From: an uncultured Woeseia sp.
GTDB taxonomy: Bacteria; Pseudomonadota; Gammaproteobacteria; Steroidobacterales; Woeseiaceae
DNA: 64,000 nucleotides
Reading direction: 5' to 3'
Assembly (NCBI GenBank): GCA_913031125.1
Contig: CAJWFK010000011.1
Span: 1 to 64,000, forward strand
Below are positions 1 to 64,000 of the stretch, piece after piece. Every line of letters begins with the position of its first letter. Within the stretch, counting starts at the first letter, position 1. The notes beneath the pieces are model-generated. The model was not told where the DNA came from. It saw nothing but the letters and a program-made list of their open reading frames with translations, and searched no databases. The position numbers and the translations under genes were made by a program.

Positions 1-836
1 CTAACTATTAACTCGTCAATGAGTTCTAGTAGTTTAGGGTAGCTCCCGGCTTCCGCGGCACCGCTACGGTATTTACCGTTAACAACCATCGCCGGAACAC
101 CAGTTATCCCGTAACGTCGCCCCAGATCCTGTGCGACTCTCAATTTTTGTGATACTTGGAAAGAGCTCCAAGTGTTTTGAAAGTCCTCAGCAGATACGCC
201 ATGCTTTTCGAAAAGTTCTTGTATAGCATCCATCGACGTGAGTTGGTTCCGGCGGCGATGGTATTCAGCGAAAACCGCGGCACGAAAGCCATCCGGATTA
301 GCAATTTTTCCATTGTTTACCAGCACTTCTTCTGTGTAATACAGCTGCGCGTGTAATCTCACAAGAGGATTCCATACAGCAGGGATGCGAACAAAACGAA
401 CATTCGTTGGCATGTTTTCTTTCCAACGATTAATAAACGCCTCAAAGTCATAACAATGATTACACCCATACCAGAACACTTCGGCTACCTCTATTTTGTC
501 CGCACCGCCAACGGTTGGTTGTGCAGGAACAAGGCGAGCATAGTGAGTACCCTCAGTGAATTTCCATTCGCGGAGATCATCCGCTGTAGTTGCCTGAGCC
601 AGAATTATGGGTTTATTTTCTAAAACACTTTCTTGTTCTTCCGCTGCTGATTCTTCAACCATTTGCGGTTTTATTTGCTCATTGACCGATTCACCCTCGC
701 GGGTAATAGCTGATTCAGCAACCGTTTCTTCCGGTATGGCTGATTCTATTGTTTTTTCCGCAACCGGTGTTTCTCCGTTACCACAAGCAGCAATCAATAG
801 CGCTGATAGCACCACAGGAATATTGAGTCGGTTCAT
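1..836 (-). CDS. DsbA-like thiol:disulfide oxidoreductase, lipoprotein form (3' end outside window)
   Basis: The frame runs from the ATG at 836 to the window edge with no stop, so the C-terminus is cut off. The first 18 residues are a lipoprotein signal ending in a lipobox (I-A-A-C, Cys18), so the mature protein should be lipid-anchored on the periplasmic side. A linker of roughly 65 residues, rich in Glu, Ala and Ser, follows. The thioredoxin fold carries the active site WYGCNHCYDFE (Cys125 and Cys128) and a cis-proline loop TGVPA. CxHC is typical of DsbA oxidases, which introduce disulfides into exported proteins and are reoxidised by DsbB. An SD-like GGAG lies 8 bases before the ATG. Cytochrome c4 lies just upstream on the same strand. 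Most DsbA proteins are soluble, so the anchor and linker are a variation. The family call is firm. Confidence 0.9.
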   Translation of the reverse strand, partial: MNRLNIPVVLSALLIAACGNGETPVAEKTIESAIPEETVAESAITREGESVNEQIKPQMVEESAAEEQESVLENKPIILAQATTADDLREWKFTEGTHYARLVPAQPTVGGADKIEVAEVFWYGCNHCYDFEAFINRWKENMPTNVRFVRIPAVWNPLVRLHAQLYYTEEVLVNNGKIANPDGFRAAVFAEYHRRRNQLTSMDAIQELFEKHGVSAEDFQNTWSSFQVSQKLRVAQDLGRRYGITGVPAMVVNGKYRSGAAEAGSYPKLLELIDELIV

Positions 837-855
837 TGAATTTTCTCCGGACTAA

Positions 856-873
856 AAATTATGTGCATAATTT
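856..873 (-). promoter_or_regulatory. 18-base palindrome upstream of the DsbA gene, overlapping a possible -10
   Basis: Perfect 8-base arms AAATTATG and CATAATTT are separated by TG, 20 bases before the DsbA start codon. Read on the minus strand, the distal arm contains CATAAT, one mismatch from a sigma70 -10 box, and a start of transcription about 10 bases on would leave room for the GGAG ribosome site at 845-848. No convincing -35 is present. The arrangement suits an operator over a weak promoter. A chance AT-rich palindrome is possible. Confidence 0.35.
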
Positions 874-907
874 CTACCACTAACCACAATTAGAATTTTT
901 GAACAAA

Positions 908-1528
908 TCAGTTTAAACCTTGCATGTAGGATGAGACAGCAAGTATGTCATCTTCACTGAGTCTACTGGCGATGTCGCGCATTACACGAGTCGGGCCATC
1001 AGATTGGCGCGCACCAGTAGCATAGGCACGCAGCTGCGCAGCCAGGTATACAGCATATTGTCCGCTAATTGATGGAACTGATGCAGCAGGATTGCCGATT
1101 CCGGTTGGACCATGGCACGCGATACACGCACTTGCTCCAGTTTCGCGGTTTCCGCCCCTATAAATTCGTTGACCGTGTTCAATTGTCTCTGGATTGGCTA
1201 CGGTCTTTTCTGTTGGTTGCATACCAGAATAATAGACAGAGAGATTTGCCATATCAGACTCGTTAAGCAACATAACCTGTCCAAGCATCAGGGGTTCATT
1301 TCGCGCACCACTTTTAAATGCTTTAAGTTGTTCGACCATATATTTTGCGTGTTGGCCCGCAATACTAGGCCATACAGGATTAATACTATTTCCATCCGGT
1401 CCGTGACATGCAGAGCATGTGATTGATTTAGCTTTCCCAGCCTCAGAGTTTCCTTCTACAAGCCCATCCGCAAAAGCTGCGCCTGAAAGAAAAAGAAGAG
1501 TTGCGTAAGCCACAATTGCGTTCTTCAT
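908..1528 (-). CDS. Diheme cytochrome c4
   Basis: The 206-residue protein has a Sec signal peptide (MKNAIVAYATLLFLSGAAFA, cleavage near residue 20) and two class I cytochrome c domains, each with one heme site: CSACH at 38-42 and CIACH at 135-139. Met residues suited as sixth ligands lie after each (around 81-86, and 183). This internally duplicated diheme layout and the length fit cytochrome c4, a periplasmic electron carrier feeding terminal oxidases such as cbb3. The frame stays open upstream to 1693, but the ATG at 1528 is chosen because it directly begins the signal peptide. It lies 71 bases upstream of the DsbA gene in the same direction, the neighbourhood seen in pseudomonads. Confidence 0.93.
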   Translation of the reverse strand: MKNAIVAYATLLFLSGAAFADGLVEGNSEAGKAKSITCSACHGPDGNSINPVWPSIAGQHAKYMVEQLKAFKSGARNEPLMLGQVMLLNESDMANLSVYYSGMQPTEKTVANPETIEHGQRIYRGGNRETGASACIACHGPTGIGNPAASVPSISGQYAVYLAAQLRAYATGARQSDGPTRVMRDIASRLSEDDILAVSSYMQGLN

Positions 1529-1551
1529 GATTGTAAATTTTATTTTCAGGT

Positions 1552-1607
1552 GCGACATTTTTGTCGCGATTTTTAACCTAGGGTTAGAGATTAGACTGCG
1601 ATTTTTA
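1552..1607. promoter_or_regulatory. Dyad-rich segment between cytochrome c4 and engB
   Basis: The 218-base divergent gap between cytochrome c4 and engB holds three structures close together. One is a hairpin with 6-base arms GCGACA/TGTCGC around TTTT (1552-1567). The second is a small dyad TAACC-TAG-GGTTA (1574-1586). The third is a direct repeat GCGATTTTTA at 1566-1575 and 1598-1607. The hairpin plus the following T-run looks like a rho-independent terminator on the plus strand, but no plus-strand gene precedes it. A regulatory site for the cytochrome gene, or an RNA structure in its leader, is more likely. The rest of the gap shows nothing I can assign. Confidence 0.3.
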
Positions 1608-1746
1608 CCGTTATCTTTTGTCAGACCATAGTTAATGAGCATCCAAAAGAGGTCAGTGACCTTGCTACTGGGCCTTGAAGTCTTCAAAATCAAACATCAA
1701 CGCCACAGCAGACCCCTAAATTATACACACATCGGGGCTAGTTCCT

Positions 1747-2355
1747 ATGTCGCATTTCCCTGATTCAAAGTTTTTACGAAGTGCTAATGAGCCTTCCCAA
1801 TTTGTCTCAGACATTGGCGCTGAAGTGGCTGTGGCCGGACGTTCTAATGCGGGAAAATCGAGCGCTATAAATGTGATTGTAAATCGGCGTCAGTTTGCTA
1901 GAACCAGCAAAACGCCAGGTAGAACACAACTGATCAATTTCTTTGAATTACGTAATGGAGAGCGTTTGGTAGATCTGCCGGGCTATGGCTACGCTAGGGT
2001 ATCCGATGTTGTTAGGCGGCATTGGGGAGAATTAATTCATGATTATTTTCAATCCAGGCGCAGCTTAAGTGGTTTACTACTTGTTGTTGATATTCGGCGG
2101 GAGCTAACAGATTTTGATTGGAAGATGATGGAATATGCAGCGGCAGGGGCACTCCATGTTCACGTACTCCTTACAAAAACCGATAAGATTAAGCGGGGTA
2201 AGGCAAATACCGTTTTACTACAAGCGAAGAAGCAGTTGGCGGGGATGGGGACGGTTCAATTATTCTCTGCGCTAAAACGACAAGGTGTAGAAGAAGCGCG
2301 CGCGGCGCTTGACGACTTTTTAGCAACTGATGCAATGTTTTCTGACGGTATCTAA
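1747..2355 (+). CDS. engB: Ribosome biogenesis GTPase EngB (YihA/YsxC)
   Basis: The 202-residue GTPase belongs to the TRAFAC Era/EngA/EngB group. Visible motifs are G1 GRSNAGKS (31-38), the G2 region KTPGRTQ (55-61), G3 DLPGYGYA (76-83) and G4 TKTD (143-146). GKSS and PGRTQ in these positions are diagnostic for EngB, which acts in assembly of the large ribosomal subunit. Length matches the family (about 195-215). It starts at an ATG and is divergent from cytochrome c4. It converges on polA, the standard gammaproteobacterial engB-polA arrangement. Nothing is unusual. Confidence 0.96.
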   Translation: MSHFPDSKFLRSANEPSQFVSDIGAEVAVAGRSNAGKSSAINVIVNRRQFARTSKTPGRTQLINFFELRNGERLVDLPGYGYARVSDVVRRHWGELIHDYFQSRRSLSGLLLVVDIRRELTDFDWKMMEYAAAGALHVHVLLTKTDKIKRGKANTVLLQAKKQLAGMGTVQLFSALKRQGVEEARAALDDFLATDAMFSDGI

Positions 2356-2375
2356 TCGTACAGTTAGAATGTTTG

Positions 2376-2403
2376 TGGTTGTTCAGAGGTTCCACTACAA
2401 CCA
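2376..2403. terminator. Possible bidirectional hairpin between engB and polA
   Basis: Seven-base arms TGGTTGT and ACAACCA enclose a 14-base loop in the 60-base gap between the convergent ends of engB and polA. A weak inner GG/CC pairing is possible. There is no strong T-tract on either side, so if it terminates transcription it does so imperfectly. Position is the main argument. Confidence 0.3.
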
Positions 2404-2415
2404 TTTAGCAGGCAT

Positions 2416-5109
2416 TTAATGGGCTTCATCCCAATTACGTCCTATTCCGGCATCTACCTGCAGTGGTACAGATAGTTTGGCTGCTTCTACCATGATTGAG
2501 ACAATGTTTTCGCGAACAGCATCGACCGCACTTTCAGATATCTCGAAAACCAGTTCATCATGTACTTGCATAATCATCTTCGCCGGAACGTTGTTATCAA
2601 TTAACCAAGCTTGCACAGCAATCATGGCTAGTTTGATTATATCTGCAGCAGTACCCTGCATGGGGGCATTAATTGCACTCCGTTCAGCATACTGACGCCT
2701 TTGTGCATTCCGATCATTAATTTCTGGTAGGTAAAGACGGCGCCCAAATTCTGTTTCTACATAACCTTTTTCACGTGCCTTTATTCGGGTATCGTCCATA
2801 AAAGTTTTGACTCCGGGATATCGGTCAAAGTAAAGATCCATGTAGTTTTGTGCTTCAATTCGGCTAATACTTAATTGCTTAGCGAGACCAAATGCTGACA
2901 TGCCATACATAAGGCCAAAATTTATAGCCTTGGCCGATCTCCGTTGGTCCGAACTGACCTCATCGGGACTTACACAAAATACTTCGCTTGCCGTTGCGGT
3001 ATGCACATCTTGGTTATTGGTGAATGCATCTACTAAACCTTTATCGCGTGAGAGGTGGGCCATAATACGCAGCTCGATTTGAGAGTAGTCTGCCGCGAGC
3101 AAAAGCTTGCCCTCTGGTGAAACAAAAGCGCGGCGAATTTTGCGACCTTCTGGCGTACGAATTGGTATATTTTGTAGATTCGGATTAGTCGACGAAAGTC
3201 TTCCGGTGGCTGTGACTGCCTGATGATAAGACGTATGTATACGACCCGTAGACTCAGCAATTTGCTTTGGCAGTTTATCTGTATAGGTGCTTTTTAGTTT
3301 GCTAACGCCACGATAATCAAGTATCACGCGTGGCAATTCATAATCGTTAGCCAGCTCTTGTAGTACATCCTCTGCAGTTGATGGCTGTCCCTTAGGCGTC
3401 TTTCTTACGACAGGGAGGCCGAGGTCGCTAAACAGTATTTGTTGAAGTTGTTTTGGTGATCCTAGGTTGAAATTTTTTCCTGCGAGCTCATACGCATATT
3501 TTTCAAGTTCCAGCATTCTATTTGCAAGTTCGATGCTCTGATTATTGAGCATTTCACAGTCGAGAAAAACTCCCTCCTTTTCCATAGCAAGCAATACTGG
3601 AACAAGTGGCTGCTCTATCAGCTCGTAAACGGATCGCAGCGGCTGAACTTTCTTTAGTTGTGTCCACAAATGTTCATGTAACCTTAAAGTAATGTCAGCG
3701 TCTTCCGCTGCATAAGCGGTAGCATCATCGATTTTGATTTCGTTGAACTTTAGTTGTTTCGAGCCTTTACCAGCGACATCTTCATAGTGAATAGTATTCA
3801 CACCAAGGTACTGACGTGCAACTGAATCCATATCATGCCGGGTTCTTACGCTATTAAAAACGTATGATTCCAGCATAGAATCGAACGCCATACCATCCAT
3901 AGTTATTCCGTAACGAGCAAGAATATGGGCGTCGTATTTAAGATGATGGCCAACCTTTTTCTTAGCAGGATTTTCTAAAAAGGATTTGAGCTTGTTTAGT
4001 ACATAGTCACGGGATAATTGATCAGGCGCACCAGGATAGTCATGAGCGACAGGAATATATGCGGCAGTGCCCGGACTGATAGCGATAGAAATACCCACAA
4101 GTTCCGCCTCAATATAGTTGATACTGGTAGTCTCTGTATCGATTGAAACAATATCCGCCCCGTCAATCTTCTTAAGCCAGGTATTTAGTGCGGATTTTGT
4201 TAGGATTGCTGGATAATCTTTTTCCGTAGGTTTAGGTGGTTTTGCTTGCTCTGCTTCCACTCCATCAATCTGACTAAGGAGACGCTTCAGTTCTAGCCTA
4301 GTGTATAGTGCCTTTAATTTTTCTTTATCTGCCGGACCCTTTTTGAGTTCTCTGATATTTAATGGCAGATCTACATTTTGTCTGATAGTGGCAAGTTGGC
4401 GAGAAATTTTGAGTTTTTTGAGATTAGCGCGGAGGCTCTCACCGACCTTCCCGGAAAATTCCCCGGCATTTTCTATAATTTTATCGATATTGTCATATTT
4501 GTTTAGCCACTTCGCTGCGGTTTTCGCACCTACTTTTGGGACACCGGGGATGTTATCTGATGTATCACCAACCAAAGCTAACCAATCAATAATTTGTTCG
4601 GGATAAACACCGAATTTATTTTTTACTCCCTGCCGATCCAATATGGAGCCAGTCATCGAATTGATGAGGCACACTCTGTCATTGACAAGTTGTGCTATAT
4701 CCTTGTCAACTGTAGAGACAATGGTATTAATACTTTTTTCGCACGCTTGTCGGCACAGTGTCCCAATGACGTCATCCGCTTCGACACCATTTATACGTAC
4801 TATTGGCAGTCCCATGGCTGAAATAGCTTGTAGCAGCGGGTCGATTTGTTCTTTTAGATCATCCGGCATTGGCGGACGATTAGCTTTGTAGTCTTTGAAT
4901 AGTTCGGTACGGAAAGTCTTTCCTGGGGCGTCGAAGACAACAATAAGATGGTCGGCACCCTGCTCAGCTATGAGTTTATTGAGCATATTCAGGACACCAT
5001 GAATAGCACCGGTGGCCTCACCACGCGAACTGGTTAATTTTGGTAAGGCATGGTAAGCACGGTAGAGGTAAGAAGAGCCGTCTACAAGGACGAGTTTAGT
5101 ATTGCTCAT
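2416..5109 (-). CDS. polA: DNA polymerase I
   Basis: The 897-residue protein has all three domains. The N-terminal 5'-3' exonuclease (about 1-290) has VDGSSYLYRAYHALP and the helix-hairpin region near GLALVGDTSDNIPGVP-like residues. The 3'-5' proofreading domain (about 310-490) keeps its acidic motifs (DTET, the KYD of the second motif, YAAEDAD). The family A polymerase domain (about 520-897) has motif A DYSQIELR, motif B RRSAKAINFGLMYG and motif C QVHDELVFE. It therefore looks fully active, including proofreading. The role is Okazaki fragment maturation and repair synthesis. Length is close to the E. coli enzyme (928). A small lipoprotein gene ends 21 bases upstream on the same strand. Confidence 0.98.
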   Translation of the reverse strand: MSNTKLVLVDGSSYLYRAYHALPKLTSSRGEATGAIHGVLNMLNKLIAEQGADHLIVVFDAPGKTFRTELFKDYKANRPPMPDDLKEQIDPLLQAISAMGLPIVRINGVEADDVIGTLCRQACEKSINTIVSTVDKDIAQLVNDRVCLINSMTGSILDRQGVKNKFGVYPEQIIDWLALVGDTSDNIPGVPKVGAKTAAKWLNKYDNIDKIIENAGEFSGKVGESLRANLKKLKISRQLATIRQNVDLPLNIRELKKGPADKEKLKALYTRLELKRLLSQIDGVEAEQAKPPKPTEKDYPAILTKSALNTWLKKIDGADIVSIDTETTSINYIEAELVGISIAISPGTAAYIPVAHDYPGAPDQLSRDYVLNKLKSFLENPAKKKVGHHLKYDAHILARYGITMDGMAFDSMLESYVFNSVRTRHDMDSVARQYLGVNTIHYEDVAGKGSKQLKFNEIKIDDATAYAAEDADITLRLHEHLWTQLKKVQPLRSVYELIEQPLVPVLLAMEKEGVFLDCEMLNNQSIELANRMLELEKYAYELAGKNFNLGSPKQLQQILFSDLGLPVVRKTPKGQPSTAEDVLQELANDYELPRVILDYRGVSKLKSTYTDKLPKQIAESTGRIHTSYHQAVTATGRLSSTNPNLQNIPIRTPEGRKIRRAFVSPEGKLLLAADYSQIELRIMAHLSRDKGLVDAFTNNQDVHTATASEVFCVSPDEVSSDQRRSAKAINFGLMYGMSAFGLAKQLSISRIEAQNYMDLYFDRYPGVKTFMDDTRIKAREKGYVETEFGRRLYLPEINDRNAQRRQYAERSAINAPMQGTAADIIKLAMIAVQAWLIDNNVPAKMIMQVHDELVFEISESAVDAVRENIVSIMVEAAKLSVPLQVDAGIGRNWDEAH

Positions 5110-5130
5110 CAGATTTTCCGATAGATGGCC

Positions 5131-5325
5131 TCACTCTTTTTTGTTCAGGAATTGCTTTGGAGCCGAATCTGCACTGTTATTATAATTACCTGAGTTTTTT
5201 TGAACCGTGGGCGAGTAAATTTTTGATTCGTCAACGGGCAGATATAGCGGACCTTTTTGTCCACAGGCACCCATAAAATTTAATGCCAGAAAAAAAATTC
5301 CAAACTTGAAAATTGCAGACTGCAT
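5131..5325 (-). CDS. lptM: Small lipoprotein of the LptM (YifL) type
   Basis: This 64-residue protein has a hydrophobic signal, a lipobox ending at Cys21 (M-G-A-C), and the hallmark GQKGPLYLP directly after the cysteine. That short conserved segment defines the LptM/YifL family, outer-membrane lipoproteins that assist assembly of the LptD LPS translocon by helping its disulfides form. The C-terminal half is polar and low in complexity, as usual. It reads into polA with a 21-base gap and may share its transcript. In many gammaproteobacteria the gene sits next to lysA instead, so the location differs. Confidence 0.85.
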   Translation of the reverse strand: MQSAIFKFGIFFLALNFMGACGQKGPLYLPVDESKIYSPTVQKNSGNYNNSADSAPKQFLNKKE

Positions 5326-5572
5326 ATTTATCGATTTTTCATCATGAAAGCGATTATTATCTCCGATAGTAACTCACATATGGGGAAAAGATCGCCACTG
5401 GGGGAAGATCTGTTTAGCTATTTTGCATAATCCTTGAATCAGCCCCATAGTATAGGAGTAGCCAACGATAATGGTTTCTTTTTTCAAGATTGACAGATAA
5501 ATTTATTAAAGATGCTTGGAATCTAAAAGTGCCCTGCTACACTTCCGGTTCCTGCTAGGTACCAAATGACTA
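5326..5572. other. Intergenic region between lptM and the carboxylesterase
   Basis: These 247 bases separate divergent genes and should hold both promoters. A perfect TTGACA occurs at 5490-5495 on the plus strand, but nothing resembling a -10 lies 16-18 bases downstream. I see no tRNA, repeat or small ORF here. Confidence 0.5.
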
Positions 5573-6253
5573 ATGACCCTTCTTGATTCTGTCGAAATTG
5601 ATACGCAAGATCCTATTGGCAGTGTGATTTGGCTGCATGGTTTGGGTGCCGACGGCCATGATTTTGAGCAAATAGTCCCAGAATTGAGGTTGCCCGATTG
5701 GCTAAGGCTTCGGTTTGTATTCCCACATGCACCTTATAGAAAAGTAACTATCAATGGTGGCATGACTATGCGTGCTTGGTACGATGTATTGGCGTTAGAG
5801 CGCGATGGCCCCCAAGATGAAAAGGGCATTCGTGAGAGTGGTGCTCATCTGTTGAAATTGATTGAGTATGAGCATGCGAAAGGTATTCCATATCATAGGA
5901 TTCTTATCGCTGGTTTTTCTCAAGGTGGCGTGATTGCGGTGCACACCGCGTTGCGATTTGAGCAGCGACTGGCTGGATTGTTGGCTATATCAACTTATCT
6001 CCCTTTACCAGAATCCCTTGGTCAGGAGGTGTTTGGTAACTTAAAAGCCCAGCCTATGGACTTACCGATATTTGTAGGTCATGGATCATTTGACCCGGTG
6101 CTCCCGATAGAATTTGGAAAATATTTGTATGAGACGGTTATTACTGGTGGGTACAAAGCAGATTGGTATGAGTACCCTATGGCACACGCTGTCTGTGCAG
6201 ATGAAATTCGGGATATTCGAAGTTGGATATTGGATGTTTATTCTTCTGGCTGA
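5573..6253 (+). CDS. Carboxylesterase, Abhydrolase_2 (EstB/phospholipase-carboxylesterase) family
   Basis: The 226-residue alpha/beta hydrolase has no signal peptide. The oxyanion segment LHGLGADGHDF (21-31) and nucleophile elbow GFSQGG (Ser116) are typical of the bacterial EstB / eukaryotic acyl-protein thioesterase family (PF02230). Asp174 (GSFDPVLP) and His205 (MAHAVCADE) complete the triad. Expected activity is hydrolysis of short-chain or acyl esters in the cytoplasm. The physiological substrate cannot be read from the sequence. The start ATG is preceded by an out-of-frame ATG at 5565. Its 3' end overlaps the convergent NRDE gene by 16 bases. Confidence 0.92.
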   Translation: MTLLDSVEIDTQDPIGSVIWLHGLGADGHDFEQIVPELRLPDWLRLRFVFPHAPYRKVTINGGMTMRAWYDVLALERDGPQDEKGIRESGAHLLKLIEYEHAKGIPYHRILIAGFSQGGVIAVHTALRFEQRLAGLLAISTYLPLPESLGQEVFGNLKAQPMDLPIFVGHGSFDPVLPIEFGKYLYETVITGGYKADWYEYPMAHAVCADEIRDIRSWILDVYSSG

Positions 6254-7014
6254 TTGCTAAGAGCATCAAAGTGAAATTTGGACCTCCCGATCTTTTTGCC
6301 ATCAGCATCAAACCGGTGCTCACATACCATCATTTTCCCCGTGTACGCCCATGTCAATGCCGTAGTGCACCGAGTTCCATATTCGGGGGAGATAATAAAA
6401 GGAGCTGTGAGGCGCCGACCCATTTCGAATGGTAGTTCATCAGATTTTGCGTTAGCGGCAGAGTCTGTTTTTCTATCCGATAGTAGCCGAACCAGTTCAG
6501 TCTCGTTAACGTTATCAATTTCTATAAGGTGTTTAAGACCTTTCCTGCATCGCATGACTTTAGACCAAGGTGTGTTAAGGGCTGCATTACTGAGCCCATA
6601 TATGCCAGGACCTAGCTTGAGTGTGCCATTACTTCGATTCGAGAGATAGCAGAGGGAATCACCGTCTGAGGCGAGCAGGTTAAAACCCATATAGTTATCG
6701 CCGTTAATCTTGTTAACAGAGCACATCGTATTTTCTTTGCTGTTCAAAAACTGCGTGACTATTTCCCCACGGGACTTAAGGCCTGTCCTCTTCGTTTGAT
6801 GTTCACGATAATTGGTGACAGTAGCAAAGCGTCCGGCTCTGTGTGCGGCAAGCCACGTGCCGCCCGCGAGAAGGTCCCGTCCACCAATTATATTTGGCTC
6901 ATCTGACCACCATTTAAGTGCTTGTGATGGGCGGGTGTGAAACTCGTCACGATTTGCCCCGATAACCAAGCGATATTTCGGATGCACTTTCCAAGCGATG
7001 GCTAGCAAGCACAT
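6238..7014 (-). CDS. NRDE family protein (TANGO2-like)
   Basis: This 258-residue protein starts MCLLAIAWK and has the family-naming NRDE motif at 21-24 followed by FHTRPS. The N-terminal Cys2 suggests an Ntn-hydrolase-like fold, in which a processed cysteine acts as nucleophile. The family is broadly conserved, and human TANGO2 has been linked to lipid or heme handling, but a bacterial reaction is not established. Later features are typical: GGTWLA near 55 and VTNYRE near 70. It follows nudC on the same strand with an 8-base gap, so the two are probably co-transcribed. The 3' ends of this gene and the esterase overlap tail to tail. Confidence 0.9.
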   Translation of the reverse strand: MCLLAIAWKVHPKYRLVIGANRDEFHTRPSQALKWWSDEPNIIGGRDLLAGGTWLAAHRAGRFATVTNYREHQTKRTGLKSRGEIVTQFLNSKENTMCSVNKINGDNYMGFNLLASDGDSLCYLSNRSNGTLKLGPGIYGLSNAALNTPWSKVMRCRKGLKHLIEIDNVNETELVRLLSDRKTDSAANAKSDELPFEMGRRLTAPFIISPEYGTRCTTALTWAYTGKMMVCEHRFDADGKKIGRSKFHFDALSNQPEE

Positions 7015-7022
7015 GTGGCCAT

Positions 7023-7904
7023 CTATTCCTGATCTAGCCAGCTATTGACTAGCTGCCTGGCTATTGATATTCGAAATGGCAATTTTGGAAAAGGAGAGCG
7101 GCATTGCTCTCGGCTAAACCAACGAGCGTCTTCGAGTTCACCATCTTTCAGTATAATTTCACTGGATAATGCTTCTGCGGTAAATCCAAGCATTAAAGAA
7201 GATGGAAACGGCCATGGTTGAGAACTATGGTAACGTACTTTACCAACTTCAATATTAGTCTCTTCGAATACTTCGCGCTTTACCGCATCTTCTAGACTTT
7301 CTCCCGGTTCGACAAAACCAGCAACTGTAGAATACTGATCTTGCGGCCAGTTAGCTTGGCGTCCGAGAAGAGCTTTATTTCCGTGTGACACAAGAACAAT
7401 GATAGCTGGATCGACGCTCGGGAATATGATTTTTCCGCATTTAGAAGAAGTACAGTATTGCGTGTTCCCGCCGGAGTCAGGCTGAGTTACCGAGCCGCAA
7501 AGGCTGCAAAATTTCTGTAATTGATGCCATTTAATGAGGGCTATCGCATGGGCTACCAAGTTAGCTTCATCGGCAGGCAGTACGCCACCAAGGTAGCGCA
7601 ATTCATGAAATTTTCCTTGTCCTGACAACTTAGCCTTATCGGCGATAAGTGAGAATGTAAATACAGGGTATTTGCCGAACATTCCAAGAAATATCGATTC
7701 ATTGTCATACATCACAGAGTTGACGGCTGAGCGTTTCAACAGTGTGATATGTGGAGGATCTCCGTCGACCAGACATTTGTGGTTCCAAACTGGTGTAAAC
7801 CGAGCATCAGGACTTTTGATTAAATTATTTAGCCAGCTTCGGTCTTGCCGTTTATGACCCAACCTATCAATGAATGCCCCAGCAAAAACATTATGTTTTT
7901 TCAT
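7023..7904 (-). CDS. nudC: NADH pyrophosphatase / NAD-capped RNA decapping Nudix hydrolase
   Basis: The 293-residue protein has an N-terminal domain, a four-cysteine zinc ribbon (Cys133, 136, 151, 156) and a Nudix domain with the box beginning GFVEPGE at 196 and continuing REVFEET at 210-216. The downstream SQPWPFPSS (228-236) is the NudC signature that separates NADH pyrophosphatases from other Nudix enzymes. NudC hydrolyses NADH to NMNH and AMP and removes NAD caps from RNA. Length is somewhat above E. coli NudC (257) because of a longer N-terminal region. The start ATG is followed by MKKHNVFAG. It is divergent from the ABC transporter pair. Confidence 0.95.
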   Translation of the reverse strand: MKKHNVFAGAFIDRLGHKRQDRSWLNNLIKSPDARFTPVWNHKCLVDGDPPHITLLKRSAVNSVMYDNESIFLGMFGKYPVFTFSLIADKAKLSGQGKFHELRYLGGVLPADEANLVAHAIALIKWHQLQKFCSLCGSVTQPDSGGNTQYCTSSKCGKIIFPSVDPAIIVLVSHGNKALLGRQANWPQDQYSTVAGFVEPGESLEDAVKREVFEETNIEVGKVRYHSSQPWPFPSSLMLGFTAEALSSEIILKDGELEDARWFSREQCRSPFPKLPFRISIARQLVNSWLDQE

Positions 7905-8032
7905 TCTGACGGAAGTGTACCGAAAATATCAATTAAGGTAGCTACTACATTTAGTTTTTGGTCCCAAATCACGTCACCCTCCCACGCAGTTCGGGGATCA
8001 TTATTTTTAGAACAGCAATTAAATAACTTTTC

Positions 8033-8065
8033 TTGCACCAACTAGGGCACTTGCCAGTATACAAT
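8033..8065 (+). promoter_or_regulatory. Candidate promoter of the ABC exporter operon
   Basis: TTGCAC at 8033-8038 and TATACAAT at 8058-8065 are separated by 19 bases, slightly longer than ideal. If used, transcription would start about 7 bases before the ATG at 8077, and no SD is visible there, so translation would be nearly leaderless. Spacing makes this tentative. Confidence 0.25.
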
Positions 8066-8076
8066 ACGCGATTCCT

Positions 8077-9015
8077 ATGTATGCCTTAACAATCAACAAT
8101 CTGAAAAAAGTCTACCCTAACGGCGTCGAAGCACTGAAGGGTATTAATATAGATGTGGAATCTGGTGATTTCTATGCGCTTCTCGGCCCTAATGGAGCTG
8201 GAAAGACCACTGCCATTGGAATCATTACATCTTTGGTAAACAAAACCTCGGGCACTACGGAAGTCTTCGGTCATAACATCGATAGCGAACCTGAAGCTGC
8301 GAAAGCTTGTATTGGGGTTGTGCCGCAAGAGCTTAATATGAACTTGTTTGATACGGTCTTAAATATCGTTGTCAATCAGGCTGGGTACTATGGAATAGAT
8401 CGTGGTACAGCTCTTAAAAGAGCTCAGAAATATCTCACAGAACTGAGGTTGTGGGATCGACGGATGGATGCTGCCAGAGCGCTTTCCGGTGGGATGAAAC
8501 GACGTTTAATGATTGCACGCGCTTTGGTCCATGAACCTAACCTACTCATCCTAGATGAGCCGACCGCAGGGGTTGATATAGAGATAAGACGATCGATGTG
8601 GGAATTTTTGCGGCGCATTAATGAGGCTGGAACGACAATTATTCTAACGACCCATTATTTAGAAGAGGCAGAAAATCTCTGTCGGCATGTCGCAATTATC
8701 GATGAAGGCAAGATTATTGAAAATACGCGGATGAGCGAAATTCTAAGAAAATTGCAGCGTGAAGTATTTGTTTTGAATCTTGAGAGCCCCCTAGAAAAGG
8801 CACCGCATTTATCAGGTTTCGATGCGATATTGGTTGAGGAAAGAGAACTCGAGGTGGCGCTCGATAAAAACGATAGTTTGAACACGCTATTTAATGTTTT
8901 AGACCACCATGGGATCACAGTCACGAGTTTGCGTAACAAAGCTAATCGGTTGGAAGAATTATTTATCCGATTAGTTGAATCTAGACAACAGCCACTAGTT
9001 AGCTCGGGAGATTGA
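8077..9015 (+). CDS. ABC-2 type transporter, ATP-binding subunit (YadG-like)
   Basis: The 312-residue ATPase has Walker A GPNGAGKTT (37-45), Q-loop VVPQE (81-85), signature LSGGM (136-140) followed by KRR, Walker B LLILDEP (156-162) and switch His193 (TTHYLEEAE). The roughly 90-residue C-terminal extension after the core is typical of exporter ATPases of the DrrA/CcmA group. It pairs with the permease starting 5 bases downstream. E. coli YadGH has the same make-up. Its cargo is unknown, and nothing nearby names the substrate. Confidence 0.93.
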   Translation: MYALTINNLKKVYPNGVEALKGINIDVESGDFYALLGPNGAGKTTAIGIITSLVNKTSGTTEVFGHNIDSEPEAAKACIGVVPQELNMNLFDTVLNIVVNQAGYYGIDRGTALKRAQKYLTELRLWDRRMDAARALSGGMKRRLMIARALVHEPNLLILDEPTAGVDIEIRRSMWEFLRRINEAGTTIILTTHYLEEAENLCRHVAIIDEGKIIENTRMSEILRKLQREVFVLNLESPLEKAPHLSGFDAILVEERELEVALDKNDSLNTLFNVLDHHGITVTSLRNKANRLEELFIRLVESRQQPLVSSGD

Positions 9016-9019
9016 TGAC

Positions 9020-9793
9020 TTGGATCTTCGATTAAATTGGGTTGGATTTAAGACGTTATTGAGAAAAGAGGTCCTCCGCGTCGTCCGTATTTGGGTTCAG
9101 ACGATAGTACCCCCGGCCATTACGATGACCCTTTATTTCATTATTTTTGGCAACCTTATAGGCCGCCGTATTGGAACTATGGATGGTTTCGATTATATGC
9201 AGTTCATTGCGCCTGGTCTGATAATGATGTCCGTTATAACAAATTCGTACGGTAACGTAGTGTCATCATTTTTTGGTGCTAAGTTTGGCAAGCATGTTGA
9301 GGAAATGTTTGTTTCGCCGATGTCTAATGCGACGATCATTCTAGGACATGTGTGTGGTGGAGTGGCGCGTGGACTGATGGTTGGAACGCTTGTCACAGTC
9401 GTTGCGCTAGGCTTTACAAATCTTTCCATTAGCCACCCGCTCATAACATTTTCTATAGTAATTCTTGCTTCACTGGTATTTGCTTTGCTCGGCTTTGTAA
9501 ATGCGGTCTTTGCTAGAAAATTTGACGATATAGCTATCATTCCGACATTTGTTCTGGCACCGCTGACTTATTTAGGGGGTGTTTTTTATTCAATATCCCT
9601 GTTACCAGAATTTTGGCAGAGAGTATCGCTAGGGAATCCGATTCTTTATATGGTGAATGCTTTTCGTTACGGTATTCTCGGCGTTTCGGATATCGATATT
9701 ATCTGGGCTTACATGATCATCATTGCTTTTATTCTGGGACTGTTTTCGCTTAACTTAGCCCTTCTTAATCGTGGAATTGGCACTAGGGAATAA
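9020..9793 (+). CDS. ABC-2 type transporter permease (YadH-like)
   Basis: This 257-residue polytopic membrane protein has about six hydrophobic segments. They include TIVPPAITMTLYFIIFGNLIG near the N-terminus and a C-terminal segment around IIWAYMIIIAFILGLF. It belongs to the ABC-2 permease family and has the conserved ending of YadH-like exporters. The start is TTG at 9020, supported by GGGAG at 9006-9010 with 9-base spacing. The ATG at 9015 is out of frame. It forms an exporter with the ATPase immediately upstream. Confidence 0.92.
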   Translation: MDLRLNWVGFKTLLRKEVLRVVRIWVQTIVPPAITMTLYFIIFGNLIGRRIGTMDGFDYMQFIAPGLIMMSVITNSYGNVVSSFFGAKFGKHVEEMFVSPMSNATIILGHVCGGVARGLMVGTLVTVVALGFTNLSISHPLITFSIVILASLVFALLGFVNAVFARKFDDIAIIPTFVLAPLTYLGGVFYSISLLPEFWQRVSLGNPILYMVNAFRYGILGVSDIDIIWAYMIIIAFILGLFSLNLALLNRGIGTRE

Positions 9794-9795
9794 GC

Positions 9796-10461
9796 ATGTG
9801 TGGCCGATTTGCATTTTACTCTCCCCTAGATGCAACTGCCGAACTTTTCGGAGTGGAAAATAATCTGGATGTTAGGGCGCGTTACAATATAGCGCCGACG
9901 CAGGATGTTGTAGCTGTCAAGGTTAATATGGTAGATGAGACCGAGCTTGTTACTTTTCGCTGGGGATTGGTACCGTCTTGGGCAAAAGGTAGCGGAGGTG
10001 GTAGTCGGCTGATCAATGCTCGTAGTGAGACAGTTGCTGAGAAACCCTCGTTTAGGGATGCATACCAGCAGAGACGCTGTGTCATTTTTGCTGATGGCTA
10101 CTACGAATGGAAAACGGAAGGAGGCTTCAAGACTCCTTTTTTTATATCCGCGGCTGATGGTAGGCCTTTTGGATTTGCAGGACTATGGGAGAGTTGGAGA
10201 TCACCAGATTCTGATAGGAATCTGCAAACTGCGACTATCATCACTGCTCCTGCCAATACTTTTTTGTCAAGGTTACACCACCGCATGCCAGTATCTGTGG
10301 AGCCAGAAAATGCTCAACGTTGGCTTCTGGGTGGTGTGAGTGTGCTTGGAGAAATAATCGCTAACCCTCTCCAATTTTGTGCGTGGCCAGTAGATCATCG
10401 GATTGGTAATCCAAGAAATGATAGGCCTGATCTTATTGAGCCGAAAGGGGCACTGATCTAG
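9796..10461 (+). CDS. yedK: SOS response-associated peptidase / abasic-site shield protein YedK (HMCES, SRAP domain)
   Basis: The 221-residue protein begins MCGRF. After Met removal Cys2 becomes the N-terminal nucleophile that forms a thiazolidine cross-link to abasic sites in single-stranded DNA. The other SRAP residues are visible: Asn74 and Arg76 (NARSET), Glu104 (YYEWK) and the HHRMP segment with His161/His162. These match the catalytic set described for E. coli YedK. The function is protection of abasic sites during replication. It follows the permease gene by 2 bases and could be translated from the same message. It shares a 4-base CTAG stop overlap with the convergent DAK2/DegV gene. 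Confidence 0.95.
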   Translation: MCGRFAFYSPLDATAELFGVENNLDVRARYNIAPTQDVVAVKVNMVDETELVTFRWGLVPSWAKGSGGGSRLINARSETVAEKPSFRDAYQQRRCVIFADGYYEWKTEGGFKTPFFISAADGRPFGFAGLWESWRSPDSDRNLQTATIITAPANTFLSRLHHRMPVSVEPENAQRWLLGGVSVLGEIIANPLQFCAWPVDHRIGNPRNDRPDLIEPKGALI

Positions 10462-12284
10462 ACAAATTGTCGGGGATTTCGATATTCTTGCACTGACACG
10501 ACTAGGGAGCCAAGTCCTGCGTGCACGCCTAGGGCAGTACCTAGTTCGGTTATAGTAATCCGCTTAATATTTGGCATCTGGCTTACTAATGCCGCTTCTA
10601 GTTTTTTCGCCTCGTCAATGCACATAGCGTGTCCTAATGCCAAGTGTAAATTTGTCTTGTTGTTGTACTTTTTTGCAAGATGTTTGGCGAATTTGTATGG
10701 CAATTTATTCCGCCCTGTCAGGAAACCGTCCCCGGTAATGGTACCGGGAGTTTTGATGCTTATGATAGGAGTGATTTTCAGCCAATTCACGATTTTCCCC
10801 CATAAAGGTGCAATTCTCCCGCCGCGCACTGCTGCGCTCATATCTTGGATTAGTGCAAAGGTCGTCGTTGAAGCCACCATCTCGTCGAGCGCAGCAAGCG
10901 TGGTTGTTACGTCGAGGCCAGCTTTGGAACACTCGGCAGTGAAAGTGACTAGCTGCCCTTGTCCTAGTGAAGCATTTTGAGAATTGAATACATGAACTTT
11001 CCCTGATGCTTTCGTTCGTTTTGCGGCTGATTGTGCTGCTTGAAATGTTCCGCTAAGTTTTGGCGTCAAGTTTACTGAAATGACAGCGGGAAAATGACTG
11101 GCGAGATACTCGTACTGTCTTCGAAAATCGCCTGGTGATGGTTGTGAGGTTGTTGGATGGATAGGATTTTTTTCTAGTTCTTCATAGAATTCCTCTGGCG
11201 TAATATTTACTTTATCGAGGTAGCCTTTGTTACCGAATTGAATTCGGCAGGGTACGGTATGGATGTCAAATCTTTCCATATCTTCTTTAGTTATGTCGGC
11301 TGCTGAATCTGTAATAACTGCAAATTTACCTATCCTATTATGGGCAGTTTTTTGTTGCTGATGCATGTCATCGGCTTTAATTCCAGTTACCTTTCCATGG
11401 ATACCGGCAGCTGTGAAGACAACGTCTGGCTCATTTACATGGATATGCACTTTGGTCTTTCGATTGTTTCCCGCTAGGACGAGAGAATTCCCCAGAGTCA
11501 TCAAGTCTTCACGCAGTTTGCGACGGCTTATATCTTTGCCATTAACAATGCACTCAACACAGAAACGGAATTCCGCATTTTCGGAGTTTTCTTGGATGCG
11601 TATACGATTGATATTATTAGATGTATTTAAATGTTCCGGCTGCTTTGTTGGTTGCCTATCAACTAGGTAATTACTCACACCTTCTATCAGCAACACAAAC
11701 CCCTTTGCACCTGCATCTACTACTCCTGCTTTTTTTAAAACTTCGAGTTTGTTTGTAGTATCAATAAGTGTGGATTGGGCGACTTCTGTGGCTTTAGCAA
11801 TACAAATCGGAATAGAAATATTCATAGATGAAGACGCTTGGTCATTTAGGCTGCATGAAAATGCATCTATAACTGACAGAATAGTTCCTTCACACGGTCT
11901 ATCCACTGCATCGTATGCGTACTTGCTACCCTTGTTTATCGCTTGCGCAAAGCTTTGTGTTGTGAATTCGCATTCGTTGGCTGCTGAATCGCTCATACCT
12001 TGAAAGAATTCTGCAATGATTGCCCCTGAATTTCCCCTAGCACTATCCAGTAGTGTGTCAGCTACATCCGCAAGAAATGTCCCAATGTGTGTTTTATCAG
12101 TGAGTGATAGGGTCGCGAGCACTGGTTCAAGTGACATGCTGAGGTTCGTACCGGTATCGGCATCCGCTACCGGAAAAACATTAATGCTGTTAAGAGTTTC
12201 TTGTTCGAGCATTACTCGATGTATGCCAGACTCCAACGCCTTTGCCAACTCAGTAGTGTTAAGTTGAAGCAGAGTTGAAGACAC
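10458..12284 (-). CDS. DAK2 (DhaL)-DegV fusion protein, fatty-acid kinase-like
   Basis: The 608-residue protein combines two domains. Residues about 1-200 are a DhaL/DAK2 kinase domain with FPVADADTGTN (37-47, metal/nucleotide aspartates) and SARGNSGAI (81-89). Residues about 320-605 are a DegV domain with AVITDSAADIT, TSQPSPGDF and LTPKLSGTFQAA, which form the fatty-acid pocket. In Firmicutes FakA carries the DhaL domain and FakB is DegV, and together they phosphorylate exogenous fatty acids. Having both on one chain suggests a self-contained lipid kinase, though this reaction is inferred from domain content. It is the last gene of the ispA-dinB-gspA-gspB run, 20 bases after gspB. Confidence 0.85.
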   Translation of the reverse strand: MSSTLLQLNTTELAKALESGIHRVMLEQETLNSINVFPVADADTGTNLSMSLEPVLATLSLTDKTHIGTFLADVADTLLDSARGNSGAIIAEFFQGMSDSAANECEFTTQSFAQAINKGSKYAYDAVDRPCEGTILSVIDAFSCSLNDQASSSMNISIPICIAKATEVAQSTLIDTTNKLEVLKKAGVVDAGAKGFVLLIEGVSNYLVDRQPTKQPEHLNTSNNINRIRIQENSENAEFRFCVECIVNGKDISRRKLREDLMTLGNSLVLAGNNRKTKVHIHVNEPDVVFTAAGIHGKVTGIKADDMHQQQKTAHNRIGKFAVITDSAADITKEDMERFDIHTVPCRIQFGNKGYLDKVNITPEEFYEELEKNPIHPTTSQPSPGDFRRQYEYLASHFPAVISVNLTPKLSGTFQAAQSAAKRTKASGKVHVFNSQNASLGQGQLVTFTAECSKAGLDVTTTLAALDEMVASTTTFALIQDMSAAVRGGRIAPLWGKIVNWLKITPIISIKTPGTITGDGFLTGRNKLPYKFAKHLAKKYNNKTNLHLALGHAMCIDEAKKLEAALVSQMPNIKRITITELGTALGVHAGLGSLVVSVQEYRNPRQFV

Positions 12285-12304
12285 GATTAACGATTAGACC
12301 CTAT

Positions 12305-12925
12305 TTACTCTCGAGGTAGAAGGAATCGTGTTCCCATATGCTCTAATACTACTCCATCTGGAGTAATTTCCCGTAAAATGGGACCCTCCGCAAGTGTCAT
12401 ACCTTCTGTGTATTTCGACATATTCAGAAAAATAAAACGTTCGTCTTCTTCACTACTATAGACATGGATATCTAAGTGCAGATCACCCAATCGAAGAATA
12501 CCTTTAGCCCTTAATTCATTGAACGTTGGTAATCCGTCGGCAACTTGCCCTCTGTTTGGCTGACTCTGATTTACGGGCATCGGAGGGATTGCCTTTGGGG
12601 CGTTCACCTCATTGTTAAGCACTGTGGCATTTGTTTCCTCTGAACTGAGCTCTGGTTCTGCGATCTTGGGAGATGATGTGCTTACATCCTTTTTGTCCAT
12701 AAAAATCTGTTGAGAGCTATTCGGGGTATCTTCAACGGCCTCTTTGCGCATTAGTATTACGACCAACAAAAGCCCTATGATTACTATAAGTAGTAACCCA
12801 ATAATCCATCCTCCCTTCGAACTTTTGTCTCTCGCTAGCTTCTCTGGAATGCTCGCTATGCTTGGTGCGTCTTGACGCTGTCGCTCGGTTTCCGATTTTT
12901 TTAATGCGTCCAGAATTAAAGACAT
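12305..12925 (-). CDS. gspB: Type II secretion assembly protein GspB
   Basis: This 206-residue bitopic protein begins with the conserved MSLILDALKKSETERQ, then has one membrane segment (about 39-60, rich in I/L/V) and a variable periplasmic linker. The C-terminal GspB domain (about 135-206) contains LGDLHLDIHVYS and ends with FLLP. GspB works with the ATPase GspA to insert the outer-membrane secretin of the type II system into or through peptidoglycan. It lies 17 bases after the gspA gene, as in Aeromonas exeAB. No other type II secretion genes are in the window. Confidence 0.9.
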   Translation of the reverse strand: MSLILDALKKSETERQRQDAPSIASIPEKLARDKSSKGGWIIGLLLIVIIGLLLVVILMRKEAVEDTPNSSQQIFMDKKDVSTSSPKIAEPELSSEETNATVLNNEVNAPKAIPPMPVNQSQPNRGQVADGLPTFNELRAKGILRLGDLHLDIHVYSSEEDERFIFLNMSKYTEGMTLAEGPILREITPDGVVLEHMGTRFLLPRE

Positions 12926-12942
12926 AATATTTAGCGATGTTA

Positions 12943-14574
12943 CTATTTTGTAGGTGAAAGGCGCGGTGTGCTATCGCCCGCGAGCAAGGAATTGATAATA
13001 ATTTGCGTATTTCTGCCAGCAAGACCGTCTGCTTCTAGACGATATTTACGCTGGAATGCAATTAACTGACGTCCAAGTTCGGCATCAAAAACATCGGTGT
13101 CTTCTGCGGTCGGCTGATACTCTTTGTCGATAATAGAGAGACTTTCTCGAAGCCATCGAACATTTTCGTTACGCATACCTGGTCCAATTGACTCGTCCCT
13201 TCCGTTAGCAGGTCGCCAGATAAGCATAAATTGGCCATACCAGTAATCTGATAAATCAGTGAGTAACACATCGACTGATCCGACCTTTTGTGCAAGCTGT
13301 GCATATTCCTCATCTAAACTAATTAGGGTAATTCCGTGTTGCAAACCATTGTCCGCAATCAAAGTAAGGATAACGGGACGGTCTAGCTGCCTTATCGTTG
13401 CCCATGTGCCACGTTGAAAATAGCAACGTAAACCAGCTTCTTCCGCTTGCGCGCATGCTGTTCCAGCTGTGGAGTCATAATCGACATTCCAAAGTTTAAA
13501 TAGTGTTTCAAAGCTTATCTGGTCATCGTAATCTACAAATATCTGGGAAAAATTGGTTTTTTTAGGAGCACTGACCGCTTCCTGCATATGATCAATATTT
13601 GTACTAGCTTCAATGCGCTCTTTGGCTATCTCGGATGTTTTGCTCACTGTCTCCACTAAAATTGGAGCTTGTTTATTGCTGTTCATCCAAAAAAGGGCCG
13701 CTGTAAGAACTATTCCAGATAAAGTTACTATGGGAATTAACCACTTAACGAATGATGGTCTTACGGCTTGGCCAGATATTTCCGAGGCAGCTTTTCGCAC
13801 TAAGCGCTTGTTAATTGTTCGAGATTCCTGACTATAAGCACCGAGTAAAGATCGGTCACAAATCACATTGATCAGACGCGGTACACCTCCGGATAGTCGG
13901 AATACTTCGCGTTTAGCAGCTGGTTCAAATATTTCCTGGAGGGCCCCGGCCACTCTGAGTCTATGGTCTATGTACTTAAGCGCTTCTTCATTAGACAGTG
14001 GCTCGAGGTGGTAACGACCGGTTACGCGCTGCGCTAACTGCCTCATGTTCTCCTTTGCGAGTTTGTCTCTCAGCTCTGGTTGTGCGATTAAAATTATTTG
14101 TAGGAGTTTGCGTTTAGCTGTTTCGAGATTGGTAAGCAGTCGCAACTGTTCTAATACTCCCTCTGATAACTTTTGTGCCTCGTCAACCAAAAGTATTGTT
14201 CGTCTGCCTTGAGAATGTGCATTTAGCAGGTGTTTATTGAGGGCATCAACTAAAGCTTTTGCGCTGTATTGTTGTTTTGGTAAATTCGCGCCAAGTTCTT
14301 CACAAATTGTGATTAGGAACTCAAGTGCGGTCAGTTGCGGATTTAAAATAAGGGCGATATCAACCTCGGAAGGCAGTTGTCCGAGAAGAGTTCGCACGAG
14401 CATTGTTTTTCCTGTGCCAACCTCACCAGTTAGCTGTATGAAACCCCCGCTATCCGTCACTCCATATACGAGATGGGCTAAACCCTCTCCATGTCGTTCG
14501 CTCATGAACAGGTAACGCGGATCCGGCGTTATAGTGAACGGCTTTTCGTTGAGGCCAAAGAAACTCGTGTACAT
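12943..14574 (-). CDS. gspA: ExeA/GspA-like AAA ATPase with peptidoglycan-binding domain
   Basis: The 543-residue protein starts MYTSFFGLNEKPFTITPDP, the standard ExeA N-terminus. The AAA domain has Walker A GEVGTGKT (50-57) and Walker B ILLVDEAQ (127-134). A single membrane segment is near 275-295 (IVTLSGIVLTAALFW). The periplasmic part has a C39-like region (about 345-460) and a C-terminal peptidoglycan-binding domain (about 470-535, with NVRWLRESL and FQRKYRLEADGL). It matches Aeromonas ExeA (547 residues) in size and order. It uses ATP hydrolysis inside to direct secretin assembly across the cell wall. dinB ends 30 bases upstream. Confidence 0.92.
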   Translation of the reverse strand: MYTSFFGLNEKPFTITPDPRYLFMSERHGEGLAHLVYGVTDSGGFIQLTGEVGTGKTMLVRTLLGQLPSEVDIALILNPQLTALEFLITICEELGANLPKQQYSAKALVDALNKHLLNAHSQGRRTILLVDEAQKLSEGVLEQLRLLTNLETAKRKLLQIILIAQPELRDKLAKENMRQLAQRVTGRYHLEPLSNEEALKYIDHRLRVAGALQEIFEPAAKREVFRLSGGVPRLINVICDRSLLGAYSQESRTINKRLVRKAASEISGQAVRPSFVKWLIPIVTLSGIVLTAALFWMNSNKQAPILVETVSKTSEIAKERIEASTNIDHMQEAVSAPKKTNFSQIFVDYDDQISFETLFKLWNVDYDSTAGTACAQAEEAGLRCYFQRGTWATIRQLDRPVILTLIADNGLQHGITLISLDEEYAQLAQKVGSVDVLLTDLSDYWYGQFMLIWRPANGRDESIGPGMRNENVRWLRESLSIIDKEYQPTAEDTDVFDAELGRQLIAFQRKYRLEADGLAGRNTQIIINSLLAGDSTPRLSPTK

Positions 14575-14604
14575 GATTGGTTAAAAATTTGTCCTATAGG
14601 GATT

Positions 14605-15780
14605 TTACATTATTTCTTCTGAATCAATGCTGCGGGCTCTGCTTAAGGAGGTATGTCCAAAACGAGCGCGAATTTTATCAACAGTTTGTTCAAGGTTAGC
14701 TTTATTCGCCAATATGTCTGTTGAGAATAGATCGGTCTGTATGTCTGGAGCAAGTTGGCTGCAGCCCACACCCAAAAGACGCAGTTCAGTATCGGGATAT
14801 GTCGTAAGCCATTTATCAAGGAGATTCAGTGCTGCTGTGTATACGGATTTAGTCAGGTTATTTGGAGGAAGAAGCGAGCATTGCCTAGTAGACGTCGAGA
14901 AATCTGCTTTTCTAACCTTAATATGAACAGTTCCCGCCACCAGTTGTTCCGCACGCAGCCGGCTTGAGGTTTGTTCTGCGAGCTTCAACAATTCTCTATA
15001 CATTATTGGTCGATCGAACACGTCAGAGTTGAAAGTTACTTCTGCGCTGATTGACTTTCTTTCTCGATTAGGTCGCACTGACCGCTTATCAATACCCGCG
15101 GCTTTTTCTTGCGCTTGTTTTGTGAACCGGCCGAATATTGGCTCGAGATGACCTTTTGATGTCTGCCTCAGATCACCGACCGTAAATACTTTAATACGCT
15201 GCAATCGCGCCAATGTTTCAGGTCCGATTCCAGGAATAACCTGAACGGGTAGAGGGTCTAGAACTTCTTGCATGTTGTGATTACTGATAAAAAAAATACC
15301 ATCTGGCTTATCAAGATCGGAGGCTATCTTTGCAACTAATTTGTTAGGGGCAATACCGATGGATGCTGTGAGACCTGTTTGCTGGAATATGGAGTCCTTT
15401 ATTTTTGTCGCAATATTAATTTCATCGCCAAAGAGTCGTATGCTGTTACTCACGTCGAGAAAGGCTTCGTCCAGTGAAAGTTTTTCGATAATTGGTGTGA
15501 ATTCAAGAAATATTGAAAATATTTGTTTTGACACTGCTGCATAATCTGACATACGTGTGTTGATTTGGACTAAATTAGGACATTTCCGCATTGCTTCTTT
15601 CATTGGCATAGCAGATCGAATACCAAATTTGCGAGCCTCATAACTGGCAGCGGCAACTACGCCTCGTTTATTTCCTCCAACAACAACAGGTTTACCTCTT
15701 AGTGATGGATTATCTCTTTGTTCCACAGATGCATAGAAAGCGTCCATATCCACATGCAAGATATTTGTTGCATTGGTCAC
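14605..15780 (-). CDS. dinB: DNA polymerase IV (Y family)
   Basis: This 391-residue translesion polymerase has HVDMDAFYASVEQ with metal ligand Asp11 and steric-gate Phe15, and SLDEAFLDVS with Asp104/Glu105. A helix-hairpin-helix region VIPGIGPETLARL follows, then the little-finger domain. A QTDLF motif near residue 347, close to the C-terminus, fits a sliding-clamp binding site, although it is not at the extreme end as in E. coli. The start overlaps the stop of ispA by 4 bases (ATGA), so translation is probably coupled to a prenyltransferase gene, an unusual pairing. No LexA box is evident near it. Confidence 0.95.
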   Translation of the reverse strand: MTNATNILHVDMDAFYASVEQRDNPSLRGKPVVVGGNKRGVVAAASYEARKFGIRSAMPMKEAMRKCPNLVQINTRMSDYAAVSKQIFSIFLEFTPIIEKLSLDEAFLDVSNSIRLFGDEINIATKIKDSIFQQTGLTASIGIAPNKLVAKIASDLDKPDGIFFISNHNMQEVLDPLPVQVIPGIGPETLARLQRIKVFTVGDLRQTSKGHLEPIFGRFTKQAQEKAAGIDKRSVRPNRERKSISAEVTFNSDVFDRPIMYRELLKLAEQTSSRLRAEQLVAGTVHIKVRKADFSTSTRQCSLLPPNNLTKSVYTAALNLLDKWLTTYPDTELRLLGVGCSQLAPDIQTDLFSTDILANKANLEQTVDKIRARFGHTSLSRARSIDSEEIM

Positions 15781-16685
15781 CGATTTCGTCCCACGATGAG
15801 CTTAGCTAGCATTCTAAGAGGGTCTGCTTCTTTACCAAAGATATTTAGCTTCTCGTGTGCCGATTCACTCAACCGCTGGCAAATATTGATACTTTCATCC
15901 ATTCCAAAAAGGGCTGGCCATGTTGCTTTGTCTTTATCCTGATCTGAACCGGCAGGCTTTCCAATAGTAGAAGTGTTCCCATCGACGTCGAGAATGTCAT
16001 CTCGAATTTGAAATGCAAGTCCAATATCTAGTGAAAAACCGTTAATAGCTGAGAGATGAGTTGAGTCAATTCTGTCAGCAATGCATCCCGCTGCCATTAT
16101 TGATGCACTAATCAAAGCCCCTGTTTTCAACAGATACATTTCGGTAATTTCTTCGACCAAAAGACTCCTACCTTCAGATTTCAGATCCATTGCTTGACCT
16201 CCTGTCATTCCGAGGGAACCACATGCCTTTGAGATCAATGAAGTGAGTGAACGTACTTCTTGATTGTTAAGATGCTGCTCGCCACTAATTAACTGAAATG
16301 CTAAAGGTTGGAGGGCATCGGCTGCCAGAATGGCTATTGCCTCCCCATATTTAATGTGAACAGTTGGTTGGCCCCGACGTAGGTCATCATTATCCATTGC
16401 GGGCAGATCGTCATGTACGAGAGAAAACGCATGAATGAACTCGATTGCCGCTGCGGGCGCATCTAGCTTGATTGGATCAATCCCAAGGCACTCTCCGGAC
16501 GCATACACTAGCAATGGCCGGATTCGTTTACCACTTGATAGGGTGGCATACCGCATAGCTTCGTGTAATTCTTCGGGAGGCTTACTGGCCGGAGGTAATA
16601 CTTGCGCCATATAGGTTTCGATACGGCGGACATAATCAGGTATACGTGCTTTGAAATCTTTAACTTCAGGGTGAATCTGGATCAT
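15777..16685 (-). CDS. ispA: Farnesyl (geranyl) diphosphate synthase
   Basis: The 302-residue trans-prenyltransferase has the first Asp-rich motif HDDLPAMDNDDLRRG (91-105, DDxxxxD) and the second QIRDDILD. GKRIRPLL (52-59) binds the homoallylic substrate. The bacterial DDxxxxD insertion and the length are typical of IspA, which joins IPP and DMAPP to FPP. In most gammaproteobacteria ispA sits between xseB and dxs. Here it is divergent from the mevalonate cluster, whose product it uses, with 93 bases between the two starts. It begins the minus-strand run continuing into dinB. Confidence 0.93.
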   Translation of the reverse strand: MIQIHPEVKDFKARIPDYVRRIETYMAQVLPPASKPPEELHEAMRYATLSSGKRIRPLLVYASGECLGIDPIKLDAPAAAIEFIHAFSLVHDDLPAMDNDDLRRGQPTVHIKYGEAIAILAADALQPLAFQLISGEQHLNNQEVRSLTSLISKACGSLGMTGGQAMDLKSEGRSLLVEEITEMYLLKTGALISASIMAAGCIADRIDSTHLSAINGFSLDIGLAFQIRDDILDVDGNTSTIGKPAGSDQDKDKATWPALFGMDESINICQRLSESAHEKLNIFGKEADPLRMLAKLIVGRNR

Positions 16686-16735
16686 GCTCCCAAGCGTACA
16701 CTAAAGCGAATCAAGCTGCGTGGTCGCAGTTAAAC

Positions 16736-16741
16736 TATAAT
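16736..16741 (+). promoter_or_regulatory. Consensus -10 box for the mevalonate operon
   Basis: A perfect TATAAT lies 37 bases before the mvaD start, in the 93-base gap shared with the divergent ispA. A start near 16748 would give a leader of about 31 bases ending in the purine-rich GTGGAAAAAAT before the ATG. No good -35 lies 17 bases upstream, so an activator may be needed. Confidence 0.4.
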
Positions 16742-16778
16742 TTCACTACGGATACATTGTGGGAAATGTGGAAAAAAT

Positions 16779-17732
16779 ATGCGAGTTAGCGCACAAGCAC
16801 AACCAAACATTGCCTTAGTGAAATATTGGGGTAAGCGCGATGGTGGGGGTAACCTGCCCGCGACTGGTTCATTGTCAGTTACGCTTGAAAGTCTTTGGAC
16901 TAGAATGATCCTACAAAGTAGTAAACATAGAAAAGACTCCCTAACAGTAAATGGCGTTAGTGCGCCAGAAATGTTGCCGCGAGTTAGTCGGTGCCTAGAT
17001 TCCGTTTTAGGTAGTAATCGCGAACGAATTCATGTGGTAAGTGACAGTAATTTTCCGATTGAGGCTGGTCTAGCATCCTCAGCTTCTGCTTTTTCTGCAC
17101 TAGTCATCGCAGCCAATAGGTTAACAGGCAAGAACTTGAGTTTTTCAGCATTGTCTCGTTTTGCTGGAGAAGCCTCTGGCTCTGCTGCCCGATCAATGTG
17201 CGGTGGTTTTGTCGAGTTAGTTGCGGATAGCGATAACGTACATATTCAGCAAATTGCCGATGCTGAGGAGTGGCCCCTTGAAGTAATAGTAGCTATAACT
17301 GCAGAAGGTAAGAAGCCAGTTGGTTCTGGAGAAGCCATGATTAGGAGTGCTAAAACTTCACCATTCTATTCAAGTTGGCTAAATCGGCAGGATCATGACC
17401 TAAAGTTGGCTAGGACTTCAATTTTGACACGCGATTTTGAAGCACTTGCATTTGTCTCGGAGCGAAATTGCTTAAAAATGCACTCGGTCATGTGGAGCAG
17501 TAGGCCACCAATTGTTTATTGGAATAGTGGCACGCTCGACTGTCTGCAGACTGTTAGGTCGTTACAGGCTAAGGGGCATGGGGTTTTTTTTACGATTGAT
17601 GCCGGACCACAGGTAAAAGCTATTTGCTTGCCGGAGTCACGGCAGGCAGTACATGATGCCTTAGTTGCAACGAACGGAGTTATCAAGGCTATCAGATCCA
17701 AAATCGGTCCTCCCGCAAGGTTGATCTTGTAG
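16779..17732 (+). CDS. mvaD: Diphosphomevalonate decarboxylase
   Basis: The 317-residue GHMP-family enzyme opens with NIALVKYWGKRD (10-21), the mevalonate-diphosphate decarboxylase signature. It has the phosphate loop GLASSASAFSA near 102 and the SAARSMCGGFVEL segment that contributes to substrate binding. Near the C-terminus TIDAGPQVK matches the family DAGPN-type motif. It converts mevalonate diphosphate to IPP using ATP, with loss of CO2. It is the first gene of a plus-strand operon, and the next gene starts on the last base of its stop codon. The enzyme is uncommon in Gammaproteobacteria, which mostly use the MEP pathway. Confidence 0.93.
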   Translation: MRVSAQAQPNIALVKYWGKRDGGGNLPATGSLSVTLESLWTRMILQSSKHRKDSLTVNGVSAPEMLPRVSRCLDSVLGSNRERIHVVSDSNFPIEAGLASSASAFSALVIAANRLTGKNLSFSALSRFAGEASGSAARSMCGGFVELVADSDNVHIQQIADAEEWPLEVIVAITAEGKKPVGSGEAMIRSAKTSPFYSSWLNRQDHDLKLARTSILTRDFEALAFVSERNCLKMHSVMWSSRPPIVYWNSGTLDCLQTVRSLQAKGHGVFFTIDAGPQVKAICLPESRQAVHDALVATNGVIKAIRSKIGPPARLIL

Positions 17733-18736
17733 TGAAATCGAGATCATTTAAAGCACCAGGGAAGGCACTGCTGTGTGGCGAGTATGCCGTTCTGCGTGGA
17801 GCACCGGCCATGTGCGTAGCGCTAAATTGTAGAGCACAGGTTACCGTCTCCAAGAGGACCGAAACAGTCAGTATTGTCAGTACGCTAGGGTTTGCCGAGG
17901 GCTCGTGGAGATTCAAAATAATAGATGAAAGTGTGGCATGGTTAGATCAGCCTCCTGAAGGAGTAAGGTCATTACTGGATGCCGCGTGCAAAAAGACCCG
18001 CTTAACCTCATGCTGCCCCGCTGCGCTCACAATAGACACATTAGCTTTTTATAGTCCTAGAGATAAGAAAAAATTGGGGTTGGGTTCAAGCTCAGCTACG
18101 ACAGTTGCACTAGTTGCTGCACTGCAGAAACAAAGTTTTGATATTGAGAATATTTGGGCCAATTCAAAAATGGTGCATAAAGCATTTCAGAATGGTAGGG
18201 GTAGTGGTATTGACATAGCTACCAGCTGCTTTGGAGGCCTCATCACTTATACAAGCTGCGATACTGCGCCCCCCACCAAAACCACTTGGCCAACCGGACT
18301 TTATTACCAGTTTTTCTACAGCGGGATTGAAGCAGATACTATCGCGGCTATTGATAGAGCTGCAGGCGTCAGCGAAAAATCATGGAATATGCTGATTGAG
18401 CACGCCCGGGACGCGGCGATAGCTTGGGGTTCCGGAAATGTTGAAGAAATATTGGACGCCATGGAACAGTATACGGTTAGTTTAAGGAAATTAGACTTGC
18501 TGTATGGACTTAATATTTTTGGGGCAGGGCATCAGGACTTGGTTGATTTAGCTAAAACCACATCGCTGATTTACAAGCCTTGTGGCTCGGGAGGTGGTGA
18601 TATTGGAGTTGCCCTTTCAAAAACAAAAAAAGATATTCAGGATTTTAGCCAATATGCTCGCATGAAAGGCTTTATGCCACTTGATCTTGAAATAGATAAT
18701 AATGGCGTGATACCAACTATCGGAGAAAAAGTGTGA
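17732..18736 (+). CDS. Phosphomevalonate kinase (GHMP kinase)
   Basis: The 334-residue GHMP kinase has an N-terminal PGKALLCGEYAVL (9-21), phosphate loop GLGSSSATT (116-124), SGIDIATS near 158 and C-terminal KPCGSGGGDIGVAL. The last is the form typical of phosphomevalonate kinases (KPSGAGGGD in relatives). It should phosphorylate 5-phosphomevalonate to the diphosphate. The start is GTG at 17732, overlapping the upstream TAG stop by one base, so translation is coupled. Since the mevalonate kinase is present as the second half of the next gene, assigning this one to the second phosphorylation completes the pathway. Distinction from mevalonate kinase rests on motif form and context. Confidence 0.85.
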   Translation: MKSRSFKAPGKALLCGEYAVLRGAPAMCVALNCRAQVTVSKRTETVSIVSTLGFAEGSWRFKIIDESVAWLDQPPEGVRSLLDAACKKTRLTSCCPAALTIDTLAFYSPRDKKKLGLGSSSATTVALVAALQKQSFDIENIWANSKMVHKAFQNGRGSGIDIATSCFGGLITYTSCDTAPPTKTTWPTGLYYQFFYSGIEADTIAAIDRAAGVSEKSWNMLIEHARDAAIAWGSGNVEEILDAMEQYTVSLRKLDLLYGLNIFGAGHQDLVDLAKTTSLIYKPCGSGGGDIGVALSKTKKDIQDFSQYARMKGFMPLDLEIDNNGVIPTIGEKV

Positions 18737-20979
18737 CGAGGTCGCTCCTCAGTGGGTTTTATAAATTATCAGTTGAGCAGCGTATCGAGTTGTTAATAAG
18801 TAACGGCTTTCTGGTTGAAGAAGATGCCAACACTCTCCGTGATGGGTCTCCACTTCTATTAAGAAATGTGGCAGACAAAATGGTGGAAAATGTAGTTGGC
18901 GTTTTTGGGCTTCCGTTTGCGATTGCACCGAATCTTGTTGTGAATGGTAGAGACTACCTTGTTCCAATGGTCCTGGAGGAGCCATCGGTGGTGGCGGGGC
19001 TTAGTAGCGCGGCAAAGTTGGTTCAAGCTAGTGGTGGCTTTCAGGTGACATCTACTACTTCGATTATGATTGGCCAAGTGCAAATAATGAATATCGCAGC
19101 TGCTGATGAAGCGATGCAGATGCTGCAAGAGTCAAAAGATGAAATTCTGAAGATCGCTAACGAAGAGCACCTTAGGCTTAAGAAACGAGGGGGTGGAGCG
19201 AAAGATTTCGAACTATTTAAGTATCAGCAGCCGGATAAGAGCTGGATGGTAATAATGCATTTGCTGGTTGATACCAAAGATGCAATGGGTGCTAATATTG
19301 TTAATTCTATGTGTGAGCGAATTGCATCTCATATTGAGACAATTTGCGGGGGAGAGGTGTTACTCCGAATTCTATCCAACCTCGTAGATAAAGCACTTGT
19401 CAGCGCTACTGCGAATATCAGACTTTGTACTCTGGGCCCAGACGAATGTAGTTCGGTTGCCGTGCGTGACAATATCGTTCTTGCTAATGATTTCGCTAAT
19501 ATTGATCCACATAGGGCGGCAACTCACAACAAAGGCATTATGAATGGCATTGATGCAGTGGCTATAGCTACCGGTAATGATTGGCGCGCAATCGAAGCCG
19601 GAATTCATGCTTTTGCGGCTAAGGATGGTATCTACCGTTCACTGACTCGCTGGTTCGTTGCAGAAAATGGAGATCTAGCAGGCCAGCTAACTATTCCCTT
19701 GAAAGTTGGAATCGTCGGGGGCTCCCTGCGCGCAAACCCCGGAGCAGTACTTGGCTTGAAAATAACCGGAGTTAAATCGGCAATTGAACTTGCAGAACTC
19801 ATGGCAGCTGTAGGACTTGCACAGAATTTTTCAGCTTTGAGGGCACTGGTATCAACCGGTATACAGCATGGCCATATGGGCCTGCATGCGCGCAGTGTGG
19901 CAGCAAGTGCAAATGTGTCGAGCCAAGATTTCGATGAGGTTGTGCAACAATTGATAAAAAGCGGTGAAATTAAAAGCCGGAAGGCAACAGAAATCGCCGA
20001 ACAGATATCCTGTAAACGAAAAGAAAGAAAATATCTTGATTGCTGGCAAGGTAAAGGGCATGGCAAGGTGATCCTATTTGGCGAGCATGCTGCTGTTTAT
20101 GATCGACATGCTCTTGCTTTGCCATTGAAAGATGCGGTTGCCGTTCAACTTAGCGAAGGTAGCGGTGGCATGACCCTAACGATACCGGATTGGAAAATTG
20201 ACAATACTTGGGGGACGTGTGAAACAGGCCCAGAAGGGCTAAGTGAGGTGGTTAATTTTGTAATAAAGGAATTGGGTCTAACTGGTCGGGCATTTGATAT
20301 TAGGGCGTCAGCAAAAATTCCATTGGGAATGGGTCTCGGTTCCTCAGCAGCATTTTCTGTCGCACTAATCCGTGCCTTCAACATGCTCTTTGGAGGCAAG
20401 GACTCGGACGAAGAGATTAATCGAATGGCCTTTAAGTGTGAGGAGATTACGCATGGTTATCCGTCTGGTATTGATAACAATCTTGCCACTTTTGGCAAAC
20501 CGATTCTCTATTCTAAGTTAGATAAAACCCAAGGTGGTGAGATAAAACTGGAGCAGTGCTTACCGATTCTTGTTGCGCATAGCGGTAGCCAATCCGATAC
20601 AAAAAAAATGGTTGAAGCAGTGCGCTACCGCTATAAAAATAATGAGCCACTATACAACACAATTTTCGACGAGATTGACAAAATGGCAGCCTCTGGAGCA
20701 AGTGCGTTGTGCAAGGCGCATTACGATTATCTTGGGTCGTTAATGAATGTGTGTCATGGATTTCTGAACGCGATTGAAGTTTCTACACCAGAGCTTGAGC
20801 GGATGGTAAGAATTGCGAGAGAAGCGGGTGCAATAGGTGCTAAGTTGACTGGGGCAGGTGGTGGCGGATCGATTATTGCACTGTGTCCGGACAATATGCT
20901 TGCTGTTTCTAGAGCTCTAGAGGCTTCAGGCTATAATACTTTTTCAATGGAACAGAGACCGAGACCTAAGGGCATTTAA
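18733..20979 (+). CDS. Bifunctional class II HMG-CoA reductase - mevalonate kinase fusion
   Basis: One 748-residue frame holds two enzymes. Residues 1 to about 430 are a class II HMG-CoA reductase. The four catalytic residues are present and fall at the Pseudomonas mevalonii numbers: Glu83 (LEEPSVVAG), Lys267 (THNKGIMNG), Asp283 (GNDWRA) and His381 (QHGHMGLHAR). DAMGAN (183-188) marks the nucleotide site. Residues about 438-748 are a mevalonate kinase: KVILFGEHAAVY (445-456), PLGMGLGSSAAFS (530-542), catalytic Asp581 (SGIDNN) and KLTGAGGGGS (704-713). There is no stop or frameshift between them, and the junction is a short charged stretch (about 425-438). The chain would reduce HMG-CoA to mevalonate and phosphorylate it directly. 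Start GTG overlaps the previous stop by 4 bases. Confidence 0.93.
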   Translation: MTRSLLSGFYKLSVEQRIELLISNGFLVEEDANTLRDGSPLLLRNVADKMVENVVGVFGLPFAIAPNLVVNGRDYLVPMVLEEPSVVAGLSSAAKLVQASGGFQVTSTTSIMIGQVQIMNIAAADEAMQMLQESKDEILKIANEEHLRLKKRGGGAKDFELFKYQQPDKSWMVIMHLLVDTKDAMGANIVNSMCERIASHIETICGGEVLLRILSNLVDKALVSATANIRLCTLGPDECSSVAVRDNIVLANDFANIDPHRAATHNKGIMNGIDAVAIATGNDWRAIEAGIHAFAAKDGIYRSLTRWFVAENGDLAGQLTIPLKVGIVGGSLRANPGAVLGLKITGVKSAIELAELMAAVGLAQNFSALRALVSTGIQHGHMGLHARSVAASANVSSQDFDEVVQQLIKSGEIKSRKATEIAEQISCKRKERKYLDCWQGKGHGKVILFGEHAAVYDRHALALPLKDAVAVQLSEGSGGMTLTIPDWKIDNTWGTCETGPEGLSEVVNFVIKELGLTGRAFDIRASAKIPLGMGLGSSAAFSVALIRAFNMLFGGKDSDEEINRMAFKCEEITHGYPSGIDNNLATFGKPILYSKLDKTQGGEIKLEQCLPILVAHSGSQSDTKKMVEAVRYRYKNNEPLYNTIFDEIDKMAASGASALCKAHYDYLGSLMNVCHGFLNAIEVSTPELERMVRIAREAGAIGAKLTGAGGGGSIIALCPDNMLAVSRALEASGYNTFSMEQRPRPKGI

Positions 20980-20983
20980 GGAA

Positions 20984-21562
20984 GTGAGCGACTCGACAGC
21001 ACGCATCGTATCATCGGAGGACGAGTTATTAATACTTGTTGACTCAAACGACCAAGATATAGGTAATTTAAGTAAGGGGGCGTGCCATGATGGTTCAGGA
21101 TCGTTGCACCGTGCATTTTCTATTTTTCTTTTTAATAAGTGTGGGGAATTATTGGTACAGCAACGTTCTTCGGACAAAAGGCTATGGCCAATGTATTGGA
21201 CTAATAGTATTTGCAGTCACCCACGATGTGGTGAAACGATGGAACTGGCTGCTTCAAGGCGGTTGGATGACGAATTGCAGACCACTAGTGATCTCGAGTT
21301 TGTTTACAAGTTTGAGTACAGAGCAGATTATGGTGTTGAGGGTTCGGAACATGAACTATGCCATGTTTTTCTTGGTCGTTTAAATCATGAACCTACGATA
21401 AACAAAACAGAAATAGCTGCGATTCGCTACCTTTCAGCTGAAGATTTAGAAGTCGAGCTTAAAAGACACCCAGAAGTATTTACACCTTGGTTCAAAATGG
21501 AGTGGTCTAGATTGAGTACGACTTATTCAAGGTTATTGAGACGCTACGTGGCAGCAGATTAA
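20984..21562 (+). CDS. idi: Isopentenyl-diphosphate delta-isomerase, type I
   Basis: This 192-residue Nudix-fold isomerase has the active-site NSICSHPRCGE with catalytic Cys77. Metal ligands His35, His42 (SLHRAFS) and His79 are present, as is the EHELCHVF segment carrying the acidic catalytic residue. It interconverts IPP and DMAPP, which is essential when IPP arises only from mevalonate. The GTG start at 20984 lies 4 bases after the reductase/kinase stop, with AAGGAA almost touching it, so the ribosome site spacing is short. The 3' end shares a TTAA stop overlap with the convergent HMG-CoA synthase gene. Confidence 0.94.
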   Translation: MSDSTARIVSSEDELLILVDSNDQDIGNLSKGACHDGSGSLHRAFSIFLFNKCGELLVQQRSSDKRLWPMYWTNSICSHPRCGETMELAASRRLDDELQTTSDLEFVYKFEYRADYGVEGSEHELCHVFLGRLNHEPTINKTEIAAIRYLSAEDLEVELKRHPEVFTPWFKMEWSRLSTTYSRLLRRYVAAD

Positions 21563-23049
21563 CTAACATATTTGTAGTATTCGATTCCGATATCCTGAAA
21601 TTGTCGTTTGTCATGGCCGCCGATTTTTTCTATTATGAATTCGTTGCGGGGCAGATAGTTAAGATTAGTCACTTTGCGTCCGCTATGTAGAGCTACATAT
21701 TGTTCTTCATTAAGATCCACCGCAAAGTCCATGGCACGGTTGAAACCTATTTTGCTTGTTGCTTGTAGCCAGTTCTCTGAGACTATGAAAGGTATTACTT
21801 CGGCTGCGTCTCCGCTGCCATAACCAAGCGTTAAAAGCTCTTCCCCGGTAAGTTCTCTGTTTTCCTTTGCGGCCTGTTCGAATCCTGCCGCGATCCATGC
21901 AGGTAGCGCGGCTGTATAAAGGTTGCCGAGATCGAGCATATTGTCGCTTCCTAATGCAAGTTTATTCACTATCTCCTTACGATAACGAAGTGATTGCCGA
22001 AAAATACGAAAAACTGCCATCGTTAAAGGATAGGCCTCGTAGGTTACCCGTTCGGGCGTAGCAAATTCGGTAATCTCGGGCTTTGTGAGCATTTCTGCAA
22101 ATAAAGCATCTGGCTCTATGCCAGCCTTTGTACAATAAGAACTAAGTTCCTCGCGGTCGCTGGGAGAACCATTGCTTAATGCAAAGAGATATGACACAGC
22201 TAACCCAGTCTCAGGCATTCGTTTGTATGGTCGATGCATAAATACAGTATTAAGTGAGCGCAGATATTCGCAAGGTTCGAGATTTCTTTTTTCGTACATG
22301 TCGTTTAATGCATGTAACGTCTCATCTATATAGCAGGTCGTTGAGTATTTGCCATTGAATACAGGAAAATCTTGGACTTGCCTATTTTCACCTTGCTGTT
22401 GACCACATAAGCGGAGCAGTGGCTTGCGAAAGTCCATTATGCGGTAGTCTGATGCGGAACCAGAATTTACTAGATCGACTTTCACCAATTTTGGATTTTC
22501 TTCAAGGAGCATTGCGACTGCGCCTGCCCCTTGGGTGGGCTCACCACTTGAACCTCTGGCATATTCAGCAATATCGGCACAGACTACAATCGCCTGCCCC
22601 CCTGCTCCATCTAGTGCCAAATGACGCAAAGCTCCTTTCATACCATACACACCGCCTAGGCAGGCATGCTTGAATTCTGGTACTTCGCAACTCCTATTAA
22701 TTTGCTCCTTGCCCTGCATTATTAATGCTTGATCTACCATCCCTTTGACAATAATTGCGCCCGCTGAATTGTCTGTACTTGATTCCGTACCCAAGCCTAG
22801 GAACTTTACGCGAGAAGGATCTATTTCATATTGGTTTATTAACCGCATTACAGCTGTAGCGGCCATGGTATATACACTCTGATTCGGTCCACGTACACGG
22901 AAACTGCGGCCAACTACCTCATTAATTTTGGGCCAATGATTTCCACTCCATTGGCACCAGTCTTTCAGCCAGACGCGGTAGGGGGGTATGTAGGCAGCCA
23001 ACCCACTGATTCCTATATTTTTCATGTCCATTTGCGTCGGTAGAGGCAT
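21559..23049 (-). CDS. mvaS: Hydroxymethylglutaryl-CoA synthase
   Basis: The thiolase-fold protein is 496 residues with the start at 23049. Starts at 23031 and 23025 are also possible, and none has a clear SD. It has the catalytic Cys in FKHACLGGVYG (Cys130), Glu89 in LGTESSTDNSAG and FMHRPYKRM with the catalytic His. These match HMG-CoA synthase, which condenses acetyl-CoA with acetoacetyl-CoA. It is about 100 residues longer than typical bacterial MvaS (about 390), so it belongs to a divergent clade. It converges on idi, and fadE lies 59 bases upstream on the same strand. No acetoacetyl-CoA thiolase gene is in the window. Confidence 0.88.
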   Translation of the reverse strand: MPLPTQMDMKNIGISGLAAYIPPYRVWLKDWCQWSGNHWPKINEVVGRSFRVRGPNQSVYTMAATAVMRLINQYEIDPSRVKFLGLGTESSTDNSAGAIIVKGMVDQALIMQGKEQINRSCEVPEFKHACLGGVYGMKGALRHLALDGAGGQAIVVCADIAEYARGSSGEPTQGAGAVAMLLEENPKLVKVDLVNSGSASDYRIMDFRKPLLRLCGQQQGENRQVQDFPVFNGKYSTTCYIDETLHALNDMYEKRNLEPCEYLRSLNTVFMHRPYKRMPETGLAVSYLFALSNGSPSDREELSSYCTKAGIEPDALFAEMLTKPEITEFATPERVTYEAYPLTMAVFRIFRQSLRYRKEIVNKLALGSDNMLDLGNLYTAALPAWIAAGFEQAAKENRELTGEELLTLGYGSGDAAEVIPFIVSENWLQATSKIGFNRAMDFAVDLNEEQYVALHSGRKVTNLNYLPRNEFIIEKIGGHDKRQFQDIGIEYYKYVS

Positions 23050-23108
23050 CTCTTAGTTTTACTTTAATAGTTGTCGTATGCAAAGTTTAGTAGCAGGCGA
23101 CAAATCGC

Positions 23109-25637
23109 TCAATGATTATTTTGGTTTTCCCGTTCTGTAACATTTATGTTTGAGTCAGCATTGTTGGTCTCTTTGTAATGCGAGTAGCGGCTGAACTCTT
23201 CTGGATCAAAATCATCGACAGACAAAAGGTGCTGGACCTTCGCATGATAATCGCGAAGGTCAGAGGCTTCTTCCGCATTTATAACTTCGGCATTTTCAGC
23301 TTCGGCTATCTGATGACCAAGATATTCAGATTGTATAAGCCCCTCCTTTTGCGCCTGCCTAAGTTTTTTCTCAAGTGGCAGAAATTGTTCGGACAATTCC
23401 AGTGCTTCCTGCAATAGACCTAGTGGATTTCCTGGTTCCACAGCTTTATAGACGTGCTGACTCAGCCGTTCGCGCCCCTCACCTGTCTGGGTAATTATTG
23501 ATACTAACTGCCGGCCAAGCTCATCTGACGGCGGTGAATAAGTTCGCCCACGTGGAAAAATTATTACACGTAGCATGATAGCAGCAACTCGATTCGGAAA
23601 ATTGAGCAAAAATTTGTGCAGTTGCTCTTGTGCCTGATACATCAACGTGCGAACTGACCATTCTACTAACGGAATATCTGCTGCCGGACGTCCTTGGTTT
23701 TCAAAATGCTTTAGGACGGTGGATGCTAAATACATTGAGCTTAGGACATCGCCTAACCGAGCTGATAGCAGCTCCCTTACTTTCAGATTTCCACCGAGCA
23801 TTAGCATGGCTACATCGGTTGTTAAAGCAAAGGCAGCACTGTATCGATTAACATTTTGGTAATAGCGACGAGTAGGGGTGTGCAATGGCACGGCACTAAA
23901 CTTGGCATGGGTCAGTGCAAGTACAAAAGCACGGGCTAAATTGCTAATTGCATATCCCATGTGTTCGAAAAGGGCCTCGTCGAATTCGGTTAGGCCACGC
24001 TCCTCGTCGGAATCTTCTGCAGCATTTAGTTCTCGGAGGACGTAAGGGTGGCAGCGCATAGCTCCTTGACCGAAAATGATAAGGTTGCGAGTCAAAATAT
24101 TTGCGCCCTCAACAGTAATCGCCATTGGTGTAGCCATATACGAACGAGCAACATAGTTTTTTGGCCCCATCATTATGGCTTTGCCGCCATGGACGTCCAT
24201 CGTATCGTTTACGACTTGTCGTCCTAGCTCTGTGCAGTGGTATTTGAGAATGGCAGATGGTACGGATGGTTTTTCACCTTCAGTTATTGCGCCAGAGGTA
24301 ATCGACACAGCAGCATTCATGATATAGGTATGCCCAGCAATGCGTGCCAAGGCATCGCTAACACCCTCAAACCTGGAAATTGGCAGATTAAATTGCTTCC
24401 TAATCTGTGTATAGGCTCCGGCGGCATAAGCGGCTGCCTGACCTCCGCCAGAAGCTGTCGATGGTAACGTTATGGCCCGGCCAACGGATAGTAGTTCCAC
24501 AAGCATTTTCCAACCTTTTCCTGCATTTTCTTTACCGCCTATGATGTAATCTAGCGGCACGAAAACGTCTTCGCCGGTAGTTGGACCATTCTGAAAAGGT
24601 ATGTTCAACGGATTGTGGCGCCTTCCAATTGTTACTCCAGATAAATGAGTCGGTATCAACGCGGCAGTAATGCCATATGAATCATTGGCTCCTATTAGAT
24701 GATCTGGATCGTAAAGTTTGAATGCTAGCCCAAGAACTGTTGAAACAGGTGCCAGCGTAATGTATCTCTTGTCCCAATTTAATTTGATCCCGATTATCTC
24801 TTCCCCCTCCCAATTTCCCTTACACACGACACCTTTATCAATGATGGCGGCTGCATCTGACCCAGCTTGAGGGGACGTTAGGGCAAAGCAGGGTATTTCT
24901 TCAGCGGAGGCTAGGCGGGGTAACCAATGCTCCTTTTGTTCCTCCGTACCATAGTGCAATAGAAGTTCAGCGGGTCCCAGCGAATTGGGCACACCAATTG
25001 TTGATGTTGCTACTCCATTGCGGCTTGCAAGTTTGGTGATAATCATCGCGTTTGCATAGGCTGAAAAACCAAGTCCGCCATATTGTTTTGGAATGATCAT
25101 TGCGAAAAACTTATGTGTTTTTATGAATTCCCAAACTGTGGGAGGCAGGTCACCATCTTCATTACATATTTGCCAATCGTCCAGCATTTCGCATAGGTCT
25201 TCGCACGGGCCATCCATAAATGCTTTTTCTTCGTCCGAAAGCTCTGGGATAGGAGCAGACATTAATTTGTCCCAGTTGGGCTTACCGGAAAAAAGTTCGC
25301 CATCCCACCAACTATTCCCAGCATCCAATGCTTCTTTTTCGGTTTCTGACATGGATGGCAACATTGTTTTATAGATTTTTAATAATGGTCGTGTAAATTT
25401 GTCGCGACGAAATTCGGGGAAATTTGGTACTACCAGTATTCCATACGCTAGCAAGAGAATTAGTATTCCAAGAAAGTGCCAGTCACCAATAAGTAAATAT
25501 ATGAGGAGAATAATCCCCATTGTTGCCGTGGACGAAAAAAGATTTACGCGGTTATAAGCAAGATAAATTGCAGCGCTGAAGAACAGCAGGAACCAGACAA
25601 TACTGATTAAAAAACCGGACACCAATTGATACCTCAA
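23109..25637 (-). CDS. fadE: Acyl-CoA dehydrogenase FadE
   Basis: The 842-residue protein is the long, membrane-associated FadE type. It has two to three hydrophobic segments in the first 75 residues, an acyl-CoA dehydrogenase core (about 150-500, with FALTSPQAGSDAAA and FVPLDYIIGG) and the C-terminal DUF1974 extension typical of FadE (E. coli, 814). It catalyses the first FAD-dependent step of fatty-acid beta-oxidation, which yields acetyl-CoA. The next gene on the strand is mvaS, an acetyl-CoA consumer. Whether they share a transcript is open, since the gap is 59 bases with no clear terminator. Confidence 0.94.
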   Translation of the reverse strand: MRYQLVSGFLISIVWFLLFFSAAIYLAYNRVNLFSSTATMGIILLIYLLIGDWHFLGILILLLAYGILVVPNFPEFRRDKFTRPLLKIYKTMLPSMSETEKEALDAGNSWWDGELFSGKPNWDKLMSAPIPELSDEEKAFMDGPCEDLCEMLDDWQICNEDGDLPPTVWEFIKTHKFFAMIIPKQYGGLGFSAYANAMIITKLASRNGVATSTIGVPNSLGPAELLLHYGTEEQKEHWLPRLASAEEIPCFALTSPQAGSDAAAIIDKGVVCKGNWEGEEIIGIKLNWDKRYITLAPVSTVLGLAFKLYDPDHLIGANDSYGITAALIPTHLSGVTIGRRHNPLNIPFQNGPTTGEDVFVPLDYIIGGKENAGKGWKMLVELLSVGRAITLPSTASGGGQAAAYAAGAYTQIRKQFNLPISRFEGVSDALARIAGHTYIMNAAVSITSGAITEGEKPSVPSAILKYHCTELGRQVVNDTMDVHGGKAIMMGPKNYVARSYMATPMAITVEGANILTRNLIIFGQGAMRCHPYVLRELNAAEDSDEERGLTEFDEALFEHMGYAISNLARAFVLALTHAKFSAVPLHTPTRRYYQNVNRYSAAFALTTDVAMLMLGGNLKVRELLSARLGDVLSSMYLASTVLKHFENQGRPAADIPLVEWSVRTLMYQAQEQLHKFLLNFPNRVAAIMLRVIIFPRGRTYSPPSDELGRQLVSIITQTGEGRERLSQHVYKAVEPGNPLGLLQEALELSEQFLPLEKKLRQAQKEGLIQSEYLGHQIAEAENAEVINAEEASDLRDYHAKVQHLLSVDDFDPEEFSRYSHYKETNNADSNINVTERENQNNH

Positions 25638-25739
25638 ATTTACGGGTCTGGTGAAAGACGTGAGACGTTATTTAGGCTAACACTAAGGGCTTGAATGCAC
25701 CAGACTGAGATGTTCTTGTATATAAATTTCTCACCGATT

Positions 25740-26717
25740 TCAGAGTAGTGATGCGATCGCTTCCCGTTCCTCACGCAATTCCAATTCTGTTGCACGCATC
25801 CGCTCACGACTAAACTTGTTGATTTCCAGACCTCGAACGATTTCATATTGTCCGTTGTAGCAGCGTACTGGATATGAATAGATGATGCCTTCGTCTATAT
25901 CGTAGCTGCCGTCCGCAGGAACTCCCATACTTACCCAGTCACCCTCCTTAGAGCCGAGCACCCAGTCATGCATATGATCGATTGCGGCCGAGGCGGCTGA
26001 TGCCGCTGATGACGCTCCACGGGCATTGATGATGGTTGCTCCGCGTTGCTGCACGGTTGGAATGAAGTCTTCGGTTAACCAGTTTTTATCAACGAGTTCT
26101 GTAGCAGCTTGTCCTGCCACTGTTGCATGATGTATGTCTGGATATTGGGTCGCTGAATGGTTGCCCCAAATTATTATGCGCTGAATTTCCGTAATATGGC
26201 TTTTTGTCTGAGAAGCTAGTTGGGCAATGGCTCGATTGTGATCCAGCCTGGTCATTGCAGTAAACTGTGAGTTTTTGATATCCGGAGCGTTTTTGCTTGC
26301 GATTAGTGCGTTGGTGTTTGCGGGGTTTCCTACCACTAGTACTAGGATATCAGGATGTGCATGTTTGTTGATGGCCTTACCCTGAAAAGAAAAAATTTCG
26401 GCATTTGCTTCTAATAGATCGTTGCGTTCCATACCTGGCCCACGTGGTCGGGCACCGACAAGTAATGCGTAATTACTATTTCTGAAAGCGATGTCTGCAT
26501 CATCAGTAGTAAGAACCCCTGCAAGGGTATCGAACGCACAGTCTTCCAATTCCATCGCAACACCATCAAGGGCGGGCAATGCAGGCGGTATTTCTAGCAG
26601 CTGCAGGTGTACTGGCTGATCTTTACCAAGCATTTGGCCGGAAGCTATACGAAATGCGAGTTGATAACCGATTTGACCGGCGGCGCCAGTAATTGTGACG
26701 CGGACAGGTGATTTCAT
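25740..26717 (-). CDS. mdh: Malate dehydrogenase
   Basis: The 325-residue protein has the NAD-binding loop [16 protein letters not shown] (9-24), the substrate loop [13 protein letters not shown] with its arginines, TRLDHNRA and the catalytic histidine in [11 protein letters not shown]. It fits the type of malate dehydrogenase related to cytosolic MDH (about 327 residues), distinct from the E. coli-type enzyme. It oxidises malate to oxaloacetate in the TCA cycle. A small exported-protein gene ends 16 bases upstream on the same strand. The following 102-base gap to fadE shows no clear site. Confidence 0.96.
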
Positions 26718-26733
26718 TGCGAAGTTTTACGCC

Positions 26734-27096
26734 TCAATTAGATTCTTGAGCCCTATAGGCTTGGACTTCTGCATTGAACTGCGCTGCAAGTCGCTCCATT
26801 TCATCAACGGCAGCGTTATATTTTTTGTTAAACACCTCTTCGCGCTCTTCCTCATCTTCAGGTTGAAGATCAGCTATTGCCTCCCGAGCTTGGGTTTCTT
26901 CTCTTTCTATGCACTCAAGATAGGTGTCCATATCTGATACGTACTGCTTCACTTGTCTTTGTCCTTCAAGCATGTCTTCTTTGGTGGCAGTGTTGCCATT
27001 TGGAACTAACACCCTTTGGGGATAATCACAGGCTAAAGCTGTCTGCACGCTACAAATAGTGAAAATGCCGAGAAATATTTTAATTGATTTAGTCAT
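26734..27096 (-). CDS. Small exported protein of unknown function, helical
   Basis: I do not recognise a family. The 120 residues start with a signal peptide (MTKSIKIFLGIFTICSVQTALA, probable cleavage after ALA, leaving CDYPQ). A single Cys at the start of the mature region does not fit a clean lipobox. Residues from about 35 to the end are strongly charged, Glu/Lys/Arg/Gln-rich and predicted helical or coiled coil, including DLQPEDEEEREEV. It may be a periplasmic helical protein. It lies 16 bases upstream of mdh and may be co-transcribed with it. Confidence 0.7.
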   Translation of the reverse strand: MTKSIKIFLGIFTICSVQTALACDYPQRVLVPNGNTATKEDMLEGQRQVKQYVSDMDTYLECIEREETQAREAIADLQPEDEEEREEVFNKKYNAAVDEMERLAAQFNAEVQAYRAQESN

Positions 27097-27335
27097 TGTA
27101 CGAGTTTCTACTGGTTAGGCCGTTATGATAGGCGGGATTGTCAATATTGAGTACTAGGTATTTAATGCTATTTAAGCATGTCGATCACGGCGAGTGAAGT
27201 GCCGTCATTAATTAATTTAACAATATCCTATTAAATATGGTGTATCTTTCTGGGCTGATTTAATTCCATATGCATTAGTTCCTTTTGCCTGTGACAAATA
27301 TAGTCACGGAGTAATTTCCAGCTGCAAAAACATTT
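27097..27335. promoter_or_regulatory. Intergenic region before gshA with two small dyads
   Basis: These 239 bases separate divergent genes. They hold ACGGC/GCCGT arms with a 9-base loop (27187-27205), and GTGAC/GTCAC arms with a 7-base spacer (27291-27307), the latter 28 bases before the gshA start. Either could be an operator. The second resembles a CRP site but has the wrong spacing. No confident promoter boxes, RNA genes or ORFs are seen. Confidence 0.3.
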
Positions 27336-28931
27336 TTGGATGTCGTTTTGAACCGATTGGTTGAGCAAAGGATTAACACACTGGCCTGTAATGGATCGGA
27401 TGGTGTTCTTTCTCATGGCCGCAAGGGTATTGAGAAGGAATCATTGCGTGTGTTATCTGACGGGCAACTGGCTCATACTCCCCATCCAGAATTACTTGGT
27501 TCTGCGCTCACTAATCCTTTTATTACAACAGACTTCTCGGAGGCACTGCTTGAATTTGTGAGTCCTGCCTATGAAAGCACATGGGAGATGATGCGCTTTC
27601 TCTGTGAAATACATCAGTTCACATATGAGAGGATTGGCGAAGAGTTGCTTTGGGTTACTAGCATGCCTTGCTTGATAGGGCATGATGAAGATATACCACT
27701 AGCGCAGTATGGAAATTCAAATGTAGGCAGGATGAAAACTGTCTATCGCAACGGCCTGGGCTATCGATATGGACGAAAAATGCAGGCTATTGCGGGAGTG
27801 CACTTCAATTATTCTTTACCAGAAACATTCTGGGATCAATATCATGCATTCGAGTGTTCCAGTCTTGAGATGGACAAATTCCGGGCACAGCACTACATGG
27901 GTATGGTTAGAAATTTTCGCCGCTTTGGCTGGATGGTGCTCTATCTTTTTGGTGCTTCACCAGCCGTATGTAAATCTTTCATGGATGGTCAGCACTCTGA
28001 TATGAAAAAGTTTAATGAGACTACATACTACGAGCCTTACGGTACCTCGCTGAGAATGAGTGATCTCGGATATAGCAACAACACACAGGCACATCTTCGC
28101 ATGTCCCTGAATTCTCTTGATGATTATATTAATGATCTTAACTCTGCAATTTGTACTCGGGAACCTAAGTATGAGGCGATTGGTGTAAAGGTTGATGGCG
28201 TATATAAGCAACTTAGTACCGGTCAATTACAGATCGAGAATGAGTTTTATAGCCCTATAAGGCCGAAACGAGTTGCTCGTTCAGGTGAACGACCTACCGT
28301 TGCATTGCGTCGGGGAGGTGTAGAATATGTAGAAGTTAGGTCGTTAGATATAAACATATTAGATCCCGTTGGAATAAATCAAAATACTATGCGCTTCATG
28401 GAAGCGTTTCTGATCTATTGTCTTCTCGAAGCTAGTCCCCCGTTTAATGCGGAGGATTGGATTGGTGTCACCAGTAACCATGACAAGGTAGCGAAATCGG
28501 GTCGCGATCCCGAGCTACGTTTGCTTCGCGATGGTGGAGAGATTGGTTTGAAAGAATGGGGCCGGAAGATTATAGAAAATGTTCGGGCAATTGCCGAGAT
28601 TATAGACCGTGGAGAAGGTAGCGACGATTACAGTCAAGCAGTAGACGCCCAAAATCTATTGATAGATGATCCCAACGCTACTCCTTCTGCCCGTATACTG
28701 GAGGAAATGCGTGAGGAAGATTTAGGATTTTTCAATCTGGCAATGGATGCTGCACTAATGCATCGAGAATATTTTGCAGACTTAGTTGACATTGAGGAAG
28801 CACGACTGCGTATGTATTCAGATGAGGCCGCCAGATCAATCCGACGGCAAGCGGAGATTGAAGAATCCGATCAGTTCAGTTTTGATCAATATTTAGAACG
28901 TTATTTTTCTGAGCAGGGCTGTTGCGATTAG
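27336..28931 (+). CDS. gshA: Glutamate-cysteine ligase
   Basis: The 531-residue protein belongs to the gammaproteobacterial GshA family (E. coli 518). The N-terminal GRKGIEKESLRV is the conserved ATP/substrate segment (E. coli GIQRGLERETLRV). TTDFSEALLEFVSP, GVHFNYSLPE and YVEVRSLDINILDP follow in order. It makes gamma-glutamylcysteine, the committed step to glutathione. No in-frame ATG precedes the conserved core. TTG at 27336 (or at 27348) is the likely start, and no SD is visible, suggesting weak initiation. The gene ends in a TTAG stop overlap with the convergent hypothetical gene. Confidence 0.95.
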   Translation: MDVVLNRLVEQRINTLACNGSDGVLSHGRKGIEKESLRVLSDGQLAHTPHPELLGSALTNPFITTDFSEALLEFVSPAYESTWEMMRFLCEIHQFTYERIGEELLWVTSMPCLIGHDEDIPLAQYGNSNVGRMKTVYRNGLGYRYGRKMQAIAGVHFNYSLPETFWDQYHAFECSSLEMDKFRAQHYMGMVRNFRRFGWMVLYLFGASPAVCKSFMDGQHSDMKKFNETTYYEPYGTSLRMSDLGYSNNTQAHLRMSLNSLDDYINDLNSAICTREPKYEAIGVKVDGVYKQLSTGQLQIENEFYSPIRPKRVARSGERPTVALRRGGVEYVEVRSLDINILDPVGINQNTMRFMEAFLIYCLLEASPPFNAEDWIGVTSNHDKVAKSGRDPELRLLRDGGEIGLKEWGRKIIENVRAIAEIIDRGEGSDDYSQAVDAQNLLIDDPNATPSARILEEMREEDLGFFNLAMDAALMHREYFADLVDIEEARLRMYSDEAARSIRRQAEIEESDQFSFDQYLERYFSEQGCCD

Positions 28932-29611
28932 TTTGTTGTCGTGAAACTGTTTGGTATGACAATTTTTAAACTTCCATCCATAGTTACCGGTCCTGTTCCT
29001 GCCAAATAACGAGCTACGGTAAGCGACTCTGAAGCACTTGTATTTAAATTCTCAAATAGTCCGTTACCACCTGAAACATTCGCAGTACCTTGTGGTTTTG
29101 GACCCGTTGTTGTGATGCGATGAAATGTGCCTTGCCAACTTTTGTCCGAAGCTAGGTGTGCGGGAATTACAATATCGCGTATGTACGCCCAGTAGTTTTC
29201 TGTCTGATCTATCATTATGGTCCCGCTAGCGGGTAAATAAATGTGCCAAATACTATTTGCTATGGCTGCTCCTTTGATCAGTGAAGTTGTTTCAGACTTG
29301 GATAACATTTTTATCCCTAACCCGGCGGCATGACCTGTGGTGTTTTTTAAAATACTTAGAAAGACTGTGGTGTCGCGTAGAGTTGGTTCTGAGAACTCGA
29401 CGGTGGTAGGGGTGGGAGGTACGGTGCGATTTTTTTCTTGAGCGGATATGAGCCGATTGTCGTCCAAAGCGGTTGAAAAATGTAGCTCTAACATCTGATG
29501 TGGAGACAATGTGAGGGGTGACACGGCATCCCTCCCAGTTAAGGGATTTAAGTAGATTGCCTGCAGAAATAAAAATATACCGACGAAAATACCTGCCAAC
29601 ATTGAGATCAC
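28928..29611 (-). CDS. Membrane-anchored protein of unknown function, paralog of the upstream gene
   Basis: No known family is recognised. The 227 residues comprise one N-terminal membrane segment (about 2-20, no cleavage motif) and a soluble part probably outside the cytoplasm. Motifs shared with the preceding gene are LDDNRLISA (there LPDDRIVDA), a G-L/I-GI-K/S stretch, and W-x-I/V-x-L/F-PASGTI (there PARGTI). A GNGLFENLN...SESL segment (there DFKGLSGSVTEEV) is followed by an arginine/glycine turn. The start ATG overlaps the upstream stop by 4 bases, so the two are translated together, perhaps as a heteromer. Its 3' end shares a TTAG stop with gshA. Confidence 0.65.
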   Translation of the reverse strand: MISMLAGIFVGIFLFLQAIYLNPLTGRDAVSPLTLSPHQMLELHFSTALDDNRLISAQEKNRTVPPTPTTVEFSEPTLRDTTVFLSILKNTTGHAAGLGIKMLSKSETTSLIKGAAIANSIWHIYLPASGTIMIDQTENYWAYIRDIVIPAHLASDKSWQGTFHRITTTGPKPQGTANVSGGNGLFENLNTSASESLTVARYLAGTGPVTMDGSLKIVIPNSFTTTN

Positions 29612-30210
29612 ATATTTGATTTTGAATCTCCTAGAGGCCCGGTAAGAACGGTTTTAAGATGTATTTGGAAGGCCGTCGTATGTTTCTTCGAAGGATGGGG
29701 GAAGACTTCTTCAGTCACTGAGCCTGACAGACCTTTGAAATCTCTGGTTCCTGCGACTAATTGCCCGCTCCTTAGTCTGTCGGGGCCGGGATTTAAATGC
29801 ATTTTCGCATAGATGGTTCCGCGGGCAGGGAAATGCACTGTCCATTCGACGAATTGACTAGTTGATTCGTTAGAACTCGAAAGGCGGCTGCCTATGCCAA
29901 TGACCTTGTTATTTTGATTTCGGACTTTAAAAAGCTCTGCTTTCGCATTAATGTTGTGATGGTCGAGAGATTCGAGAAATAATAAGGCTCCACTTTGCAT
30001 AGCTTCGGAAGCAGCATCTACAATGCGATCATCGGGGAGGTTTATAAAAAATGTTTCGACAGCCCCGCCGTTGGGCTGCACAGAAATTAGCGATGGTTCA
30101 CGTTGCAGATTTACAAAGGGAAGATAGGAGGCTACAACAGCTGCTCCGACACTGCCTAAACCAAGTCCGATAAGGAATATTTTTATTATGCCACTCATTA
30201 CTATCTTCAA
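29608..30210 (-). CDS. Membrane-anchored protein of unknown function, first of a paralogous pair
   Basis: No known family is recognised. It has 200 residues with one N-terminal hydrophobic segment (about 8-28, IFLIGLGLGSVGAAVVASYL) and a beta-rich extracytoplasmic domain. The middle contains VEWTVHFPARGTIYAKM and the C-terminal part DFKGLSGSVTEEVFPHP. Order and spacing of these elements match the downstream gene, so the pair is an old tandem duplication. Upstream is a 161-base gap shared with the divergent sulfotransferase-like gene. Cell-envelope location is inferred from the single anchor. Confidence 0.65.
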   Translation of the reverse strand: MKIVMSGIIKIFLIGLGLGSVGAAVVASYLPFVNLQREPSLISVQPNGGAVETFFINLPDDRIVDAASEAMQSGALLFLESLDHHNINAKAELFKVRNQNNKVIGIGSRLSSSNESTSQFVEWTVHFPARGTIYAKMHLNPGPDRLRSGQLVAGTRDFKGLSGSVTEEVFPHPSKKHTTAFQIHLKTVLTGPLGDSKSNM

Positions 30211-30371
30211 AATTCTGGGGGATTATTGCACAGTTAAGTCTATTAAAATGAACAAGTGGCTTGACACGTCAAACCCTAACATGCCGAATAATATGCTGCT
30301 ATTTAGTACAATTTGGTCCTCTTTTAGCCTTGGAAGTGTTGCTTAATACAAGTGATCACAAGAAATTCTCG

Positions 30372-31100
30372 ATGAGAGCAATATGCCTTTGGTCAGGACC
30401 TAGAAACGTCTCTACTGCAGTTATGTATAGCTTTGCTCAGAGACCAGATACCTGCGTTGTTGATGAGCCACTGTATGGCCATTTTCTTAGGGTAACTGGT
30501 GCTCCTCATCCTGGTCGAGAAGAGGTGATGGCTAGTGTTGATTGTGATGGTGATAAGGTGATGAAGAATCTTTTGACGCATTCGATTTCAAATACCGATC
30601 TTCTTTTTATGAAACAGATGGCGCATCATCTTGTTGGCGTCAACAGATCCTTTCTTTCTGGCACAGAAAATATTTTCTTGATTCGAGATCCTGAATACAT
30701 GCTGCCATCTTTGACTCGGAATTTGCCTTCTGCCCAACTTAGCGATACTGGTTTGAAGGTACAGTGGGACTTGTTTGAAGAACTGATGTCCCGAGGACAA
30801 ACACCAGCAGTTATTGAGTCAAATCAACTTTTATTGGAACCTGAGCGTGTTCTTTGTAAGCTTTGCGAACATCTTGGTATTGAGTTTTTTGATGAAATGC
30901 TGACCTGGGATGCAGGACCTCGAAGTGAAGATGGTATTTGGGCAAAATACTGGTACCAGAATGTTCATCAGAGCACGGGTTTCACAAGTAACAGTCCGAA
31001 AGGACGGTTTCCGAAGCATTTGAGCGACCTACTCGCAGAATGCAGGCCGTGGTACGACAAACTTTGTCAACATGCGATCTCTGCAGATAACGGAGGTTAA
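30372..31100 (+). CDS. Sulfotransferase-like protein
   Basis: The protein is 242 residues from the ATG at 30372. The frame is open to a TTG at 30261, but the conserved domain begins at MRAICLWSGPRNVSTAVMYS. The opening SGPRNVSTA loop resembles the 5'-phosphosulfate-binding loop of PAPS sulfotransferases, and IFLIRDPEYMLPS the 3'-phosphate segment. In plants and other eukaryotes this exact domain is fused to a class IV aminotransferase. Here the two are separate genes 9 bases apart in the same order. The acceptor is unknown and sulfotransfer is unproven for this subfamily. Confidence 0.8.
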   Translation: MRAICLWSGPRNVSTAVMYSFAQRPDTCVVDEPLYGHFLRVTGAPHPGREEVMASVDCDGDKVMKNLLTHSISNTDLLFMKQMAHHLVGVNRSFLSGTENIFLIRDPEYMLPSLTRNLPSAQLSDTGLKVQWDLFEELMSRGQTPAVIESNQLLLEPERVLCKLCEHLGIEFFDEMLTWDAGPRSEDGIWAKYWYQNVHQSTGFTSNSPKGRFPKHLSDLLAECRPWYDKLCQHAISADNGG

Positions 31101-31109
31101 AGGAGCAAG

Positions 31110-32027
31110 ATGGTAAAACTTCCGGATTCACGGAACGCCAATTTGTTAGTCTATGTTAACGGAACGCTAGTTCCGCGGGACGAGGCTCGTATATCTGTTT
31201 TTGACAGTGTTGTTCAGGGTGGCGACGCGGTGTGGGAAGGTCTGCGCGTCTATAAAGGAAGAATTGCTGCATTCGAGGCTCACTTGGAGCGTTTGTTGAA
31301 CTCAGCGCATGCATTGTCATTTGTTTCGGTGCCATCGCTAGCGGACATTCGTGAAGCTGTTTTTAATACACTGACCGCAAACGGGATGACTGATGATGTG
31401 CACATTCGGTTGACACTGACTCGGGGAGAGAAGCTGACCTCTGGGATGAATCCAAGGCTTAATCAATCAGGATGTTCATTAATTGTGTTGGCGGAATGGA
31501 AAGCTCCTGTATACGCTGATGATGGCATAACTGTTGTTACATCATCTGTGCGTCGAAACACGCCAGAGTGTTTGGATTCGAAGATTCACCATAATAATCT
31601 TCTTAACAATATACTTGCATCGATCGATGCAAATGTTGCCGGCGTAGATAGTGCTGTGATGCTCGATATGTACGGGTTCATTGCTGAAACAAATGACACT
31701 AATATTTTCCTAGTGCAGAACGGCGAGTTATTGACCCCATTTGCCGACGCATGTCTTCCTGGCCTGACACGTCAGATGATACTTGACATTGCCGCGCAGG
31801 AAGGTCTTCCGGCCCGAGAGAAAAATTTGTCGCTAACCGAACTATATGTCGCTGATGAAGCGTTCACGTCGGGTACCATGGGAGAACTTACCCCAATTCT
31901 CGAAGCTGATGGCCGAATCATTGGTGACGGCACCCCTGGGACCCTAACTCGTCGATTGCAGACATTGCACAGAGATTATGCTTATGAGCATGGGGAGCCA
32001 ATTTGCTTGTCTGAAGTTGGCGGTTAA
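31110..32027 (+). CDS. Class IV (branched-chain-like) PLP aminotransferase
   Basis: The 305-residue fold-type IV PLP enzyme has VVQGGDAVWEGLRVY (substrate/cofactor region), catalytic Lys in LDSKIHHNNLLNN, ETNDTNIFLV (binding PLP nitrogen and phosphate) and TSGTMGELTPI. It is related to IlvE and D-amino-acid aminotransferase. The substrate cannot be fixed from the sequence. An SD-like AAAGGAG precedes the ATG. It pairs with the sulfotransferase-like gene upstream. Context suggests the two act on one metabolite, possibly an amino or keto acid bearing a hydroxyl, but that is inference. It ends 8 bases from the convergent ferredoxin reductase gene. Confidence 0.88.
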   Translation: MVKLPDSRNANLLVYVNGTLVPRDEARISVFDSVVQGGDAVWEGLRVYKGRIAAFEAHLERLLNSAHALSFVSVPSLADIREAVFNTLTANGMTDDVHIRLTLTRGEKLTSGMNPRLNQSGCSLIVLAEWKAPVYADDGITVVTSSVRRNTPECLDSKIHHNNLLNNILASIDANVAGVDSAVMLDMYGFIAETNDTNIFLVQNGELLTPFADACLPGLTRQMILDIAAQEGLPAREKNLSLTELYVADEAFTSGTMGELTPILEADGRIIGDGTPGTLTRRLQTLHRDYAYEHGEPICLSEVGG

Positions 32028-32035
32028 ATTTTCAC

Positions 32036-33250
32036 TTAGCGCATCATGTCTTTCAGTTGAATTTTTTCGTTAGCTAGCTTGGCTAAATTTATTTTAGCTT
32101 TTTGTGCTATTAAGGCCTTGGATTGGATAAAGTCTTTTGGTCTATTAATGGCGTCAATGGAAATTATTGTCTCGTCCCTAAGATATAAGCAGGAAAATGC
32201 GTTGTTATCTGGGTTGCCCCTAACAACTGTTTGATCATAGCCTGTTGATAAGCCACAAATTTGTAACTTGAGATCGTATTGATCTGACCAAAACCATGGT
32301 ATTTCAGCGTACGCACACGTCTCCCCACAGATATTGTTAGCCGCTGTTTTAGCTTGTTCAAGTGCGTTGTGGACAGATTCAAGACGTACTTTGTAACCGA
32401 GTAGTGCATTAGGGTGGAATGTACAATCGCCGATTGCATAAATATTTGGGTCACTGGTTCGACAGTACTCATCCACGACGATACCATTCGACGTCTCAAT
32501 TCCGCATTCGGCAGCGAGTTCTGTGTTTGGCAAAATACCTACGCCAATAACAACAATGTCTGCCGGCACGGTTTCACTGCTGCTGAGAAATATAGTATCT
32601 ACCTTATCTTTACCAGAAAAGGCTTTAGCTGACCTGTTGAACAATAGATTAACGCCATTTTTTAAATGTACTTGTTGATAGAAGTTGGAGAGTTCTGGTG
32701 AGACGACGCGGCTCATAACCCTGTCTTGCATTTCAATTACAGTTACATCCAATCCCTGTTTCACTGCGACAGAAGCAACTTCGAGCCCAATATAGCCGGC
32801 ACCGATAATCACCATTCTTTTCCCGCGCGACATCTTGGAACGAATCTGGTCCGCATCATTGATGTTTCGAAGGTAGTGTATTCCGTTCAGATCGATACCA
32901 GGGACATCTAACAGGCGTGGCCGGCTGCCGGTAGCAAGTACTAGTTTGGTGTAATTAATGCAGTCGCCATTGGAAAGCCTTGCAAATTTTTTAATAGGGT
33001 CGATTGCAGTAACACGAGTATTTAGTATTGTATTGACATGCGCCTGGCTATAAAAACTCTTAGGTTTTACGAATAGGCGCTCAGCCGATAGTTCGCTCTT
33101 GAGATATTTCTTTGATAGTGGCGGTCGTTGGTATGGATACCAACGCTCTTCGCCTATTAGGGTGATTTGGCCGATATACTTTTTTTGCAATAGGGTGGAA
33201 ACTAACTGTCCGGCCCCGTGCCCGGCACCAACTATTACGATCTCATTCAT
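32036..33250 (-). CDS. FAD-dependent ferredoxin/rubredoxin reductase
   Basis: This 404-residue flavoprotein has an FAD Rossmann motif VGAGHGAGQL at the N-terminus, then PYQRPPLSKKYL. The NAD-binding motif VIIGAGYIGLEVAS is near 147-160, and YAIGDCTFHPN closes the FAD site. The layout matches oxygenase-coupled NADH:ferredoxin reductases (HcaD, ThcD, AlkT-like), which feed a ferredoxin or rubredoxin. No partner ferredoxin or oxygenase sits beside it. The upstream gap to the SLC13 gene (33251-33341) shows no strong site. Confidence 0.88.
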   Translation of the reverse strand: MNEIVIVGAGHGAGQLVSTLLQKKYIGQITLIGEERWYPYQRPPLSKKYLKSELSAERLFVKPKSFYSQAHVNTILNTRVTAIDPIKKFARLSNGDCINYTKLVLATGSRPRLLDVPGIDLNGIHYLRNINDADQIRSKMSRGKRMVIIGAGYIGLEVASVAVKQGLDVTVIEMQDRVMSRVVSPELSNFYQQVHLKNGVNLLFNRSAKAFSGKDKVDTIFLSSSETVPADIVVIGVGILPNTELAAECGIETSNGIVVDEYCRTSDPNIYAIGDCTFHPNALLGYKVRLESVHNALEQAKTAANNICGETCAYAEIPWFWSDQYDLKLQICGLSTGYDQTVVRGNPDNNAFSCLYLRDETIISIDAINRPKDFIQSKALIAQKAKINLAKLANEKIQLKDMMR

Positions 33251-33341
33251 AATAGCTATTCTACTTTAATATTGATTCGATGCTGGCTAGGGAAAAATCT
33301 ATATTGGACTCTGCAAAATAATTTGTCCTAATCTCGTGCTT

Positions 33342-35708
33342 TTATTGGATAGATGGGGTGAGCGGCCACATTATGGGAAGCAATACCATAACAGTGATAA
33401 ACACAATAAAGGTTAGTGGAATCCCAATTTTAATGTAATCAACAAATCGATATCCACCTGGCCCCATAACAAGAATATTCGCGGGGTGCGATATCGGACT
33501 TGTGAAACTGGCAGATGCTGCCATAGCAATTGCCATCATGGCTGTCTCAGGCGCTAATCCCATTTCTGACATTGCTGAAAGTACAATCGGTGACATCAGT
33601 ACTACTAAGGCTGCCGTAGGAATGATCATTGTGGCCATCGCAGTGACGATGTAAAGAGCGGCAATCACTGACCATGGTCCGGCATCTCCGAGTAAGCCCA
33701 TAACTTGGGCTGCGAGATATTCAGCGGCACCGGTGTCCTGCATTGCTGTACCAAGTGGCAACATTCCAGCGATGAGGAAAATTGCCCGCCAATCAATGGC
33801 ACGATATGCCTGCTCCATGGTTAAGCAGCCTGTAAGTACCATAAAACTTCCGCCGACTACTGCCGCGATAGAAATGGGTGCATAACCACCCATAGCGCTT
33901 AGTACGACACCTAACATGATTAGTGCAGCCAGGGGTGCCCGACCCGTATGCGGCGGTGCTTGCCCTAGAGGCGTAAGAACCAGGAAGTCCGGATCGTCAT
34001 TAAGCAGTTGTAGTCGTTCGTGAGGACCTAACATCAATAATGCATCACCAACTTGCAGACGTTCGTGGGCTAAGTCAGCATCAATAAGGTCACCTTCACG
34101 CCATATACCAGCGAGTTCTATTCCGTAACGCTCCCGGAACGTTAATTCCCCCACAGTTTTTCCTGCAAGGCGCGACCGAGGATCGAGGGTTGCATCCATT
34201 AGTGTAAGACGTTCTGATTCAAGTGCGCCAAGATTGGGCGCGACTTTGGTTTCCACTTCCAACTCCTGAAGGCCTCGGAGTACATCAAGGTTTTCTTGTT
34301 GCCCCTCGATTAGTAGTAAATCACCTCCCTCGAGAACCTCACCTCCACGAGGCATAACCTTTAGTTTACCGGCACGGAATATTGCGACGACACGAAAATC
34401 AAAGACGTCAGCAAGACGACTTTTTTCAAGTGTTGCTTGATCAAGGGCACTATATTTGGGTAAACGAACGACAAAGAGTCGTTCCTCAACATTGTATTTT
34501 TTTGTTAGCGCTTCATTGGTTAATATTCTAGTTGTACTAAAATCAGCATGTCGATTGAGGATCGCGATATCAGCAGTTTCTCCTTGTACTAGAATTCTAT
34601 CGCCGGCCCGCAGCGGCACATACGCGAGATTAGTTAGCCGATAGTTATGGCGCCGATATATGCCGACGACGCTGACATTAAATCGCGTTCGAAATCCTGC
34701 ATGCCCGATTAGCTCACCTACCAAGGGCGAACCTTCTGCAAGAGTTACTTCTGAATAAGCTACCTTAGCGGCGACCATCGATTTAAGTACTGGTGCCTCA
34801 CGCTCGATAACGAGGTCGCTCCAGCGCTGCAATTCTCGAAATTGGTCCACACGGCCCTGTACCAAAATGCCGTCGCCACCTCGCAATATCGCCTGCCTGC
34901 TCGGAAGCGTGTCACTGCGTCCAAATCTAATAAGGGCTAGAATTATTAAACCTGTAGAAGAGCCGATACGAGATTCTGCGAGGGTCTTACCTACAAGAAC
35001 AGAGCCTCGTGGTACACGCAGCATGAATGTGCGTTCCTGAAGTTTATAACGATGGCGGAGGCTCCGCTGACTTTGATGTCTACCTAGATTTAATTTAGTT
35101 TTCGGGAGAAGAAGGCGCCCAACTAGCGCAACAAATAATACTCCGACCATCATTATGACGCCGCCTAGTGGCGTGAAATCAAAAAGTCTAAACGGGCGAT
35201 ATCCGTTTTGAGACATTATCTCGCCAACAAGCAGATTGGGTGGCGTTCCAATCAGCGTCATCAAGCCGCCGAGCAGCGTCGCATAAGCTAGAGGCATTAA
35301 GAGCCGGGATGGTGGGATTTGTGTGCGTCTGGCGACTTCAACCACGACCGGTAACATTAATGCTGCAACACCAATATTGTTCATAAAAGCAGAGAGAACT
35401 GCGGCGACTAGCATAATCACTGTAATCATTGCTATTTCGCGTCGCCCAGCTAGGCGCATAACTTGGCTTCCTATTATGTCCGCTATACCTGTTCTGGTTA
35501 AGCCTTCGCTCAGAATGAACATTGCCCAAACGGTAATTACGGCACTGTTGGAAAACCCGGCAAATGCTTCGGTGGTTGTAACTAGACCAGTTACTGCCAA
35601 AGCGCATAGCACCAATAGTGCAACGAGATCCATCCGGATAACTTCGCTGACAAATAGAATCAGTGACGTTGTCAAGATTCCAAGTACTAGTGCGATTTCA
35701 AAAGTCAT
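33342..35708 (-). CDS. SLC13/DASS-type transporter with four RCK_C (TrkA-C) domains
   Basis: The 788-residue protein has a first block of membrane helices (about 1-205), including NNIGVAALMLPVV and LIGTPPNLLVGE. A long cytoplasmic region (about 215-580) follows, and then a second helix block ending near residue 780. The cytoplasmic region contains four consecutive TrkA-C/RCK_C modules, each closing with a GD-x-I/L-LVQG/LIEG/LMLG-like strand. RCK_C modules bind small ligands, so transport is probably gated. Relatives carry sulfate, dicarboxylates or other anions, and the substrate here is unknown. Most family members have two such modules, so four is on the large side. It is divergent from the hydrolase gene. 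Confidence 0.88.
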   Translation of the reverse strand: MTFEIALVLGILTTSLILFVSEVIRMDLVALLVLCALAVTGLVTTTEAFAGFSNSAVITVWAMFILSEGLTRTGIADIIGSQVMRLAGRREIAMITVIMLVAAVLSAFMNNIGVAALMLPVVVEVARRTQIPPSRLLMPLAYATLLGGLMTLIGTPPNLLVGEIMSQNGYRPFRLFDFTPLGGVIMMVGVLFVALVGRLLLPKTKLNLGRHQSQRSLRHRYKLQERTFMLRVPRGSVLVGKTLAESRIGSSTGLIILALIRFGRSDTLPSRQAILRGGDGILVQGRVDQFRELQRWSDLVIEREAPVLKSMVAAKVAYSEVTLAEGSPLVGELIGHAGFRTRFNVSVVGIYRRHNYRLTNLAYVPLRAGDRILVQGETADIAILNRHADFSTTRILTNEALTKKYNVEERLFVVRLPKYSALDQATLEKSRLADVFDFRVVAIFRAGKLKVMPRGGEVLEGGDLLLIEGQQENLDVLRGLQELEVETKVAPNLGALESERLTLMDATLDPRSRLAGKTVGELTFRERYGIELAGIWREGDLIDADLAHERLQVGDALLMLGPHERLQLLNDDPDFLVLTPLGQAPPHTGRAPLAALIMLGVVLSAMGGYAPISIAAVVGGSFMVLTGCLTMEQAYRAIDWRAIFLIAGMLPLGTAMQDTGAAEYLAAQVMGLLGDAGPWSVIAALYIVTAMATMIIPTAALVVLMSPIVLSAMSEMGLAPETAMMAIAMAASASFTSPISHPANILVMGPGGYRFVDYIKIGIPLTFIVFITVMVLLPIMWPLTPSIQ

Positions 35709-35806
35709 TAATGACGGCAGGTTGTACTACGTGTTATGTATGGAAGAAAATGTAACCAATTTAGATAAAACTGGCATAGCATGAACCAATGGCATAAAAG
35801 CGGCAA

Positions 35807-36706
35807 ATGACAAGTTCAAAAAATTACTCTACACAAATAAAACCCAAAAGTGTTTGGCATGAGATCCGTGGCGTTCGATACCATGTCACAGAGTGGGGCG
35901 ATCGCCAATACCCGTTGCTTTTTTTACTGCATGGTTGGGGCGACTGTGGCGCTTCTTTCCAATTTTTTGTGGATAGATTAGAGAAAAACTGGTTTGTCGT
36001 TGCGCCAGACTGGCGTGGTTTCGGATTGTCATATTTTCGTTGTGAATCATATTGGTTTCCCGATTATATTGCTGATTTGCACACTTTGTTAAACATCTAT
36101 GAGCCTAGTGCTCCAGTGAATCTGCTCGGGCATAGTATGGGCGCTAATGTTGCCACTCTTTACGCTGGTATATTTCCTGACCGCGTTTGCCGTGTTATTA
36201 ATGTTGAGGGATTTGGGCTTGGAGATAGTGATCCAACAAATGCTCCCGACAATTATCGACGTTGGATTGAGCTATCAAACAATATGCCGGCGTATAAGGT
36301 ATATAAAACTTATGATGAGTTAGCTGATCGAATCATTAAAAGGAACCCAGCAATAAGTTACGATCGCGCAATATTCGTGGCGCAAAATTGGGCTACTCAA
36401 GTTCAGGATGGATCAATAGTTTTGCGGGCCGATCCTGCACATAAGCTCCCTAACGCCGTCCAATATAGACGTGCAGAGGCTGAAGCTTGCTGGGCGGCGG
36501 TTACCGCTCCAATGCTTATTGTCTTAGGTGAGACAACAAATTTTAAGGAGGCTTTTAAAGCATTAATCGGGTCGAATGAGTCAAGGAATGCGTTTGATGA
36601 ATCCAGATCCGTCGTGATCTCAGGCGCAGGGCACATGGTGCATTTAGAGCAGCCAACAAAACTGGCGACCGCGACGGAAAAATTTTTGACGCAAAATCAA
36701 GGCTGA
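35807..36706 (+). CDS. Alpha/beta hydrolase
   Basis: The 299-residue alpha/beta hydrolase fold has oxyanion segment LLHGWGDCGASF, nucleophile elbow GHSMGANVA (Ser near 109) and catalytic His in SGAGHMVHLEQP near the C-terminus. No signal peptide or cofactor is seen. The family includes epoxide hydrolases, haloalkane dehalogenases and esterases. The sequence does not decide between them. It is followed 58 bases later by the class II aldolase gene, separated by a promoter/operator-like element, so the two are probably transcribed separately. Confidence 0.85.
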   Translation: MTSSKNYSTQIKPKSVWHEIRGVRYHVTEWGDRQYPLLFLLHGWGDCGASFQFFVDRLEKNWFVVAPDWRGFGLSYFRCESYWFPDYIADLHTLLNIYEPSAPVNLLGHSMGANVATLYAGIFPDRVCRVINVEGFGLGDSDPTNAPDNYRRWIELSNNMPAYKVYKTYDELADRIIKRNPAISYDRAIFVAQNWATQVQDGSIVLRADPAHKLPNAVQYRRAEAEACWAAVTAPMLIVLGETTNFKEAFKALIGSNESRNAFDESRSVVISGAGHMVHLEQPTKLATATEKFLTQNQG

Positions 36707-36729
36707 TGTCATAAGTAGATCAGTGGTCG

Positions 36730-36753
36730 TATAATCTAGTTAAATATAACTAG
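36730..36753 (+). promoter_or_regulatory. TATAAT box followed directly by a perfect inverted repeat
   Basis: TATAAT (36730-36735) is followed at once by CTAGTTA-AATA-TAACTAG (36736-36753), a dyad with 7-base perfect arms. Transcription from this -10 would start near 36742, inside the dyad, so a bound repressor would block it. The class II aldolase start is at 36765. There is no convincing -35. The dyad could instead form a 5' RNA hairpin. Confidence 0.45.
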
Positions 36754-36764
36754 GCAAATCTTAT

Positions 36765-37535
36765 ATGAGTAAAGTTATTGACGATTATGGGGTCAAGGAA
36801 CAGGTGTCTGATGAGGAATGGAGCATACGAGTTAACCTCGCAGCATGCTATCGACTGATCGCTTTGTTTGGTTGGGACGACCTGATATTCACGCATATTT
36901 CCGCACGTGTGCCGGGTCCAGATGAGCATTTTCTGATTAATGCCTATGGACTACTATTTGAAGAGATGACTGCTAGTAGTTTGGTAAAGGTCAATCTAGA
37001 TGGGGAGATTGTCCTAGACACACCATATTTCATTAATCCAGCAGGTTACACAATTCATAGTGCTATCCATGCCGCCCGAAAAGATGCTGGCTGCGTTTTA
37101 CACACTCACACGAAGGCTGGCGTAGCTGTTTCGGCACAATCGCAGGGACTAATGCCTATCTCACAGATCTCATTGTTTCCTTTTGCATCTCTTGCTTATC
37201 ATGACTACGAAGGTATAGCTCTTAATGAAGATGAAAAATCCCGATTAGTATCGGACCTAGGAGACAAAAGTTTTCTAATATTGAGAAATCATGGATTATT
37301 AACGGTCGGGCCCACAATATCTGATGCTTTTCTATTTATGTATTCATTAGAGACCGCTTGTCAAACACAGATCGCGGCACTTTCTGGAGGATCAGAACTT
37401 ACGCACATACATCCCGCGATTGTTGATGGAATAAAGGTGCAGGTTGAGCAGGTATTAAAGGGTATTGGCGGTGATCTAGCCTGGCCTGGATTGCTTAGGC
37501 GGCTTGATCGTCAAGATGTCTCTTATAAAGATTAA
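36765..37535 (+). CDS. Class II aldolase/adducin family protein
   Basis: The 256-residue protein has zinc-site histidines in VLHTHTKAG (about 112-120) and LRNHGLLTVG (near 180). The N-terminal part FTHISARVPG is typical of class II aldolases (fuculose/ribulose phosphate aldolase type) and of the adducin head. Such enzymes cleave or decarboxylate phosphorylated or keto sugars. The FTHIS...HTHT...NHGLL pattern is common in widely distributed members of unknown substrate. It has its own promoter/operator candidate and ends 4 bases from the convergent ilvA. Confidence 0.88.
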   Translation: MSKVIDDYGVKEQVSDEEWSIRVNLAACYRLIALFGWDDLIFTHISARVPGPDEHFLINAYGLLFEEMTASSLVKVNLDGEIVLDTPYFINPAGYTIHSAIHAARKDAGCVLHTHTKAGVAVSAQSQGLMPISQISLFPFASLAYHDYEGIALNEDEKSRLVSDLGDKSFLILRNHGLLTVGPTISDAFLFMYSLETACQTQIAALSGGSELTHIHPAIVDGIKVQVEQVLKGIGGDLAWPGLLRRLDRQDVSYKD

Positions 37536-37539
37536 TTTC

Positions 37540-39057
37540 CTAGTTGAGAAACATCCGATATGCAGGGTTCTCGCTTTCCTCGAAATGCTTATATCCTAAC
37601 TTGGTTAGGTGCAGCTCAAGTTTACTCGAATCGTCCTGCGGAACTTGGATGCCTGCTAATACGCGTCCGTAATCTGATCCATGATTGCGGTAATGAAATA
37701 GACTGATGTTCCAATTTGTACCGATCGCTTGCAGGAAATCCGTTAAAGCAGCGGGCCGCTCTGGAAATTCGAATCGAAAAAGTCGCTCATCTGCTAAGTT
37801 AGACGCGCTGCCGCCGACCATATGTCGGATATGTAGTTTGGCCATTTCATTGTTACTCAGATCAGCGATTACGTACCCTAAGCTCTCGAGGTTATTAATT
37901 AGCGTTTGATGTTCTTTCACACCATGTTTGATTTGTATCCCGACAAATACATGCGCTTTTTTAGGGTTATTGTAGCGATAATTGAATTCTGTGATATTGC
38001 GACGTCCCAGTGTCTCACAAAACTTACGAAAGCTGCCCGGCTGCTCTGGAATTTGAACAGCTAGAAGTATTTCTTCCTCTTCGCCAATTGCGGCTCGTTC
38101 GGCAATGTGCCGTAACCGATCGAAATTTACATTTGCCCCACAATTTATAACTGTGAATTCTTCGTTCTTGATGCCCCTCTCCGAAACATACTTTTTAAGT
38201 CCGGCAACAGCGAGTGCACCCGCAGGTTCGACAATAGAGCGAGTATCTTCGAAAATGTCTTTGATACTTGCACATATTTGATCTGTATCAACAGTGATGA
38301 TTTCATCAACGAGTTCTTTACAGATTCTGAAAGTCTCATCGCCGACTCGACGTACTGCAACGCCATCGGCAAAAATCCCGACATGGTCCAAGGAAATCGG
38401 CCGGCCGGCTTTAAGAGATTTCTTCATCGCAGCCGAATCCTCTGGTTCGACTCCTATGATACGTATATGTGGGCGCTTTCCTTTTAGATATGAGGCTATT
38501 CCTGAAATCAGACCTCCCCCACCGATTGGTGCAAATACGGCGGATACCTTTTCGCTCATCTGGCTGACAAGCTCACGACCAATAGTACCCTGCCCAGCAA
38601 TTACGGCAGGATCATCAAAGGGATGAATAAACGTTAATGACTCTGAAGCCGCCAATTCCCGAGCTTTAGCGTAGGCATCATCATAGGTGTCGCCATGGAG
38701 GAGGATTTCGCCGCCAAGAGCCTTGACGGCACTTACTTTGATGGATGGCGTAGTTATGGGCATTACGATGACTGCCCGAATTTCCCGGCGTTGAGCGGCC
38801 AAAGCAACGCCCTGTGCGTGGTTACCGGCTGAACTGCAGATAACACCGTTTGAAATAACCTCTTGGGTAAGGGTTGCGAGTTTATTATTAGCACCGCGGA
38901 GCTTGAACGAAAAAATAGATTGCAGGTCTTCCCGTTTCATCCAGATACGGTTGTTTATTCGAATAGAAAGATTTTCTGCCAGTTCAAGTGGAGACTCTTG
39001 CGCAACGTCATAAACTGCGGCTTCATCGATTAGTTCTTGGTATTTGTCAATATCCAT
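37540..39057 (-). CDS. ilvA: Threonine ammonia-lyase, biosynthetic
   Basis: The fold-type II PLP enzyme is 505 residues from the ATG at 39057. The frame is open to 39141, but that start would leave only 10 bases to the divergent peptidase gene, and E. coli IlvA aligns with the later start. The PLP lysine is in SFKLRGANNK, the phosphate loop is GGGGLISG, and two ACT-like regulatory domains fill the last 190 residues (the second starting near FRFEFPERPAAL). It deaminates threonine to 2-oxobutyrate for isoleucine synthesis, with feedback inhibition by isoleucine through the ACT pair. Confidence 0.94.
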   Translation of the reverse strand: MDIDKYQELIDEAAVYDVAQESPLELAENLSIRINNRIWMKREDLQSIFSFKLRGANNKLATLTQEVISNGVICSSAGNHAQGVALAAQRREIRAVIVMPITTPSIKVSAVKALGGEILLHGDTYDDAYAKARELAASESLTFIHPFDDPAVIAGQGTIGRELVSQMSEKVSAVFAPIGGGGLISGIASYLKGKRPHIRIIGVEPEDSAAMKKSLKAGRPISLDHVGIFADGVAVRRVGDETFRICKELVDEIITVDTDQICASIKDIFEDTRSIVEPAGALAVAGLKKYVSERGIKNEEFTVINCGANVNFDRLRHIAERAAIGEEEEILLAVQIPEQPGSFRKFCETLGRRNITEFNYRYNNPKKAHVFVGIQIKHGVKEHQTLINNLESLGYVIADLSNNEMAKLHIRHMVGGSASNLADERLFRFEFPERPAALTDFLQAIGTNWNISLFHYRNHGSDYGRVLAGIQVPQDDSSKLELHLTKLGYKHFEESENPAYRMFLN

Positions 39058-39151
39058 TGCATGCGGAGGGTAACGCATTCCGGTACTAAACGGCGATAGT
39101 TTCCTAAATAACTCATGGCAATCGTGTATCAGCGGTCTCATAATCCGTCTA

Positions 39152-40117
39152 ATGTCAAAAAGAGATAAAAAGAGGACGCTGTATCCACCTATCGAACCGA
39201 ACCATACTGGCTTTATCGATGTCGGTAGCGTTCACAAACTCTACTACGAAGAATGTGGAAACCCTGATGGAAAGCCGGTTGTGTTTCTCCATGGTGGACC
39301 AGGCGGTGGTTGTACGGTTTCGAACCGCCGGTTTTGGGACCCGGGTGTATACCGGATCATTCTTTTTGATCAGCGCGGTAGCGGGCGCAGCGAGCCGTAT
39401 GCCAGTTTGGAACAAAATACAACGTGGGACCTAGTTAATGATATTGAAGTGCTTCGCGACACACTGAATATAAAACAATGGCAAGTCTTTGGTGGCTCCT
39501 GGGGCAGTACACTCGCACTAGCCCATGCGCAAACATATCCGGAATGCGTATCCGAAATAATACTTCGTGGAATATTTTTGCTTCGCCAAAAAGAAATCGA
39601 CTGGGTTTATCAACATGGTACTAGCGAGCTCTATCCTGATGCTTGGGAGCATTATCTTGCCCCGATCCCAGAAAAAGAGCGCCATGATTTGGTGAAGGCT
39701 TATTACAAACGCCTTACTTCTAACGATTTGGATATACAAATGGAGGCGGCAAAGGCGTGGTCTATTTGGGAAGGAATGACGAGCACACTGCTCCCGAATG
39801 ACGAAATTGCCGCTGAATTCGGTTCAACTAATGTGGCACTCGCTTTGGCACGTATTGAGTGCCACTATTTTGTGAATAGAGGTTTTATGGAGGAAAATCA
39901 ACTTATCGATAATGTGCACAGAATTAGGCATATTCCTTCTGTGATTGTTCAGGGCCGATATGATGTTTTGTGCCCAGTGGTTTCCGCTTGGGAATTATTG
40001 AAAGAATGGCCCGAAGCAGATATGCGGATAGTCCCAGATGCAGGTCATTCAGCATTCGAACCCGGAAACATTCACGAATTAATTATGGCAACTGAAAGTT
40101 TTAGCCGACAAAAATAG
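39152..40117 (+). CDS. pip: Proline iminopeptidase
   Basis: This 321-residue alpha/beta hydrolase of peptidase family S33 has the HGGPGGG oxyanion motif (near 49-55), FDQRGSGRS, nucleophile elbow GGSWGSTLA (Ser near 117), Asp in GRYDVLCP and His in DAGHSAFEP. These are the signatures of prolyl aminopeptidase. The protein is cytoplasmic and removes N-terminal proline from peptides. Length matches the family (about 315). Dihydroorotase follows 11 bases downstream and is probably co-transcribed. Confidence 0.94.
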   Translation: MSKRDKKRTLYPPIEPNHTGFIDVGSVHKLYYEECGNPDGKPVVFLHGGPGGGCTVSNRRFWDPGVYRIILFDQRGSGRSEPYASLEQNTTWDLVNDIEVLRDTLNIKQWQVFGGSWGSTLALAHAQTYPECVSEIILRGIFLLRQKEIDWVYQHGTSELYPDAWEHYLAPIPEKERHDLVKAYYKRLTSNDLDIQMEAAKAWSIWEGMTSTLLPNDEIAAEFGSTNVALALARIECHYFVNRGFMEENQLIDNVHRIRHIPSVIVQGRYDVLCPVVSAWELLKEWPEADMRIVPDAGHSAFEPGNIHELIMATESFSRQK

Positions 40118-40128
40118 ATAATACAGCG

Positions 40129-41469
40129 ATGCAAGAACTACTTATAACAAATGCACGACTAGTCAACGAAGGCACAACGCAGGATGTAGATGTGTTGATT
40201 AAGGGTGAGCGAATAGAAAAAATTGCAGGAGGCCTTAAACCTTCTGATAACACACTTATCATTGACGCTGCTGGAAAAATGCTATTACCGGGCATGATTG
40301 ATGATCAGGTCCATTGCCGTGAACCAGGGTTGACTTATAAGGGAGATCTCGCAACCGAATCCGCGGCTGCTGTAGCTGGTGGTGTCACCAGTTTTATGGA
40401 TATGCCCAATGTCGATCCACAGACGACTAATAGGAGCGCATTATCGGATAAATACGATAATGCTAAGGGGAGGTGTTGGACTAATCATGGTTTTTATTTA
40501 GGGGCCACTAATAACAATATTGAGGAAATAAAAGCCCTCCGGGTAGGTGAGGCCTGTGGTATCAAAGCTTTCATGGGAGCCTCAACCGGCAACATGCTTG
40601 TTGATGAACCAGATGCCCTAGAAAAACTATTCCAACATGCACCAGTGCCTGTAGTAACGCACTGCGAACACTCACCCACAATTTGGGACAATGAAAAAGA
40701 AGCTAAAGCTATATTTGGGGACGATGTGCCAATGCACGAGCACCCTAAAATACGCTCTGCTAATGCCTGCCTTTTGTCCTCTAGTCAGGCAGTGGATCTT
40801 GCTCGAACTCACGATGCATTATTGCATGTCTTGCATTTGACGACTGCAATTGAAATGGGTCTTTTTGCTAAGGGGAATCGACGTAATAAACGCATTACGG
40901 CCGAAGTCTGTGTCCATCACCTTTGGTTTGACGAAAGTCATTACTCTGATTTTGGTGCAAAGATTAAATGTAACCCCGCTATAAAATCCGCAGACGATCG
41001 CCAGGCTTTAATAAACGCGGTTAATGAAGATCGCATTGATGTAATAGCCACTGATCATGCGCCGCATACCAAAAATGAAAAAGCTAAAAGCTATTTTCAA
41101 TCGCCAGCCGGATTACCTTTAGTGCAACACGTAATACTTTGCCTATTTGATATGGCGAAGGACGGGTATCTGGAATATGAACGCATCGTGGATAAGACGG
41201 CACATGCACCAGCAGATATTTTTGGAGTAGTTGATCGAGGCTATGTCCGCGAAGGATATTTTGCGGATCTCGTGCTAATGGATTCTTCACGGCCTTATCT
41301 TGTTGATCAAACTAATCTATATGCCAAATGTCAGTGGTCCCCTTTCGAAGGGCATGTATTTAGTTCAACTGTGGATACAACAATCGTTAATGGACAGATT
41401 GTCTACACAGAAGGCCAGTTAAATGGTTGTGCCGCGGGCCACAGACTTAAATTCAACCGTGCTAGGTAA
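40129..41469 (+). CDS. pyrC: Dihydroorotase (class I-type)
   Basis: The 446-residue amidohydrolase has metal-site motif DDQVHCREPG (58-67), GIKAFMGASTG with the bridging-lysine candidate Lys146, THCEHSP and VLHLTT histidines, and the catalytic aspartate in IATDHAPH near 307. It should cyclise carbamoyl-aspartate to dihydroorotate in pyrimidine synthesis. The first histidine of the usual HxH is Gln60. The DDQVHFREP form occurs in a recognised dihydroorotase subgroup, so I do not read it as inactivation. E. coli PyrC is a shorter, distinct class. The 188 bases after it hold no clear terminator. Confidence 0.9.
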   Translation: MQELLITNARLVNEGTTQDVDVLIKGERIEKIAGGLKPSDNTLIIDAAGKMLLPGMIDDQVHCREPGLTYKGDLATESAAAVAGGVTSFMDMPNVDPQTTNRSALSDKYDNAKGRCWTNHGFYLGATNNNIEEIKALRVGEACGIKAFMGASTGNMLVDEPDALEKLFQHAPVPVVTHCEHSPTIWDNEKEAKAIFGDDVPMHEHPKIRSANACLLSSSQAVDLARTHDALLHVLHLTTAIEMGLFAKGNRRNKRITAEVCVHHLWFDESHYSDFGAKIKCNPAIKSADDRQALINAVNEDRIDVIATDHAPHTKNEKAKSYFQSPAGLPLVQHVILCLFDMAKDGYLEYERIVDKTAHAPADIFGVVDRGYVREGYFADLVLMDSSRPYLVDQTNLYAKCQWSPFEGHVFSSTVDTTIVNGQIVYTEGQLNGCAAGHRLKFNRAR

Positions 41470-41657
41470 ATATGTGTTCTATTATTTTTTATCAAATTCA
41501 ATCGGAATACGTATTTAATTGAGTGTTATAAATGTTAAGAATATCGGAAATATGTTTACTTTCCCGCCGATCTCGTTATCCTTCCATCCATATATAGTCG
41601 TGACAGTAGCAGTCTGAGATATCAATCGCATAATCAAGCCAATTGGCAACCACGCGA

Positions 41658-43469
41658 ATGAAGCCAACGGACACTTCAAAACCTGATTATTTCCATAAAG
41701 TTGTAGATTGCCAGTGGGCATGCCCAGCGCATACTGATGTCCCCGGTTATATCCGACTAATCACGCAGGGTCAGTTCTCAGACGCCTATATGCTGAATCG
41801 GGAATCAAATATTTTTCCGGGTATTCTGGGTAGGGTATGCGACCGTCCTTGTGAGCCTGCTTGTCGGCGTGGAAGAGTCGAAGATGAGCCTGTCGCCATT
41901 TGCCGTCTAAAACGAGTTGCAGCGGATCACCGAGATGACATCACAGACAGGCTCCCGTCACGACCGGAAACAACTAATGGTAAAAAAGTTGCGTTGATAG
42001 GCGCTGGTTGTGCATCACTGGCAGTCGCTAATGATCTTTTACCACTCGGTTATGAAATAACGATATTCGAAGCACTGGGTACTACCGGTGGCTTGATGAG
42101 GACAAATATCCCGCAATTCCGCTTGCCTCCAGAGGTGTTGGATGAAGAGATCGGTTATGTGCTTGATATGGGCGTAGATCTCAAGCTGAATCACCCAATT
42201 GATAGCATGAAAGATTTAGCTGATGACGGCGGGTTCGACGCTATTTTCGTTGGCACAGGGGCGCCGCGTGGTAAAGAATTGAATTTGCCGGGGCGTTATG
42301 ACTCTGAGAATGTTTACATTGGTATTGATTGGCTGGAATCTGTAGCTTTTGAGCACACTAAATCGGTTGGTAAGAATGTTCTGATTATTGGAGTAGGAAA
42401 TACGGCCATGGATTGTTGCCGAACATCACTTCGGCTTGGGGCCGAGAACGTCAAGGTTATGGCGAGGAAACCGAGAGGCTATTTCAAGGCGTCTGATTGG
42501 GAACTTGACGATGCCGAGGAAGAGAATGTAGAGATCGTTGTCAATCATTCCCCGAAGGAGTTTGTAGTTGATAATGGCAAACTGGTTGCTATGACTTTCG
42601 ACCAGATGGAGTACAACATCGATAAAGATGGTCAAATTGATCGCGGGAAATCTACCGGGGTAGTTACAATTCCTTGCGACGATGTCATTTTAGCCATTGG
42701 ACAAGACAATGCGTTTCCATGGATCGAGCGTGGTATTGGTATCGAATTCAATGAATGGGATTGTCCGATTGTTGATGAGAAGACCATGATGAGTTCCCGT
42801 GAAGGTGTTTTTTTTGGGGGCGATTCTGCTTTTGGGCCGAAGAACATTATTTGGGCAGTGGCACATGGGCACGAAGCGGCCATCTCGATTCACAAATACT
42901 GTAATAGTGAAGATTTAGGTGATCGTTTGCCCATTGGTATGAACCTTAGCAGCCAGAAAATGGGTATACATGAATGGAGTTTTTCCAATAATTATGATCC
43001 GGCTGAGCGTCGTATCATGCCGCATGTAGAGTTAAAGGAAAGATTTAAGAAACTCGATATTGAAGTGGAACTTGGTTTCACAGTTGAACAAACTATTCAG
43101 GAAGTTGAACGCTGTCTTAACTGTGATATTCAAACGGTCTTCACTGCTAATCTCTGTATAGAATGTGACGCATGTATTGATGTGTGCCCGGTTAACTGCC
43201 TTACGATGACTGAGAATGGTGAGGAGAAGGATCTGCGTCAGCGGCTGTCAGCTCCAGCGGACAATTTAGAACAGGACCTTTATGTTTCGGAAAATCTTCC
43301 ACAGACAGGTCGTGTGATGATTAAAGATGAAGACCTTTGTGTTCACTGTAGTTTGTGTGCTGAACGCTGCCCGACCGGTGCGTGGGATATGCAAAAATCC
43401 GATATCCTTTTACCCTACGCTAACGATGAATCAAACGAGCTACCGCACACTGCTGTGGGTGAAAAGTAA
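41658..43469 (+). CDS. FAD/Fe-S NADPH oxidoreductase subunit of a 2-oxoacid oxidoreductase (KorC/GltD-like)
   Basis: The protein is 603 residues from ATG 41658 (a TTG 15 bases earlier is also in frame). The N-terminal cysteine-rich domain, with CQWACPAHTDVPGYI and CDRPCEPACRRG, is that of GltD and dihydropyrimidine dehydrogenase. FAD (LIGAGCASLAVAN) and NADPH (IIGVGNTAMDCCR) Rossmann motifs follow. The C-terminus has two [4Fe-4S] clusters, CIECDACIDVCP and CVHCSLCAERCP. It is first in an operon with the oxidoreductase alpha and beta genes. A comparable FAD subunit (KorC) lets the Azoarcus evansii 2-oxoglutarate enzyme reduce NADP. The same role is inferred here. Confidence 0.85.
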   Translation: MKPTDTSKPDYFHKVVDCQWACPAHTDVPGYIRLITQGQFSDAYMLNRESNIFPGILGRVCDRPCEPACRRGRVEDEPVAICRLKRVAADHRDDITDRLPSRPETTNGKKVALIGAGCASLAVANDLLPLGYEITIFEALGTTGGLMRTNIPQFRLPPEVLDEEIGYVLDMGVDLKLNHPIDSMKDLADDGGFDAIFVGTGAPRGKELNLPGRYDSENVYIGIDWLESVAFEHTKSVGKNVLIIGVGNTAMDCCRTSLRLGAENVKVMARKPRGYFKASDWELDDAEEENVEIVVNHSPKEFVVDNGKLVAMTFDQMEYNIDKDGQIDRGKSTGVVTIPCDDVILAIGQDNAFPWIERGIGIEFNEWDCPIVDEKTMMSSREGVFFGGDSAFGPKNIIWAVAHGHEAAISIHKYCNSEDLGDRLPIGMNLSSQKMGIHEWSFSNNYDPAERRIMPHVELKERFKKLDIEVELGFTVEQTIQEVERCLNCDIQTVFTANLCIECDACIDVCPVNCLTMTENGEEKDLRQRLSAPADNLEQDLYVSENLPQTGRVMIKDEDLCVHCSLCAERCPTGAWDMQKSDILLPYANDESNELPHTAVGEK

Positions 43470-43499
43470 ATAAACCAAAATAGCCTAGGTTGAAAATCT

Positions 43500-45299
43500 G
43501 TGTCTAGAATCAACGATGTCGTCATAAAAATCGCTACCGTAAATGGTACGGGATCCTCTAGTGCGAATGGTCTGCTAGCAAAAGCTATTTTTCGGATGGG
43601 CATACCTGTGGTTGGAAAAAATTATTTCCCTTCCAATATCCAAGGTTTGCCAACCTGGTATGAAATTCGTGTGACAGCTGACGGCTACGAGGCTCGAAAA
43701 GACCATGTCGATTTGATGATTGCTATGAATGCCCAAACATATGAGGAGGACATGAATGAGGTAGCCGCAGATGGCTGGCTGATCTACGATTCGACATGGC
43801 CTAGAAGTCGTTTATTGGATCGCGAAGACATCACCGTATTTGGTGTGCCGCTTTCCCGTATGTGTAACGAACATTTTGATACGGCACGGGCACGTATCTT
43901 GATGAAAAATATTGCTTATGTGGGCGTTGTAGCTGCTTTGCTTGATATTGATCTTGAAGTCATTAAAACCCTGTTGCAGGAGACTTTTGCATCCAAAAGT
44001 CATCTGGTTGATTCTAATCTTGAAGCAATCCGACTAGGTTTTGATTATGCGAAGGAAAATTTTGTCTGTCCTTTGCCTGTCAGGGTAGCAAAAATGGATA
44101 AGACTGCCGGAAAAATTATGATTGATGGCAATACAGCAGCTGGTCTCGGGTGTGTGTATGCAGGTGCTACTGTCGGTGCATGGTATCCAATTACACCTTC
44201 GACTTCGTTGATGGATGCTTATAAAGCATTCTGCGAACAATACCGTATTACAAAAGACGGTAAGAAAAAGTTTTGTATTATTCAATCTGAGGATGAATTG
44301 GCTGCAATTGGAGCTGTACTCGGTGCCTCTTGGAATGGAGCTCGTGCTTTCACACCTACAAGTGGGCCCGGTATATCCCTGATGAATGAATTTATAGGTT
44401 TTGCCTATTATGCCGAAATCCCTGCGGTAATATTTGATGTTCAACGGGTGGGACCATCAACGGGAATGCCTACTCGTACCCAGCAATGCGATTTAACTAC
44501 TTGTGCCTATGCTTCCCATGGAGACACGAAACACGTCTTGTTATTTCCTTCTAATCCGGAGGAATGTTTTTACATGGCGCCCATGGCATTTGATCTCGCA
44601 GATCGATTGCAAACGCCTGTCATGGTGTTGTCAGATCTAGATATAGGTATGAACGATTGGATGTGTCCGGATTTGAAGTGGGATAAGGATTACAAACCAG
44701 ATAAGGGTAAAGTTTTAACCGCTGAAGATTTAGAGGGTATGGAAAAATTCTATCGCTATCTCGATGTTGATGGGGATGGAATACCGTACCGCACTCTACC
44801 GGGTGTTCATCCGAAAGGAAGCTATTTTACACGCGGTTCGGGGCACACGAAGTTTGGTACATACACTGAGGATCCAAAGCAGTATCAAGAAGTTTTGGAT
44901 CGGCTACTAAAGAAGTGGCATACAGCGAGAACGCTTGTTCCAGAAGCGGATATTGAATATTCCAAATTTAATAATGAAGCAATTCTATCTTTGGGTAGTT
45001 GTGATGGCGCTGTAAAAGAGGCGCTTGATATATTAAAGAAAAAAAATATTGGGTTAAATTATTGTCGAGTGAAGGCATTTCCGTTTACTGATGCTATCCG
45101 GGAATTTATTGATAAGCATGATCGAATTTATGTGGTTGAACAGAATCGAGATGCGCAATTGAGAACTCTGTTAATGCTTGACATCGATATAGAAGCTGCA
45201 AAGCTCATATCCATGCTGCACTACAATGGATTACCGATTAGCGCTGACTTTGTGGTTGAGCGTTTGCTGGAAGAAATAGTAAAAGGCCGGGCGGCTTAA
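43500..45299 (+). CDS. 2-oxoacid:ferredoxin oxidoreductase, fused gamma-alpha subunit (KorA-like)
   Basis: The 599-residue protein has a gamma domain (about 1-195, starting with KIATVNGTGSSSANGLLAKA) fused to the alpha pyrimidine-binding domain (from about 205, GNTAAGLGCVYAGA). The latter has the conserved TSGPGISLMNEF and VQRVGPSTGMPTRTQQ. This architecture is the KorA type, used for 2-oxoglutarate or related 2-oxoacids. The start is GTG at 43500. Substrate choice (2-oxoglutarate, pyruvate, branched-chain or aryl) is not decided by sequence here. It is followed 16 bases later by the beta subunit. Confidence 0.9.
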   Translation: MSRINDVVIKIATVNGTGSSSANGLLAKAIFRMGIPVVGKNYFPSNIQGLPTWYEIRVTADGYEARKDHVDLMIAMNAQTYEEDMNEVAADGWLIYDSTWPRSRLLDREDITVFGVPLSRMCNEHFDTARARILMKNIAYVGVVAALLDIDLEVIKTLLQETFASKSHLVDSNLEAIRLGFDYAKENFVCPLPVRVAKMDKTAGKIMIDGNTAAGLGCVYAGATVGAWYPITPSTSLMDAYKAFCEQYRITKDGKKKFCIIQSEDELAAIGAVLGASWNGARAFTPTSGPGISLMNEFIGFAYYAEIPAVIFDVQRVGPSTGMPTRTQQCDLTTCAYASHGDTKHVLLFPSNPEECFYMAPMAFDLADRLQTPVMVLSDLDIGMNDWMCPDLKWDKDYKPDKGKVLTAEDLEGMEKFYRYLDVDGDGIPYRTLPGVHPKGSYFTRGSGHTKFGTYTEDPKQYQEVLDRLLKKWHTARTLVPEADIEYSKFNNEAILSLGSCDGAVKEALDILKKKNIGLNYCRVKAFPFTDAIREFIDKHDRIYVVEQNRDAQLRTLLMLDIDIEAAKLISMLHYNGLPISADFVVERLLEEIVKGRAA

Positions 45300-45315
45300 A
45301 TCTCGGAGAAGAGCA

Positions 45316-46371
45316 ATGAGTTATATAGCTAAACCGAAAGTATCCCATCCGAATATGGCCCGTAATAAATTGGGCCTTACAGTTCGTGATTATGAGGGTA
45401 GTGTTTCGACCCTTTGTGCGGGTTGCGGGCATGATTCGATTACTGCGGCGATCATTCAGGCTGTTTATGAATTAGGTTTGGAACCTCACACTTTAGCTAA
45501 GATGAGCGGGATAGGGTGCTCATCAAAGACCCCAGCATATTTTGTGAGTCAATCCCATGGATTTAATTCAGTGCATGGAAGAATGGCCTCTGTTACAACC
45601 GGAGCCAATGCTGCCAACCGTCAACTAAATTATATCGGAGTTTCTGGTGACGGAGATTCTTTGTCCATCGGCATGGGGCAGTTTGCTCACGCGATTCGTC
45701 GAAATGTTGATATGTGTTACATCATCGAAAACAATGGGGTATATGGTTTGACTAAGGGCCAGTATTCGGCGTCCGCTGATATTGGTAGTGTGGCTAAGAA
45801 GGCAGCGCCTAACCAGCTCGCACCGATTGATCCTGTCAGTACAGCGATTAGTCTTGGTGCTACCTACATTGCTCGCAGTTTTTCTGGCGATAAAGAGCAA
45901 CTGGTGCCACTGATACAAGGGGCCCTTACGCACAAGGGATTTGCACTTGTTGATGTTATTAGTCCCTGTGTTACTTTTAATGATAATGAAGGATCAACAA
46001 AAAGTTACGCACATACACGCAAGCACTTCAACCGCGTAATGGATGCTGACTATATTGAGCCAAGCGAAGAGATTGTTGTCGCTTACCAAGAAGGTGAGGC
46101 CATGCCGGTGCACCTGCATGATGGCAGTAAGATTATTTTTCGCAAGTTGAATAAAGATTATGATGCTACTAGTCGGGCAGCTGCGTTTTCGTTTCTTCGG
46201 GATAGCATCAATCGAGGGGAAATTATCACCGGCATGCTCTTTCTTGACGAAGATGGTCACGATATGCATTCGGATCGAAACACAGTAGACGCTCCCTTGG
46301 CACAACTTGCATATGAAGATCTTAAACCAAGCGAATCTATTCTTGCAGAGTTAATGAATCGGTATCGCTGA
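45316..46371 (+). CDS. 2-oxoacid:ferredoxin oxidoreductase, beta subunit (KorB-like)
   Basis: The 351-residue TPP-binding subunit has the CAGCGHD cluster-binding cysteines near 35-41, GIGCSSKTPAYF, and the TPP-Mg motif GDGDSLSIGM ending with NNGVYGLTKGQYS. The C-terminal 100 residues complete a KorB-type subunit. With KorA it decarboxylates a 2-oxoacid to acyl-CoA, passing electrons to ferredoxin or, through the upstream FAD subunit, to NADP. A strong SD (GGAG) precedes the ATG. An aerobic-looking genome using such an enzyme next to or instead of a dehydrogenase complex is worth noting. Confidence 0.9.
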   Translation: MSYIAKPKVSHPNMARNKLGLTVRDYEGSVSTLCAGCGHDSITAAIIQAVYELGLEPHTLAKMSGIGCSSKTPAYFVSQSHGFNSVHGRMASVTTGANAANRQLNYIGVSGDGDSLSIGMGQFAHAIRRNVDMCYIIENNGVYGLTKGQYSASADIGSVAKKAAPNQLAPIDPVSTAISLGATYIARSFSGDKEQLVPLIQGALTHKGFALVDVISPCVTFNDNEGSTKSYAHTRKHFNRVMDADYIEPSEEIVVAYQEGEAMPVHLHDGSKIIFRKLNKDYDATSRAAAFSFLRDSINRGEIITGMLFLDEDGHDMHSDRNTVDAPLAQLAYEDLKPSESILAELMNRYR

Positions 46372-46420
46372 TTTTCCGTGAAATTTCCACCAAGAAGATC
46401 AGTCTACTGGAGTAAATGAA

Positions 46421-47542
46421 ATGAGTAGTACTAGAAGGCGGTTTTTAAAAACAGGCCTATTGGCCGGCAGTACTTTGGTTGCTTCAGGATGTAATACAGA
46501 AGTTTCGGTTACCCAGGAAGAAGCAACAATTGGGCAACCCTTAAAAATTCTAGTCCTCGGTGGCACCGGTTTCATCGGTCCCCACATGGTCAGAGAGGCA
46601 TTGAGGCGGGGCCATCAGGTAGAGCTATTTAACCGGGGCCGCACAAATAACGTATTGTTTCCTGATCTGAAATTACACAAAGGTGACAGGGATAACGATC
46701 TGCGTTCCTTAGAGGATGGTTCTTGGGATGCTGTCATCGACAATTCCGGATACGTTCCCCGCCATGTAGAGAATTCTGCACGCCTACTTTCTTCAGCTGT
46801 TTCTCACTATCTTTACATATCCACAGTTTCCGTTTACGGAGATGTTTCTGGGCCAGTGGTAAATGAGGACACAGCGGTTGGAACGCTGGATGATGAATCT
46901 GTTGAGGAAGTCACGGGAGAAACTTATGGTCCTCTAAAGGCACTTTGTGAGCAACGAGTTTTTTCCGAGATTGGCACTGAGCGTACGACGATTCTAAGGC
47001 CGACTTATATTTGCGGTCCAGGTGACCGAACTGATCGATATACCTACTGGCCGGCGAGGACGTTGCTAGGCGGTGAAATGCTATGGCCGGGCACACCCGA
47101 TGATGATATTCAGATTATCGATGTTCGAGACCTAGCTAATTTCACTGTGGATTGCCTAGAACAACAGATAAAAGGAATATTTAATACCGTGACACCGCCA
47201 TTATCTTTCAGGATGGGAGATTTGCTGCATGACTGTCAGAAAGTTATTGCAAATGATATGAGCCCGACCTGGGTTTCTACCGAATTCCTGACAGAGCAGA
47301 AAGTGGGTCTTCCAATTTGGGAGGACCCAAAGGGCGAGATGGCTATATTAAATAGAGTTGATGGTAGTAGAGCTTTAGCTGCCGGATTGCGGAACCGACC
47401 AACTCTGGAGACTGCGCGTGACACAGTTGCTTGGTGGAAAACGTTGCCCGCAGAGAGAACATCTATCTTTAATGCTGGGCTAACGTTGGCAAGAGAAGAC
47501 GAATTACTAAGGATTTGGCACGACCTAAATGCTGCGGCTTAA
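46421..47542 (+). CDS. Tat-exported lipoprotein with NAD-dependent epimerase/dehydratase fold
   Basis: The 373-residue protein has a twin-arginine signal (TRRRFLKTGLLAGSTLVASGC) ending in a lipobox with Cys24, so it is exported folded and lipid-anchored. The mature part is an extended short-chain dehydrogenase: LVLGGTGFIGPHM (about 45-57, NAD loop), acidic NRGRTN, and YISTVSVYGD with ETYGPLKA (Ser-Tyr-Lys set). The family includes bacterial homologs of chloroplast RNA-binding epimerases and isoflavone reductase-like proteins. Its reaction is unknown. Export of a nucleotide-cofactor enzyme fits Tat, which carries cofactor-loaded proteins. It has its own SD (GGAG). Confidence 0.85.
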   Translation: MSSTRRRFLKTGLLAGSTLVASGCNTEVSVTQEEATIGQPLKILVLGGTGFIGPHMVREALRRGHQVELFNRGRTNNVLFPDLKLHKGDRDNDLRSLEDGSWDAVIDNSGYVPRHVENSARLLSSAVSHYLYISTVSVYGDVSGPVVNEDTAVGTLDDESVEEVTGETYGPLKALCEQRVFSEIGTERTTILRPTYICGPGDRTDRYTYWPARTLLGGEMLWPGTPDDDIQIIDVRDLANFTVDCLEQQIKGIFNTVTPPLSFRMGDLLHDCQKVIANDMSPTWVSTEFLTEQKVGLPIWEDPKGEMAILNRVDGSRALAAGLRNRPTLETARDTVAWWKTLPAERTSIFNAGLTLAREDELLRIWHDLNAAA

Positions 47543-47707
47543 AGCGTGAGGTCCAACGCTTAGGAAATGATTAAAATACGCATTTCGCGAACATAATTTC
47601 ATTGTAGTTGGGTATTCTGAATAGATTGTTTGGCATGTCGCCAATGACTTCTTATTTGTTTAACTCAGGTCGTTGTAACTCTGCATTTGCTCGTATACAT
47701 TTCGACT

Positions 47708-47959
47708 ATGAATATCCGTGATGAGGTTGAGGCATTGCTCCCAAATTGGGAGCGTTGGTACCCGAGCCTTTTTGATGCTGCAAGTGATCTTGGGCTGATC
47801 AAGGCAACGGTTTGCGATCCAAATACATTACTGCTGTCTCGGCGTCATGCTAAGGTTCGTCAGCGTGCAGAAGAGTCGCATCGGGAGAAATGGGGTGGAA
47901 AGACCCATGAGGACCGACCGACATATCGGCGTAGCAAGAGACACAAGCGCCATTGTTAG
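47708..47959 (+). CDS. Small basic protein of unknown function
   Basis: No family is recognised. There are 83 residues from ATG 47708, and an upstream TTG at 47687 is also in frame. The first half is mixed helical with several Trp (NWERWYPS). The C-terminal 35 residues are strongly basic (RRSKRHKRHC), which could bind nucleic acid. It is preceded by a 165-base gap, which also holds a small dyad AAGCGT/ACGCTT (47542-47561) just after the epimerase stop. The start of the next gene follows 35 bases downstream. Coding potential is judged from the long open frame between oriented neighbours and codon use like theirs. Confidence 0.5.
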   Translation: MNIRDEVEALLPNWERWYPSLFDAASDLGLIKATVCDPNTLLLSRRHAKVRQRAEESHREKWGGKTHEDRPTYRRSKRHKRHC

Positions 47960-47994
47960 CGGATAAAAAATAGAACTGTTACTGGGTACTACGC

Positions 47995-49263
47995 ATGTCA
48001 TTCGATGTTGAAATGATTCGTTCTCGTTTTCCTTCTTTATCAACTATTGATAATAAGTTGCCCCGTATTTATTTCGATAACCCGGGGGGTACTCAAGTGA
48101 CACAGTCAGTTGTTGATTCAATGACTGAGTGTCTTATTGAGTCAAATGCGAATGTACAGGGAACTTTTGTGACCTCAAAGCGTGTAGATTCAATATTTGA
48201 AAATGTTCATTTGGCTATGGCAGATATGTTGAATGCTAAATCTCCTAACGAGATAGTGTTTGGGCAGAACATGACAACCCTAACTATGCACCTATCGCGA
48301 TCAATTGGCCGGTTACTAGAACCTGGTGATGAAATAGTCTTATCACGGATGGATCACGATGCTAATGTCGCGCCATGGCTCTTATTGGCAAGAGACATGG
48401 AACTAAAAGTACGTTGGTTACCGTTTAACAGCGAGACTTATGAAATTGATGCAGATGCACTGGATAAGGTGCTGACTGATAGGACTCGGCTTGTTTGTAT
48501 CGGGGCTGCAAGTAATTTGATTGGTACTATAAATGACGTGCAATCTATTGCTGCGAAAGCAAAAGCAGCTGGCGCTATGATATATGTTGATGCTGTTCAG
48601 TCGGTACCGCATTTGTCAACTGATGTGCAGGCACTGGGTTGTGATTTTCTGGTTTGTTCGGCCTATAAATTTTTTGGGCCGCACCAGGGCATACTTTGGG
48701 GGCGTGCCGAGCTGCTGCAGCGACTTGAACCTTACAAGGTTCGGCCTGCCCCAGAAAAAATTCCTGGTTGTTTCGAGACAGGAACACAGAGCCACGAAGG
48801 GATGGCCGGGACAATAGCAGCCGTTGATTATTTTTCGTGGCTTGGAGAATCAATGGCTAGCGGTTATCACCAAAAATATGATTACTTTAATGGACGACGG
48901 CTATTCGTTCATGCTGCGATGGACTGCCTTTTTGACTATGAGAAAACTTTGGCGCGACGTTTAATTGATGGCCTTGATAGTCTGCCTAAAATTCGTTTAC
49001 ACGGTGTAACTGCAGCGGATGCAACGCATCGTCGTGTACCAACAGTATTGTTTGAGGTAAAGGGTGCTTGCCCTGATGTTATTGCAGAAAAACTAGGAGC
49101 CCAGAATATTTTTGTGTGGTCTGGTCACATGTATGCTGTCGAGGCAGCGCGATACCTGGGAATTTATGATTCAGGAGGTGCGGTTCGTGTGGGGCCTGTG
49201 CACTACAATACCGCAGAAGAGATCGATACCTTCCTCAACGCGTTGGAAGATATTGTTATTTAA
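47995..49263 (+). CDS. Cysteine desulfurase-like class V PLP aminotransferase
   Basis: The 422-residue fold-type I PLP enzyme has FDNPGGTQV at the N-terminus, VDAVQSVPH (Asp binding PLP) and catalytic Lys in CSAYKFFGPHQG (near 222). The C-terminal AVRVGPVHYN replaces the usual RxGHHC-type loop of SufS/CsdA, so the active-site cysteine of desulfurases is not seen. It resembles the cysteine desulfurase-like subfamily (TIGR01976). The true reaction is unknown and desulfurase activity is doubtful. It starts at an ATG 35 bases after the small basic protein, and a DASS transporter gene follows 30 bases downstream. Confidence 0.85.
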   Translation: MSFDVEMIRSRFPSLSTIDNKLPRIYFDNPGGTQVTQSVVDSMTECLIESNANVQGTFVTSKRVDSIFENVHLAMADMLNAKSPNEIVFGQNMTTLTMHLSRSIGRLLEPGDEIVLSRMDHDANVAPWLLLARDMELKVRWLPFNSETYEIDADALDKVLTDRTRLVCIGAASNLIGTINDVQSIAAKAKAAGAMIYVDAVQSVPHLSTDVQALGCDFLVCSAYKFFGPHQGILWGRAELLQRLEPYKVRPAPEKIPGCFETGTQSHEGMAGTIAAVDYFSWLGESMASGYHQKYDYFNGRRLFVHAAMDCLFDYEKTLARRLIDGLDSLPKIRLHGVTAADATHRRVPTVLFEVKGACPDVIAEKLGAQNIFVWSGHMYAVEAARYLGIYDSGGAVRVGPVHYNTAEEIDTFLNALEDIVI

Positions 49264-49293
49264 GGCCCATGTCTTGTCTACACTTCCAATAAT

Positions 49294-50763
49294 GTGAAGA
49301 TTTCGCAGAACAATTCACTAGAGCGCTATCAGATCATTGGGCGGATAGTTGGTCCGTCGATTTTTGTCTTAATGCTTGTTATGCGCCAGGAGCAAGAGTT
49401 CATGCCATCGTCTGCATGGCTTGCTGCTGCTGTTGCGTTGTGGATGGCAGTTTGGTGGGCAACTGAGGCTATTCCGGTGGCAGCAACAGCACTGCTGCCA
49501 CTAGCTGTCTTCGATCCTCTTGGTATTACAAGTATTCGCGAAGCCGCGGCGCCCTATGCAAATCCAATCATTTTTTTGTATCTCGGAGGATTTGCCATGG
49601 CTGTAGCCCTTGAGCGTTGGGGCTTGCATCGGCGTATAGCTTTGGCTGTGATTGATAATACCGGCTCTAACGGAAGGCGACTGATTGCGGGGTTTATGCT
49701 CGTTTGTGCCGTTCTTAGTATGTGGATGACAAATACCTCTACTACGATAATGTTATTACCCATTGTTTTTTCTGTCACAGCGGTCATCCGGGACAATGTG
49801 CCAAATGTAACAGAACAGGAACGTGATAATTTCCAGATTGCTATGTTGCTAGGACTTGCTTATGCAGCGAGTATCGGGGGACTTGCTACATTAATAGGTA
49901 CGCCACCTAATGCTCTTCTAATGGGCTATATGACTGAGGCCTATGGTGTCGAAATCAGTTTTGCAAAGTGGATGCTGGTGGGTATACCTGTCAGTTTGAC
50001 GATGTTGCCTATTACCTGGTTGGTTCTTACGCGTTATCTTTTCCCCTGTAACATACCCGCGAGTGCTGAAGTCAGTGCTCATTTGCGCAAGTTGCGTAGC
50101 GATATGGGCGCAATGAGCATTGCAGAACGCCGCGTTGCTATCGTTTTTTCTGTCCTAGTTTTGTCGTGGATGTTTCGTCAGCCTGTGACTGAATGGCTCG
50201 CGTTATCAGGTATCTCCGATACAGGAATAGTAATAACTGCGGCCTTAATATTATTTATTTTACCAAGCGGTAATGCGGAAAACCCCCGACTGATGATCTG
50301 GCAGGATTTGTCAAGACTCCCTTGGGGCGTCTTGATCCTTTTTGGGGGAGGGTTAAGTTTAGCCGCTGCTGTTTCCGGAAGTGGATTGGCCCTGTGGCTC
50401 GGAGAGCAGCTAGCTCCGCTAAATGCATGGGGTATTGCGGTGCTTGTGGTCGGGTCCGTGGCACTCGTGATATTCCTTACTGAACTCACAAGCAATCTGG
50501 CTACTACTGCAACTCTGCTGCCTGTGATGGGGGCAATTGCTGTACAGGCTGGTGTTCCCCCGATTCTCTTGATGGTTCCGATTACAATCGCAGCGAGTTG
50601 TGCTTTTATGCTTCCAGTGGCGACTCCACCTAATGCGATTGTATTCTCCACCGGGGTAATAAGCATTCCACAAATGGTTCGAGCCGGCATATTTCTAAAT
50701 ATTATCGGTATTGTTATTGTTTCGGTTGTTGCATTGATGGTAGCGCCCCGACTATTTGTGTAG
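49294..50763 (+). CDS. DASS (SLC13) anion:sodium symporter
   Basis: This 489-residue integral membrane protein has about 11-13 helices and the two inverted SNT-like motifs IGTPPNALLMGY (near 205) and ATPPNAIVFSTG (near 445), the hallmark of di/tricarboxylate:Na+ transporters. TNTSTTIMLLPI and TSNLATTATLLP supply the paired sodium-site segments. It probably imports C4/C5 dicarboxylates, although sulfate relatives exist. The start is GTG at 49294, since the ATG at 49292 is out of frame. Unlike the other SLC13 protein in this window it has no RCK_C domains. Confidence 0.92.
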   Translation: MKISQNNSLERYQIIGRIVGPSIFVLMLVMRQEQEFMPSSAWLAAAVALWMAVWWATEAIPVAATALLPLAVFDPLGITSIREAAAPYANPIIFLYLGGFAMAVALERWGLHRRIALAVIDNTGSNGRRLIAGFMLVCAVLSMWMTNTSTTIMLLPIVFSVTAVIRDNVPNVTEQERDNFQIAMLLGLAYAASIGGLATLIGTPPNALLMGYMTEAYGVEISFAKWMLVGIPVSLTMLPITWLVLTRYLFPCNIPASAEVSAHLRKLRSDMGAMSIAERRVAIVFSVLVLSWMFRQPVTEWLALSGISDTGIVITAALILFILPSGNAENPRLMIWQDLSRLPWGVLILFGGGLSLAAAVSGSGLALWLGEQLAPLNAWGIAVLVVGSVALVIFLTELTSNLATTATLLPVMGAIAVQAGVPPILLMVPITIAASCAFMLPVATPPNAIVFSTGVISIPQMVRAGIFLNIIGIVIVSVVALMVAPRLFV

Positions 50764-50841
50764 TCGTTTTTCGGGGCATGCAGGATATAGTTACATCAAT
50801 ATTTTCTCCGTAACTAAGGGCAATACAAAGCAAAGCAATGG

Positions 50842-51438
50842 ATGACTAACCCGTCTAAAAATTTATCAGAGTTTGCTGTTCTTCTAATAGACGTTCAGAA
50901 GGATTTTTGGACCAAAGAGATTGCTACTGATTTTCCGGATTTTCCAAGTAAAGTCGCTCAATTGCTTAAATTTTGTAGAACTGAAGGACTAGACATCATT
51001 CATCTCCGTGCTGGGTTTAAAAAAGATGAATCAGATTGGATGCTCCGATACCGGTTGCTCGGAGAAATACCCTGTATTGAGGAAACATCAGGCACAAACG
51101 TTTTAGATTGCGCCAGGGAAGTTCAAGGAGAACCGATCATAATTAAAAAATCATTCGATGGTTTTATAAATCCGTTGCTTGAAGAAATATTGGAAAAAAG
51201 AAATAAGCGGTGCTTGCTTGTTGCGGGACTTGTAACGTCAGTATGTGTCTTACTCACGGCCGCCACTGCCTCACAGAAAGGCTACTTGGTAAACGTAATT
51301 GAGGATTGCTGCGCTGATACTTCTGAGGCACATTGTTATGCTCTAAACAATTACCCGTTCATTTTCAATTGCACAGAAGTTAGTCGGATAAATACTGATA
51401 TGGAAATATGGATATCTGAATTGCAGAGGCTGAATTAG
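50842..51438 (+). CDS. Isochorismatase-family cysteine hydrolase
   Basis: The 198-residue protein has the catalytic trio of the family: Asp in LLIDVQKDFW (near 16), Lys in IKKSFDGF (near 98) and Cys in VTSVCVLLTAATA (near 133). Members hydrolyse amides or ethers such as isochorismate, nicotinamide or N-carbamoyl compounds. The sequence does not choose among them. An out-of-frame ATG lies 4 bases upstream of the start. It shares a TTAG stop with the convergent NTF2-like gene. Confidence 0.88.
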   Translation: MTNPSKNLSEFAVLLIDVQKDFWTKEIATDFPDFPSKVAQLLKFCRTEGLDIIHLRAGFKKDESDWMLRYRLLGEIPCIEETSGTNVLDCAREVQGEPIIIKKSFDGFINPLLEEILEKRNKRCLLVAGLVTSVCVLLTAATASQKGYLVNVIEDCCADTSEAHCYALNNYPFIFNCTEVSRINTDMEIWISELQRLN

Positions 51439-51926
51439 TTTTGGCTGCTTGCTTGTCGAGTTTTCTTTGTAAGTTCTACAATTTCTTGCCAGTTTTCATT
51501 TAGGATCAAAAAAGACAATGCATAGTGATTGATTTTCCATATATCATCTATTTTCACCAATACGCCGGTGCCCCTGAAACGGCCATTAGTTGCTGAGAAT
51601 ACTACTTCGTCGAACCATGCGACATTACCTGCTTGCGAGATGCGAACTTTCCGTTCAACTGACTCGTAATTCCAGCCAACACCATTTTGAAATCTGCGGT
51701 TAACGTAAGCTCTGAAGTCCGGATTTTTTGGCCAGCGTTCCCATTCATCTGTCCCCATAAATACGGCATCTTCGGTTAAATGATCGAGATAACGTTCTTC
51801 ATCAGCACTGGCCGCTGCACTATGAAAATCATCTAGCACGGCGTTGATAGCATCCTCTTCCTGCTGCTCAGCAAACACTGAAGTAAAAATTAGAAGGATC
51901 GTTATAGCGGTTAATTTAAAGGCCAT
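51435..51926 (-). CDS. Exported SnoaL/NTF2-like protein
   Basis: The 163-residue protein has a signal peptide (MAFKLTAITILLIFTSVFA) and a DUF4440/SnoaL-like cone fold with AINAVLDDFHSAAASADEE and YLDHLTEDAVFMGTDEWE. TGVLVKIDDIWKINHYALSF forms the closing strands. It probably acts in the periplasm. The ligand and reaction are unknown, and many such proteins have no known catalysis. The start is 4 bases after the C4 zinc-finger gene on the same strand, so the two are probably one transcript. Confidence 0.82.
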   Translation of the reverse strand: MAFKLTAITILLIFTSVFAEQQEEDAINAVLDDFHSAAASADEERYLDHLTEDAVFMGTDEWERWPKNPDFRAYVNRRFQNGVGWNYESVERKVRISQAGNVAWFDEVVFSATNGRFRGTGVLVKIDDIWKINHYALSFLILNENWQEIVELTKKTRQASSQN

Positions 51927-51930
51927 TTTC

Positions 51931-52197
51931 TTATCTCAATTGGCTGTCTTTGCTGCCACGTCGATTATAACCGCTAATATTTTCCGTATTCTTATCATAG
52001 ATTGCTTGGCAGCTAATACAGAGTTTGACTCCTGGAACTGCTTCTCTTCTGGCGAGCGGGATTTCTGCGCCGCACTCTCGACACTGAGTCAGGCTTGCGC
52101 CGCTGGGTAGTCGATCTCGTGCCCGCTTAACTGCGTCCTCTATAGTTGCATCAATTTGCTCTTGAACTGCGCCGTCTTTTGCAAATCCGCCAGCCAT
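51931..52197 (-). CDS. DksA/TraR-family C4 zinc-finger protein (YbiI-like)
   Basis: This 88-residue small protein has a helical start (ATIEDAVKRARDRLPSGAS) and one C4 zinc finger, CRECGAEIPLARRE...CISCQAIYDK. It lacks the long coiled-coil with DxxD tip of full DksA, so it is a TraR/YbiI-size member. Such proteins can enter the secondary channel of RNA polymerase and adjust initiation. It heads a two-gene run with the SnoaL-like gene and is divergent from the thioesterase gene. Confidence 0.88.
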   Translation of the reverse strand: MAGGFAKDGAVQEQIDATIEDAVKRARDRLPSGASLTQCRECGAEIPLARREAVPGVKLCISCQAIYDKNTENISGYNRRGSKDSQLR

Positions 52198-52271
52198 ATC
52201 TTTTTTAAATGTAATGAAAGTAGTCCGAGTCGGTTACCATAGCAGAAATACAAGTAGCCACTGGAAATTTT

Positions 52272-52703
52272 ATGTCAGCGTATACACAGGAACTTACGGT
52301 GAACTGGGGAGAATCTGATCCTTTTGGTCTCGTCTACTATGCCAGAGAGGTCGCCTGGTTTAATGAGATTGAACATGAGCTGTTTAGAACGATAGGTTAT
52401 CCGATTAATCGGATGATTAATGAGGACCACAGCGCATTTGTCATGGGTGAAATTCAATTTCGTTTTATTGGACCAGCAGCCTATGGAGATCGAGTGCAGT
52501 GCACGTTGTCCCTAGAAGAAATCCGCGACAAGACGTTGCACTGGAAATGTCTAGCAACGAACTTGAATTCTGGACAGACTATTACTGAAGGGAACGCTAT
52601 TCGCGTTTATGCAAAAATTATGGATGATGGTAATCTCCGGTCACGCCAAATACCGGACGATATTCGACAGGCATTAAGCAAATTCCGGACTTCGGATTCG
52701 TAA
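52272..52703 (+). CDS. Acyl-CoA thioesterase, 4HBT (YbgC-like) family
   Basis: The 143-residue hotdog-fold protein has the 4-hydroxybenzoyl-CoA thioesterase motif WGESDPFGLVYYAREVAWFN (12-31), whose Asp is the catalytic residue. Length and single domain match YbgC-type thioesterases, which hydrolyse short or aromatic acyl-CoA thioesters. Specificity is not clear from the sequence. It is divergent from the C4 zinc-finger gene (74-base gap) and converges on the monooxygenase gene, 25 bases apart. Confidence 0.88.
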   Translation: MSAYTQELTVNWGESDPFGLVYYAREVAWFNEIEHELFRTIGYPINRMINEDHSAFVMGEIQFRFIGPAAYGDRVQCTLSLEEIRDKTLHWKCLATNLNSGQTITEGNAIRVYAKIMDDGNLRSRQIPDDIRQALSKFRTSDS

Positions 52704-52728
52704 CTGCTATTAAATAACTTTAGGTGGG

Positions 52729-54201
52729 CTAGGTACTTATCTTGCTGAACTGCAGTACCCCATCGTTGATTGGTTCCTTACCGATAGTTTTTTTGTCCTT
52801 AAGATAGTTTTGGGTATTCACCCAGGGCCAGCGATCCCCTTGTTTAGGGAGAAGGTGCATTTTGCGTTGCATATACCCTGACGAAAATCCCGGGATAAAG
52901 TCAAGGCGTGGCATATCAAGTTCATGTTCTCGCAATTGGGGCACACAAATTTCGGTTTTATTTTTGTCCATGTGGTTAATCACACGACACGTGAATTCAG
53001 CTGTCAGGTCAGCTTTTAATGTCCAAGAGGCATTGATATATCCGAATGTCCAGATAAGGTTTGGGACTTCTTCAAACATCATGGATTTATAAACAAACTT
53101 TTTTGAAAAATCGACCGACTTTCCATCTATGTCAAACTCGATATTTCCTAGCACGCAAAGCTCGAATCCAGTTGCAGTTACGATAATGTCAGCTTCTAAT
53201 TCCTTGCCCGATTTCAGCAAAATTCCTTTTTCCGTGAATGTATGAATTTGGTCTGTTAGCACAGAGGCCCGTTTATCCCGGACAGCATGAAAAAAATCAG
53301 CGTCGGGAACCACACACAGTCTTTGGTCCCAAGGATTGTAGTGTGGTACGAAGTTAGTGTTGAAATCGCAGTCGGGTCCGAGTTCTTTTCGGGCTAGCTT
53401 CAGGAGTGTTTGTTTGACTTTTTTAGGTGCGGTGCGCGACCGACCGTAGATGAAATGGTGGGAGAGAATATTCTTCCATCGGGTGATCGTATAAGCGAGC
53501 TTTGCTGGCAGCACTTTGTAAAGGAGATTTGCGATCCAATCCGTGCCCGGCAATGCCACAATATAGGTTGGTGAACGCTGGAGCATGATGACGTGCTCCG
53601 CATCCTTTGCCAACTCGGGTATTAGAGTTACTGCCGTTGCACCTGAGCCGATAACAATAATTTTCTTTTCATGATAGTTGGTATCTTGTGGCCAGTGTTG
53701 TGGATGGAGTATTGTGCCTTGGAATTTCTCACTACCCTTAAAGACTGGCGTATAGCCCTTCTTATAGTCGTAGTAACCTGAACAAACCAAAAGAAAACGC
53801 GAACGAATAGAAACCCTTTCCCCATCCTTCTTATTCAGCGCATCGACCTTCCAACAGTTATCTTGGCTGCACCAACTTGCATTATTCACCTGATGCCGAT
53901 AGCGAATATGTTCATCAATGTTGTGTTCGGCGGAGGTCTGCTTCAGGTATTTTAAGATTGTTGTACCGTCAGCAAACGCTTTTCCATCCGGCCATGGTTT
54001 GAAATTGTATCCGTATGTATACATGTCACTGTCGGACCGAATTCCGGGATAACGAAATAAGTCCCATGTGCCCCCGAGTGAGTCACGCTCCTCTAGAATA
54101 ATGAAACTTTTCTCACGGCACTTTTCTTTCAGGTGGCACGCGCTACCGATACCGGAAATACCAGCACCGATAATAAGAACATCTATATATTCCGCACGCA
54201 T
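52729..54201 (-). CDS. Baeyer-Villiger-type flavin monooxygenase
   Basis: The 490-residue flavoprotein has an FAD motif IGAGISGIGSACHL (11-24), NADPH motif VIGSGATAVTLIPEL and the fingerprint FQGTILHPQHWP, which fits the Baeyer-Villiger consensus FxGxxxHxxxWP exactly. LGGTWDLFRYPGIRSD is also typical. It inserts oxygen into ketones or oxygenates N/S compounds using NADPH and O2. The native substrate is unknown. The 156-base gap upstream is shared with the divergent TauE gene. Confidence 0.92.
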   Translation of the reverse strand: MRAEYIDVLIIGAGISGIGSACHLKEKCREKSFIILEERDSLGGTWDLFRYPGIRSDSDMYTYGYNFKPWPDGKAFADGTTILKYLKQTSAEHNIDEHIRYRHQVNNASWCSQDNCWKVDALNKKDGERVSIRSRFLLVCSGYYDYKKGYTPVFKGSEKFQGTILHPQHWPQDTNYHEKKIIVIGSGATAVTLIPELAKDAEHVIMLQRSPTYIVALPGTDWIANLLYKVLPAKLAYTITRWKNILSHHFIYGRSRTAPKKVKQTLLKLARKELGPDCDFNTNFVPHYNPWDQRLCVVPDADFFHAVRDKRASVLTDQIHTFTEKGILLKSGKELEADIIVTATGFELCVLGNIEFDIDGKSVDFSKKFVYKSMMFEEVPNLIWTFGYINASWTLKADLTAEFTCRVINHMDKNKTEICVPQLREHELDMPRLDFIPGFSSGYMQRKMHLLPKQGDRWPWVNTQNYLKDKKTIGKEPINDGVLQFSKIST

Positions 54202-54279
54202 ACAACGTACCGCGTATTTTTCGGGGTTGCTTACTTTGCGATCAGACTAGGCCCCTGTCAATCGAAAAGACCTGATAAT

Positions 54280-54336
54280 TGCGCATTAGCGCAGCGGATC
54301 TAACTGCTTGACGCAATATCAGCTGCAAGCGATAGC
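54280..54336 (+). promoter_or_regulatory. Dyad and weak promoter boxes upstream of the TauE gene
   Basis: TGCGC-ATTA-GCGCA at 54280-54293 is a perfect 5-base dyad. TTGACG (54308-54313) with GATAGC (54331-54336) at 17-base spacing could be a sigma70 promoter with a poor -10, starting about 15 bases before the ATG at 54358. Both calls are weak. Confidence 0.25.
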
Positions 54337-54357
54337 TTGGCGAGCTAGCATTGCAAA

Positions 54358-55098
54358 ATGGATATTATTGTTACCGCGGGAATTGCATTTGTAATTGCCG
54401 GTTTTATCAAAGGGATGCTTGGTTTTGGTTTTCCAATTATTGCACTGAGTGTCTTAACTCTTGCGATTGGACTTTTCGATGCGCTTGCAATTGTTGTTGT
54501 GCCGACTCTGGTAATTAATATTTGGCAAGCGCTATCCGGACGTTACCTTAAGGAGATATTCCAGCGGATGTGGATTTATTTTTCTGTGGCGATTATGGGT
54601 ATCCTCGTTGCTTCCCAGTACCTCAAGGTAGTGAATGTTAGTTTGCTGACAGGATTGCTAGGGCTTATTCTTTTTTTATTCGCTTTATCGAGATTGTTCG
54701 GGCTGAAAATCCGGGTTGAGCGCGCCGACGAGCCTTTACTGTCTTTGGTGCTAGGGGGTATCAATGGTCTTTTGACTGGATTTACAGGGTCCGTCATGGT
54801 GCCGTCGGTCTTGTACATGCAAGCGCTTGGGTTTAGGAAAGATATGCTTGTGCAGGCAATGAATGTATTTTTTGGACTCTCGATACTGGTGCTCATGATA
54901 TCTCTGGGCCGCAACCAGCTTCTATCAACAAATGAAGCGGTCATATCGACAATAGCATTAGTCCCCGCCTTCGCTGGTATTGTTGCCGGTCAGTGGGTTC
55001 GTAATCGAATTGATGAAAAGCAATTCCAGAAAGCTTTTCTTGTTGGCATGCTGTGCCTGGGCTTATATATCCTATCGAATTCTAGTTTGGCGTGGTGA
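54358..55098 (+). CDS. TauE/SafE-family anion permease
   Basis: The 246-residue membrane protein has about eight helices. It opens FVIAGFIKGMLGFGFPIIALS, whose GFIKGMLGFGFP motif is typical of the N-terminal TauE/SafE repeat, and the second half has GGINGLLTGFTGSVMVP in the same position. The family exports sulfite, sulfoacetate or other organic acids. The substrate is not clear. No SD is evident before the ATG. The next gene starts 71 bases downstream on the same strand. Confidence 0.9.
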   Translation: MDIIVTAGIAFVIAGFIKGMLGFGFPIIALSVLTLAIGLFDALAIVVVPTLVINIWQALSGRYLKEIFQRMWIYFSVAIMGILVASQYLKVVNVSLLTGLLGLILFLFALSRLFGLKIRVERADEPLLSLVLGGINGLLTGFTGSVMVPSVLYMQALGFRKDMLVQAMNVFFGLSILVLMISLGRNQLLSTNEAVISTIALVPAFAGIVAGQWVRNRIDEKQFQKAFLVGMLCLGLYILSNSSLAW

Positions 55099-55169
55099 CG
55101 AAGTGAGGTTGCCATTGATGGCGTGGTAGTCGAAAATCACATCAACTCAGAGAGAAAGAGAAAAAGCGC

Positions 55170-56039
55170 ATGAAAATCATCCGATTCCTTACTTTGATTC
55201 TTGGATTGATTATTGTGCCCATGGTGCATGGGCAGGGTATGACCGATCAAAAACGGTTAGAGCGTGCGAAACAGTTAATGGCAGCAGAAAATCATTTGCC
55301 CCCGAGCGATTCCGTGTGGATTGAAGAATTAACATATATGGAAGTCCGGGATCACATAGCTAAAGGAGTGACTACAGCAATTATTCCTACGGGCGGTATC
55401 GAGGAAAACGGCCCCTATCTAGCTACTGGTAAGCATAATTACATCTTGCGTGCTATCTGTCCTGTAATAGCTCGTGAGCTTGGGAATGCATTATGTGCCC
55501 CAATTGTGCAGTTTGTACCAGAAGGAGACCTTGACCCACCAGGTAACTTGAGGTTTATTCCAGGCACTTTTAGTGTGCGTGATGAGACTTATGAGGCCTT
55601 ACTAGATGATATTGCGACTAGCTTAAAGTTGCATGGCTTCAAGGACATCATTTTCCTTGGTGATAGCGGTGGTAACCAGCGTGGTATGGGTGAAGTGGTG
55701 AAGGAACTTAATTTGCGCTGGACTCAATCCGATGTGAAGGCTCATTTTATAAAAGAATTCTATACGCCCGGGTGGGAAGATACGGAGAGATATACTGAAG
55801 AGGTCCTCGGTGTTGTTGAGCCTCACAATGATGGTCACCACGATGACATATGGGTCACAGCATTGATGATGGTTACTGATCCATCATCGGTGCGTTATCA
55901 GCAGCGTATTGACAAAAATTTAGCAACAATTAACGGCGTTGATATTTCCAACCTTGACGAGATCGTTGACCTGGGCCAGAAGATGGCAGAATATCGTGGT
56001 CAAAAAGCCGCTGCCATTATTCGCGAAAGAATTAACTAG
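55170..56039 (+). CDS. Exported creatininase-family protein with altered metal-site residues
   Basis: The 289-residue protein has a signal peptide (MKIIRFLTLILGLIIVPMVHG) and the creatininase fold: IIPTGGIEENGPYLATGKHN, IIFLGDSGGNQRGM and PHNDGHHDDIWVTA. Classical creatininase binds its metals through a Glu-x-His pair (EQH) followed by an Asp. Here the segment reads EEN and ends in KHN, so two ligands differ, while HNDGHHDD supplies new histidines. It is probably a periplasmic amidohydrolase-like variant of unknown substrate. It converges on the ankyrin gene with a CTAG stop overlap. Confidence 0.82.
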   Translation: MKIIRFLTLILGLIIVPMVHGQGMTDQKRLERAKQLMAAENHLPPSDSVWIEELTYMEVRDHIAKGVTTAIIPTGGIEENGPYLATGKHNYILRAICPVIARELGNALCAPIVQFVPEGDLDPPGNLRFIPGTFSVRDETYEALLDDIATSLKLHGFKDIIFLGDSGGNQRGMGEVVKELNLRWTQSDVKAHFIKEFYTPGWEDTERYTEEVLGVVEPHNDGHHDDIWVTALMMVTDPSSVRYQQRIDKNLATINGVDISNLDEIVDLGQKMAEYRGQKAAAIIRERIN

Positions 56040-58054
56040 CAGGAGACACAGTTATGGTTATTCAGCGCACCATAACTTTCTAGTAGTGCTATCGTTTCGG
56101 GATATGGAGGAACCCGCGAAAGGGGACTATTAGCCATATCTACCGTTGTTTCACCCTTACGGCTAACAACCATTACGTCAGCACCGTGGTCGATTAAGTA
56201 CTGAACTACTTGATTATCGCCTCTCGATGCGGCGTGATGTAATGCTGTATATCCTCTTGCGTCCCTCAGATTTACATCGGCACCGCACTCTTCAATTAGA
56301 AACTTGATTGCAGGGAACCACGCATCAGGGGCATGGATATGTGCATTTGCGGCCCACGACTGTCCATATCCTGCTCCAGCCACAATATGAACTGGTGAAA
56401 TAAAATCTCCTCCCACAGGTATCTCGGGCGCTTCCCATTTTTCGGTTTTGGATTGGTCTGGAATTTTCGTTTGATTGCCGCTCACTGTTTTCTTCGCGTC
56501 ACCAGCCTTTAACTCTTCTGAGGGTGGGCCCTCTTCTAAGGGTGGATTTGTAACTGGTTGGCGTCTGCGTCGTTCCGGAAGTTTCACATTTGCTATATGC
56601 GGATCTGCCCCATAGTCTTTGAGCATTCGCATAGCGTCTACATCGAGCGCATGAGCGGCTCGCCAGAAGGGCGTTGCTCCTTTGTAATGGAGGCCCGCTG
56701 ACTGGTTACCGATCACTGAAAACGTATATTCTGAATACCATAGGTGTGTTTTTAGCCGCATATTTGGATTCGCACCTGCATTTAACAATGCTTGCAGTAC
56801 GTCGTGATGGGTTGCTTGTTGTTGTTCATGCTCGGTCGGGTGAGAATAAGATGATTTTGATCCCCATCGGCGTTCAATGGTTGCAAAAAGGGGCGCTGTG
56901 CCCGAGGTGCTAGCAAGGTTCGGATCTGCGCCAAGGTGTAATAGTTTGAGGGCGAGGTCGAATTGGCCATTGACCGTTGCCATTAGCAAAGGTGATGTTT
57001 GGTCCCCAGCAGAAACCTGATTAATATCCGCCCCATTTTCAAGTAATACCATCGTGGCTGAATCGTGGCCCTGCCTAATCGCATGCAATAGCGGCGTGAG
57101 TCCACCCCATTTGTCGACACGTTCACCATAGGATAGTGGTCGCTCCTCAGTATTTCGATCCTCTTGACTGTAGTCATATAACGGATTCCCATCCGCATCA
57201 TAGGTGATTGCATTTGCGCATTTATTTTTTAGATTACCAGTGCCTTCTGTTGATTCGTCGAAATCATCGCAACTGGGATCTGGAACATTAGGCCATTTTC
57301 TCTGAATTTCACGGGATGCTTCGATAGCGGCTTGAACCTGACTGGGTTGAGGTTGCCAATTTGGACCGCCACCTTCCCGCTCTTTGAATTCTGCTAGAAA
57401 CTCAGAAATGCGGCGTTCAGCCATACGGTCGGCTTTTTCCATTTTCCCCGGTTCAACATAGTTGGAGGTCAGCGAATGGTCGGCGCCTGCACTCAGTAAA
57501 ACCTGAAGGACTTCTGCTCGGTTAGCGGATGCCGCAAAAACTAATGGTGTTTGGCCCCACCTGCTTTCTCGGGAATTAATGTTCGCGCCCGCCTCTATCA
57601 GTGCAACAACAGATTTTTCGTCACCAGATATTGCCGCAAGGTGCAGGGCTGTTGTACCAGAGTTAGTCGTTTTTGCATGAACATTGGCGCCAGCATCTAC
57701 TAGTTTCTCGACGATCTGACCTTGGCCATTGCGGCTAGCGATATGCAGGGGTGTGTATTGGCCAATTCGAGTACCTGCTTCAGTGTTGCTACCGGCATAG
57801 ATCAGCATGTCGGTAAGCTGTGCATTACCAATTTCGGCGGCCCAGTGCAAAGCAGTCATTCCATCGCCCTGCATATCGTTGACTTCCGCACCATCGCGCA
57901 GAAGGTCACGCACAGCGCTAATATCTCCGCGAGAAGCTGCATCAATTAGAGTATTCAACATTGCCGACTGGACTGAAAACGCCGCTAATAGGCTAATTCC
58001 GAGTACCACTATCCAGTTGTTTTGTATACGCAATTCAACCTCCCTGGATATCAA
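56036..58054 (-). CDS. Exported ankyrin-repeat protein
   Basis: The 672-residue protein has an N-terminal hydrophobic signal (about 14-32, VVLGISLLAAFSVQSAM). About five clear ankyrin repeats lie between 33 and 200. A Pro/Glu/Ser-rich spacer follows (about 210-310), and then roughly seven more repeats to the C-terminus, interrupted by a low-complexity stretch near 500-545. Repeats have the usual TALHWAAEIGN and GADVNLRDARGYTALHHAA forms. It ends in CVSC. The gene overlaps the DUF1552 stop by 4 bases (ATGA) and is third in the cytochrome-DUF1552-ankyrin cassette. A periplasmic scaffold is inferred, with the partners encoded upstream. Confidence 0.88.
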   Translation of the reverse strand: MISREVELRIQNNWIVVLGISLLAAFSVQSAMLNTLIDAASRGDISAVRDLLRDGAEVNDMQGDGMTALHWAAEIGNAQLTDMLIYAGSNTEAGTRIGQYTPLHIASRNGQGQIVEKLVDAGANVHAKTTNSGTTALHLAAISGDEKSVVALIEAGANINSRESRWGQTPLVFAASANRAEVLQVLLSAGADHSLTSNYVEPGKMEKADRMAERRISEFLAEFKEREGGGPNWQPQPSQVQAAIEASREIQRKWPNVPDPSCDDFDESTEGTGNLKNKCANAITYDADGNPLYDYSQEDRNTEERPLSYGERVDKWGGLTPLLHAIRQGHDSATMVLLENGADINQVSAGDQTSPLLMATVNGQFDLALKLLHLGADPNLASTSGTAPLFATIERRWGSKSSYSHPTEHEQQQATHHDVLQALLNAGANPNMRLKTHLWYSEYTFSVIGNQSAGLHYKGATPFWRAAHALDVDAMRMLKDYGADPHIANVKLPERRRRQPVTNPPLEEGPPSEELKAGDAKKTVSGNQTKIPDQSKTEKWEAPEIPVGGDFISPVHIVAGAGYGQSWAANAHIHAPDAWFPAIKFLIEECGADVNLRDARGYTALHHAASRGDNQVVQYLIDHGADVMVVSRKGETTVDMANSPLSRVPPYPETIALLESYGALNNHNCVSC

Positions 58055-59421
58055 ATCGATAGTTCACCCGTGCTATCACCAAATGTATCTTTTTCATGCC
58101 CGAGCCAGTTCAGTACAGTTAACATAGCATTTGCCATCGGTGTGCCGTCCTTAGCTTTCAGGTGCTTACCTCCCTTATGTTTTCCATTAGCACCACCAAA
58201 TAACACAAGGGGGCAACGACGGTGATTGTGCAGATTGGCATCTCCCATCGGAGAACCCCATAGCACTATGGATTGGTCCAACAAACTTGAATCGCCATCA
58301 TTGGTTTCTTCCAGTTGCTTCATAAAATAGGCTAGTTGACTAACTCTGTACTGGCAGATTTTGTTGAATTCAAGTACACCCTTTTCCTTGCCACCATGGT
58401 GTGAGGCTGGGTGGAAAGCACGGCTAGATTCACTTTCTGGGAACGTACGATTCGAAGCATCTCTTCCCGTCTTTAATGAAATTGTGCGAGTCATATCTGA
58501 CTGGAAAGCTAATAGTTGTAGGTCGAATAGCAGGCGAATATGCTGAGAGTACGAATTTGGTACGCCGGCAGGCGCACCCGGAAGTTCATTTGGATTATTG
58601 TCTTCGTTACTCTTTTCAACTATCTGGATACGGCGTTCTATTTCCCGGACATTTGTAAGATATTGATCAATCCGTCGCTGATCTGCGGCACCAAGCTTTT
58701 GGTTGATTTTGGTCACTTCACTACCAACCCAATCTAAAATACTGCTTTGTGTTTTCCTCCGGGCTGCACGTTCTTCTGTTGAGCCACCATCACCGAATAG
58801 CATGTCAAAAGCTGTGCGCGGGTTACGAATCGCCGGCAACGGTTCGGTTGGTGATTTCCAACTGATGGAATCAGTGTAGGCGCAGGAATAGTTGTAATCA
58901 CAGCCACCCCCTTTATCGTTTGGTTCAATACATAGCTGTATTGATGGCATGAGCATTTCTCGGCCAAAACGGTCGGCATGTATTTGATCGATTGATGTTC
59001 CAACAAATAAATCTGATCCCTGAGTTTGTTTTGGGTGAGATTGAGTTAAAAATACAGCGGAAGACCTAAAGTGATCCCCCCCGACTTCAGAAGGAGCATA
59101 CGCTTCTGCCATTCGAGCGTCGGTATTTGAAATGATAGTGAAATGATCACGCCAGGGTTCTAAGCTTTTCAAAGGGTTTGCGGGGACAAGTTCGTAGTTG
59201 GAGCCTTCTGTAGATGGGGCATATAAATATTGTTCAGCGCCCCATTCATTGCAGCCTGGAAGACCATGAGATTCTTCAATACATATAAGTCGGGTACGTT
59301 GGTTAGAGCTAGCCTTGGCTAAAGCTGGAATCATTGCATCCAGCAGCGGCAAAGCAACCAAGGCGCTGGAACCTTGCAAAAATGTTCGGCGATTTATGTG
59401 TTTTTTTGTAATGAAATACAT
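58051..59421 (-). CDS. DUF1552 protein, Tat-exported
   Basis: The 456-residue protein has a twin-arginine signal (INRRTFLQGSSALVALP). The rest matches the DUF1552 family: KTGRDASNRTFPESESSRAFHPASHHG, DQSIVLWGSPMGDANLHNHRRCPLVLFGG and a C-terminal MANAMLTVLNWLG. Several histidines in HPASHHG and LHNHR could bind metal. The family resembles alkaline-phosphatase-like sulfatase/DUF1501 proteins in its ending, but no catalysis is known. It lies 27 bases after the cytochrome-domain gene, the partner DUF1552 genes usually have in planctomycetes and marine bacteria. Confidence 0.9.
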   Translation of the reverse strand: MYFITKKHINRRTFLQGSSALVALPLLDAMIPALAKASSNQRTRLICIEESHGLPGCNEWGAEQYLYAPSTEGSNYELVPANPLKSLEPWRDHFTIISNTDARMAEAYAPSEVGGDHFRSSAVFLTQSHPKQTQGSDLFVGTSIDQIHADRFGREMLMPSIQLCIEPNDKGGGCDYNYSCAYTDSISWKSPTEPLPAIRNPRTAFDMLFGDGGSTEERAARRKTQSSILDWVGSEVTKINQKLGAADQRRIDQYLTNVREIERRIQIVEKSNEDNNPNELPGAPAGVPNSYSQHIRLLFDLQLLAFQSDMTRTISLKTGRDASNRTFPESESSRAFHPASHHGGKEKGVLEFNKICQYRVSQLAYFMKQLEETNDGDSSLLDQSIVLWGSPMGDANLHNHRRCPLVLFGGANGKHKGGKHLKAKDGTPMANAMLTVLNWLGHEKDTFGDSTGELSI

Positions 59422-59448
59422 GTCTGCAAATTCTGTGTCTATAGCAGG

Positions 59449-61827
59449 TTAGCGGATCAAGGTTTTACCGGCGCCCGAGTCTATAGTGGCTTCCTTCATC
59501 CGGAACGCATCGCTCATAATAACTCCCATAATTAGATTTTGCATTGGGTAGTCGTCCTCGGCAGCATTTTCTACAATATGTCTAATAGCGGGCATATCAT
59601 AGTACTCAATGCGTCGCCCTATGGCATATGCCATTAGGTTGGCAGTAAATTCCCGGACGAGTGGGACTGGCCGTTTAAGGAGCATCCTTGTTAGGTCAGC
59701 GGGCGTAGAAATCACCGTTCCATCATAAAATATGCTTTCCGTGTCCAGTGCTGCGCCAAATTCCCTTATTCTCCATTTACCTGTCACGTCAAAATTATCA
59801 AGCGCTAAACCGATTGGGTCCATCACCTTGTGACAGGCTGCGCAGATGGGATCTGCACGGTGCATTTCGAGGCGTTTTCGCGTCGTCAGGATTTGTCCAT
59901 TCTCTGTCCCTTCTGTTTCCTCCAAATCGGGAATTCCTGGTGGTGGTGGGGGGGGAGGAGTGCCGAGCAGAACCTGCACGACCCATTTCCCCCTTAATAC
60001 CGGAGATGTTCGATTTCCAAGCGATGTCTGCACTAAGATGCTGCCATGCCCAAAGATGCCATTACGCTCGTTGCTTGGATATTGCACCAACCTAAATTCG
60101 TTACCTCTCACACCTGCAATATCATAATGTGTGGCTAGACGTTCGTTCATGAAGCTATAGTCCGCTCGATACAGTTCCAACACACTCTTATTTTCGCGTA
60201 CCAGATGGTCAAAAAACATCTGTGTTTCCGTGCGCATTGCATTCATAAGTTGCTGGGTGTAGTTGGGAAACTGGAAGGCGTCCGGTTCTACGTGTTCTAG
60301 ATCCTGTAAACGCAGCCAAAGCGAGGCGAATCGTTCTGCCAACGCTACAGAACGTGGATCATCTAGCATACGTTGCACTTGACTCCGAAGCGTCCGTGTT
60401 CGCGACAATCTACTGGATTCCGCAAGCTCCCTGAGTTCAGCATCTGGATTCGTTCCCCAAAGGAAAAATGAAAGGCGCCTAGCCAAGTCAAAATCAGAGA
60501 GATAGTATGGTTTCCCTTCCCGCGCCCGATTCGGTTGCTGTTCCATGCGAAATAGGAAGTGTGGGCTGGCGAGGATTGCTTCTAGAGCTGTTTTTATGCC
60601 GTTTTCAAAGCCACCGTTTTCTGTACCTAGCTGGTAAAAGCTAAGTAGATCATTAATCTCCGTTTGTAGTAATTCACGCCCGTAAGCATTTGCTGCAAGG
60701 GAAGAAATAATATTTTGAGCACACGGGCCCTCTTCTTCCAATAATGTAGGGCGGCAGCTAAAAATTCTTTGTCTAGCAGCTGAGTCAGATACACCTACAA
60801 CGTCATATGGACCTTCAACGGTTAATCGAGTCAGGTGTGGTGGCGAAGTCGTCCCATAACTCGTTTCCACACCTGTAAGAGACCAGTCATTCGGACGTAT
60901 CAGGTCTTCATAGGGCCCATCCAATTGACGAACAAACGCAGCGGTGACCCTGTGTTCCCCGGCCTTAACAAAGATCGGGTCGGTTTCCATCGGGAAACCT
61001 TTCCTACCTTGGAAGTCAATTTTGCCACCGTACCGAACCAACGCCACCCGCTCTCCATCAATAGAAATATCAAGATCATGAAATCGCTCGCCCCAGCCCG
61101 ATATAAAGCCCATTGAGAATTTATAGTTACCGTCGGCAGGAAAAGAATGTATTACGCTGATTCCTCCTCGTGTGCCATAGGGCGCTCCTTCAATACGTTC
61201 CCATTCGTGTTGAGAAATGGCTGGTGAGCTAGAGAAAGTATGCGCAGTCGGTTTCGCGTTTTCTTCTCCGATTGCGCGACTTGCTACATCGCTAGCTGCG
61301 GTGAGATAGGCAATCATTAAGGTGGTAGACATTCCCTGAACATCGGCGATATTGTCGAAGCTTGCACTGATCTGGTCGTCCGGTAACCATTCTGAAGGAT
61401 CAACAGTGAGGCCTAGTAGGTCGGATACTAATCGCGCATATTCAGCCTGATTGACTCGTTGGAATGGCCGAGTGCCCACAAATTTATTTTTGCGTGAAAA
61501 CCTGTCCAGTTTATCTTCAAGCGTTTGGACGAGGTGATCAATTGCCTTTTGATCACGCGGCATTTCACGTGGGGGCATTTGACCCGAATTTAATTTACGG
61601 ATCATTTTTTCTGCAACAACCGGATTTAGCTGAGGTTGTTTAGCGTCGAAGTTTTGAAGATTGAGCCCGGCCTGCAATGTATATTCATTGTGACAAGCTA
61701 TGCAGATGGTTTGGATTAGGTGATTTGGATCCTGAGCCAATACTTCTTTTCCAGCAGTCATCGCCACAAGAGCTATAAGCACCTGCAGTAAACGACTAGC
61801 ACAGCGGTTCCGACCTGATTTCGGCAT
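59449..61827 (-). CDS. Exported cytochrome c-type multi-domain protein (DUF1587/1595/1592/1588/1585)
   Basis: The 792-residue protein has a signal peptide (cleavage near residue 30, VLAQD). It has an N-terminal heme-type site CIACH (near 42-46, followed by GLNLQNF), then a DUF1587 region (FQRVNQAEYARLVSDLLGL). A carbohydrate-binding-like middle part follows, then DUF1595 (YGRELLQTEINDLLSFY) and DUF1592 (LARRLSFFLWGTNPD). DUF1588 (GSILVQTSLGNRTSPVLRG) contains a second CAACH followed by KVMDPIGLALDNFD, and DUF1585 closes the chain. This order is the one known from planctomycetes. A periplasmic redox role is inferred from the two CxxCH sites. The strong SD GAGGA precedes the ATG. Confidence 0.9.
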   Translation of the reverse strand: MPKSGRNRCASRLLQVLIALVAMTAGKEVLAQDPNHLIQTICIACHNEYTLQAGLNLQNFDAKQPQLNPVVAEKMIRKLNSGQMPPREMPRDQKAIDHLVQTLEDKLDRFSRKNKFVGTRPFQRVNQAEYARLVSDLLGLTVDPSEWLPDDQISASFDNIADVQGMSTTLMIAYLTAASDVASRAIGEENAKPTAHTFSSSPAISQHEWERIEGAPYGTRGGISVIHSFPADGNYKFSMGFISGWGERFHDLDISIDGERVALVRYGGKIDFQGRKGFPMETDPIFVKAGEHRVTAAFVRQLDGPYEDLIRPNDWSLTGVETSYGTTSPPHLTRLTVEGPYDVVGVSDSAARQRIFSCRPTLLEEEGPCAQNIISSLAANAYGRELLQTEINDLLSFYQLGTENGGFENGIKTALEAILASPHFLFRMEQQPNRAREGKPYYLSDFDLARRLSFFLWGTNPDAELRELAESSRLSRTRTLRSQVQRMLDDPRSVALAERFASLWLRLQDLEHVEPDAFQFPNYTQQLMNAMRTETQMFFDHLVRENKSVLELYRADYSFMNERLATHYDIAGVRGNEFRLVQYPSNERNGIFGHGSILVQTSLGNRTSPVLRGKWVVQVLLGTPPPPPPPGIPDLEETEGTENGQILTTRKRLEMHRADPICAACHKVMDPIGLALDNFDVTGKWRIREFGAALDTESIFYDGTVISTPADLTRMLLKRPVPLVREFTANLMAYAIGRRIEYYDMPAIRHIVENAAEDDYPMQNLIMGVIMSDAFRMKEATIDSGAGKTLIR

Positions 61828-61839
61828 CCTTTTCCTCGT

Positions 61840-61849
61840 ATAGCGCTAT
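61840..61849. repeat. 10-base perfect palindrome before the cytochrome-DUF gene
   Basis: ATAGCGCTAT is self-complementary and lies 12 bases upstream of the DUF1592-type gene start, in the 148-base gap shared with the divergent sstT. It may be an operator, or part of the leader hairpin near the ribosome site. The rest of the gap is AT-rich and holds no clear promoter. Confidence 0.3.
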
Positions 61850-61975
61850 TAGTCTGGACTCCTAATAATACCGTTAAACGAGCAATTAACTAATAATTTC
61901 TGCTTTGTTGTGTTGCGGACTCAATGAGTTCGGATGACAATGACAACCTACTGGTAGATTAACAAGGTTGCGCTA

Positions 61976-63211
61976 ATGGCCCTAAACTTTAGTAAAAAAT
62001 ACAAGATTATTGCACTTGCCACTTATTTTTTTACAGGAAATCTGGTTCTTAAAATAGCGGTTGGTATTGTATTTGGGATTTTATTAGCGATCGCATGGCC
62101 GGCTGGGGCGAAGTCGGCAATATTATTGGGTGACCTTTTTGTCCAAGCGCTTAAGGCGGTGGCGCCGATACTCGTTTTTGTATTAGTTGCATCAGCACTT
62201 GCGAACCAGAAAACTGGCTACGATGCGAAACTCCGTCCGATCGTGGTTCTATATCTTGTTGGTACTTTTAGTGCAGCTTTCCTCGCGGTTTTGATGAGCA
62301 TGATGTTCCCGACAACATTACTACTCAGTGCTGGTGATTTAGCTATGAATTCCCCTCAGGGTATTGGGGAAGTGCTGAATAACCTATTGTTTAAAATTGT
62401 TGATAATCCTTTTAGTGCGTTAATAAATGCAAATTTTATTGGTATCTTGGTCTGGGGCATCGCGATAGGGTTAACGATGCGGCACGCTGGGGAATCATCT
62501 CGGCAGATCTTATTAGATTTTTCACAGGCAATCACGACGGTTGTAAAGCTAGTTATCCAGCTCGCGCCTATCGGAATCTTTGGCTTGGTTGCGGGGAACC
62601 TGGCTGAATTTGGTTTTTCGGTACTGCAGAGTTACGCCCGGATACTTATGGTGCTTTTAGGGTCGATGCTTATCATGGCGCTAGTCATCAATCCCCTTAT
62701 TGTGTTTGTCCAGACAGGTAAATATCCGTTTGGCATCATATTTACTGCTTTAAGGGAAAGTGCGATTACAGCCTTCTTCACCCGTAGCTCAGCAGCAAAC
62801 ATTCCGGTTAATATGGCAGTGTGTGAGCGACTGAAACTTGATCCCAATACTTACGCAGTTTCGATTCCCCTCGGCGCGACGATCAATATGGGTGGTGCCG
62901 CTATAACAATTACGGTATTAACGCTTGCTGCAGCCCAGACCTTGCAAATTCAGGTCGACTTTGTAACGGCGTTGTTGTTATCGATTGTAGCGGCCCTATC
63001 TGCTTGCGGTGCTTCTGGGGTTGCCGGCGGATCCCTTTTGCTGATTCCATTAGCCTGCGGATTATTCGGTATACCGAATGAGATTGCTATGCAGGTTGTC
63101 GCTGTAGGGTTTGTTATATCGATTCTTCAGGATTCAGCAGAAACGGCACTAAACAGCTCGACAGATGTTGTCTTTACTGCAGCGGTTTGCGGAGCATCAG
63201 ATAGTGATTGA
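61976..63211 (+). CDS. sstT: Serine/threonine:sodium symporter SstT
   Basis: The 411-residue membrane protein of the dicarboxylate/amino-acid:cation symporter family is close to E. coli SstT (414). The sequence near [14 protein letters not shown], the conserved [14 protein letters not shown] loop (HP1-like) and [14 protein letters not shown] (HP2-like) support it, as does the C-terminal [13 protein letters not shown]. The SD AAGG lies 8 bases before the ATG. It imports serine and threonine. It converges on ggt with 26 bases between stops. Confidence 0.93.
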
Positions 63212-63237
63212 ACGAAGTCACCTACAATAGATGGACA

Positions 63238-64000
63238 TCACCGATGCATTATTTTTTTCACTATTCCTTCCCGGCGTTTATCAGCAGCACCTTCAAGACC
63301 ATTGGCGTTGACAGCGATGACGTGTAGTCCGGAATTTTCCCCATCGCTTTCTTCGACGCTGTAGCCACGTGCTTTCAGGTTGTTTGCGATTGTTTGACCC
63401 GGCTCTGCAGAAATTTCGACACGGACGGTATCGCCTCGTGCAACTATGTTGGGGTAATCAACGGCGGCTTGCGGGGATAGATTCCAGTCAAGAACTCCAA
63501 CGATGGTTTTGGCGACGTAGGCAGGAATTGAGTTACCTCCCGGCGAGCCGGTTACCATCAGGATATTTCCTTGAGCATCAAAAACCATGGTTGGAGACAT
63601 CGAAGATCTTGGTCTTCGTCCCGGCACAATTGCATTTGCTGGATATTTTTCACTTGTATCGACCGTACGTGCGAAGTCAGTCATCTGATTATTTAGCAGA
63701 AACCCCGCAGCCCACCGCTGAGTGCCGAATGGTGCTTCTATTGTAGCGGTCATTGAAACGGCATTTCCTTCGGCGTCAATGATTGACAAATGCGTCGTTC
63801 CGGTGGCTTCTTCGGTGGTGTCTTTGCTGAATAAAGAGGCGATCTCTTCGCCTTTTAATACTAGCCTAGGATCTCCCGGAGTTGCAGCTTCGTCTGGATC
63901 AAATCGCTCGGTCGCTCGGTATTTAAGGTATTGCGGATCGAGCAAATTTTCCAGAGGAATATCTATTTCGTCAGGATCACCAAAATAATGGTCCCTGTCA
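63238..64000 (-). CDS. ggt: Gamma-glutamyltransferase, C-terminal part (5' end outside window)
   Basis: The frame is open through the window end, so only about the last 254 residues are present. Any M near 63945 is an internal TTG, not the start. The segment TTHLSIIDAEGNAVSMT begins with the catalytic threonine that becomes the N-terminus of the small subunit after self-cleavage. GSPGGNSIPAYVAKTIVGV and the SSMSPTMVF region are typical of the small subunit. The enzyme is periplasmic and breaks the gamma-glutamyl bond of glutathione. It is the second glutathione gene here, besides gshA. Confidence 0.9.
   Translation of the reverse strand, partial: DRDHYFGDPDEIDIPLENLLDPQYLKYRATERFDPDEAATPGDPRLVLKGEEIASLFSKDTTEEATGTTHLSIIDAEGNAVSMTATIEAPFGTQRWAAGFLLNNQMTDFARTVDTSEKYPANAIVPGRRPRSSMSPTMVFDAQGNILMVTGSPGGNSIPAYVAKTIVGVLDWNLSPQAAVDYPNIVARGDTVRVEISAEPGQTIANNLKARGYSVEESDGENSGLHVIAVNANGLEGAADKRREGIVKKIMHR

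Follow-up and report, generated by a model that had tools for sequence, protein, structure and literature searches.

Natural fusions of enzymes of isoprenoid precursor synthesis have been described. In Enterococcus faecalis, MvaE joins an acetoacetyl-CoA thiolase to an HMG-CoA reductase (HMGR), as set out in a passage of PMC10070635, and IspDF is presented as a fusion of the MEP route in a passage of a 2026 review (PMC13001223). The case considered here lies on a 64,000-nucleotide stretch of a contig from an uncultured Woeseia sp., called the window throughout, in which a class II HMGR is followed in the same frame by a mevalonate kinase (MVK). Both MvaE and this protein are naturally fused pairs of mevalonate-pathway enzymes that include a class II HMGR. 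However, while in MvaE the HMGR is C-terminal, behind the thiolase, here it is N-terminal and precedes the next enzyme, and neither the Pfam nor the NCBIfam scan matched a thiolase domain in the protein. The likeness to IspDF is that of a bifunctional fusion in isoprenoid precursor synthesis, but IspDF joins non-consecutive steps of the MEP route, unlike the consecutive HMGR and MVK steps.

Taken singly, the two halves have well-described counterparts. The class II HMGR of Pseudomonas mevalonii (1qax; TIGR00532) aligns at full length through the flap, with the same four catalytic residues and the ENVxG dimer element, and differs in that the fusion bears a kinase after the flap and has His146 and Arg152 in place of the NADH-type Asp. 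The MVKs (TIGR00549) of Methanosarcina mazei (6mde) and Leishmania major (2hfs) share the fold and the GHMP Lys, Glu and Asp with the kinase half, which differs from the solved MVKs matched by Foldseek in being 25–30% identical to them and in having an HMGR partner at its N-terminus.

An HMGR–MVK fusion is not named in the titles and abstract openings of the open-licence papers matched by searches, a set that leaves most subscription journals outside. The searched parts of PMC11237513 and PMC11052028 contain no word match for it, and the passages of the 2026 review that mention MvaE and IspDF do not include it. The remark in the preliminary description that no characterised enzyme of such design was known agrees with this open-licence literature, in which no description was found. 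The fusion of pathway enzymes as such is thus already known from MvaE, while MVK as the partner of HMGR appears to be new.

The fused gene and its neighbours

The features of the locus are as follows.

15777–16685, minus strand: farnesyl diphosphate synthase, divergent from mvaD (NF045485, 316.7 bits, cut-off 275)
16779–17732, plus strand: diphosphomevalonate decarboxylase, mvaD (TIGR01240, 234.5 bits, cut-off 171.35)
17732–18736, plus strand: phosphomevalonate kinase, pmk (TIGR01220, 103.4 bits, below the cut-off of 165.7; same position in other loci)
18733–20979, plus strand: HMGR–MVK fusion gene, 748 residues, GTG start, TAA stop
18733–20004, plus strand: class II HMGR half, residues 1–424, with E83, K267, D283 and the C-terminal flap carrying H381 (TIGR00532, 386.8 bits)
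20005–20061, plus strand: linker, residues 425–443, without an ATG, GTG or TTG codon ahead of the catalytic Lys445 of the kinase
20062–20976, plus strand: MVK half, residues 444–748, with K445, E570, D581 and the motif KLTGAGGGG (TIGR00549, 242.2 bits)
20984–21562, plus strand: type 1 isopentenyl-diphosphate isomerase, idi (NF002995, 163 bits, cut-off 127)
21559–23049, minus strand: HMG-CoA synthase-like gene, convergent with idi (TIGR01835, 158.9 bits, below the cut-off of 360.35; PF01154 and PF08540 above cut-off)

The single uninterrupted frame proposed in the preliminary description is read as such: its coordinates are right, it contains zero internal stops, and its GTG start overlaps the TGA of the upstream kinase gene. 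Residues 3–386 and 443–717 score above the curated cut-offs of TIGR00532 (259.95) and TIGR00549 (163.05), respectively, and in the Pfam scan PF00368, PF00288 and PF08544 are above cut-off. Residues 6–424 align to chain 1qax_A, with identical numbering from about residue 42 onward, and all four HMGR residues, E83, K267, D283 and H381, are present at the positions that had been given for them. In GHMP kinases the motif residues are a Lys, a Mg-binding Glu and a catalytic Asp; the kinase half retains all three, and the Asp is located by the motif YPSGIDNN as D581. The description of the two halves as a complete class II HMGR and a complete MVK with its GHMP motifs thus stands. The segment ENVVGVFGLP at residues 52–61 fits ENVxGx3(I/L/V)P, which a passage of PMC10070635 gives as the dimer element of class II HMGRs; E52, N53, V54 and P61 are invariant across the 76 rows compared.

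Since the four plus-strand genes mvaD, pmk, fusion and idi overlap or sit only a few bases apart, they likely form one operon.

Recurrence, origin and integrity of the fusion

The fusion is not confined to the window. The in-frame fusion, or a contig-cut part that spans the junction, is present in 46 genomes from a set of 60 relatives that includes the window's own, and a 47th match, in G058, is a weak hit to the kinase only. When 369 genomes were drawn evenly from the class, nine had it at full length and one more as a fragment; in 398 genomes from the phylum, with E limited to 1e-60, there were two fusions and 13 matches to HMGR only. Named public genomes were scanned as well, and the best 80 of at least 587 related loci were taken. 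The in-frame fusion is present in 43 of the 80 and missing from the other 37; as the loci were selected by similarity, these counts do not represent frequencies. By the labels of their records, many of which are MAGs, the 43 fused loci divide into 27 Pseudomonadota, six Actinomycetota (five Cryobacterium and one Nakamurella MAG), five Calditrichota, three Acidobacteriota, one Planctomycetota and one without a phylum. These labels place the fusion in several phyla, mostly in Pseudomonadota.

In total, 83 fused rows were compared, that is, the window and 82 other loci; 82 of the rows are distinct in the HMGR part, and two of the other loci end at a contig edge inside the kinase half. As the same in-frame fusion recurs in 82 other loci, chance and an assembly or frameshift artefact are excluded. 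Contig C194 of G009 seemed to hold a close copy without the kinase, with 60% identity to the HMGR half, but this was discarded, as the match stops at the contig end.

Among the 43 named fused loci (from the best 80 of at least 587), where gene order was read partly from tblastn matches, mvaD and pmk lie directly upstream on the same strand in 36, and in 24 of these 36 idi is also next downstream. The other seven have pmk alone upstream (two loci) or neither gene (five), some of these loci being short. In the five Cryobacterium loci, idi is never beside the fusion on the same strand.

The trees are quick ones without bootstrap, and their root was not inferred, so that gain and loss of the fusion are not separated in them. 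The first HMGR tree, with 134 rows, needs two changes between the fused and unfused states. With the very long branch L140 left out, the 83 fused and 50 unfused rows fall on opposite sides (SH-aLRT 100), and with all ten divergent rows left out the fused rows again form one group (SH-aLRT 100). Several independent fusions were rejected on the basis of this single group. In the MVK tree of 100 rows the fused rows also form one group, but with an SH-aLRT of only 80 and a warning of long branches meeting. A group of nine in the first HMGR tree has two Woeseiaceae-labelled MAGs and four of the window's family among its members, which makes Woeseiaceae the likely family of the window.

HMGR and MVK are adjacent unfused genes in six Bacillaceae loci, and in the Myxococcaceae locus L058 they share a frame that is split by a single TGA, with a GTG three bases on. 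These unfused neighbours may point to how the fusion began.

Both halves are well preserved. Every one of the 83 fused rows has the four HMGR catalytic residues and the kinase Lys (K445), and the Glu (E570) and Asp (D581) are present in all 81 rows that reach the site. For nine near pairs, dN/dS is 0.002–0.32 over both halves, with one HMGR value undefined; as many dS values approach or exceed 1, the ratios are meaningful only as orders of magnitude. As judged from these substitution patterns, purifying selection is acting on both halves.

The window's genome (94% complete, 4.4% contamination) has one HMGR and one MVK, both of them the fusion, and no second copy of either was found in it. The intactness of both halves, which the earlier view that they look active implies, is well supported by the scores above cut-off, the complete catalytic residues, dN/dS below 1 and the absence of another HMGR or MVK from this genome; the chain very probably has both activities. 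In 44 of the 60 relatives a single MVK exceeds the cut-off, and it lies in the fusion frame; those of G010 and G054 are contig-cut. The genomes behind the other loci, 49 fused and one split (at least one of which, that of L063, looks the same as relative G041), give a similar picture: a single MVK exceeds the cut-off in 48 of the 50, and in the remaining two it is contig-cut. A second HMGR-family gene, absent from the window's genome, is present in 13 of the 46 fused relatives, in which the fusion is therefore not the sole HMGR; in three scanned relatives (G008, G021 and G022) it is class I-like.

We now consider the cofactor. After Miller and Kung, as cited in a passage of PMC13370337, the motif Dx(V/L)xxxL in the cofactor helix belongs to NADH enzymes and (H/Y)xSxxxR to NADPH enzymes. 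The window protein has H146, R148 and R152 and thus lacks the NADH motif. Position 146 is His in 66 of the 83 fused rows, Gln in 16 and Asn in one, never Asp, and R152 is present in 82, whereas in a control of 51 unfused rows D146 occurs in 25 and R152 in 21. The fit to (H/Y)xSxxxR holds at positions 146 and 152; position 148 is Arg in the window and Ser in only two of the 83. From two of the three motif positions, our guess is that the HMGR half probably uses NADPH and is biosynthetic. In the Ruegeria HMGR, an Asp at position 154 decides for NADH according to a passage of PMC12292504, and we infer that this is the same site as position 146. The change to His146 from the Asp of P. mevalonii is a detail missing from the preliminary description.

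Tether and alternative readings

The linker has 19 residues in the window and 9–81 across the 83 fused rows (median 24), and is enriched in P, T, S, K, Q and A. Its mean majority share is 0.24, compared to 0.68 for the HMGR core, 0.72 for the flap and 0.59 for the kinase. The HMGR flap is whole in the window protein, and its end is absent in two loci, L028 and L042. In the AlphaFold monomer (mean pLDDT 90.4, pTM 0.66) both domains are confident, and a helix at 415–436 links the flap to the first kinase strand, with block pLDDT values of 82 (421–430) and 69 (431–440). Foldseek matches the model to the P. mevalonii HMGR over 425 columns and also to the M. mazei MVK. An unconserved linker of 9–81 residues is easier to reconcile with a tethered pair than with a rigid tunnel, and we conclude, from alignment and model, that two apparently complete enzymes are joined by a loose tether.

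We consider it quite probable that the protein is a bifunctional enzyme on a flexible tether that takes HMG-CoA to mevalonate and on to mevalonate 5-phosphate, and that it is the sole HMGR and MVK here. The HMGR half would convert HMG-CoA to mevalonate, probably with NADPH, and the MVK half would convert the mevalonate to mevalonate 5-phosphate with ATP. The two catalytic domains would fold independently, with the short flexible tether starting where the mobile HMGR flap ends. This link would fix expression at 1:1 and hold the kinase beside the source of its substrate, and the ATP step would pull the reversible HMGR step forward, making a loss of mevalonate less likely. Barring post-translational cleavage, a 1:1 stoichiometry of HMGR and MVK follows. 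Known class II HMGRs assemble into at least dimers, whose active sites form between subunits, and each particle should therefore carry several kinases.

Another option is true substrate channelling, in which the active sites meet at a conserved interface and mevalonate passes without bulk mixing. The steps joined on the chain are consecutive, fused rows from different phyla fall together, and in the model the flap end runs as a single helix towards the kinase, all of which would suit such an arrangement. However, the linker is unconserved and of very variable length, L028 and L042 do without the flap end, and the pTM of 0.66 despite confident domains corresponds to no defined interface; the structure prediction suggested earlier as a check for facing active sites thus shows no fixed arrangement of the two sites in the monomer model. 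We regard channelling as improbable, and the same applies to the idea that the flap, bearing His381, is tied to the kinase in such a way that flap closing is coupled to kinase occupancy and mevalonate passes from one half to the other inside the particle. If true, this coupling would constitute a natural channelling or allosteric pair at a flux-controlling point of the mevalonate pathway.

The tether might also be without benefit, if the operon neighbours HMGR and MVK lost a stop once and the joined gene spread with the operon. The unfused neighbours in the six Bacillaceae loci and in L058, the unconstrained linker and the position of mvaD and pmk directly upstream in most of the 43 named fused loci are in line with such a neutral read-through. 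On the other hand, no fused lineage reverts to split among the 133 rows of the HMGR tree without L140, although a stop should be easily gained; this is weak evidence, similarity to the fused protein having been the basis on which rows were selected. Neutral read-through is a possible but rather doubtful explanation. Much less credible is that the gene yields two separate enzymes, by an internal start or by cleavage of the linker, or that one half is dead. An in-frame ATG, GTG or TTG does occur in 46 of the 83 linkers, but the other 37, including that of the window, have no start codon ahead of the catalytic Lys of the kinase, and a Shine–Dalgarno-like tetramer precedes a candidate start in only nine of the 83. 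A dead half is at odds with the intact catalytic residues and purifying selection in both halves.

Place in isoprenoid metabolism

Neither DXR nor IspH has a match in the window's genome. Each of the two occurs in 10 of the 60 relatives, one or both of them in 11 genomes, and the overlap with the 46 fusion genomes is zero: none of the latter has DXR or IspH. Because the rows are related, this exclusion does not amount to 60 independent trials. Three relatives lack the fusion, DXR and IspH. One of them, G012 (94% complete), has an HMGR-family gene and no MVK, while G029 and G035 have neither an MVK nor an HMGR-family gene; we suppose that incomplete assemblies account for the gaps in all three. 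In the relatives that carry it, the fused enzyme thus appears to belong to the sole isoprenoid route found. Beyond the relatives the either/or pattern is looser, with a DXR match in 11 of the 50 genomes behind the other loci; these include every one of the five Cryobacterium, as well as two Calditrichota that are barely over the cut-off.

A degradative role for mevalonate, as the name of TIGR00532 would imply, is unlikely, considering that mvaD, pmk and idi adjoin the fusion, that no MEP markers were found in the genome and that D146 is absent. The locus is in this respect an annotation trap: the matching HMGR family is named "degradative", yet the order of the surrounding genes and the cofactor residues of the fusion indicate biosynthesis.

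HMGR is usually called rate-limiting in the mevalonate pathway, as in a passage of PMC13001223. The natural fusion offers a ready-made test of whether joining the HMGR and MVK steps improves flux, and it is a possible part for isoprenoid engineering. Being the one HMGR and the one MVK found in the window's genome, the fusion should handle the entire flow from HMG-CoA to phosphomevalonate there, and since that genome also has no sign of the MEP route, the fusion should be essential for all of its isoprenoids.

Variation around the fusion

In the Myxococcaceae MAG locus L058, HMG-CoA reductase (HMGR) and mevalonate kinase (MVK) share one frame (positions 3536-5722) and are separated by a single TGA, with a GTG three bases further on. 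This arrangement resembles a stage preceding (or following) fusion. In two fused proteins, both from MAGs (L028:6001-8127 and L042:2304-4367), the last part of the HMGR flap, after about residue 397-399, is missing, yet His381 is retained in both.

The HMG-CoA synthase-like gene

The following gene lies in the window:

21559-23049, minus strand, HMG-CoA synthase-like protein, 496 aa

The protein scores 158.9 bits, as compared to the bacterial family cut-off of 360.35, and is matched in 18 of the 19 loci L003-L021, with 63-76% identity over the covered parts. It may represent a divergent HMGS subfamily.

Standalone HMGR-family genes

Of the 46 fused relatives, 13 have a second, standalone HMGR-family gene, and a standalone gene of this family was also found in four unfused ones (G012, G039, G044 and G045). 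In the last three of these MEP markers (DXR and/or IspH) are present, and MVK was not found there in the search of 60 relatives. Four standalone loci were scanned:

L142:1222-6190, standalone HMGR-family locus
L144:5600-12414, standalone HMGR-family locus
L145:1739-6365, standalone HMGR-family locus
L148:590-7962, standalone HMGR-family locus

All four HMGRs are class I-like, with TIGR00533 scores of 281-332 bits that do not reach the cut-off of 441.8. Their neighbour sets differ: a PEP-synthase-like protein that resembles the ligases PigC/RedH adjoins the gene in L144, L145 and L148, a prenyltransferase-like protein in L144 and L145, an MMPL transporter in L142, L144 and L148, and a WS/DGAT in L142. 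The standalone loci are perhaps lipid or natural-product cassettes, rather than parts of the mevalonate pathway.
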